Made by a program: the position numbers and the translations under genes
Shown here: piece after piece, positions 1 through 30,560 of the stretch
Position numbering within the stretch: position 1 is the stretch's first letter
Layout: each line of letters starts with the position of its first letter
DNA from: a virus
Reading direction: 5' to 3' (one strand)
Length of the DNA stretch: 30,560 nucleotides
Virus record (IMG/VR): IMGVR_UViG_3300002053_000066
Location: 1 to 30,560 of that record
The notes under the pieces: generated by a model
What the model saw: only the letters and a program-made list of their open reading frames with translations
Database searches by the model: none
Told to the model about the DNA's origin: nothing

Positions 1-266
1 ATTTCATATAGAAATAAAGATCTATCTAAAGATGAAGCAAATTTATCTAAGCTTTCCTGAGGCACTTCTATTGCTGTCTGTCCATTCAACCATTGATTGA
101 TATGCTTACTTGTTGTCCTACTCCATTTTTTATTTGTTTTAAACCAGGGATTAGTGCGTATCTTTCCTGGATGATAACAAGCTACTGGAGTTTTATAACT
201 AAACAATACTTTAATGTTTCCTAACTCTAATTCTGTCATGTTAGATTTAATTGGATTTAGTTTCAT
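1..266 (-). CDS. Phage protein with 'LFSYxTPVA' motif, C-terminus cut by window edge
   Basis: Leftward gene whose first 88 codons are visible before it runs off position 1. The ATG follows an AGGAGG by about nine bases, and this Shine-Dalgarno lies at the end of the 83-bp repeat copy 1. The visible protein has 'KVLFSYKTPVACYHPGK' near residues 19-35 and 'WSRTTSKHINQWL' near 47-59. I associate this pattern (a 'SYxTPVA' strand followed by 'S.TTskHI') with a widespread small phage protein family of unknown function. I am not sure enough to give a DUF number. No catalytic motif is visible. It is the last gene seen in the leftward group of the left arm. Confidence 0.75.
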   Translation of the reverse strand, partial: MKLNPIKSNMTELELGNIKVLFSYKTPVACYHPGKIRTNPWFKTNKKWSRTTSKHINQWLNGQTAIEVPQESLDKFASSLDRSLFLYE

Positions 267-275
267 TGTCTTAAC

Positions 276-358
276 CCTCCTATTCCTGTTTTCTACGACC
301 GTCAAACATCCAAAATTATTTTATCCATAATCTAACCCTCCATTTGTTTGATTGCTTC
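276..358 (-). repeat. 83-bp perfect direct repeat, copy 1
   Basis: Every base of 276-358 is repeated at 797-879, an offset of 521 bp with no mismatch. Read leftward, the unit holds the last eight codons and stop of an upstream frame (EAIKQMEG, stop), a GGAGGG, an 8-codon ORF and an AGGAGG that serves the next gene. Here it lies between the 129-codon gene and the partial gene at the left edge. In this copy the EAIKQMEG frame does not belong to the preceding gene, which ends earlier at 400, so that part looks like leftover sequence from a duplication. Confidence 0.95.
302..328 (-). CDS. 8-codon mini-ORF (MDKIILDV), copy 1
   Basis: The ATG is preceded by GGAGGG with a 7-base spacer and the ORF stops with TGA after eight codons. 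The same sequence occurs at 823-849 because it lies inside the duplicated unit. The AGGAGG of the next gene follows about 20 bases later. It could be a leader peptide or a coupling ORF. It could equally be the degenerate start of a lost gene, or chance. Translation is not shown by the sequence. Confidence 0.3.
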   Translation of the reverse strand: MDKIILDV

Positions 359-399
359 TTTTTTTGTGGGATTCGTCTGAGCTTCCTTGAAAACCTTGA

Positions 400-789
400 C
401 TATGCAAGTGCACCAAGGTCAACTTTTTTATCTGTTCTCATTATGAAGTAGCCGTCATCGTCTTTAGTCAAAATATCCGGAAACAAAACCAAATGAGACA
501 ATGTTTCTGTTAGGCTATCCGAAGCCTCTGCAACAGCCCTATCTATGGCTTCCTCGTAAGTGTTTCCACTTTTGACCGTCAAAAACTTATATCCTTGATC
601 TTCAATGGAAACGTACCAGGTCGCCCTAATCAAACGAATAGTTGCCCTTGTCCCCTCGTTTTTACATAGAAAATCCTTTAATCTCATATGGTGCGTCATT
701 CCAGTCGTTGCCCCATTGTTTTTTAATATCTTGCGTCGTAAAAAAGCCCCTTTTATGTAGAAAAGTTTAAAATCTGTTTTATTTTTCAT
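400..789 (-). CDS. Hypothetical phage protein, 129 aa
   Basis: I chose the second ATG (789), seven bases after AGGAGG. The earlier in-frame ATG at 795 lies almost on the Shine-Dalgarno and is unlikely to be used. The protein has a basic N-terminus, a 'TWYVSIEDQGYKFLTVKSG' strand-rich stretch, and then 'TYEEAIDRAVAEASDSLTE', an amphipathic helix. This strand-then-helix layout suggests a small alpha/beta protein. No known catalytic motif is visible. It lies between the two copies of the 83-bp repeat, and its ribosome-binding site comes from copy 2. Its base composition looks richer in G+C than the late genes. I do not recognise the family. Confidence 0.75.
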   Translation of the reverse strand: MKNKTDFKLFYIKGAFLRRKILKNNGATTGMTHHMRLKDFLCKNEGTRATIRLIRATWYVSIEDQGYKFLTVKSGNTYEEAIDRAVAEASDSLTETLSHLVLFPDILTKDDDGYFIMRTDKKVDLGALA

Positions 790-796
790 CTCCATT

Positions 797-879
797 CCTC
801 CTATTCCTGTTTTCTACGACCGTCAAACATCCAAAATTATTTTATCCATAATCTAACCCTCCATTTGTTTGATTGCTTC
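797..879 (-). repeat. 83-bp perfect direct repeat, copy 2
   Basis: Identical to 276-358. In this copy the EAIKQMEG codons are the true C-terminus of the 55-aa gene (853-1020), so this is probably the ancestral arrangement. The repeat ends precisely at the AGGAGG that starts the 129-aa gene, so both copies place the same leader in front of a different gene. Confidence 0.95.
823..849 (-). CDS. 8-codon mini-ORF (MDKIILDV), copy 2
   Basis: Same ORF as at 302-328: a GGAGGG Shine-Dalgarno overlapping the stop of the 55-aa gene, a 7-base spacer, ATG, eight codons and TGA. The overlap of stop codon and Shine-Dalgarno would allow translational coupling from the upstream gene. It is too short to judge by codon use. 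Confidence 0.3.
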   Translation of the reverse strand: MDKIILDV

Positions 880-1020
880 CTTTGCTTCTTCCATGCTTCT
901 ATATCCGAGAAACTGGCCGACGGTGGCAACGTTGCCCGTCTCCCAGTTCACCTCTCGGATTGTGAAAGCCCGACCTACACAATTTTTGTTTTCACTTGTA
1001 ATAAAATACTTCCCTTTCAA
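853..1020 (-). CDS. Hypothetical small protein, 55 aa, probable TTG start
   Basis: The frame opens after a TAA and has no ATG until close to its end. The best start is a TTG at 1020 in TTGA, overlapping the stop of a short upstream ORF. The protein has 'KYFITSENKNCVGRAF', 'REVNWETGNVATVGQFLG' and a C-terminal helix 'RSMEEAKEAIKQMEG', the layout of a compact beta-strand plus helix domain. The last eight codons and stop lie in the 83-bp repeat. The regular protein pattern makes it likely to be a gene. The start is the uncertain part. Family not recognised. Confidence 0.55.
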   Translation of the reverse strand: MKGKYFITSENKNCVGRAFTIREVNWETGNVATVGQFLGYRSMEEAKEAIKQMEG

Positions 1021-1100
1021 TATACCACCGTAAACCTTGCTTCTAAAAACCGCATTGTCTTAGATGAAAACCAGTGAAAGGGTTTCACTGGTTTTCCCAT
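1017..1100 (-). CDS. Short ORF, 27 aa, overlapping a long hairpin
   Basis: The ATG follows AAGGAAGG with an 8-base spacer. The ORF ends in a TGA that overlaps the TTG start of the 55-aa gene (TTGA). The first ten codons form a perfect 14-bp stem-loop. It may be a leader whose translation opens the hairpin and passes ribosomes to the next gene. It may also be only the non-coding leader of that gene. Confidence 0.3.
   Translation of the reverse strand: MGKPVKPFHWFSSKTMRFLEARFTVVY
1066..1096. other. Perfect 14-bp stem-loop, 3-nt loop
   Basis: The two arms (1066-1079 and 1083-1096) are exact reverse complements around a GGG/CCC loop. On the leftward transcript the stem begins just after the ATG at 1100. 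There is no U-run on either side, so it does not look like an intrinsic terminator. A role in translation control or RNA processing is possible. Confidence 0.7.
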
Positions 1101-1144
1101 TTGCCTAACCTTCCTTTTCTTATTACGTTGCTATATAACCTCCT

Positions 1145-1348
1145 TCAGATCCGATTTTCTTTTTTTAATTGGCGGATGAAAGCCATTATTCTGTCTGCGG
1201 TTTCTTCACTATCACAAGTGATGGCCTCATCCATTTCCACGTCATACGCTTTCGATCCATCGCTTAAGGTATGAACAATTTTCCGAACTGACCAACCAGG
1301 ATTTCGCAAGCTGATACTTTCAGTTATGACATCAATTACTTTTTTCAT
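1145..1348 (-). CDS. Hypothetical small protein, 67 aa
   Basis: I chose the ATG at 1348 because it follows a strong GAGGAGGCGAGATC leader. The longer in-frame start at 1426 has no ribosome-binding site and would translate the promoter region. The protein has a strand-rich first half ('WSVRKIVHTLSDGSKAYDV'), an acidic middle and a helix 'SEETADRIMAFIRQLKKE' at the end. It resembles the neighbouring 55-aa protein in overall plan (strands, then a helix), but I see no clear sequence match. It is probably the first gene of the leftward group 1348 to 1. Function unknown. Confidence 0.75.
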   Translation of the reverse strand: MKKVIDVITESISLRNPGWSVRKIVHTLSDGSKAYDVEMDEAITCDSEETADRIMAFIRQLKKENRI

Positions 1349-1393
1349 GATCTCGCCTCCTCGTAATAATTTAAAATCAGCTCCCACAAGCAT

Positions 1394-1422
1394 AACATAA
1401 GTATGTGACATTATGATGACAA
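1394..1422 (-). promoter_or_regulatory. Sigma-70-like promoter candidate for the left leftward genes
   Basis: Read leftward, TTGTCA (1422-1417) and TATGTT (1399-1394) are separated by exactly 17 bases. They match five of six and four of six consensus positions. The site lies about 45 bases upstream of the 67-aa gene start and next to the long AT-rich noncoding stretch. Such matches arise by chance in AT-rich DNA. Confidence 0.35.
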
Positions 1423-1776
1423 ACACAAGAAAAATATGTGAATTAATCTAGATGCTACACAATAGCCTTTATTTCATGGTTTTATTAAATTGTTAACTTG
1501 AAAATTAAGATTAACATAAATAAAATTTATTACCTCACAATCAATCATTTTCAAGAGATTATAAATTATTTTGGAGACTTTTATTTCACAACTTGATCTT
1601 AAAATCTTGTCTAATCAATTCATTATCAATCAATTTAGTCTATTTTAGGGTTATAGACAGTTGTGTAAGCAGTGAGAGGGGTTATATATACACACATACA
1701 TATCTCTCTTTAGTTAAATCAAGAGCTGAAACACTAGTTTTGGTTTTTTACAGGGTTTATGATGAAACTACAGCGA

Positions 1777-1785
1777 TTATCCACA
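1777..1785 (+). other. Consensus DnaA box TTATCCACA
   Basis: Exact match to the strict bacterial DnaA-box consensus TTATNCACA, inside the longest noncoding AT-rich stretch. I found no second perfect box nearby, which weakens a DnaA-dependent origin call. Confidence 0.45.
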
Positions 1786-1958
1786 AGACTTTTAGTCTAG
1801 CCTTTATTTGGATTTAACTAGCCATCAATTCAAGATTGTGTAACTTGATGCTAATTTGTCAATTAGAGTTTAATTCTAGGTTAATCCAGTTATATAAATT
1901 ATCTATTTATCTATTCTTAACTACTGGAAAGAAAACCTAGAAAAACCCTGTTATTAAA

Positions 1959-1991
1959 ATTAACTTATATTTTATATACGTTTAAGTTAAT
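1959..1991 (-). terminator. Weak AT-rich hairpin with T-run after the 2006-2322 genes
   Basis: On the leftward strand the 9-bp arms ATTAACTTA and TAAGTTAAT enclose a 15-base loop and are followed by TTTTAATAA. It starts about 15 bases past the stop of the 27-aa gene. The stem has a single G-C pair, so termination strength would be low. Confidence 0.35.
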
Positions 1992-2005
1992 CTTTTTATA
2001 GATTA

Positions 2006-2089
2006 TTATTTTTTCCAAGCTTTAGCTTTATAGTCTGCTTCTTGTCTGGTTGTAGCTGGTTTGATTGCCAATGGTTGTAGTTTATACAT
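2006..2089 (-). CDS. Small basic peptide, 27 aa
   Basis: The ATG at 2089 follows GGAGATTAATC. This Shine-Dalgarno overlaps the last codons of the upstream 76-aa gene, so the two would be translated together. The peptide is basic and ends 'EADYKAKAWKK' before two adjacent TAA stops. The good ribosome-binding site and double stop support a real gene. Function unknown. Confidence 0.5.
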   Translation of the reverse strand: MYKLQPLAIKPATTRQEADYKAKAWKK

Positions 2090-2091
2090 GA

Positions 2092-2322
2092 TTAATCTCC
2101 TGCAATTAATAATTGCCATTTCATAGATAGACTAATTTCTAGAAATAAATCAGTTGGTTGATATTTAAGAAGATAATCTTGAATTTTGTAGTAAAGTTCT
2201 TGGGTCATATAGTCGAGATTAATTTTTATGACAAATTGATGAAAGTAGTTAATTTTTAATGGCTTAGAAGGGTTAGGACCTGGGAGAATGGAGGTTTGGT
2301 CCGGGGGGAGAGAAGGTTCCAT
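2092..2322 (-). CDS. Hypothetical protein, 76 aa
   Basis: First leftward gene of the divergent pair with the late operon. The N-terminal 25 residues are proline-rich ('LPPDQ', 'LPGPNPSKP'). The rest is a helix/strand mix with 'YYKIQDYLLKYQPTDLFLEI'. The ATG at 2322 has only a distant AAGGGGA upstream, so a later start is possible. The C-terminal codons carry the ribosome-binding site for the 27-aa gene. This argues that the frame is translated. Family not recognised. Confidence 0.5.
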   Translation of the reverse strand: MEPSLPPDQTSILPGPNPSKPLKINYFHQFVIKINLDYMTQELYYKIQDYLLKYQPTDLFLEISLSMKWQLLIAGD

Positions 2323-2347
2323 TAAAACTATAAAATCCCCTTAAAGA

Positions 2348-2376
2348 TTCAAATTATAAAGAATTTAACGTATAAA
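2348..2376 (+). promoter_or_regulatory. Promoter candidate for the late operon
   Basis: TTCAAA (2348-2353) and TATAAA (2371-2376) are 17 bases apart and lie about 50 bases upstream of the first rightward gene. The -10 box fits well and the -35 box poorly. The whole gap is AT-rich, so other placements are possible. A phage-specific promoter would look different. Confidence 0.35.
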
Positions 2377-2400
2377 ATTAATCTGAAACTATAAAGAATT
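2351..2400 (+). repeat. Tandem 15-bp near-repeat in the divergent promoter gap
   Basis: AAATTATAAAGAATT (2351-2365) recurs as AAACTATAAAGAATT (2386-2400), 14 of 15 identical and 35 bp apart. A shorter related ACTATAAAA lies near 2330. These sit between the divergent leftward and rightward genes and could be regulator sites or duplicated promoter parts. Confidence 0.5.
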
Positions 2401-2428
2401 ATAAAATTTTGATTTAAAGAAGGTAATA

Positions 2429-2776
2429 ATGTTGCAAGATAAGAAATTAGGTCCTCCAGATCCAAATCGCTGTTCGTATTGTGGACAACTTATAATTCAT
2501 GGAAAACACAATGCGGTTCATATTTACAAACAACCTGAACGAATTATGGGATTAGATGGAGGACTTTTAGGTATTGAAGGAAAGAAAGAATTGAAAGCTG
2601 CTTTTCACGCTGAATGCTATCAAAAATATAAACCAGATTTACCAGGTAGAATTGAATGTCAACATTGTGGGATTCTTAGTATGGCAACTGTGTTGCCTGA
2701 TGGTAGACCTATTAAAGATGTATGTAAATGTTCATGTCACGAAGGGAAGAATTATTGTAGTTTATTAATTTTATAA
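2429..2776 (+). CDS. Cysteine-rich zinc-binding protein, 115 aa
   Basis: First gene of the rightward late operon, with ATG after AGAAGGTAATA. Cysteine and histidine pairs fall in three groups: C15-x2-C18, H60-x2-C63, and C77-x2-C80 with C99/C101/C103/H104. The arrangement implies at least two structural zinc sites (zinc ribbon or treble-clef like). The middle part 'GLDGGLLGIEGKKELKAAFH' carries a glycine-rich turn. No catalytic motif is visible. A DNA- or RNA-binding regulator of late genes is possible from its position, but this is inference. Confidence 0.75.
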   Translation: MLQDKKLGPPDPNRCSYCGQLIIHGKHNAVHIYKQPERIMGLDGGLLGIEGKKELKAAFHAECYQKYKPDLPGRIECQHCGILSMATVLPDGRPIKDVCKCSCHEGKNYCSLLIL

Positions 2777-2779
2777 AAT

Positions 2780-3256
2780 ATGCCAAATAAAAGAAAATTA
2801 TCCGATACACAGATTATAGCAATTAAAGCAGCTTATGATAAATATAAGTTGTCTGGGAATAGTGCGCAAAAGGCTATGGAAGCAGTAGCTCAAGAATGGG
2901 GTGTACATTGGCAGACGATTAGAAAGGTTTTACTTACAAAGAATCAAAATTTAGATCAAAAGCTTTTAAAAGATATAAAAGGGCAGCAGGCCTCGAAAAT
3001 AGACAATATTGTTAATTCTATTTTAGCTGATTTAGATAACAGCGATAAAATATTAAAAGGTCTCTCTCCTGCGCAGGCTGCCTTAGCACTTTGTCAGCTT
3101 ATAGATAAATCTATGAAACTTAAAGGTGAGGATGTTACAAAGGTGGAGATATTTGAAGTTGGTGAAAAGGTTCAAAAGAGACTTGAAGAACTTAAGGCTA
3201 TGAAAATGGCTTTACAGAAGTCTCTTATTATACCTGAAAAGCCGGAGGATAATTAA
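2780..3256 (+). CDS. terS: Terminase small subunit-like protein, 158 aa
   Basis: The N-terminal 60 residues form a helix-turn-helix ('AVAQEWGVHWQTIRKVL' near 36-52). A long helical region follows, and then a C-terminal coiled coil rich in Lys, Glu and Leu. This is the plan of small terminase subunits, which bind the packaging site as a ring and regulate the large subunit. The position, five genes before the large subunit, fits. The call rests on architecture, not on a diagnostic motif. Another DNA-binding protein is possible. The start has no recognisable Shine-Dalgarno; the preceding stop is three bases away, so translation is probably coupled. Confidence 0.55.
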   Translation: MPNKRKLSDTQIIAIKAAYDKYKLSGNSAQKAMEAVAQEWGVHWQTIRKVLLTKNQNLDQKLLKDIKGQQASKIDNIVNSILADLDNSDKILKGLSPAQAALALCQLIDKSMKLKGEDVTKVEIFEVGEKVQKRLEELKAMKMALQKSLIIPEKPEDN

Positions 3257-3294
3257 TTAACCAGAAATTCTGGTAAAAAGAGAGGTGGGAAATC

Positions 3295-3510
3295 ATGAAA
3301 GAATTAGTTCAATTGCAGAAAGATTTACACGATTTAGCTAAAAATATAGTAAGTTTAACTCATCGTGTAGAAGATTTAGAAGATAAAGTTAATAAAGATA
3401 TATCTATAATTCGTAAAGAGGCTAAAGAAGTATTGGAGAAAGCTTCTGCATTAGTAAATCCTTATTCTCCAAATACGATGACATTTGGCAATCCTGGAGG
3501 AACAAAGTAA
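3295..3510 (+). CDS. Small coiled-coil protein, 71 aa
   Basis: ATG after a good GAGAGGTGGGAAATC leader. Residues 3-50 show heptad spacing of Leu, Ile and Val ('LQKDLHDLAKNIVSLTHRVEDLEDKV'-like pattern), predicting a coiled coil. The tail 'NPYSPNTMTFGNPGGTK' is Gly/Pro-rich and probably flexible. Function unknown. It may be a structural or packaging accessory, because it lies between the small terminase and virion genes. Confidence 0.75.
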   Translation: MKELVQLQKDLHDLAKNIVSLTHRVEDLEDKVNKDISIIRKEAKEVLEKASALVNPYSPNTMTFGNPGGTK

Positions 3511-3511
3511 T

Positions 3512-3682
3512 ATGCCATTACCAAGATCTACAAATATTTCAAAATTAATTTCTTTTATTAAAAGGGAACGACCTAATATGTCTCAAAAGCAAGCTATAGC
3601 AATTGCTTATAGTCAGGCTCGTAAAGTTGCTAAAGATCGTAATCATATACCTAGAGAATTAAGGAGAAATAAACGTGACTAA
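3512..3682 (+). CDS. Small basic protein with 'QKQAIAIAYSQAR' motif, 56 aa
   Basis: The ATG at 3512 is preceded by GGAGGAACAAAGTAAT, which ends the upstream gene; the longer upstream start is not needed. The protein is basic and contains 'MSQKQAIAIAYSQARKV', a helix seen in many short phage and bacterial proteins (DUF6496-like, a resemblance by eye). Function of that group is unknown to me. It overlaps the next gene by eight bases. Confidence 0.7.
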   Translation: MPLPRSTNISKLISFIKRERPNMSQKQAIAIAYSQARKVAKDRNHIPRELRRNKRD

Positions 3683-3944
3683 GAAAAAACCTACGCAAGC
3701 TGAATTAGAGAAAATTTTAGAGGACATGGATATTGGGGAATACAAGCATTTACCAGAATATGATATGACTATAAAAAAAGGTAAGAAACCTCAAGTTGGA
3801 TTCGGTATTCCAATTGAAAAGCAACCTAGTAAGTCAAAAGTCATTGTTTCTCCAGAATTAAAGAAACAAAAACCAAAGTATAGAAAATATAGATCTAAAA
3901 TAATTCCCTGGTTTCTTGAGAAACAGAAATGGGAATATAAATAA
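3675..3944 (+). CDS. Hypothetical basic protein, 89 aa, GTG start
   Basis: GTG at 3675 follows AAGGAG with an 8-base spacer; no ATG upstream is available. The protein begins with a short acidic helix ('AELEKILEDMDIGEY') and continues as a Lys/Pro-rich, probably extended chain ('KKQKPKYRKYRSK'), ending in Trp-containing 'PWFLEKQKWEYK'. It looks like a nucleic-acid or protein docking peptide more than an enzyme. Family not recognised. Confidence 0.65.
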   Translation: MTKKKPTQAELEKILEDMDIGEYKHLPEYDMTIKKGKKPQVGFGIPIEKQPSKSKVIVSPELKKQKPKYRKYRSKIIPWFLEKQKWEYK

Positions 3945-3946
3945 TA

Positions 3947-4120
3947 ATGAAATATGATACTTTAACATTGCTAGATAGAATAGATTTAATTGTAAGGGAG
4001 GAATTAAATCGACAGATTACAGAAATTCCTTTTGAAGAATTCTTACAAATATTTATTAAAAATTTAACTGTGCGAATAACTGGACTTATACAAGATGAAG
4101 TTAAATATAGGAGATTTTAA
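3947..4120 (+). CDS. Hypothetical small protein, 57 aa
   Basis: This ORF fills the gap between the 89-aa gene and the next virion gene. It starts at ATG 3947 and ends with TAA, whose last base is the A of the next ATG (TAATG). The protein is helical ('DRIDLIVREELNRQITEI') and ends in a basic stretch. Tight packing on both sides supports it. The Shine-Dalgarno is weak (GGGAATATAAATAATA). Function unknown. Confidence 0.6.
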   Translation: MKYDTLTLLDRIDLIVREELNRQITEIPFEEFLQIFIKNLTVRITGLIQDEVKYRRF

Positions 4121-4428
4121 TGACTATTCATGCAGGTGATAATCCTATAGCTAATGCTAATATTCCAGTAATATACAATCAAACTATATCTATACCTAAT
4201 TTTGAATATTCTTATACCTTACCCATAAATTGTAGAAAATTTCAAATTAAACCTAGACAAATAGATAGAGAAGTTAAATTAGCATTTAATTCAGGAGAGT
4301 CTGGAACTAATTATATTACAATTCCTCCTGGAGGTTATTGGCATGATTTAATTGGATTATCTAATCAAATTATTTATTTTCAGACTGAAACAGAAAATAC
4401 TGTAGTTGAAATTGAGGCTTGGAGTTAA
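4120..4428 (+). CDS. Putative virion-associated beta protein, 102 aa
   Basis: The ATG overlaps the previous stop and follows AGGAGATTTTA. The chain is almost entirely strand-like, with 'CRKFQIKPRQIDREVKLAFNSGESGTNYITIPPGGYW' (residues 38-74, described in parts) and a terminal 'TVVEIEAWS'. I associate this 'CRkf..K.R....lklaF.sG.sGt.Y.tippG' pattern with small phage virion proteins of immunoglobulin-like or jelly-roll plan. It is followed three bases later by the LamG-domain protein, so they may form one structure. A capsid or tail decoration role is inference. Confidence 0.6.
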   Translation: MTIHAGDNPIANANIPVIYNQTISIPNFEYSYTLPINCRKFQIKPRQIDREVKLAFNSGESGTNYITIPPGGYWHDLIGLSNQIIYFQTETENTVVEIEAWS

Positions 4429-4430
4429 TT

Positions 4431-6146
4431 ATGCCTTTTGGTGATATAGGATATATTTATAATAGAAAAACTATATGGGATTCTGCTACAGACTTTAATA
4501 AAGGAACATTAGATTCTACAGTAGAAGTTAATGGAGTTGGAGATGCAGCAGTTTTAAGATTGAAGGATAAAACAGATAATAACAATAACATTGATTATGA
4601 AACTGCTGGAGAATATACATTATCTGATGGGGCAAAATTAGAAGTTGCAGATGGAAATGCTCAATTAAAAGCAATTTCAGGTTCAACAAAAGATTGGCCT
4701 TTTACAACGCCTGGAAATTACACTTATGACTCCAATAAAATTACTGTTTCTGGAGATAAAGCTTATCTTAAAGGGGTAACTAGTGTCTATGCTCAGTGGC
4801 ATTTAAATGAATCTTCTGGTACTAATGTACCTGATGTTGGACCGAATGGATATGATGGTACTACTCAAAATATGGATGATTCTAATTGGGTTTCTGCAAA
4901 ATTAAATAATGGGCTTAGTTTTGACGGTTCTACCGAATATGTAAATTGTGGAAATATTGCAAATTTTGAAAGAACATCTTCATTTTCATTAGAGGCGTGG
5001 ATTAAAACAAGTACAACTGCTGGAGATATTTTAACTCATTATAGTGGAGGTAAAGGATTTATTTCATATATTGCAACAGGAGGTAAAATATATTTCACAT
5101 TAAGAAATACTTCTGGTACAAATGAAGCTTCTAGATATAGTTCAGGTTCAGTAACAGATGGAAATTGGCATCATGTAATAATAACTTATGATGGAAGTTC
5201 ATCTAATACAGGAATTAAGATTTACATTGACGGTAATGATTCAACAGATACAGGAAGTGGTATAAATACTTTAACTAATAGTATTCAAGTAACTACTAGT
5301 CTAATTATGGGAGGTAGAACTGGTTCAGCTACTTTTACGGGACAAATTGATGAAGCTTTAATTTACAATAAAGAATTATCTTCTACAGAAGTTACAGCTA
5401 GATGGAATTCAGGCAGTGGGACAGAACAAGAAGGAGTAGATCAAAATAATCCTAATATTTATCCTAATACAGGATTTTCATTTACTACTAATTTAGATTC
5501 TTTTACAGAGACAGCTACTAAGCCAACTGGAACTGGAATTAAATATCATTGTAGTTCAGATGATGGTTCTACTTGGAAATATTGGAATGGTTCAATATGG
5601 ACTACTACAGATAATAGTTATGCTCAAGCGAATGATGCTGCTACAGTAAATACATATATAAATTCCTTAGCATCTAGTGGGACATTTAAATTTCGTGCAT
5701 TATTAAATTCAGATGGAACTACTGATGATTTATATGTGGATACAAAAGATACAAGTCAAATTACTCCTGCAGTTATATTAGAATGGCTTACAACTACAAT
5801 TTCAAATGTAAAACCAAGTAATACGGATATTAGGGTATTGTTTTCAACAGATAGTAGATCCAATTGGCAGACATATACAGGTGGAAGTTGGCAAGCTCCA
5901 ACTTCAGCTACTACTCGAACTGATGCAACTTCAATTACAGATGCTCAAAATAATTTTAATGATTTAGCTTTAGGTTCAGGAACTTTAGATGTGAGAATAT
6001 TTTTATATACTTCTGATAGTTCTGTTCGTCCTCAAGTTTCAAATATTAATGTAACTTCTGACGTTGGATTAGAAACTTCTGGAAATTGGATTAGTAATTC
6101 ATACAATTGTAATTATCGTGATATCTGGAACTTCTATAATTTATAA
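4431..6146 (+). CDS. Large structural protein with LamG/concanavalin-A-like domain; 3' end frameshifted
   Basis: The ATG at 4431 follows GGAG with a 6-base spacer. The protein is 571 residues long. Residues about 118-330 form a LamG/concanavalin-A-like lectin domain: 'YAQWHLNES', 'GLSFDGSTEYVNCG', 'SSFSLEAWIKT', 'DGNWHHVIITYDG', 'IKIYIDG' and 'GQIDEALIYNKELSSTEV' are its typical strands. A beta-rich region of repeated 'SxDGSTWKYWNGSxW' type follows. Such proteins bind sugars or form surface fibres or decorations on virions. The natural reading breaks near 6117: the frame ends soon afterwards at a TAA, while the obvious continuation lies in the +1 frame (6118-6345). Its place between the small and large terminase genes is unusual for a receptor-binding protein. 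Confidence 0.8.
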   Translation: MPFGDIGYIYNRKTIWDSATDFNKGTLDSTVEVNGVGDAAVLRLKDKTDNNNNIDYETAGEYTLSDGAKLEVADGNAQLKAISGSTKDWPFTTPGNYTYDSNKITVSGDKAYLKGVTSVYAQWHLNESSGTNVPDVGPNGYDGTTQNMDDSNWVSAKLNNGLSFDGSTEYVNCGNIANFERTSSFSLEAWIKTSTTAGDILTHYSGGKGFISYIATGGKIYFTLRNTSGTNEASRYSSGSVTDGNWHHVIITYDGSSSNTGIKIYIDGNDSTDTGSGINTLTNSIQVTTSLIMGGRTGSATFTGQIDEALIYNKELSSTEVTARWNSGSGTEQEGVDQNNPNIYPNTGFSFTTNLDSFTETATKPTGTGIKYHCSSDDGSTWKYWNGSIWTTTDNSYAQANDAATVNTYINSLASSGTFKFRALLNSDGTTDDLYVDTKDTSQITPAVILEWLTTTISNVKPSNTDIRVLFSTDSRSNWQTYTGGSWQAPTSATTRTDATSITDAQNNFNDLALGSGTLDVRIFLYTSDSSVRPQVSNINVTSDVGLETSGNWISNSYNCNYRDIWNFYNL

Positions 6147-6345
6147 AGTTAGAGCAGCTAATTCATCTGCAGTATTGGCAACTAAAAGCTATACTGTAAT
6201 TTCTTCTAGTGGAGATGATGCTGGAGTTACAGGACAATATGTTCAATTTAGAATTGAATTTTCTGGTACATCTACTCAACGTCCAAGTTTAGATGAAATT
6301 TTAGTTAATTGGAATCTTCCAAATTCAGTGCAAATTAGTCCTTAA
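6118..6345 (+). pseudogene. Detached C-terminus of the LamG-domain protein (+1 frame)
   Basis: Starting with 'ISGTSIIYKVRAANSS' and ending 'RPSLDEILVNWN', this frame reads as the missing last domain of the upstream protein. The preceding text '...GNWISNSYNCNYRD' joins smoothly to it if two bases (one AT) are inserted in GATATCTGG, giving GATATATCTGG. Loss of an AT from a short AT run, either in the phage or as a sequencing or assembly error, explains it. Programmed frameshifting is possible but no slippery site is evident. There is no Shine-Dalgarno for independent translation. Confidence 0.65.
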
Positions 6346-6355
6346 AGGCAGGGAA

Positions 6356-7957
6356 ATGGACTTATCAAAACTTTCTTCTCAAGAGAAAATTACTATATTA
6401 AATCAAATTGAACAAGAAGAAAAAGAATTAGTTTCTCTATTAGATGAAACTAAACAAGCAGATCCATATTGGTGGTATGAACCATCTAGTGGAGATATTA
6501 CAGATAAAGATCAAGAATTTTTAAAAAAATGGATTAAACCAGAAGATATTCCAGGCAAATTTGAAGGAGTTGATGTAACATTTAAAAGTAGTGCTAGAAT
6601 TGTAGGAACTTTTGGTGGAAATCAATTAGGTAAAACAACAGCTTGTGCAATTAAATCTCATGCTAAAATAACAGGAGAATTACCTGTATCTTTAAAAAAG
6701 ATTTATCCAGAATGGCGCTTACCAAAAAAATGGCCTGTATATGGCAGAGTTTACGGACTTAGTAATGCAGTAATTGATGAAGTTGTAATCCCTAAATTTA
6801 GAGAATGGATGCCAAGAAAATATTTAAAAGACGGAATGTGGGAAAAATCTTACTCTCGCCAAGACAGAGTTTTAAGATATTATAAAGACGGATATAAATT
6901 TATAGGTCATATTAAATTTATGTCTTGTGAACAAGAAGTTAGTAAATCACAAGGAGCTAGTCTATGGTTCGCTCATTTTGATGAAGAACCGCCCAAAGAT
7001 TTTTATGATGAATGTCTTTCTCGTTTTATAGCAAATGGAGGAAAAGGAATAGATATAGAATTCTTTATGACTCCAACGAATGGATTAACTTGGACTTATA
7101 AAACTATTTTAAAGAAAAGCCATCTTCCAGATTCACAAGTAGAATGCTATAAAATAGCTACAATTACTAATAAATATGCAGATTTAGAGGCGTTAAATAA
7201 ATTAATGGAAGATTTAGATACATATGATGAACGTAAAATGCGTTTGTTAGGAGAATTTATTTCTTTAAGTGGATTAATTTATACAGGCGCTTCTGAAATT
7301 AAACCTGATATTCATGTGATTGAACCGTTTCGTTTAGCTCAATACGATTATTTTATTGTGAGAGGTTTAGATCCTCATTTATCTAAACCCACAGCTTGTG
7401 TAGAAGTAGCTATAGATCAAGAAGGATTTGTTTATGTAGTGGGTTGTTATAAAAAGAATGCTGATACAGATCAAGTTAAACAAGATTTAGCTAAACGTGT
7501 GATAGAGAAAAAATATAGGTTAGGTTGGTCTGCTTATGATAAATCGTTAGATTATGAAATTAAAGCTCTCCATGATATTAATATCATAGATCAATTAAAA
7601 CGACCGCCTAATCCAATTCCAGCCATGATTCCTTCAGAAAAATTTGAGGGATCAGTTAAAGCAGGAATTGATACAATTAAACAATATTTAAAAATAGACC
7701 CAGTAATTAAAGAACCTAAATTATTTTTCTTCGATACTCCTGAAGTTTGGGAATTGATTGAAGAAATGCAGACATTAGAACGAGATCAAGGTAGAAATGA
7801 AGAAAAACGAGGAATTAAAGACAGAATTCGTGAAGGTCCAAAAGATTTACATGCAGCTTTAAGATATATATTTCAAAAACCATTAGAATGGGTAGCACCA
7901 GAAAGCACTTATTATGGCACTTATGATGAAGATTTAACAGAGGAGAGGTTTATATAA
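6356..7957 (+). CDS. terL: Terminase large subunit (DNA-packaging ATPase/nuclease)
   Basis: 533 residues, the usual size. It pumps DNA into the procapsid and cuts concatemers. Walker A 'GGNQLGKTT' lies at 87-95, with K93 as nucleotide-binding lysine. Walker B 'LWFAHFDEE' is at 203-211 with D209 and the catalytic E210. A coupling motif 'MTPTNG' follows. The C-terminal nuclease (RNase-H fold) starts at 'VRGLDPH', carries 'SAYDKSLD' and ends with 'DLHAALRY', the usual acidic positions. The start follows GGCAGGGAA. Its TAA overlaps the portal ATG (TAATG), so the packaging motor and its dock are co-translated. Identification is firm. Confidence 0.95.
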   Translation: MDLSKLSSQEKITILNQIEQEEKELVSLLDETKQADPYWWYEPSSGDITDKDQEFLKKWIKPEDIPGKFEGVDVTFKSSARIVGTFGGNQLGKTTACAIKSHAKITGELPVSLKKIYPEWRLPKKWPVYGRVYGLSNAVIDEVVIPKFREWMPRKYLKDGMWEKSYSRQDRVLRYYKDGYKFIGHIKFMSCEQEVSKSQGASLWFAHFDEEPPKDFYDECLSRFIANGGKGIDIEFFMTPTNGLTWTYKTILKKSHLPDSQVECYKIATITNKYADLEALNKLMEDLDTYDERKMRLLGEFISLSGLIYTGASEIKPDIHVIEPFRLAQYDYFIVRGLDPHLSKPTACVEVAIDQEGFVYVVGCYKKNADTDQVKQDLAKRVIEKKYRLGWSAYDKSLDYEIKALHDINIIDQLKRPPNPIPAMIPSEKFEGSVKAGIDTIKQYLKIDPVIKEPKLFFFDTPEVWELIEEMQTLERDQGRNEEKRGIKDRIREGPKDLHAALRYIFQKPLEWVAPESTYYGTYDEDLTEERFI

Positions 7958-9840
7958 TGGACCCTAGAAAATTAGTTGAAGATGAAAAGCCAGTTCGAAA
8001 TACTGATGAAGTTCTAGATACTATGTTAGCTTATTATGATGAGTCTAAGACAATTCGTAATACGTTAGAGTATCGTTGGACTAAAAATCAAAAACTTTTA
8101 AAAGGAATTCCTCTATATAAAGAGAAAGATACAAGTACAGTAAGAAAAAGACCGAAAATTAGATTTAGAAAAATATGGTCTAATGCAGTTCGTTTACTTG
8201 CCTCTCTTTATCAAGCCTTTCTTTTAGATAAAAATAAATTTAAAATTCAAGGTTTTGATCAATTAATGGATTGGATGAAGGCCAGAGTTTTACAGGTAAT
8301 GACTGAATATCGTCTTAATTGGCTTTATAGACGTAGAGATGGATTTGTGAAATTTATTTGGTCTTTTCTTGATTGTATTTGTCCAGGAACTTCTGTAGTT
8401 AAAGTTCATTGGAAATTTAATGAAGATATGGATATTGATGAACCTTGTATAACTCCTTATCCATTAGAGCAAGTCTGTCTTGATTGGGCACAAGCTACAG
8501 TTAGTGATATGAGATACATTTGTTTAGAAAATTATTTAACTAAAGATCAAATGAAAGAAATGGATTATAACAATATAGAAGATACTATTGCAGTTGAAAT
8601 TCCTCAAAGTTCATTAAGAGATACAAGATTTTATGAAGTAGGAGATCCAGCTAGAAAAATTAGTGGAACTGGAGGAAACTACGCAGATGGAACTATCGGA
8701 GATAATTATCCATCTCCAGGATCAACAGGAGAGGCAGTAAAAGATTATGTTCAATTAAGATATCGTGTTGTTGAATGTTTTTATAAAAAAGAAGGAAAGA
8801 TTTATTTTTGTGTATTTAATCCAGATGGATTTGTCTGGTTACAAAAACCAATAGTCAGTCCGTATGGTAAAATCTATCCAATAGCTGTGGGGTCTGTATT
8901 ATTAGAAGCCCATAAACTAATTCCAGAAAGTATAGTCGAACCTTTAGAAGGACCTCAAGAAGATTTAAATATGACAATGAATCTTCGTAAAGAAAATCAA
9001 CTTCTTGCTATGATGGGTGGATGGAGTATAGATAAATTTGGTGGAGTCGACAGACAGGCATTAACTAATTTACGACCTGGTTTTGTTGTCACTAGAAATA
9101 GTGGTCAAGGATTAGTTGAACCTTTACGATTGCCTGATGTAACTCAAACATCTTATGTAGAAGCTAACGCCGATCAAATAATGATTGATGAAATGATGGG
9201 AATTACTCAAATTAAACAAGGACAAACTACTACATCTAAAACTGGAGTAGCTGCAATTAATCTTCAAGAATCTAATGCAAAAGAAAGTTTATTTGTATCA
9301 ATTGTTGGAGAAACATTATTTAGACAAGTTATTTATTTACTAGCGTATCAAATTCAATTATTTGAAACGGATGAAAGAATATTTCGTGTAGCCAATAGTA
9401 GATTAAATCAAGAATTAACTATTCAGGGAATTGATGTGTCACAAAGAGATAATATCTATGACTTAGAATTTGATATGGATGTTGAAGTTAATGTAGGTCT
9501 TAATGAAGCAAGTAGAGCTGTTCAATTGCAAAGATTATTTGCATTTATAGATAGAGCCTTGCAATCAAATAATGCTACAACTTTAATGATGCGCTCTGGT
9601 GTACAAGTTCAAAATCCTACAATGATTGATACAAGTAAAGCTTTACAAGATATTGCTGAACAATTACAAATAGATGATTTTCAAAAATATGTAATTCCAG
9701 TAGCTCCTCCCTCAATTCCTCAACAACAGGGAGGTGGAGTAGTTGCACAAGGAGTTGAAGGAGCTATGGCATTACAACAAGGTCAGCAGCCATCATTACC
9801 TGAAGGTTTTGCAGAATATTTACAGCAACAAGGACGTTAA
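7957..9840 (+). CDS. Portal protein (head-tail connector)
   Basis: 627 residues, in the podovirus portal size range (larger than the roughly 540 of T7 and smaller than that of P22). It forms the dodecameric ring at the capsid vertex through which DNA passes. The N-terminus is helical and Arg-rich ('RKRPKIRFRKIW'). The middle has a wing-like alpha/beta part, and the stretch 'QIKQGQTTTSKTGVAAINL' followed by a helix is typical of the portal stem and clip. The C-terminus ends in a Gln-rich, low-complexity tail. Its position directly after TerL is diagnostic. It starts with the TAATG overlap and GAGGAGAGG upstream. Confidence 0.9.
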   Translation: MDPRKLVEDEKPVRNTDEVLDTMLAYYDESKTIRNTLEYRWTKNQKLLKGIPLYKEKDTSTVRKRPKIRFRKIWSNAVRLLASLYQAFLLDKNKFKIQGFDQLMDWMKARVLQVMTEYRLNWLYRRRDGFVKFIWSFLDCICPGTSVVKVHWKFNEDMDIDEPCITPYPLEQVCLDWAQATVSDMRYICLENYLTKDQMKEMDYNNIEDTIAVEIPQSSLRDTRFYEVGDPARKISGTGGNYADGTIGDNYPSPGSTGEAVKDYVQLRYRVVECFYKKEGKIYFCVFNPDGFVWLQKPIVSPYGKIYPIAVGSVLLEAHKLIPESIVEPLEGPQEDLNMTMNLRKENQLLAMMGGWSIDKFGGVDRQALTNLRPGFVVTRNSGQGLVEPLRLPDVTQTSYVEANADQIMIDEMMGITQIKQGQTTTSKTGVAAINLQESNAKESLFVSIVGETLFRQVIYLLAYQIQLFETDERIFRVANSRLNQELTIQGIDVSQRDNIYDLEFDMDVEVNVGLNEASRAVQLQRLFAFIDRALQSNNATTLMMRSGVQVQNPTMIDTSKALQDIAEQLQIDDFQKYVIPVAPPSIPQQQGGGVVAQGVEGAMALQQGQQPSLPEGFAEYLQQQGR

Positions 9841-9862
9841 TTAAATAGTAAAGGTGGAAATT

Positions 9863-10240
9863 ATGGAAGAAGAATTTATTGACCCTGAAGTACAAGAATA
9901 TTTTAAACCTGATTTAGAATATGAATCATTAGATCGTGATGAAATTATTTGTAAATTAGAAGATGGAGCATATCTGGAAGAAATTAAAAATTCTGAATCT
10001 TGGAGAATATTTAGAGAAGCTTGGCGTAGAATTTATAAAAGTGCAGAAGTAGAATTAGATAATATAAATCCTAGTAATACTGCTCGAATTGCAGAATTAC
10101 AAGTTACTAAACGATTCTATAAAAATTTATTGCCGACAATCATTAAAAAAATTAAAGAAGATGGAAAATCAGCATTTGAGCACGCTGAAGAACGTGGATT
10201 TTTAGGTAAATTAATGATGCACTTAAAAAAAGATATATAG
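9863..10240 (+). CDS. Hypothetical helical protein between portal and scaffold, 125 aa
   Basis: I chose ATG 9863 after AAAGGTGGAAATT; a GTG nine bases earlier overlaps the Shine-Dalgarno. The chain is predicted helical throughout, with an acidic first third ('EEEFIDPEVQEYFKPD') and a 'ILPT'-like basic middle. Position between portal and scaffold often holds a small head-assembly or capsid-associated factor. No known motif was recognised. Confidence 0.75.
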   Translation: MEEEFIDPEVQEYFKPDLEYESLDRDEIICKLEDGAYLEEIKNSESWRIFREAWRRIYKSAEVELDNINPSNTARIAELQVTKRFYKNLLPTIIKKIKEDGKSAFEHAEERGFLGKLMMHLKKDI

Positions 10241-10244
10241 GGTG

Positions 10245-10295
10245 GAGTTCGGATCACAGACCGTTATATCTGTGTTTCGAGTTTGATCCCGACTC
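10245..10295 (+). promoter_or_regulatory. Structured RNA element before the scaffold gene
   Basis: An outer imperfect stem pairs 10245-10255 with 10285-10295 (GAGT and GGATC arms, with a 2x2 mismatch). It encloses an inner 6-bp stem CACAGA/TCTGTG (10255-10260 and 10269-10274). An alternative 5-bp stem CGAGT/ACTCG competes at 10278-10296. It lies just ahead of the scaffold Shine-Dalgarno GGAGGG. There is no U-run. RNA processing, attenuation or translation control are the options. Confidence 0.5.
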
Positions 10296-10315
10296 GTAAA
10301 ATGGAGGGAAATACA

Positions 10316-11347
10316 ATGTCAGAAGAAATGTCTAAAAATGCTGAAAATACAGCAGATAATGACAATAAAAGTAATACTAGTAATACTGAAGAAGTAAAAT
10401 CAACAAGAAAATTGTTGGGAAATTCTTTGGGAGTTAGAGCTAGAGAAGATATTTACAATCGCTTTGATAAGCAATCTAAATCTAAAGAAGATGAAAAATC
10501 AGATACCTCATCTGAAAAAGAGGAATCTAAAACAGAAAAAGATTTAAAAGAAAATTCTGGAACGGAACAACACTCCGATAATGTGTCAGAAGATACAGAG
10601 AAATCAACCTCTGTAAAAAAGGGCAAGGAACCAAAAGTTGATTCCGACGATCAGAAAAAAGTTCCTTTGCAGGCATTACATGAAGCACGTGAACGTTTTA
10701 GAAAACTTAATCTTGAGTATAGAGATTATAAAGATAATCAAGAAAAAGAGATTAAGGATCTTAAAGTTCAACTACAAAAACTTCAAGAAGCTTTAAAATC
10801 TGGTTCAACTACAACAGAGAATGACTTTGCTGAAGAAGAAAATGAGAAGGTAACTTCTCTACGTCGTGAATTAGCAGAGATGAAGAAAAAATATGAAGTT
10901 GATGAATCAGAAAAAGCTAAAGAAGTTGCCTTAAAAGCACAGCAGGAATTGCAAAAGAAAGTTGAAAAAGTGACAAAAGAATTAGCCGAAGAAGGATATC
11001 CAGGTTTCGATATAGCAATATTACGAACCGATATCAAATTAAGAGAGATGGCTAACTCTGGAGATATCACTGAATCAGAAATGGCAGATCCTAATGTATG
11101 GAAAAAGGTTTATAAAGAACACGTCTATTCAGAAGCAAAAAAAGTATTTAGCGAACAGGATAAACAAGAAACAATGGATCGTAAAAAAGAAGCTAAGAAA
11201 AAGGCTAATCTTATCGTCGATCCAGGTAAGGCTCCTGAAAAACCTAAGAAAGAAGATGAAACTCCTATTTCTTATGATGAATTCGTTAAACAAGGTGTTG
11301 CAGAAAGAATGGATGATTTTAAGAAAAAATTCTATAAACGTAAATAA
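10316..11347 (+). CDS. Capsid scaffolding protein
   Basis: ATG 10316 follows GGAGGGAAATACA; the longer frame start would translate the structured leader. The protein has 343 residues and is extremely rich in Lys, Glu, Ser and Asp with no hydrophobic core in the first 120 residues. From about 125 to 225 it shows heptads of a long coiled coil ('RERFRKLNLEYRDYKD', 'LRRELAEMKKKYE'). It ends with a basic C-terminal helix, as scaffolds use to hold the coat protein. Its position directly before the major capsid gene is typical. The role is assembly of the procapsid, after which the protein leaves or is cut. Confidence 0.85.
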   Translation: MSEEMSKNAENTADNDNKSNTSNTEEVKSTRKLLGNSLGVRAREDIYNRFDKQSKSKEDEKSDTSSEKEESKTEKDLKENSGTEQHSDNVSEDTEKSTSVKKGKEPKVDSDDQKKVPLQALHEARERFRKLNLEYRDYKDNQEKEIKDLKVQLQKLQEALKSGSTTTENDFAEEENEKVTSLRRELAEMKKKYEVDESEKAKEVALKAQQELQKKVEKVTKELAEEGYPGFDIAILRTDIKLREMANSGDITESEMADPNVWKKVYKEHVYSEAKKVFSEQDKQETMDRKKEAKKKANLIVDPGKAPEKPKKEDETPISYDEFVKQGVAERMDDFKKKFYKRK

Positions 11348-11360
11348 TTTGTGTAATTTG

Positions 11361-11402
11361 CCTTCATAAGGTGGGATCTTAGCACACTAAATCTTATGGA
11401 GG
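11361..11402 (+). promoter_or_regulatory. Hairpin covering the capsid gene Shine-Dalgarno
   Basis: CCTTCATAAG (11361-11370) pairs with CTTATGGAGG (11393-11402), ten pairs with one G-U, around a 22-base loop. The 3' arm contains the GGAGG that starts the major capsid gene at 11411. So the closed form hides the ribosome-binding site. No U-run follows. This looks like a translation switch or an RNA-stability element for the most abundant virion protein. Confidence 0.6.
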
Positions 11403-11410
11403 ATAAAACA

Positions 11411-12367
11411 ATGGCGCACTTATGGGTTAATGATAGTAGCGTTCATTTCAGTCCAGAACTTTCAAAGTTTTTAAGATATTCGGCACAGCCTAGTCTTAAA
11501 TTTAGACAGTTCGCAGATGTGAAAGACGCTATGGGAAAATCCCAAGGCGATTCGTTTAACTTCCCTAAAGTTGCTAATGTATCTACTATCGGTGGACTAT
11601 TGACTGAAACGTCAACTATTCCCCAAGCAAGTCAGACCATTACAAAAGGAACTCTTTCTATAGATGAATATGGAAATTCAATTCCTTTTACTTTCAAAAT
11701 TGATACTTTGTCTCAGTTTGATCTTGAGCAAATTATTGAGAAAGGTTTAAGAGATGACTTAGTTAAAGTTCTTGATGCTGCAGTTCACGCACAATTTAAT
11801 GCTTGTAAACTGCGGTTTGTTGCAACTGCAACTGATGCTCATACTCTTACAACTGATGGAACTGCAACAGCTACGAATACTTCTGTTCTTAATGAACGGC
11901 ATATTCGTAAAATGAAATTAGAACTTGAAAAACGTAATGTTCCTTATTTTGAAGGAGATACATACGCATTTGTTGGTTCTTTAGAAGCTGTTGAAAGCTT
12001 ACAAGGGGCAATGGTTAGCATTAATCAATACTCCGAAGTTGGATATGAAAAAATCTATAGCGGTGAACAAGGTATGGTTGATAATGTTCGTATCGTTAAA
12101 GATAATAATGCAACTCGTCTAACTTATGACTTATCTGCTCGCACTACTACAGCAAAAACGTGGTCTGGTGGATACTCAGGAGAAGGATTTATGATTGGTA
12201 AGGATACTGTGATGGAAGGCGTTGCTGTTCCTGAACAGGTTCGAGCCAAAGAAGTTACTGACTATGGCCGTTCGCACGGCTTAGCTTGGTACTTTTTGGG
12301 GGGTTGGAAAATCGTTTGGGATGATGAACCAAACGCAAAAATTATAAAATGGGATTCAAAAGCCTAA
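11411..12367 (+). CDS. Major capsid protein, N4-gp56-like (HK97 fold)
   Basis: I chose ATG 11411, seven to eight bases after GGAGGATAAAACA; an in-frame ATG at 11396 overlaps the Shine-Dalgarno. The protein has 318 residues. The signature 'PEQVRAKEVTDYGRSHGLAWYFLGGW' (in parts) near the C-terminus and the N-terminal 'LSKFLRYSAQPSLKFRQFAD' fit the N4-gp56-type coat proteins. An internal 'FNFPKV' begins the N-arm/E-loop part. Its role is the icosahedral shell. It lies directly between scaffold and a beta-rich decoration protein. No prohead protease gene is seen nearby, which fits a coat that is not cleaved. Confidence 0.9.
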   Translation: MAHLWVNDSSVHFSPELSKFLRYSAQPSLKFRQFADVKDAMGKSQGDSFNFPKVANVSTIGGLLTETSTIPQASQTITKGTLSIDEYGNSIPFTFKIDTLSQFDLEQIIEKGLRDDLVKVLDAAVHAQFNACKLRFVATATDAHTLTTDGTATATNTSVLNERHIRKMKLELEKRNVPYFEGDTYAFVGSLEAVESLQGAMVSINQYSEVGYEKIYSGEQGMVDNVRIVKDNNATRLTYDLSARTTTAKTWSGGYSGEGFMIGKDTVMEGVAVPEQVRAKEVTDYGRSHGLAWYFLGGWKIVWDDEPNAKIIKWDSKA

Positions 12368-12383
12368 TTAAAGGAGGATTACA

Positions 12384-12782
12384 ATGGGTATAGGTTATTA
12401 TGATGACATACCACAAGCTATAGTCCTCGGACAATCAGGCGGAATAAGTGTCCCTGGAACGGCTGCTGCGGATACGGAATTACTTCGTATTCCAGTAAAT
12501 CGAGATATTAAAGTTGAAGCTATTAGAATGGTAGCAATGACTGGAGGTACTGCTGATGGTCCAACAGTGCAAATTCAAAAATCACTGGCTGGAACTGGAG
12601 CTGCTTCTGATATTGCAACTCAGAATGTTGGTACGTCTGCTGACAATACGCAATTTGATTTGACAGTGACAGCGACTGATATTGCTGAAGGTGATGTTCT
12701 TATTGTGTCAAATGCTGCTGGTACGGCTGCATCTACACCTAAAGTTATTTTGAACATCGAATATCGTTACGACTTCGATTAA
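12384..12782 (+). CDS. Putative capsid decoration (cement) protein, 132 aa
   Basis: ATG after a strong AAGGAGGATTACA. The chain is rich in Gly, Ala and Thr with alternating hydrophobics and no long helix, and ends 'KVILNIEYRYDFD', the form of an all-beta cement protein. It directly follows the major capsid gene, the usual place. The call rests on position and composition. A second minor capsid or spike protein is an alternative. Confidence 0.7.
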   Translation: MGIGYYDDIPQAIVLGQSGGISVPGTAAADTELLRIPVNRDIKVEAIRMVAMTGGTADGPTVQIQKSLAGTGAASDIATQNVGTSADNTQFDLTVTATDIAEGDVLIVSNAAGTAASTPKVILNIEYRYDFD

Positions 12783-12799
12783 TTATTTAAAAGCTATTT

Positions 12800-12851
12800 T
12801 GGTCTCTTGGGGCAGTGTGTCAACTATGTTGATGACCTCCCCTTGAGACCA
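12800..12851 (+). other. Long-range hairpin between decoration protein and glycosyltransferase genes
   Basis: TGGTCTC (12800-12806) pairs with GAGACCA (12845-12851). After a TT/TT bulge, GGGG (12809-12812) pairs with CCCC (12839-12842). The loop holds another small stem TCAAC/GTTGA (12820-12832). It separates the head genes from the glycosyltransferase cassette and could trim or attenuate the transcript there. No T-run follows. Confidence 0.6.
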
Positions 12852-12869
12852 GGCTTGGAAAGGTGGGAA

Positions 12870-13955
12870 ATGAAAAAGAAACTATTACTTATAGCTTATA
12901 GAGCATATGGAGATTGGTTATATACCGTACCAGTTCTTCCATATTTATTTGAAAGATATGATATATATTTAGAAACTAATTGGAAAATATATAATTTAGT
13001 TTATAATGATCCTAGATTTAAACATATATCATACTTAATATATGAAAAATATCCTAAAGATAGATGGACTGAATTATTTTTTAAACGATGGGTTGAGGTA
13101 AAAAAGAAGTTAAAACCAGATAGAACAATTAATTTGAATGGTTCATTAGAAACAACTTGTATTGCTGAAAATTTTCAAAAAGAATTTTATTTGCCGATGG
13201 AACTTCGAAGAAATTATTTCAATAAAAATACTTTTTATGATGCAGTATTTGAACGATGTAGAATTCCAATTCCAAAAGAATTTAAATTAGATGAATTATA
13301 TTATTCGGATAAAGAAATAAAAATAGTGGAGAATTGGAGATTAAAAGAAAAAGATTGGTTTATTATAATAATGCCAATTGCAGGAAGTACAAGTCAGAAA
13401 GTTTTACATTCTTTTCGTAATTGGGTGGATCAAATACTCTATAGATATCCACAATCAAAGGTATATTTATCCGGTGACGATTTGTGCAAAAACCTAGTTC
13501 AATCTATACAAGAACCTAGAATTAAGAATCTTTGTGGATATGATATCCCAATTAAGCAGAATTTTTTGATGACTAAATATGCAGATTATGTTATCGGACC
13601 TGAGACAGGCACATTAGTAGCTGCTGGAATGTGGGGAACTCCAAAAACTATGCTATGTACAACATCTAGTGTTTATCAATGCACTAAATATCAAAATAAT
13701 GACAATTCAATTCAAGCATCAATTCAATGTAGTCCCTGTCATAGAGCTATTTATTTTGACACAGATTGTGAAAGAATGTTAGGAGATATTAAAAAGAAGA
13801 TTCTATATCCAGCTTGTACTAAGACTTTTGATATAAATCAAATCTTTAAATTTATAGATCCAATATATGAGAAATTTCGGGAAAGGGGAAAATCTGTTCC
13901 CCACCTTACAGAGAAGTACCCTTTTCCACAGCAAAAAGTGGGAAAAAATGAATAA
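12870..13955 (+). CDS. GT9-family (heptosyltransferase-like) glycosyltransferase, copy A
   Basis: I chose ATG 12870 after AAGGTGGGAA; the longer frame would translate the hairpin. It has 361 residues. The N-terminal Rossmann-like half begins 'LLLIAYRAYGDWLYTVPVLPYL'-like text with the GDW turn at 14-16. The C-terminal half carries 'GPETGTLVAAG' (243-253) and a 'CSPC' pair with a distant Cys (287-290, C300), both typical of ADP-heptose:LPS heptosyltransferase relatives. The donor and acceptor are unknown. It would act in the cytoplasm on LPS core or O-antigen sugars, or on virion glycans. It overlaps the methyltransferase gene by eight bases and is paralogous to the gene at 14496. Confidence 0.85.
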   Translation: MKKKLLLIAYRAYGDWLYTVPVLPYLFERYDIYLETNWKIYNLVYNDPRFKHISYLIYEKYPKDRWTELFFKRWVEVKKKLKPDRTINLNGSLETTCIAENFQKEFYLPMELRRNYFNKNTFYDAVFERCRIPIPKEFKLDELYYSDKEIKIVENWRLKEKDWFIIIMPIAGSTSQKVLHSFRNWVDQILYRYPQSKVYLSGDDLCKNLVQSIQEPRIKNLCGYDIPIKQNFLMTKYADYVIGPETGTLVAAGMWGTPKTMLCTTSSVYQCTKYQNNDNSIQASIQCSPCHRAIYFDTDCERMLGDIKKKILYPACTKTFDINQIFKFIDPIYEKFRERGKSVPHLTEKYPFPQQKVGKNE

Positions 13956-14496
13956 AATTTATGATAAAGCTTATTATTTAAAGTATGTAAAACAAGCTAA
14001 ATCAAAATTAGGTAAAAATATCTATAAAACTAGATGGAAATTGATTACAAAATATATTAAAAATGGTGCAATTCTTGATTTTGGCTGTGGTCCTGGAGCA
14101 TTTAATAAAGCTGGCCCAGATAATTTTAGTAAATATGGATATGATATAAATCCATATTGTAGATTTGAAAAATTTCCTAAAGTTAAATTTTGGGATATTG
14201 TCACTTTTTGGGATAGTTTAGAACATACCCCTGATTTTTACGGGATAATAAAAAAGTTAAATCCAAAGTGGATATTTTTATCTTGCCCTAATTTAGAATC
14301 GGTTAAAATTCCTATAACTCAATGGAAACATTATAGACCTGAAGAACATCTTTATTATTTTGATCGACATAGTTTAAAAGTTATTTTAGAATTATTGGGA
14401 TATCAAATTGTAGAAATCAACTATGATGAAGGGAAGTTAAGAGATCCAAATAATCCATTGGCAATTATTACAATAGCAGCAAAAAGGATTAATTAA
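13948..14496 (+). CDS. SAM-dependent methyltransferase (class I, Methyltransf_23-like)
   Basis: ATG 13948 after GTGGGAAAAA. The protein has 182 residues. The SAM-binding glycine loop is 'LDFGCGPG' (43-50), followed by 'YGYDINPY' with the acidic residue D66 and 'FWDSLEHTPD' (87-96). The C-terminal 'HLYYFDRHSLKVILELLGY' matches the strand-helix pattern of small-molecule and sugar methyltransferases. Length is slightly short for the family. It sits between two GT9 genes, overlapping the first by eight bases and the second by one (TAATG), so methylation of a sugar added by the neighbours is the likely job. The substrate is not known. Confidence 0.85.
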   Translation: MNKIYDKAYYLKYVKQAKSKLGKNIYKTRWKLITKYIKNGAILDFGCGPGAFNKAGPDNFSKYGYDINPYCRFEKFPKVKFWDIVTFWDSLEHTPDFYGIIKKLNPKWIFLSCPNLESVKIPITQWKHYRPEEHLYYFDRHSLKVILELLGYQIVEINYDEGKLRDPNNPLAIITIAAKRIN

Positions 14497-15524
14497 TGCT
14501 TTTTGCGGTTAAACGGTCCCCAGCTAAAAATCAAAAGAAACTATGTGTTATTAGATATGGAGCTTGGGGTGATGCGATAATGATATCCCCTGTGTTTAAA
14601 TATTATCATCAAGATGGGTGGCACATTACTTTAAATTGTACACAAAAATGTTATGATGTTTTAAATACAAATCCATATATTGATGCTTTTATTATTCAAT
14701 CTGATGGTGAAATCCCAATTGATAAATTAAATGAGCATTGGAATAAATTAATTAAACAATTTGATAAAGTAATAAATTTTACAGGTTCGATAGAAAATAG
14801 ACTTCTTATATCACCAGGACAGAAAGAATATTTATGGGATAAAGAAAAATTGCATGAACATTGTAATATAAATTATTATGACCATACAATGAAATTAGCT
14901 GGTTATTCTAAAAAGAAAGGTGAATTAGGAGAAATCTATTTTACGCAGAAAGAAGAACAGTTTGTTAAAAAATTAAAAGAAAAATATGAAGGATTTTTAA
15001 TAGTTTGGTGTTTAACAGGAAGTGCAATACATAAGATTTATCCTTGGACTGAAAACATAATTAATGTTATAATAGAAAGAATTCCTGAATCATACATAAT
15101 TTTAGTGGGAGAACCTGCTTGTAAAGGATTAATTGATAAGAATGAAAGAATAATAGATTTGTGTAGTAATATCACAATTCGTGAATCTTTTATACTAACA
15201 AAATATGTGGATTTAGTCATATCAACAGAGACTAGTGTTTTAGTAGCAGCAGGATGTTTTGACACGCCAAAAGTGGCTCTTTTATCGCATGGAAGTGAAG
15301 AAAATTTAACGAAATACTACAAAAACTGTAGTGTTGTAAGAGAAAATGTACCATGTTCACCATGCCATAAATTACATTATTCACGTGATACTTGTCCTCT
15401 AGTTAATGAAATAAATCACCCAATTTGCATGGGTTTATTGCACCCAAAGAAAATACTAGATCCAATTGAAAAAATTTATATAGAATGGAGAGAAAAGAAT
15501 GTCAATACCAACACAACCGACTGA
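14496..15524 (+). CDS. GT9-family (heptosyltransferase-like) glycosyltransferase, copy B
   Basis: 342 residues with a short extra N-terminus (residues 1-14). The GD turn is 'RYGAWGDAIM' (20-29). The C-terminal donor-site motif is 'STETSVLVAAG' (243-253), in place of the 'GPETG' form of copy A. 'CSPC' is at 287-290 with C300. The spacing of these motifs is the same as in copy A, so the two genes come from one ancestor. The start overlaps the methyltransferase stop (TAATG). The 3' end is overlapped by the adaptor gene by 26 bases, and GGAGAGAAAAGA inside it is the adaptor Shine-Dalgarno. A second glycosyl transfer in the same pathway is inferred. Confidence 0.85.
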   Translation: MLFAVKRSPAKNQKKLCVIRYGAWGDAIMISPVFKYYHQDGWHITLNCTQKCYDVLNTNPYIDAFIIQSDGEIPIDKLNEHWNKLIKQFDKVINFTGSIENRLLISPGQKEYLWDKEKLHEHCNINYYDHTMKLAGYSKKKGELGEIYFTQKEEQFVKKLKEKYEGFLIVWCLTGSAIHKIYPWTENIINVIIERIPESYIILVGEPACKGLIDKNERIIDLCSNITIRESFILTKYVDLVISTETSVLVAAGCFDTPKVALLSHGSEENLTKYYKNCSVVRENVPCSPCHKLHYSRDTCPLVNEINHPICMGLLHPKKILDPIEKIYIEWREKNVNTNTTD

Positions 15525-16389
15525 AACAACAATTGTGCAAAAAGCTTATAGACTTTATGGTAAATCTAGTCCAACTACAACCAATATTAATAATGCTATA
15601 AGTGATGCTCTTGCTATGGTTAAATCAGATATGATGGATGAAGGCAGGGAATGGTCTTTTTTAAGACGAACTGCTTATTCAGCGTGTACAATTAATGTTA
15701 ATCATATTCAAGCTCCTACAGATTATTCTAAATTAATTCAAGCCACTATTTTAGATGGAACTAGATATAATACAGCCCAAGCTGGAGCTTCTACTACAAT
15801 TACTTTAGCATCGTCTGATTCTGGTACTGATTCTGATACAGAAGGTAAATTAATCGTAATTAAATCCGGTACAGGATTAGGACAAGCAAGACAGATTAAA
15901 GATTATAATTCTACCACTAAAATTGCCACAGTTGACGAAGCTTGGGATACAAATCCTGATTCTACTTCAACTTATTTAATTGTAGACGAACAAAAACCCC
16001 TTAATTTAAAGCAAGTTTGGAATTATGATGAAATTCAACAGACTCATATAGGAGATGAACCTGCAATGATTTATCATCTAGCAGATGATGCTGAAGGAGA
16101 TTTTTATTTTAATTGTACACCTGATGAAGAATATGTGTTACAAATTCATTATTATTCTGATTTAAAAAAAGAAGATACCGATACTGCAGTAAATCCACGA
16201 TACGCTAGAATTCTTAGATTAATAGAACAATTGTTAGTTCAAGGTACTTTTGTTTATTTATTACAAGATGATTCAAGAGCTGCAATAGAGTTACAAAAAT
16301 ATGCTAGTATGTTATCACGAATAGCCGGACAATTTTTATATCCAAATAATGCTTCACAATCTGCTGAATTAGCGGAGGATATTTATTAA
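15499..16389 (+). CDS. Head-tail adaptor (tail tubular A-like)
   Basis: 296 residues; ATG after GGAGAGAAAAGA. The N-terminal helices ('TIVQKAYRLYG' and 'ISDALAMVKSDMMDEGREW') and the C-terminal helix set ('RILRLIEQLLVQGTFVYLLQDD', 'MLSRIAGQF') match the adaptor ring that joins portal and tail in podoviruses. Residues about 96-163 form an inserted beta domain: 'GKLIVIKSGTGLGQARQI' and 'WDTNPDSTSTYLIV' repeat a pattern found in many phage structural proteins. It is followed by the nozzle gene with a 1-base overlap. Confidence 0.8.
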   Translation: MSIPTQPTETTIVQKAYRLYGKSSPTTTNINNAISDALAMVKSDMMDEGREWSFLRRTAYSACTINVNHIQAPTDYSKLIQATILDGTRYNTAQAGASTTITLASSDSGTDSDTEGKLIVIKSGTGLGQARQIKDYNSTTKIATVDEAWDTNPDSTSTYLIVDEQKPLNLKQVWNYDEIQQTHIGDEPAMIYHLADDAEGDFYFNCTPDEEYVLQIHYYSDLKKEDTDTAVNPRYARILRLIEQLLVQGTFVYLLQDDSRAAIELQKYASMLSRIAGQFLYPNNASQSAELAEDIY

Positions 16390-17939
16390 TGTTTATAGGT
16401 GAACTTTATAGACTTCTTCTTACAGGTAGTTTTAATGGGAATGAGAATTTAGATTTAATTCCAACAGGAGACTTTTCTGATGGAAGTAGAAATGCAAATA
16501 CACATAATGGGGGAGCAGAAAAACGAGGTGGAACGTCTCATGTAAATGTTTCAGCTATTTCTGGTAATCCAACAGCTTTAGGCGGAGGACAATTAATTAA
16601 ACAGAGCTCTGGAATTAGTCACATTTATGTAGCTGCTGATGATGGAAAAGTTTATAGAGATTATGTAGCTATTTTAACAAGTAGATCCACGACTAATAAA
16701 ACTTATTTTACACCTATGGACGATAAAATATTTATTTGTAATGGATATGATGGAGTACAAGTAGATACAGGATCTTCAGTTGCATCAATTACAACGCCTG
16801 CAGCAGATTGGACTGGAACAAATCAACCTACTAAAATGACTGTACATGGTAGGGGAGTTAGTCGTAGAGCATATGCTTGGGGAGTGCCTGGAAAAGAAGA
16901 TACATTATACTATTCTAGTTTAGGTAATTTTGAAGAATTCGCTGGAGGAACATCCGGTACAATCATAGTTGATATACGAGATGGTTATGGAATTATAGAT
17001 TGTATTTCAATAGATGAAAATTTATTAATTAGAACAAAAATTCAAGATTACTGGTTAGAAGATAGTGATGCAAATGTAGCAAATTGGGGATATTTTAAAA
17101 CAGGGTGGCAAGGGGGTGTGCATAGCCCACGTCTGAATGTCCATATTTATAATGATATATATTCAATGGCTTCAGACGGGGAAATTTATACTATAAGTCG
17201 AGCTGAACAACTTAGAAATTATCGTAGGGCTTCAATTGCTCGACCTTTTTATATTCATAATTGGATTAAAAATAATATTGATTTAACTAAAATTGATGAT
17301 TTTCATATGTCTTTTGATCCAAAAATTCAAGCAATAAAAATTTGGATGATTAGAGCCGGAGAAAGTCAATGTGATACAGCTTTAATCTATTATGTAAATG
17401 AAAATAAATGGGGAATTCCACATGATGCACAGGATAATAGGGATGATAGCGGTTATGAAGCAGCAGTTTCTTTTCCCGTGATTTTAGGACCTGGAGATGA
17501 AAAGTTATACACTGTAGATTATAATGGATATGTTTGGAAATTAGAAGATACAACAAAAAGTGACAATGGTAATGCCTATAAAACTGTTTTAATAACTGGA
17601 TGGTTAAATTTAGATTCACCTGGAATTGAAAAACGAATTAAATATGGAGTTTTACATTTTATATCACGAGGAGATTATGATTTAGACGTGCAGTGGTGGG
17701 TAGATGAAGTTCAGCAAGTTACCTCTACTGTGACATTAGGAGCTAGCGGAGCAGCATTAGGATCTTTTATATTAGATACAGATGTATTAAGTGCATTACA
17801 ATTAACTAAACAAGAATTTGATTTAGAGCAAGAGGGAGAACGATTTAGATTTCAATTTAGTAATGATGGAGTTGGAGAAGATTTCTTTTTATCTCATTTA
17901 ATACTTCCATTACTTAGTAAAGGACATAGGAGAATTTAA
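16389..17939 (+). CDS. Tail nozzle / tail tubular B-like protein
   Basis: 516 residues. The opening 'GSFNGNENLDLIPTGDFSDGSRNANTHNGGAEKRGG' pattern (quoted in part by its key residues: NL..IP..D......N....NGG..KR.G) is typical of the podovirus nozzle protein, whose beta-propeller closes the tail and keeps DNA inside. The remaining chain is strand-rich, with repeated aromatic Gly-Asp turns. Size is between T7 gp12 and the smaller P22-type plugs. It follows the adaptor directly. Its stop overlaps the next start (TAATG). Confidence 0.8.
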   Translation: MFIGELYRLLLTGSFNGNENLDLIPTGDFSDGSRNANTHNGGAEKRGGTSHVNVSAISGNPTALGGGQLIKQSSGISHIYVAADDGKVYRDYVAILTSRSTTNKTYFTPMDDKIFICNGYDGVQVDTGSSVASITTPAADWTGTNQPTKMTVHGRGVSRRAYAWGVPGKEDTLYYSSLGNFEEFAGGTSGTIIVDIRDGYGIIDCISIDENLLIRTKIQDYWLEDSDANVANWGYFKTGWQGGVHSPRLNVHIYNDIYSMASDGEIYTISRAEQLRNYRRASIARPFYIHNWIKNNIDLTKIDDFHMSFDPKIQAIKIWMIRAGESQCDTALIYYVNENKWGIPHDAQDNRDDSGYEAAVSFPVILGPGDEKLYTVDYNGYVWKLEDTTKSDNGNAYKTVLITGWLNLDSPGIEKRIKYGVLHFISRGDYDLDVQWWVDEVQQVTSTVTLGASGAALGSFILDTDVLSALQLTKQEFDLEQEGERFRFQFSNDGVGEDFFLSHLILPLLSKGHRRI

Positions 17940-18364
17940 TGTCGAATACATATACAAATTACATTGAATTTGATACTAATGAAAGATGCCCGATTAAAAA
18001 AATTGGATGTATGGTTTGTAATAAAACCATAGCAATACGTGAAAAAAGAAAAATTGATAATCAATTAAGAGTGAAATATTTTTCTAATATTAAACGACCA
18101 AGAGTTATATTAGAAGATGAAACCTACGCAGATTTATTAGTTTGTGAAGGTTGTGAAAATACATCCATAGATTTAAAACGAATGACAAAAACATTACATA
18201 GTGGATGGATGAACGAAGAAAATTGGAAATATATAATTTCCACTAATCAAGTACATAAAAAAATTAAAAAATTACAATTTAATTTAAAGGCAAATGATTT
18301 ATTGCCAATTAGTTATTTTAAAAAATTATTTAAAAATAAGAAAATTTTAAAGAGGAGTGTATAA
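17939..18364 (+). CDS. Zinc-binding protein between nozzle and fibre, 141 aa
   Basis: Cysteines C17, C24, C27 and the pair C69/C72 ('LVCEGCE') suggest a zinc ribbon in the first half. The second half is very rich in Lys, Asn and Ile with helix ('KKIKKLQFNLKANDLLP', 'YFKKLFKNKKILKR'). ATG 17939 overlaps the nozzle stop. The gene order places it among tail genes, but cysteine-rich proteins are rare in virions. It may be a non-structural cytoplasmic protein that shares the operon. Function not recognised. Confidence 0.65.
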   Translation: MSNTYTNYIEFDTNERCPIKKIGCMVCNKTIAIREKRKIDNQLRVKYFSNIKRPRVILEDETYADLLVCEGCENTSIDLKRMTKTLHSGWMNEENWKYIISTNQVHKKIKKLQFNLKANDLLPISYFKKLFKNKKILKRSV

Positions 18365-18368
18365 TAAA

Positions 18369-19742
18369 ATGTCCTATCCATACAGTGTTCATAAAACTTA
18401 TGTAACTGGTGAAGTTTTAACAGCAGCAGATTTAAATTCATCTGATGTTACTCATGTGAATCATAATATTCCTGAAGATACAGACGATTATTCAGTTAAT
18501 GCTGCTGAAATGCAGTCTACTGTAGATCCATATCCGGCATCCTCAGAATCTTTGCCTACATCATTAGCTGGAGAATTAGAGCGATTAAGATATCAGATAA
18601 AAGCTATTACAGGAGAAACTCATTGGTATCACGATATTGATGTTACACTTGCTTTAATAGCTCTTAAAATTGGAACTTCAGGTACACAAGTTCTAACTGG
18701 AACAGGTGAAGTTGGTGCTCCTTCGTATTCTTTTGCGGATGATCCTAATACAGGAATTTATAATGGTCCCGATAATATATATTTTGCAGCTAATGGAGCA
18801 TCCATTTGCTATATGAACGAAAGTGGTTTAGCTATGCAAAGTGGAAAAGTTATTGTATCAGATGGTGGTACTGTATCACTTCCAGGATTTTCTTTTATTG
18901 GTGATGTTGATTTAGGAATATATCGTATTGGAGCCGATAATTTAGGTATTTCAGTAGGAGCAACAAAACGTATTGATGTTGGCACTTCAACTGTTTCAAT
19001 TCTTTCTTCTGCTTCTGGAACAAGTGAAATATTATCTTTAGACGACGTTGGAGATACTACAGTATGGGTTTTTGAATATACTGATGCTACTGGTCAATTA
19101 CATTTAAAACCAACTAGCATAGCTTATCCATTAAAATTTACCAGTAATCAAGTTCTTTTTGGAGCAGGGACAGGTACATCTCCAGGAATTTCTTTTGCCA
19201 ATGATTCTAATACAGGTTTTGCTAATATTTCTGCGGATAATATAGGTTTAATAGCAGCCGGAATTGAAGCAGGTTATATTAATAGTAACGGAATTTTTAT
19301 GGATAGTGGTAAATTAATTGGAGCCGATCAAGGCTCTGTTTCTTTACCTGGTTATGGATTTGTAGGAGATACAAATACCGGAATGTACAGTAGTGGCGGA
19401 GATAATATTAATTTTACCTGTGGTGGCGCTGATATTGCTTATATGAATACAAGTGTATTCGGAATGCAGGCAGGTAAAGTTTTACAAATTATTGCCGGAA
19501 CAGCGTCTTTAACAGGATTATCCTTTATGGGGGATGCTAATACTGGATTATATAGCCCTGCTGCAGATAGTTTTATATTAGCTTGTGGTGGAGTTGATGC
19601 TGTTAAAGTAGACGGCAATAATACAGCAGGTCAAACAAGATTGATTGTATATGATGTTGATAATGCAGCTTTATCACGTGTTAGTGTAGGAACTGCAGAT
19701 TCAGGTGGAACTGGATATAAACTTTTAAGAATTGAAAATTAA
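18369..19742 (+). CDS. Tail fibre protein with five 'PGxSFxGDxxTGxY' repeats
   Basis: 457 residues; ATG 18369 after GAGGAGTGTATAATAAA. Residues 1-100 carry an anchor region ('GEVLTAADLNSSDVTHVNH', 'LAGELERLRYQIKAITGE') common to fibre N-termini that attach to the virion. From about residue 117 to 410 a motif of about 28 residues recurs five times (near 117, 171, 271, 326 and 381), of the form PGxSFxGDxxTGxY followed by xxDNxxF. These repeats build a fibrous trimer. The last 40 residues are short and lack a chaperone or lyase domain, so the receptor-binding tip may be carried by another protein, for instance the LamG protein. Confidence 0.8.
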   Translation: MSYPYSVHKTYVTGEVLTAADLNSSDVTHVNHNIPEDTDDYSVNAAEMQSTVDPYPASSESLPTSLAGELERLRYQIKAITGETHWYHDIDVTLALIALKIGTSGTQVLTGTGEVGAPSYSFADDPNTGIYNGPDNIYFAANGASICYMNESGLAMQSGKVIVSDGGTVSLPGFSFIGDVDLGIYRIGADNLGISVGATKRIDVGTSTVSILSSASGTSEILSLDDVGDTTVWVFEYTDATGQLHLKPTSIAYPLKFTSNQVLFGAGTGTSPGISFANDSNTGFANISADNIGLIAAGIEAGYINSNGIFMDSGKLIGADQGSVSLPGYGFVGDTNTGMYSSGGDNINFTCGGADIAYMNTSVFGMQAGKVLQIIAGTASLTGLSFMGDANTGLYSPAADSFILACGGVDAVKVDGNNTAGQTRLIVYDVDNAALSRVSVGTADSGGTGYKLLRIEN

Positions 19743-19758
19743 TTAATAGGAGAATAAA

Positions 19759-19953
19759 ATGAAAAATAAGGTGGAAAATATGGAAAATAATAACATAGAA
19801 GATACAACCGAAAATATAAGACGACCAAAAGTTAGACCAAGATTAACTAGAGAATTAATATTAAGACAAATTGAAACAGCTAAATCTGAAATTACTAAAC
19901 AATTAGGAATAATTCAATATTGTCAATTTTTATTAGAAAATATAGATTTGTAA
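19759..19953 (+). CDS. Small basic coiled-coil protein, 64 aa
   Basis: ATG 19759 follows AGGAGAATAAA. An inner start at MENNN has a weaker GTGGAAAAT. The first part is Asn/Glu-rich, then 'RRPKVRPRLTRE' is strongly basic, and the rest forms a helix 'LRQIETAKSEITKQLGIIQY'. A helper or chaperone of the fibre or ejection proteins is possible from position only. Confidence 0.65.
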   Translation: MKNKVENMENNNIEDTTENIRRPKVRPRLTRELILRQIETAKSEITKQLGIIQYCQFLLENIDL

Positions 19954-19978
19954 AATTAAGATTTAAGGAGAATTGATT

Positions 19979-21202
19979 ATGCCTACCCCATATGAACAAG
20001 CAGCTTTATCTGGATTACAAGAATATCTAGATTTAAGTGTTGCTGAAAGACAATTTTTATTAGGAGAAGCCGGATTAATTCCTACTCAAAGACAAATCCC
20101 TATAGCTCAGGCTTTAGAACAAGCTACTCCAGCAGAACGAGATCAATATCAAAGACAACAAGCTGATTTAGCTGCTATTAAAGAGCGATTTCAAGGACTT
20201 CAACAAGCTGGTGTTACAGGAGGTGCTCATGATGTTAATCTTCCTGGATCTCAGACTGTGTGGAGAGCTTCACCTACTCAAATGGCTGGCGTTATTCAAC
20301 AGAGAGAACGAGAAATGGGAGAATTGGAAAGACAATTAACAATGAGAACTGCCTATGAAAAAACTCCTGAAAGATTAGCTCAAGAAGAACAAGCTAAACG
20401 TTTTGAACAATTACAAGCTACACAATATGAACGTCAATTAGAATTAATGAGTAAACAATTAGAAACTCTTGAATCTCAGCAAGAAGCTTATGCTCAACAA
20501 CAAGCAAGAGCATTAGAAGTTCAAGAAGAATATGCTAAAAGACAATTAGAAGCTTTACGTGGAGAAGTAGAACCAAGTGAATTTTATAAACAAACTGAGA
20601 AGCAAGAAATTGAAAAACTAAAAGAATTAGCTGGACGTAAGGGAACTAAAATTACAGGGACTACATTAGAAGAATTAACTGCTGACAGTACAATTGGTCA
20701 AGCTATGGTTAGACAGTTACAAGAACGACTTGGAATTCAGAAACAACAAGAAGTACAAGCTAGAATTTTAGGTGAAACTCCATTATATCAAACAGGATTA
20801 GCTCAATTAGGCGGAATTCAACAACAAGCTTATGCACCCTATCCTCAAGTAGGTCCGTTTGCTGCTATGGCTCCAGGAATTGCTGGAACTTTACCTCCAG
20901 CAGTTACAGGAGCAGGAATTCAAGCTGCAACTATGGCAGCACAACCTTTTCAATTCCAACAACAATTAGCTTTTCAACAGCAACAAATTGCTCAACAGCA
21001 AGCCGAAGCAGAAAGAGCAAGAAAATCTGGATTATTGGGAGCAGGTATTGGAGCTGCTGGATCAATTATTGGAGCAACTTTAGGGTCTATAATGTTACCT
21101 GGACCAGGAACTTTAGCTGGAGCATACCTTGGATCAACGGCTGGGAAAATGATTATGCCAAGTGGTGCTCAAAGTCCATTTATTCCCTATCAATATAAAT
21201 AA
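19979..21202 (+). CDS. Gln-rich internal virion (DNA-ejection) protein, first
   Basis: ATG 19979 after AAGGAGAATTGATT; 407 residues. Residues about 60-270 are rich in Gln, Glu and Arg with heptad spacing, a long coiled coil. The C-terminal 70 residues contain a glycine-zipper run ('LLGAGIGAAGSIIGATLGS', then 'GPGTLAGAYLGSTAGK'), a membrane-inserting type segment. Podoviruses carry three such internal proteins that leave the virion and form a channel through the host envelope. It is the first of three in a row. Confidence 0.65.
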   Translation: MPTPYEQAALSGLQEYLDLSVAERQFLLGEAGLIPTQRQIPIAQALEQATPAERDQYQRQQADLAAIKERFQGLQQAGVTGGAHDVNLPGSQTVWRASPTQMAGVIQQREREMGELERQLTMRTAYEKTPERLAQEEQAKRFEQLQATQYERQLELMSKQLETLESQQEAYAQQQARALEVQEEYAKRQLEALRGEVEPSEFYKQTEKQEIEKLKELAGRKGTKITGTTLEELTADSTIGQAMVRQLQERLGIQKQQEVQARILGETPLYQTGLAQLGGIQQQAYAPYPQVGPFAAMAPGIAGTLPPAVTGAGIQAATMAAQPFQFQQQLAFQQQQIAQQQAEAERARKSGLLGAGIGAAGSIIGATLGSIMLPGPGTLAGAYLGSTAGKMIMPSGAQSPFIPYQYK

Positions 21203-21227
21203 ATTTTAATTAAGGAGATGAATAATT

Positions 21228-22337
21228 ATGAATGGAAATGATATATTAGCTCAAGGAATATTACAAGCAGGTCAAGCTATAGGAGCTGGACTTCAACAAA
21301 GAGCACAAACTAAAGCTATGTTAAATCAACAACAATATGAAAATATGATTTCTAAAATGCAAATGCTGTATAATATTGCTGGCAATAAAGACTTAGATGA
21401 TAATGTGAGACAATTTGCATTAAACGCTGCAACTGGTATGACTAAATCAGTATTTCCTAATATGGAAAATATGCCTTCAATAGATATATCAACTCCTCAA
21501 GGTAAATCTACTGGTAATTATATTGGTACATTAACTAGTCAATGGGCACAAGGAAAAATTTCACAGCCCGATTATTTAAAAACTTTATCTCTTTTATCGG
21601 CTATAACAGCACAAACAGCTCCAACTCAAGCAGGTAGAGAACGTGCTCAAAAAGAAGCTTTTCAATTTGCAGGTCAAGTTCCAACTGCTTTAAGAGCAGA
21701 TATTGAACAACAAAGATTTCAACAAGAACAAATGTACGGAGTTGGTGCGCCTACTGAAGTTATGATTGGTGGTAAAACTCAATACGGTCGTTTTACTCCA
21801 ACAGGTAAATTTGTCCAATTTCAACCTACAATTCCAGTGGCAGAAAGACCACAAGTACCTCCTAAAGCAATCGCAGGAGAAGCTGCTGGTAGATTAACAG
21901 GAGCACAAAGTGCAATTAATGATATTCAACAAGCTAGAAATATAATATTTCCAAAAGGGACTTTTGATCCTATTAAAGTATTTACAGGAAAATTACAAAT
22001 TCCTAAGAGTCAAGGACGTGAAGCCAGAATAAGAATACGACGAGCTTTAGAAACTAAACTTCGAGCTGATACAGGTGCGACTGCTCGTCAAGAAGAAGTG
22101 GATGAATTAATGAAAGCTTTTGCTCCTGCTTTAGGAGATACTTCTGATTTTGCTATGGATAAATTGAATAGATTAGAACAAATTATGACACAATTTATTT
22201 TTGTACAAGATCCAACAGGTAAATTTAATCTTCAACCTATAACAGGGCAATCACAACAAATTATTCCGTCACCGATACCTACACCAACTCCTGCGCCTAC
22301 TTCGATAAAAATTAAAAGTTTTAAAAGGATGAAATAA
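21228..22337 (+). CDS. Internal virion (DNA-ejection) protein, second
   Basis: 369 residues; ATG after AAGGAGATGAATAATT. The N-terminus 'ILQAGQAIGAGLQQRAQ' is a Gly/Ala/Gln helix of glycine-zipper type. The middle is helical and Gln-rich. The C-terminus is a proline-rich tail ('IPSPIPTPTPAPTS'), probably flexible. It directly abuts the next gene (stop 22337, start 22338). The call rests on position, size and composition. Confidence 0.6.
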   Translation: MNGNDILAQGILQAGQAIGAGLQQRAQTKAMLNQQQYENMISKMQMLYNIAGNKDLDDNVRQFALNAATGMTKSVFPNMENMPSIDISTPQGKSTGNYIGTLTSQWAQGKISQPDYLKTLSLLSAITAQTAPTQAGRERAQKEAFQFAGQVPTALRADIEQQRFQQEQMYGVGAPTEVMIGGKTQYGRFTPTGKFVQFQPTIPVAERPQVPPKAIAGEAAGRLTGAQSAINDIQQARNIIFPKGTFDPIKVFTGKLQIPKSQGREARIRIRRALETKLRADTGATARQEEVDELMKAFAPALGDTSDFAMDKLNRLEQIMTQFIFVQDPTGKFNLQPITGQSQQIIPSPIPTPTPAPTSIKIKSFKRMK

Positions 22338-24218
22338 ATGCCTAAATTTCAAGTTGAAACAGATAAAGGAATGTTTGAAATAGAAATTGATAAAGAAAAA
22401 CCAACTCAATTAGAATTACAAAATGCAATTCAACAACAGTTAATATCTGAACGTCCTACTTTTGGTGAAGCTTTGAAAGCTGAAATTCCGGAAATTGTGG
22501 GAGGAATTATAGGGGAAACTGCTGGAATTGCTGCTGGAGGGTTAGTAGGTCGACCTATTACTGGTGGAATTGTTGGAGCTGGATTAGGACAAGCTACTGG
22601 AGAAATAGTTAAACGAGGGATTGAACGTCCAATACCTTTTGAAGTTCAACGTGCTGCACAATTAGGTGCACCTGGTTTAATTCCTACAGCAGCAGGAGCT
22701 CCGATTGCTGCAGTAAGAGGATTACAAACTCCAGAAGATATACGAGCTGCAGTAGGAGAATTTGCTTTAGGAGCTGGAGCTTCTGTAATTGGCGCTGGAT
22801 TATTTAGAGGCGCTCAAAAATTAATAAGTCCATTTAAACAAGACGTGATTCAAAGTATGAGTAGATTACGACAGTTATTCCATACTGTTGGAGGAGAATT
22901 TACTCCGGCTCAATTAACTGAAAATAGATTTCTCGATTTTTTAGAAGAATTAGTAGAAGGATCATATATAGGTCAAGCAGAATTTCGATTATTTAAGGAA
23001 CAACAACAGAAATCTATTCTTTCATTATCTAGAAAAGTTTCTATTACAATTACAAACGGATTAGGTGATTTATCAGACGAGGCAGTAGGATCATACGTTC
23101 TAACAGCCGTAAAACAAGGGCGAAAAATGCACCAAGCTATTGCCAATCGAATGTACAGTGAAGTTGACGAAGTTTTACAACAAGCGATTGTTCCTACTAT
23201 TCAATTTAAACAAATCGCACAAAAATTAACAGAACAACTTCAACGGATTAAAGGATTTATTTCTTTACCTGAAGTTACTGGAGCTGTAAGAGCGACATTA
23301 CAGCAATCAGATAATTTAAGTTTTGGTGAAGCTCATGCAATTCGTTCTGCATTATTAGCTCAAATACGAGATTTAGCTGAAGTTCCTGGTAAAGGGCAAG
23401 CTCGATCCATGTTATCAAAATTAGTAACTCCTCTTGATGAAGCTATGGAACAGGCAGGAAAAAATTTAAGCGGAGATGCGTCAACATTATGGAGAAATAC
23501 AAATAAGTTTTATAAAGAAGGAAAAGAAATTTTTGAAAATGATTTTTTAACTGATTTAATTATTAAAAATAAATATCAGGTTTCTAAAATTGGTGATAAA
23601 TTATTTAAGCCTGGAAATTTAGAAGAAATTCGTCAAGTTCGTACTGCGATAAAAAAAGCTTCAGAACTTGATCCATCTATTAAATTCGATGATACATGGA
23701 ATACTGTGAAATCAGGTTATTATGAAGGATTGATTAATAGAAATACAGATAGAGCAACTACTACAATTCAGGGTAATAAGTTAATCAAAGAATTAACTGA
23801 TCGCAAAACAATAGCAATGCTAAAAGAAATTTTGCCACAAAATGAGATTAATTTATTAAATGACTTTGCAAAAGTAGTTCAAACTACACAAGCTAAAACT
23901 GGGGCTGTTGGAGCGCCTATTGCTATTCGATTAGCTCAATTTGGAGCTATTGCAGGAGCATTAGGTTCTTTAGCTTACGCTGTTGTTCCAGGTCAAAGAC
24001 CTTTTCGTCCTATGGCAGCAGTAGGAGGAGCTACAATTCTTCTTGGTCCTGCTTTAGTTGGAAAATTAATGACAACTCCAAGTGGAATTAAATTATTAAC
24101 TGATGGATATAAATTAGGAATTAAAGGGGATATTGCATTAAGAAGATTGCCTAATTTTTTATCTCGTTTGAGTTTTACTGCTGGAAACATTACAAGAGAA
24201 CAATCAAAAAGGCGGTAA
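22338..24218 (+). CDS. Internal virion (DNA-ejection) protein, third, glycine-zipper
   Basis: 626 residues; ATG after AAGGATGAAATAA. Residues about 45-160 hold several glycine-zipper segments ('GGIIGETAGIAAGGLVG', 'GGIVGAGLGQATGE', 'GAGASVIGAGLFRG'), able to insert in membranes. The rest is helical and Lys/Gln-rich with an additional hydrophobic glycine stretch near the C-terminus ('AIAGALGSLAYAVV'). It matches the largest of the three ejection proteins in podoviruses. I see no lysozyme or transglycosylase catalytic motif, unlike T7 gp16. Confidence 0.65.
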   Translation: MPKFQVETDKGMFEIEIDKEKPTQLELQNAIQQQLISERPTFGEALKAEIPEIVGGIIGETAGIAAGGLVGRPITGGIVGAGLGQATGEIVKRGIERPIPFEVQRAAQLGAPGLIPTAAGAPIAAVRGLQTPEDIRAAVGEFALGAGASVIGAGLFRGAQKLISPFKQDVIQSMSRLRQLFHTVGGEFTPAQLTENRFLDFLEELVEGSYIGQAEFRLFKEQQQKSILSLSRKVSITITNGLGDLSDEAVGSYVLTAVKQGRKMHQAIANRMYSEVDEVLQQAIVPTIQFKQIAQKLTEQLQRIKGFISLPEVTGAVRATLQQSDNLSFGEAHAIRSALLAQIRDLAEVPGKGQARSMLSKLVTPLDEAMEQAGKNLSGDASTLWRNTNKFYKEGKEIFENDFLTDLIIKNKYQVSKIGDKLFKPGNLEEIRQVRTAIKKASELDPSIKFDDTWNTVKSGYYEGLINRNTDRATTTIQGNKLIKELTDRKTIAMLKEILPQNEINLLNDFAKVVQTTQAKTGAVGAPIAIRLAQFGAIAGALGSLAYAVVPGQRPFRPMAAVGGATILLGPALVGKLMTTPSGIKLLTDGYKLGIKGDIALRRLPNFLSRLSFTAGNITREQSKRR

Positions 24219-24223
24219 TTAAT

Positions 24224-24421
24224 ATGCCAACTAAAAATGATTGGAATGAATACAAAAATTTATTTTTAGATTTTAAAGAAAATACTGAAAAAAGATTAGA
24301 TGTTCATGATAAGAAATTAGACAGACTATTGGAAGTGACATCTGGAATGAGAGTGAAAATCGGAATAGGGGCTGGATTAATTGCTACGGCTATTTCACTT
24401 GTAGTAAAATATTTAACTTAA
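24224..24421 (+). CDS. Small membrane-anchored coiled-coil protein (XhlA/holin-accessory-like), 65 aa
   Basis: The first 45 residues form a charged helix ('FLDFKENTEKRLDVHDKKLD') and the last 20 form one transmembrane segment ('IGIGAGLIATAISLVVKYL'). This helix-plus-C-terminal-TM plan is shared with the XhlA/hemolysin family, which helps lysis, and with small membrane-anchored tail or holin-accessory proteins. The Shine-Dalgarno is weak (GGCGGTAATTAAT). It sits at the end of the late operon, a normal place for lysis genes. Confidence in a lysis role is low. Confidence 0.6.
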   Translation: MPTKNDWNEYKNLFLDFKENTEKRLDVHDKKLDRLLEVTSGMRVKIGIGAGLIATAISLVVKYLT

Positions 24422-24432
24422 AGGAATATATA

Positions 24433-24702
24433 ATGGTCTGGTTCAACCACCAACATAAAGAAGATGATGAAAGGTGGAGAACAAATAAAGGCCCAATGAA
24501 ACAAGCCCTATGCCCTGTATGTAAACAGGTTATAGGGCTTCGTTTTGCCTCAGAAATTAAATCATTTGAATGTGAAGAATGTAACACAACTTTTACTTTC
24601 TATCCTAATTGCAACAAACCATCTTCTAAAGTTCATAGTTTAGAACCTAGAATTTGTAATTGTCCTACTTGTCAATTTCATCGAAAGAAAAAATCGGAGT
24701 GA
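24433..24702 (+). CDS. Zinc-finger protein at the end of the late operon, 89 aa
   Basis: ATG after AAAGGAATATA. Cysteine pairs C27-x2-C30 and C47-x2-C50 plus C60 and the C-terminal C75/C77/C80/H83 would bind two zincs. The C-terminus is basic ('FHRKKKSE'). The codons for residues 24-36 also encode the strong hairpin at 24503-24540. The last 38 bases overlap antisense to the leftward 51-aa gene. Function unknown; a small nucleic-acid-binding protein is plausible. Confidence 0.7.
   Translation: MVWFNHQHKEDDERWRTNKGPMKQALCPVCKQVIGLRFASEIKSFECEECNTTFTFYPNCNKPSSKVHSLEPRICNCPTCQFHRKKKSE
24503..24540. terminator. Strong bidirectional hairpin at the operon meeting point
   Basis: AAGCCCTAT (24503-24511) pairs with ATAGGGCTT (24532-24540), nine perfect pairs. 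Inside this CCTGT (24514-24518) pairs with ACAGG (24525-24529) across a 2x2 internal loop. Downstream rightward the sequence is CGTTTTG, leftward TGTTTC, so both directions have a short T-run. It is within the last rightward gene and just past the last leftward stop (24665). A role as terminator for both operons is inferred. Confidence 0.5.
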
Positions 24703-24820
24703 ATGTTTCAGTTCTAGTCTGATTTCCTTCCTCATCTATCTCTACAATTGTAATTAACTTTCCATATTTTCCATCTCTAACTACGTTCTCTACTAATTTA
24801 TAATAAGATTCAGGATTCAT
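24665..24820 (-). CDS. Hypothetical acidic protein, 51 aa
   Basis: The ATG overlaps the upstream stop (ATGA at 24817-24820), so it is translated with the DUF5675-like gene. The protein reads 'YYKLVENVVRDGKYGKL' then an acidic strand 'ITIVEIDEEGNQTRTETF', a small beta-hairpin plus helix. It ends 38 bases inside the convergent zinc-finger gene. It is the last gene of the leftward operon. Function unknown. Confidence 0.65.
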   Translation of the reverse strand: MNPESYYKLVENVVRDGKYGKLITIVEIDEEGNQTRTETFTPIFSFDEIDK

Positions 24821-25359
24821 TGTATTATAATTTCTACCTCCTTTCCTTTTAATCGTTCAAATAATCTATTAAATGCAATTTTACTTCTGCCTATAAAATC
24901 TTTTCCTTTAATTTCCCCTACTAACACACAACCTTTTGTGTCTTTTGGATAACAACCCCAATGTATTAAAATTCCGATATAATTCTTTACATTTAATAAT
25001 CTGGGCATTTTTCTTTTATATTTAGGAGACCACCTAAAATCTATTTTATATCTTCCTTTTGGAATAGCCGTTTCTCCATAAATTTTCTTGTCTCTAACAG
25101 GATCTTCTAATGTATAACATTCAAAAGTGCCATTAAAATAGAGCTCTCCAATTGTTGATTTATCTGTGAAATCAGTCCTAATTAAGGTTAAAATTACATG
25201 ATCTAAATGTCTTGGTTTTTCAAATGTCCGTTCAAAACGGGACTTTTTTAATGAATCTGATTGATAATTAGATATGTTTCGATTAATTATAGTTTCAAGA
25301 AATGTTACACATAAGCTCCAAATTTGCCCTAGGAGCGATTTATCCATACTTAGACCCAT
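24817..25359 (-). CDS. DUF5675-like protein, possible L,D-transpeptidase-fold lysis enzyme, 180 aa
   Basis: Residues about 55-180 match the DUF5675 pattern: 'LTLIRTDFTDKSTIGELY', 'CYTLEDPVRD', 'TAIPKGRYKI', 'SPKYKRKMPRLLNV' and 'ILIHWGCYPKDTKGCVLVG' with H133, C136, G143 and C144. The H...GC pattern resembles the active site of YkuD-type L,D-transpeptidases, where a Cys attacks the peptide of the cell wall. This is a resemblance by eye, not a proven fold. Residues 1-54 are an extra N-terminus with a short hydrophobic stretch ('LLGQIWSLCVTFLETII'). No classical endolysin was found in the window, so this is a lysis candidate. The start follows GGAGGTCTA. Confidence 0.7.
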   Translation of the reverse strand: MGLSMDKSLLGQIWSLCVTFLETIINRNISNYQSDSLKKSRFERTFEKPRHLDHVILTLIRTDFTDKSTIGELYFNGTFECYTLEDPVRDKKIYGETAIPKGRYKIDFRWSPKYKRKMPRLLNVKNYIGILIHWGCYPKDTKGCVLVGEIKGKDFIGRSKIAFNRLFERLKGKEVEIIIQ

Positions 25360-25430
25360 TAGACCTCCGAATAATTGAAAATTGAGATAAAAGAAACAAA
25401 TTAAAGCGGTTTAATAGCTCTAAAATAGCT

Positions 25431-25688
25431 CTATTTTCTATCCTTGCTTACTTTAAGCAATTTTTTAACTTTTTTCAATTCTTTCCTGCCTTTAGGTATA
25501 ACCCATTCCACAACTATTAATTTAGCTTTTGGATAATTAGAATAATATTGTAAGGAGGGGGTACCATATGCACGAGTTAATTTTCTTATTAATGTCTTAA
25601 CTGTTCTATTATATCCAATAGCAATAGATAATTTACCTCTGCCTGATTTACCGATATCATATAGAATTTCACCCGGTTTAGGAATCAT
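25431..25688 (-). CDS. Hypothetical basic protein, 85 aa
   Basis: ATG 25688 follows AAGGAGTAAATAA. The chain is Lys-rich, with 'GEILYDIGKSGRGKLSIAIG' early on, a strand 'KLIVVEWVIPKGRKE' and a basic C-terminus 'KKVKKLLKVSKDRK'. It lies between the cupin and DUF5675-like genes. A 71-base gap follows. No motif was recognised. Confidence 0.7.
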   Translation of the reverse strand: MIPKPGEILYDIGKSGRGKLSIAIGYNRTVKTLIRKLTRAYGTPSLQYYSNYPKAKLIVVEWVIPKGRKELKKVKKLLKVSKDRK

Positions 25689-26033
25689 TTATTTACTCCT
25701 TGTTATTCTATAACTATCTGAATCTTCGTGATGAGTAGAAAACTCTATAAATGTACAACTTTCCTCTCCAACTGTTTGAAAAGAATGTGGAGTCATAGGT
25801 AAAAGTGTTATTGATTTTCCTGTATTTAAAATTCTATGTTTCAATTTTCCGGTTTTAAAATTAAAAATGCTTAATTTTAAAGTTCCACAAAGTATATAGA
25901 ATGTTTCTTTTTTATTTTTATGGAAATGTAAACTGCATTGATGATTTGGCTCTACAGTGAGAATTTTCCCACAATATTCTAATCCATTAACAATCCACGT
26001 CTCATTACCCCATTTCTTTTTAATTCTTTTCAT
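25689..26033 (-). CDS. Cupin, mannose-6-phosphate isomerase type II C-terminal-like
   Basis: 114 residues of a single cupin domain. It has the metal-binding motif with H36, H38 and E43 ('CSLHFHKNKKETFYIL'), H83 ('TPHSFQTV') and the C-terminal 'STHHEDSDSYRI', which in the mannose isomerase/GDP-mannose pyrophosphorylase cupins marks the sugar-phosphate pocket. It is complete for a one-domain cupin. A sugar-phosphate or sugar isomerase activity is likely from the family, acting in the cytoplasm. The substrate is unknown. It overlaps the upstream gene by 14 bases. It may serve the same glycan pathway as the GT9 cassette, though the two lie in different operons. Confidence 0.85.
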   Translation of the reverse strand: MKRIKKKWGNETWIVNGLEYCGKILTVEPNHQCSLHFHKNKKETFYILCGTLKLSIFNFKTGKLKHRILNTGKSITLLPMTPHSFQTVGEESCTFIEFSTHHEDSDSYRITRSK

Positions 26034-26217
26034 TTTCTATTTCTACTTTAATAAATTCTCCGCCATCTTTATTTATTAAAATAGCATTATATCCATGTCT
26101 ATAACAATATAATTCTAAATCATCCCAAATACTCTTACTATCCGAAATAGAATATTCAATAAATCCTTTAGGTGTAATTGAATAAGTTTCTTCTTGTTTT
26201 TTCTTTTTAGGTTTCAT
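26020..26217 (-). CDS. Hypothetical small protein, 65 aa
   Basis: The ATG follows AAAGGAGATTTA. The basic start 'MKPKKKKQEETY' is followed by strands ('FIEYSIS', 'YNAILINKDGGEFIKVEIENE') and a helix, a compact alpha/beta domain. It overlaps its neighbours on both sides. Function not recognised. Confidence 0.7.
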   Translation of the reverse strand: MKPKKKKQEETYSITPKGFIEYSISDSKSIWDDLELYCYRHGYNAILINKDGGEFIKVEIENEKN

Positions 26218-26480
26218 TAAATCTCCTTTCTTTTTCCTAATAATTTTCTTATATGCCGTACAGCTTGATATTTAAGAAATTCTGAAATTATAATCCCAAA
26301 TGATGAAATTCCTATAATTATAATTGAAGTACAAGTAATTGCTTTAGCTGCTTCCCATTTAAGTTTTTCCATAGCAATAATAACAACAGACCAAAATACT
26401 ATTAACCATATAATTTCAATTAAATCAATTTTACGCTCTTTAATAAACTTACCTTTCTTATCTCTTTTATATTTAACCAT
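26217..26480 (-). CDS. Two-transmembrane small protein, 87 aa
   Basis: A basic N-terminus ('KYKRDKKGKF') precedes two hydrophobic segments at about 21-38 and 47-67 and a basic C-terminus ('RHIRKLLGKRKE'). This is a possible holin or inner-membrane helper topology with both termini in the cytoplasm. No holin family was recognised. It is one of several membrane proteins in the operon. Confidence 0.7.
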   Translation of the reverse strand: MVKYKRDKKGKFIKERKIDLIEIIWLIVFWSVVIIAMEKLKWEAAKAITCTSIIIIGISSFGIIISEFLKYQAVRHIRKLLGKRKEI

Positions 26481-26484
26481 TATT

Positions 26485-26982
26485 TTAATTCCAAGTTAAT
26501 CCTATAAATAAACTAGGAAACCAATACACCTTATCGGCATCCCGTCTAGCCCCACATCTAAAATAAAATAATTTACAGGCTATATCTTTATTTGGTCGTG
26601 TTGGAAAAGTGGGGACGTTTTTCTGACTAAAATACACATGAAACGTTATATGTAAAGGCCATTGAATAGCAAAATGCCATCTACACCAATATTGAATAGC
26701 GGATAGATAAAATCCATATAATTTTCTTCTGAATAATATTTCTTCATCTAAGTATAAAACTTGTGATCCATCTGTATTTTCTACTCTATATAATCCTTTT
26801 CCTCTAATAGCTAATAAAGTAATAGGAAATTCTCTCCATTTAGCCCACCATTCAGTAGCTCTAGAACTAAAAGCAAACCAATGTTTAATATTAAGTAAAG
26901 GACGTTGTAACCAATTATCCCAGTCAGTTCCTATCCATTCTTTTGGTTCATCTATATATTCTGGTAAAGCGGATTTAGGCAT
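26485..26982 (-). CDS. Trp-rich hypothetical phage protein, 165 aa
   Basis: Twelve tryptophans in 165 residues, many in 'WDNWLQRPLLNIKHWF' and 'IQYWCRWHFAIQWPLHI'. I have the impression that this pattern occurs in other phage genomes as a protein of unknown function, but I cannot name it. Two cysteines near the C-terminus ('ACKLFYFRCGARRDADKVYW') could bind metal or form a disulfide. It ends in 'PSLFIGLTWN'. There is no clear transmembrane segment. It overlaps the upstream gene by eight bases. A membrane-surface or envelope partner is possible. Confidence 0.7.
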   Translation of the reverse strand: MPKSALPEYIDEPKEWIGTDWDNWLQRPLLNIKHWFAFSSRATEWWAKWREFPITLLAIRGKGLYRVENTDGSQVLYLDEEILFRRKLYGFYLSAIQYWCRWHFAIQWPLHITFHVYFSQKNVPTFPTRPNKDIACKLFYFRCGARRDADKVYWFPSLFIGLTWN

Positions 26983-27178
26983 TATTTTCCTCTATTTCTT
27001 CATAGTATTTAATAAGATTATAACATGATAATAAAGCAACTGCTGTTACAATTAAATTAAATATTAATAATCCCCATAAATGAAATCTCCAACAAATACT
27101 TATTAATCCTGCACCTAAAGCTGCTGATACACAACCCCATATGGCCCAAAAAATCCGCATGAATTTAATTTTATTCAT
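26975..27178 (-). CDS. Two-transmembrane small protein, 67 aa
   Basis: Hydrophobic segments at about 9-27 ('IFWAIWGCVSAALGAGLI') and 34-53 ('LWGLLIFNLIVTAVALL') with a charged C-terminus. A holin-like size and plan, but without a known motif. It overlaps the Trp-rich gene. Confidence 0.7.
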   Translation of the reverse strand: MNKIKFMRIFWAIWGCVSAALGAGLISICWRFHLWGLLIFNLIVTAVALLSCYNLIKYYEEIEENNA

Positions 27179-27201
27179 GATTTCTCCTATAAATTATCTA
27201 T

Positions 27202-27384
27202 TTAATTTTTTAATGTTTTTTTAATTAATCTAGTAATTTTACGTTTATCATTAGCTGATTTTTTTCTTCCTACAAAATGTCTATAATGTTTTATACTCGT
27301 ATACCATTCACCAACAACGGCTACAAGAATTAATATCTCCCAAATTCCCCAATCAACTAATGATTTAGCTATATGCTCTATCAT
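27202..27384 (-). CDS. Single-transmembrane small protein, 60 aa
   Basis: One hydrophobic segment ('WGIWEILILVAVVGEWY', residues 12-28) and a strongly basic tail ('FVGRKKSANDKRKITRLIKK'). The start codon overlaps the protease stop (ATGA), so it is coupled to the lipoprotein protease. It could be a partner or anchor of the protease. Function unknown. Confidence 0.65.
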   Translation of the reverse strand: MIEHIAKSLVDWGIWEILILVAVVGEWYTSIKHYRHFVGRKKSANDKRKITRLIKKTLKN

Positions 27385-28049
27385 TTTAATAATTTTCTAT
27401 ATTTAATTAAAAATTCATAAATTTGACTTGCTTCTACGGCTAATCCTAATCCAGTGTTAAGAGGAGGAACAATAGGACTTATAATTCTAGTATTAATTCC
27501 AACTATCTCTCCTTTTAAGTTAAATAATGGGCCACCAGAATTTCCTGGATTTATAGCTGCATTAGTTTGTAAAAGATTATATTGTACACAATCTCTATTT
27601 AATGCACTAATTATTCCATGCGTTACTGTCCAATCGTACATTAATGGATGACCTATTGCTATGACTTCTTGACCCACTTTTAAAGTCCCTGGTTTAGCTA
27701 CTATTGCATAATACGAAGTATAATGATCTATTTTCAATAATGCTAAGTCTTTTTTATCTTCTTTTGCCAATATTTTAGCAGGAAATAAATCTCCATAATA
27801 AGTTTCAACACTTATTATATCTTTTAATTTATTATTAGCTAAAATATGAGAACAAGTTAAAATATGCCCATGTTTACTAATAAATACCCCTGCACCTATT
27901 TTTGATTTCATTTCATTTTCTAATACAACTGGAGCTATTGTAATAACTACTTTTGGCAATGATTTATAAATTACTTTTACATATTTTTCTTTTGGAGTAC
28001 AGGCTATACAACTTAAACAAATTACACTTAAAATTAATTTTTTAATCAT
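27381..28049 (-). CDS. HtrA/trypsin-like serine protease lipoprotein
   Basis: 222 residues from ATG 28049, which overlaps the upstream stop and has AAGGA at a good distance; a start nine bases earlier is also possible. The signal 'MIKKLILSVICLSCIAC' ends in a lipobox with Cys17 as the lipid anchor. The protease domain has the full triad: H68 in 'TCSHIL', D101 in 'KKDLALL', S171 in 'NPGNSGGP'. 'GVFISKHGHILT' and 'VGQEVIAIGHP' are HtrA-family strands. No PDZ domain follows, so it is a minimal protease domain. It should be exported and anchored in the inner or outer membrane, facing the periplasm. It is followed by a small membrane protein overlapping by four bases. The sequence is complete, with no loss of active residues. 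Confidence 0.9.
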   Translation of the reverse strand: MIKKLILSVICLSCIACTPKEKYVKVIYKSLPKVVITIAPVVLENEMKSKIGAGVFISKHGHILTCSHILANNKLKDIISVETYYGDLFPAKILAKEDKKDLALLKIDHYTSYYAIVAKPGTLKVGQEVIAIGHPLMYDWTVTHGIISALNRDCVQYNLLQTNAAINPGNSGGPLFNLKGEIVGINTRIISPIVPPLNTGLGLAVEASQIYEFLIKYRKLLK

Positions 28050-28269
28050 TTTCCACATCCTTATTTTTTATTCTATTAATAATATATTCAGATATTCTAG
28101 ATTTCCACATTTCTTCGATTGTATTTTGTGGGGGATAATTTTTAATAATTTGATTTGCCCATTTAGTTAGCATTTCAATTTTATTTCCATATAATTTATC
28201 TTCTGTTAAGGCAAGAAGCAGTATTCGAGCATCAGTTAAAGCTATTTGTTCATATATTGGATTTTTCAT
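28042..28269 (-). CDS. Hypothetical helical protein, 75 aa
   Basis: Predicted helical ('YEQIALTDARILLLALTED', 'EEMWKSRISEYIINRIKNK'). The ATG lies inside the end of the upstream gene (20-base overlap), with GAAGAAAAAA as weak Shine-Dalgarno. The C-terminus overlaps the protease start. Function not recognised. Confidence 0.65.
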   Translation of the reverse strand: MKNPIYEQIALTDARILLLALTEDKLYGNKIEMLTKWANQIIKNYPPQNTIEEMWKSRISEYIINRIKNKDVEND

Positions 28270-28603
28270 TTTTTTCTTCTGATAATTCTAATAAATATTG
28301 TTTTAAACAATCTTCAATTTCATTCATTGTCAGATGTCTATTAACATTTACTCCTCTATTACAATGTTTATACCAACTTACTTTCCAATTTTTCCATTTT
28401 AAATTGTATTGTTGGTTCTCATCAGTCCAAGAATATGCTTGAATATCAAAATGAGGTAATTTAACACGATTTCCTGTATTAAGAAAAGGATTTTCATGTC
28501 GATTTTTTAATATAGTCCACATATTTTGCATAATTTCCAATAATCCATTCTCATACATATTTGGCATTAATGCTTGTTTTAGTTCTGATTTATATTCCTC
28601 CAT
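28250..28603 (-). CDS. Hypothetical protein, 117 aa
   Basis: ATG after AAAGGAGATATAAA. The N-terminal part is a helix-rich stretch ('ELKQALMPNMYENGLLEIM') and the middle is aromatic with 'FDIQAYSWTDENQQYNLKWKN'. The C-terminus carries helix 'MNEIEDCLKQYLLELSEEK'. It resembles small phage proteins in general form only. Function not recognised. Confidence 0.65.
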   Translation of the reverse strand: MEEYKSELKQALMPNMYENGLLEIMQNMWTILKNRHENPFLNTGNRVKLPHFDIQAYSWTDENQQYNLKWKNWKVSWYKHCNRGVNVNRHLTMNEIEDCLKQYLLELSEEKNEKSNI

Positions 28604-28615
28604 TTTATATCTCCT

Positions 28616-28741
28616 TTATTTTTCTTCTAATGCCTCCAATAATCTTCTATCAAAATCTACTTCTAAATCTTTTCGTGCAATCTTTAACAATTGTGTATCG
28701 TTGTAATAAATTGTAATAAAGTTTTTTATAAGTAGATTCAC
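28616..28741 (-). CDS. Small helical protein, 41 aa, GTG start
   Basis: The GTG at 28741 follows AGGAG with an 8-base spacer. The peptide has a hydrophobic N-terminal part ('NLLIKNFITIYY') and a charged helix 'KIARKDLEVDFDRRLLEALEE'. A different frame starting at an ATG at 28745 also has this ribosome-binding site but ends after 31 codons with an unlikely composition. The longer helix and its fit before the 117-aa gene favour the GTG frame. Confidence 0.5.
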   Translation of the reverse strand: MNLLIKNFITIYYNDTQLLKIARKDLEVDFDRRLLEALEEK

Positions 28742-28756
28742 ACATATTATTCTCCT

Positions 28757-29290
28757 TTACCATTTAACTCGAATACCAGCTAAGAATTTAGTAGAATCAT
28801 TTAATCCTATATACATACTCGTATTTGATAGAATTTTAAAAGGCATAGTATAGCTTAAACTAAGAACATTTATTTTACCTTTTAAATCATGATTTTCAGA
28901 TCTTAATCCTATACCACTTAATAAACCTATTCTCCTCCAATAGAACCATTGAATATCTAATCCAACCCATAATTTTTCATTGGAATAAAAAGTAGCATAT
29001 CCAGGTTCACAAATAAATCCTATAGTCGGACTATATAAATCTATTGAGCCATCATTTTTTACAGTGATTACTGTAGTTCTTGCCCCCGATTTAACTTCAA
29101 TTTTATCTTTTTCAACATTAGTAATAGTTCTATCTTCTATTATAATTTTTCTTTTTTCATTGTCTTTTAACGTTAATGACACTTTTTCATTGTAAGTTTT
29201 CATTTTCCACAATTTATAATATGGATATAGTATAATTCCTACTATACCTAACAAGATTACAGTCAATTTAAAATGTTTGATAATACTCAT
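28757..29290 (-). CDS. Membrane-anchored protein with C-terminal beta region, 177 aa
   Basis: ATG after AAGGAGATTAT. Residues 7-24 ('FKLTVILLGIVGIILYPYY') form a signal anchor. Residues about 55-80 are a charged strand-rich linker. From about 85 the chain has repeated amphipathic strands ('LWVGLDIQWFYW', 'GLLSGIGLRS', 'INVLSLSYTMPF', 'TSMYIGLNDS', 'FLAGIRVKW') and ends in Trp, as outer-membrane beta-barrel proteins do. The number of strands is low for a full barrel, so a beta-sandwich or a pore-forming oligomer is possible. It would act in the envelope. Family not recognised. Confidence 0.7.
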   Translation of the reverse strand: MSIIKHFKLTVILLGIVGIILYPYYKLWKMKTYNEKVSLTLKDNEKRKIIIEDRTITNVEKDKIEVKSGARTTVITVKNDGSIDLYSPTIGFICEPGYATFYSNEKLWVGLDIQWFYWRRIGLLSGIGLRSENHDLKGKINVLSLSYTMPFKILSNTSMYIGLNDSTKFLAGIRVKW

Positions 29291-29309
29291 ATAATCTCCT
29301 TAAATTTTC

Positions 29310-29342
29310 GGGAGGACTTATGTTAGACTTCAACTGCCTCCC
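29310..29342. other. GGGAGG/CCTCCC hairpin between the 62-aa and 177-aa genes
   Basis: GGGAGG (29310-29315) pairs with CCTCCC (29337-29342) around a 21-base loop. It lies between the stop of the 62-aa gene and the start of the 177-aa gene. It could be an RNA-processing or attenuation element. The T-rich DNA that follows is not a classic terminator run. Confidence 0.35.
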
Positions 29343-29348
29343 TATTAA

Positions 29349-29537
29349 TTAGTATTTTCTTCTTCTACCTTTAGCTGCCAGTTTTTGGAACCTTCTTTTA
29401 CCATATTTCCTTCGTCCTATCCATGCAGCTAACGCTCCTGGAGATCTTACACCACGTCTTGCTAGTCTTGTTTTAAGAGCCTTAAACCTAGCCCCCGTAC
29501 CAAGTTTAAGTCTGCGTCGTCGGGCCATCTTCTTCAT
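29349..29537 (-). CDS. Very basic Arg/Lys protein, 62 aa
   Basis: It has 26 Lys and Arg in 62 residues and no acidic residue. The core 'GARFKALKTRLARRGVRS' then 'GALAAWIGRRKYGKRRF' is a pattern I associate with a widespread phage family of unknown function. The high charge implies binding to nucleic acid or to acidic protein. Two starts are possible: MKK close behind AGGAGG or MARR three codons later with a longer spacer. The first 32 bases overlap the end of the zinc protein gene in another frame. Confidence 0.8.
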   Translation of the reverse strand: MKKMARRRRLKLGTGARFKALKTRLARRGVRSPGALAAWIGRRKYGKRRFQKLAAKGRRRKY

Positions 29538-29667
29538 TACCTCCTAACCATATTTCTATACACTGATTACAAACAAAACCTTCGCCAGTAGCATAAATTG
29601 CTGTTTCTTGATTTGTGATTAAATTTTTACAATTAATACATATAAATTCAAACTCAAGTTGTCTCAT
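29506..29667 (-). CDS. Small zinc-ribbon protein, 53 aa
   Basis: C10-x2-C13 and C33-x2-C36 give a classical zinc ribbon. The frame is uninterrupted from the ATG at 29667, inside the last 14 bases of the upstream gene, to TAA at 29506, overlapping the 62-aa gene by 32 bases. The C-terminal codons overlap the AGGAGG used by the next gene, so the two are coupled. No Shine-Dalgarno precedes its own start. Function unknown. Confidence 0.6.
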   Translation of the reverse strand: MRQLEFEFICINCKNLITNQETAIYATGEGFVCNQCIEIWLGGNEEDGPTTQT

Positions 29668-29905
29668 TATTTTTTGGTTTTATATAAAGAACATTAAAAT
29701 GTTTACTTAAATCTTTAATTAATTCTTCTTTTGATCTAGAAGTTTTACTAATAGATTTTATTTTTCCTTGTTTAGTTAATTCAATTAACAAATTTAATCG
29801 TTCTTTTTCTGTATTAAGATTTCTCTTTTTAACTTCTGTATAAAATTCAAGTGCAATATCAGGTGACATTGTAAATGAATAATTATATGGTTTACATTTT
29901 TCCAT
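29654..29905 (-). CDS. Hypothetical basic protein, 83 aa
   Basis: ATG 29905 after AAAGGAAATAATAAA. The chain is helical and Lys-rich ('ALEFYTEVKKRNLNTEKER', 'SRSKEELIKDLSKHFNVL'). No motif was recognised. A DNA-binding or packaging helper would fit its charge but is not shown. Confidence 0.65.
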   Translation of the reverse strand: MEKCKPYNYSFTMSPDIALEFYTEVKKRNLNTEKERLNLLIELTKQGKIKSISKTSRSKEELIKDLSKHFNVLYIKPKNNETT

Positions 29906-29950
29906 TTTATTATTTCCTTTTAATTGGATTATGTAAATTTCTTATATAAT

Positions 29951-30214
29951 TCATTTCTTTTTTATTAACCATTCTTTTGTTACTCCTACAGTTTTAGCTA
30001 AAATATTACAAGCCATAAATGCTGATACAATTATTCCGACAACTTTTCCAGATTCAATTGAAAAATCAATGAATTTATCCCCAGAAATTAATCCTTTTAA
30101 AAATAAAATTAATATTATTAAATCTGCTACTATTAATATAGCTAATCCAATAACTCCCATGATAAATTTTCTAAATCCAACTAAAATATGAAATAAATCA
30201 TTTATTAAATTCAT
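29951..30214 (-). CDS. Two-transmembrane small protein, 87 aa
   Basis: The start overlaps the upstream stop (ATGA). Hydrophobic segments at about 17-40 ('FIMGVIGLAILIVADLIILIL') and 57-76 ('VVGIIVSAFMACNILAKTVG') are followed by a basic end 'KEWLIKKK'. It has the size and plan of a class II holin, but I see no diagnostic sequence. It is near the promoter-proximal part of the operon visible here. Confidence 0.65.
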   Translation of the reverse strand: MNLINDLFHILVGFRKFIMGVIGLAILIVADLIILILFLKGLISGDKFIDFSIESGKVVGIIVSAFMACNILAKTVGVTKEWLIKKK

Positions 30215-30417
30215 AATACATACCCTATTCCAATTTTTGTAATCGAAATAACCGTATCATTGGAAAATTTATCGAAAATAGCTTTTGGATTTTCAGTGAC
30301 AATATACAGAATCCCATCTTCACAATCAAAATATTCACCTCCTAATTCTGTTAATCTATTGCAAGTGGTATTACCTACAGCATTGGTTGTTTTAACTTCT
30401 ATTTTATAACAATTCAT
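30211..30417 (-). CDS. Hypothetical protein, 68 aa
   Basis: A compact alpha/beta chain: strand 'CYKIEVKTTNAVG', helix 'TCNRLTELGG', strand 'GILYIVTENPKAIF', helix and final strand 'VISITKIGIGYVL'. This looks like a ferredoxin-like fold, though this is a guess from the pattern. The ATG overlaps the stop of the upstream gene and follows GGAGG at a long spacer. Function not recognised. Confidence 0.65.
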   Translation of the reverse strand: MNCYKIEVKTTNAVGNTTCNRLTELGGEYFDCEDGILYIVTENPKAIFDKFSNDTVISITKIGIGYVL

Positions 30418-30560
30418 TTGTATTCTTTTCCTCCTATATAAAATCTACCTTTTTCAATTACATGAATTGTAGGAATAACAGTGTTATTATTTAATTCAAA
30501 ACTAATAAATCCATTTACCCATTGATTGGGAGCACCTTTTTTCCATTCAGGAGTTGTATG
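30414..30560 (-). CDS. C-terminus of a cut gene, possible metallophosphoesterase
   Basis: The last 48 codons of a leftward gene that begins beyond the right edge. The visible end has 'TPEWKKGAPNQWVNGFISFEL' (key residues P.W..G.PN.WVNGF) and 'IEKGRFYIGGKEY'. It recalls the C-terminal part of some phage calcineurin-like phosphoesterases, but too little is present to be sure. The TGA overlaps the next gene's ATG (ATGA), so it is part of the same operon. Confidence 0.5.
   Translation of the reverse strand, partial: HTTPEWKKGAPNQWVNGFISFELNNNTVIPTIHVIEKGRFYIGGKEYK

Follow-up and report, generated by a model that had tools for sequence, protein, structure and literature searches.

The stretch of DNA analysed here, called the window below, is a 30,560-nucleotide virus record. 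PHROG matches to terminase, portal, major head and tail-fibre proteins identify it as a genuine tailed-phage genome, and relatives whose terminases share 67-72% identity with its own show synteny with it. Its minus strand carries a gene for a serine protease, tightly packed with same-strand genes on both sides (Table 1) and preceded by AAGGA, 8 nt 5' of the ATG. The earlier note on this DNA had pointed out that the ORF of a small membrane protein at 27202 overlaps the protease gene, which it does (ATGA), and had proposed that this protein anchors or controls the protease. The proposal was not retained: the overlap is ordinary operon packing, and no counterpart of the 60-aa protein was found among the inspected neighbours of the orthologous protease L019, described below. 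The C-terminus of the 60-aa protein is basic, which suggests that it has no periplasmic domain. A spanin (Rz/Rz1) pair, composed of a small outer-membrane lipoprotein and an inner-membrane partner with a periplasmic coiled coil, was also considered and rejected on anatomy, the lipoprotein candidate being a full protease and its partner having one transmembrane (TM) segment and this basic end. In a scan for promoters and terminators, sites were no more numerous than in shuffled sequences.

Table 1. Protease locus of the window, with the flanking genes discussed in the text.
Feature	Position	Strand	Remarks
Gene for a protein with an N-terminal TM segment	28757..29290	minus	synteny anchor; tblastn to L012/L009 and L189
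Upstream gene, 75 aa	28042..28269	minus	8-nt overlap with the protease start, same direction
HtrA/DegS-type serine protease gene	27381..28049	minus	222 aa, without PDZ domain
Parts of the protease (residues)			signal peptide about 1-16; candidate lipidated Cys17; N-terminal helix 19-33; protease domain about 34-217
Putative signal peptide MIKKLILSVICLSCIAC	27999..28049	minus	non-canonical lipobox ending at Cys17; hydrophobic segment 1-19
Catalytic His68 codon	27846..27848	minus	invariant in 39 relatives
Catalytic Asp101 codon	27747..27749	minus	invariant in 39 relatives
Catalytic Ser171 codon	27537..27539	minus	in GNSGG motif; invariant in 39 relatives
Gene for a single-TM protein, 60 aa	27202..27384	minus	overlaps the protease stop by 4 nt (ATGA, 27381-27384)
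DUF5675 protein gene, candidate endolysin	24817..25359	minus	downstream of the protease; Pfam DUF5675, E 2.2e-33

The product of the gene is a genuine serine protease with a trypsin fold, of the HtrA/DegS type, and a chance resemblance is excluded. Pfam Trypsin_2 matches the protein with an E-value of 2.6e-27 (96.8 bits, for a cut-off of 27.6), and its PDB matches are DegP, DegQ, DegS and HtrA relatives, with E-values of about 1e-26 to 1e-20. An alignment of 39 relatives shows no variation at H68, D101 and S171, and the GNSGG motif is intact. No PDZ domain was found in a Pfam scan and there is no room for one, as only 51 residues remain after S171. The complete triad, the HtrA-like character and the lack of a PDZ domain, all claimed in the earlier note, are thus confirmed. 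The HtrA/Do family (MEROPS S1C type) is defined by a trypsin-fold domain with a His-Asp-Ser triad and GNSGG, which is present here, and by at least one C-terminal PDZ domain, which is absent. The corresponding profile, TIGR02037 (DegP, DegQ), matches residues 44-212 of the protease with an E-value of 7.3e-45, but the phage protein lacks the PDZ domains, is half the length, and its 153.7 bits stay below the cut-off of 416.2. Because of this score and the missing PDZ domain, the sequence is classed by curated criteria as not a full Do-family protein.

An AlphaFold2 model built from the 39-sequence alignment has a mean pLDDT of 89.5 and a pTM of 0.86. In a Foldseek search with this model, DegP ranks first by E-value; when the lengths are matched in both directions, the closest structures are single protease domains, namely DegS-deltaPDZ (3lgi_C, TM-score 0.78 on the query and 0.80 on the target) and the HtrA1 catalytic domains. 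The match to DegS-deltaPDZ spans almost all of the model. Given these nearest structures, the protein should function as an isolated HtrA protease domain carried by a short N-terminal helix. The resemblance to DegS-deltaPDZ (PDB 3lgi/2qf0) comprises the trypsin fold, the H/D/S triad, GNSGG, an N-terminal membrane tether and a single protease domain, at 31% identity. Natural DegS differs in having a transmembrane-helix anchor, in place of which the phage protein carries a lipoprotein-type signal, and a PDZ domain, which the phage protein lacks. An anti-phage defence protease was looked for with PADLOC, where a match stronger than to the general HtrA families, together with partner genes, would be expected. 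Only generic protease matches were obtained, the best being RT-Protease_XI (E 1.3e-17) over the protease part alone, and this candidate was dropped.

The N-terminus of the protease, MIKKLILSVICLSCIAC, consists of KK, a hydrophobic stretch and Cys17, with Thr at +2. In its lipobox, C14-I-A-C17, Cys occupies position -3 and Ile-Ala positions -2/-1, a sequence that does not match the PROSITE-type lipoprotein pattern {DERK}6-[LIVMFWSTAG]2-[LIVMFYSTAGCQ]-[AGS]-C. This pattern is matched by the canonical lipobox of the orthologue L019 (LLTGC) and by those of the phage relatives VnaP, Va1, L055 and L031. Despite the imperfect lipobox, the segment is a plausible signal peptide. Export of the protease thus appears likely and lipidation only probable, because the window sequence departs from the pattern to which its orthologue conforms. 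Of the lipobox announced previously, the signal peptide with Cys17 remains plausible, while the Cys at -3 does not fit; that the protein is phage-encoded and probably exported agrees with its N-terminal export signal and its phage context.

Close relatives of the protease were not found in viral contigs with a single-sequence query. A search with the protease alignment did reveal L019, a 206-aa protease without PDZ domain at positions 5974-6594 of contig 3300020202_000181 (31.9 kb, hereafter G008); a further record, G058, is the same phage as G008 and covers another part of it. Identity between the window and G008 is 69% for the head protein, 53% for the terminase, 45% for the portal and 42% for the protease, and other genes are also common to both. 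G008 is therefore placed in the same phage group, and L019 is, by sequence, the orthologue of the protease in a second lineage of that group. The two proteases also pair, with support values of 97/89, in a maximum-likelihood tree of 49 proteases whose bootstrap had not fully settled. L019 adjoins genes for an RNase-H-type exonuclease and a putative DNA methyltransferase, not small membrane-protein genes; as the neighbourhood differs between the lineages, it gives no direct pointer to the function.

G006 (39.7 kb) and G005 represent a third, sister lineage. Synteny with the window extends through this region, and the orthologues of window genes 26485-26982 and 28757-29290 are both present, but at the matching place the protease is absent, and small ORFs alone lie between these anchors. 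The protein of 28757-29290 is conserved in three lineages at 25-30% identity, whether or not they have the protease. Since the gene is lacking at the matching place in the third lineage, the protease is an accessory gene. Most simply, either the protease was already an accessory gene in the ancestor and the G006 branch lost it, or the other branch gained it. The protease was not found in 49 other capsid-relative records, nor in seven terminase relatives or G059, most of these records being fragments.

Such a patchy presence would also be expected of a passenger, that is, a captured fragment of a host degS or htrA gene with little or no role, and bacterial HtrAs are indeed 31-40% identical over the domain. 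This explanation is nevertheless very improbable: the triad and the layout of signal peptide without PDZ domain have been kept in the lineages of the window and of G008 although their terminases share only 53% identity, the two proteases form a sister pair, and the gene overlaps its neighbours within an operon and has a good ribosome-binding site.

The order of the genes on this strand is the same in the window, G006 and G008: the 28757-like gene, the protease where present, and a gene in the endolysin position. The latter varies, with DUF5675 in the window, M15 in G006 and Amidase_2 in G008. As the DUF5675 gene occupies the place of the M15 endolysin of G006 (L012:5344-5847 matches a PHROG endolysin with E 1.9e-24), its product may be a lysis enzyme here. 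The protease could be a helper of lysis that cleaves envelope-spanning or periplasmic proteins late in infection, such as an antiholin or the tethers between outer membrane and peptidoglycan, for timely and complete lysis. Its position upstream of the endolysin-position gene, on the same strand, in both the window and G008 is compatible with this, and cleavage of a lysis regulator by an HtrA-type enzyme has a precedent in the host DegP, which reportedly degrades RI, the periplasmic antiholin of T4 (PMC11413866, citing Tran 2007). However, T4 lysis inhibition was unchanged when degP was deleted (PMC8385771), and in G006 the protease is absent while the endolysin and the remainder of the region are present. 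In G008, genes for a DNA polymerase and an exonuclease lie on the same strand, between the 28757-like gene and the protease. Because replication genes share it, the unit is the non-structural strand and not a dedicated lysis cassette. Furthermore, the proteases of Vibrio phages, described below, adjoin clamp-loader, neck, methyltransferase or PagP genes and not annotated lysis genes. A role in lysis is therefore considered improbable.

HtrA-type proteases of phages are already known, as PHROG families and as named entries in viral structure libraries; the window protein adds a PDZ-less, lipoprotein-like form that it shares with its orthologue. Its best PHROG match is phrog_11383 (E 4.7e-45), of which the members are exported and some have lipoboxes. 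Unlike L055 and L020, proteins of this family of about 370 aa that reach the C-terminal end of the profile, the window protease covers only positions 164-349 of 462. In a first survey of proteases in IMG/VR, 80 loci were kept, which gave 44 usable non-redundant proteins at 85% identity; the gene context was inspected for L019, L055 and L087, and some of the loci are probably bacterial or prophage-border DNA. The part after the catalytic serine is long in 36 of these proteins and short in eight. An export-like N-terminus, according to a crude hydrophobicity test, is present in 33 of the 36 long ones, eight of which also have a lipobox. One viral contig encodes a 421-aa protein (L097:5749-7011) in which, by eye, an S-layer-homology-like part and a trypsin-like domain seem to be joined to an amidase-like C-terminus; L064, L081 and L095 resemble, also by eye, its first two parts.

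A second group, phrog_9683 ('protease'), matches the window protease more weakly than phrog_11383 does (E 3.8e-15). With VnaP protease as a query, 34 isolate-phage records were matched, 33 of them named Vibrio and one Pantoea. The statement of the earlier note that exported phage proteases are not common does not hold in view of these records, with their PHROG 9683 relatives, and of the many IMG/VR contigs with signal-peptide HtrAs. Enzymes of a similar kind are thus present in several marine phages, and the gene of the window is no isolated case. Eleven of the Vibrio phage proteins were translated: they are 201-226 aa long, all match PHROG 9683, and each has the trypsin fold, no PDZ domain and a lipobox with an invariant GC. 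The catalytic serine is invariant among them, the histidine and the aspartate nearly so; Tyr occupies the His column in henriette 12B8 (L206), and Gly the Asp column in S4-7 (L210), so that these two members may be inactive. The group (VnaP, Va1, henriette 12B8 and others) resembles the window protease in size, in the lipoprotein-type layout, in the fold and in the absence of a PDZ domain. It is, however, another sequence subfamily in another gene neighbourhood and with a shorter His-Asp spacing (H67/D86/S154 in VnaP), related to the window family only remotely (profile-profile probability 98.6, about 22% identity). Two Rhizobium phages likewise encode short trypsin-like proteins, which have hydrophobic segments at the N-terminus.

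In VnaP (L201:2755-4716), the gene of the lipoprotein protease precedes that of a small lipoprotein, after which come two hypothetical genes and one annotated as PagP, a lipid A enzyme; this cluster, in one genome, hints at envelope remodelling. A match of the Vibrio-phage protease D69 to the superinfection-exclusion protein Cor spans residues 1-39 alone, which is the lipoprotein signal region, and was not counted. Neither were the INPHARED matches of the window protease that were opened taken as phage evidence, as they are bacterial-looking or unannotated records, for example with HtrAs of PDZ length. MW462191, MT837774, OR844993 and other 'phage' records with full-length HtrA genes of bacterial type resemble bacterial DNA; among the genes of MW462191 are those for cytochrome c biogenesis (ccm) and for glutamine synthetase adenylyltransferase.

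The sequence and the fold are those of the Do/DegS quality-control proteases, and marine viral contigs commonly encode longer exported HtrAs. The phage enzyme might then clear misfolded exported proteins from the periplasm, or trigger or replace the host stress response in a DegS-like manner while host synthesis is shut off. This is rather unlikely: DegP and DegS use the PDZ domain to sense and to choose substrates, and neither the window protein nor L019 nor the Vibrio phage group has one.

The reading preferred here, to which a probability of about 55% is given, is an envelope-anchored, PDZ-less HtrA-type protease that cuts host envelope proteins during infection, a Gram-negative envelope being assumed. 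The small protease would be exported by the host Sec pathway and, probably being a lipoprotein, would remain attached to the envelope. As it resembles DegS stripped of the regulatory PDZ domain, it would probably be active without a PDZ peptide signal, although some other part of an HtrA without PDZ domain could still control it. It would be an accessory, host-takeover gene product encoded on the non-structural strand and not a part of the virion, which fits its absence from the syntenic G006. One or more host envelope proteins would be its targets; export and anchoring, activity and an envelope target are what we infer from the sequence and the model. The combination of lipobox and trypsin fold without PDZ domain in all 11 Vibrio phage proteins fits a shared envelope task.

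The benefit for the phage is a matter of guesswork: tentatively, the entry of competing phages could be blocked by altering or removing an envelope protein (superinfection exclusion). No description of such an enzymatic exclusion, and no paper on PDZ-less lipoprotein proteases in phages, was found in the open-access literature, a coverage that is incomplete, so that such papers may exist. More generally, phages may have acquired small trypsin-fold proteases of this type, lipid-anchored and without PDZ domain, more than once (in the window lineage and in the Vibrio-phage PHROG 9683 group), as a recurrent means of cleaving envelope proteins of the infected cell, for example for shutting out other phages; this idea is put forward as a doubtful one. 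Should exported proteases with this layout indeed reshape the envelope during infection, phages would have an additional, enzymatic and post-translational route for changing the host surface. Cultured Vibrio phages carry similar proteases, such as VnaP on Vibrio natriegens, so the question is testable without the uncultured phage of the window.

Some other genes of the window are also worth mentioning. The protein of 28757-29290 combines its N-terminal TM segment with a strand-like C-terminal part and had zero matches among 50,697 phage records. At 29349-29537, a 62-aa protein without family match is very rich in Arg and Lys and possibly binds DNA. Between the head and tail genes (12807-15524), two glycosyltransferase-9-like proteins, about 31% identical to each other, flank a methyltransferase; one of them matches Glyco_transf_9 with an E-value of 5.8e-4, below the cut-off, and the region is conserved in all lineages examined. 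Immediately before the terminase gene, a large protein (4419-6146) carries a Laminin_G_3/lectin-like domain (E 3.6e-24).
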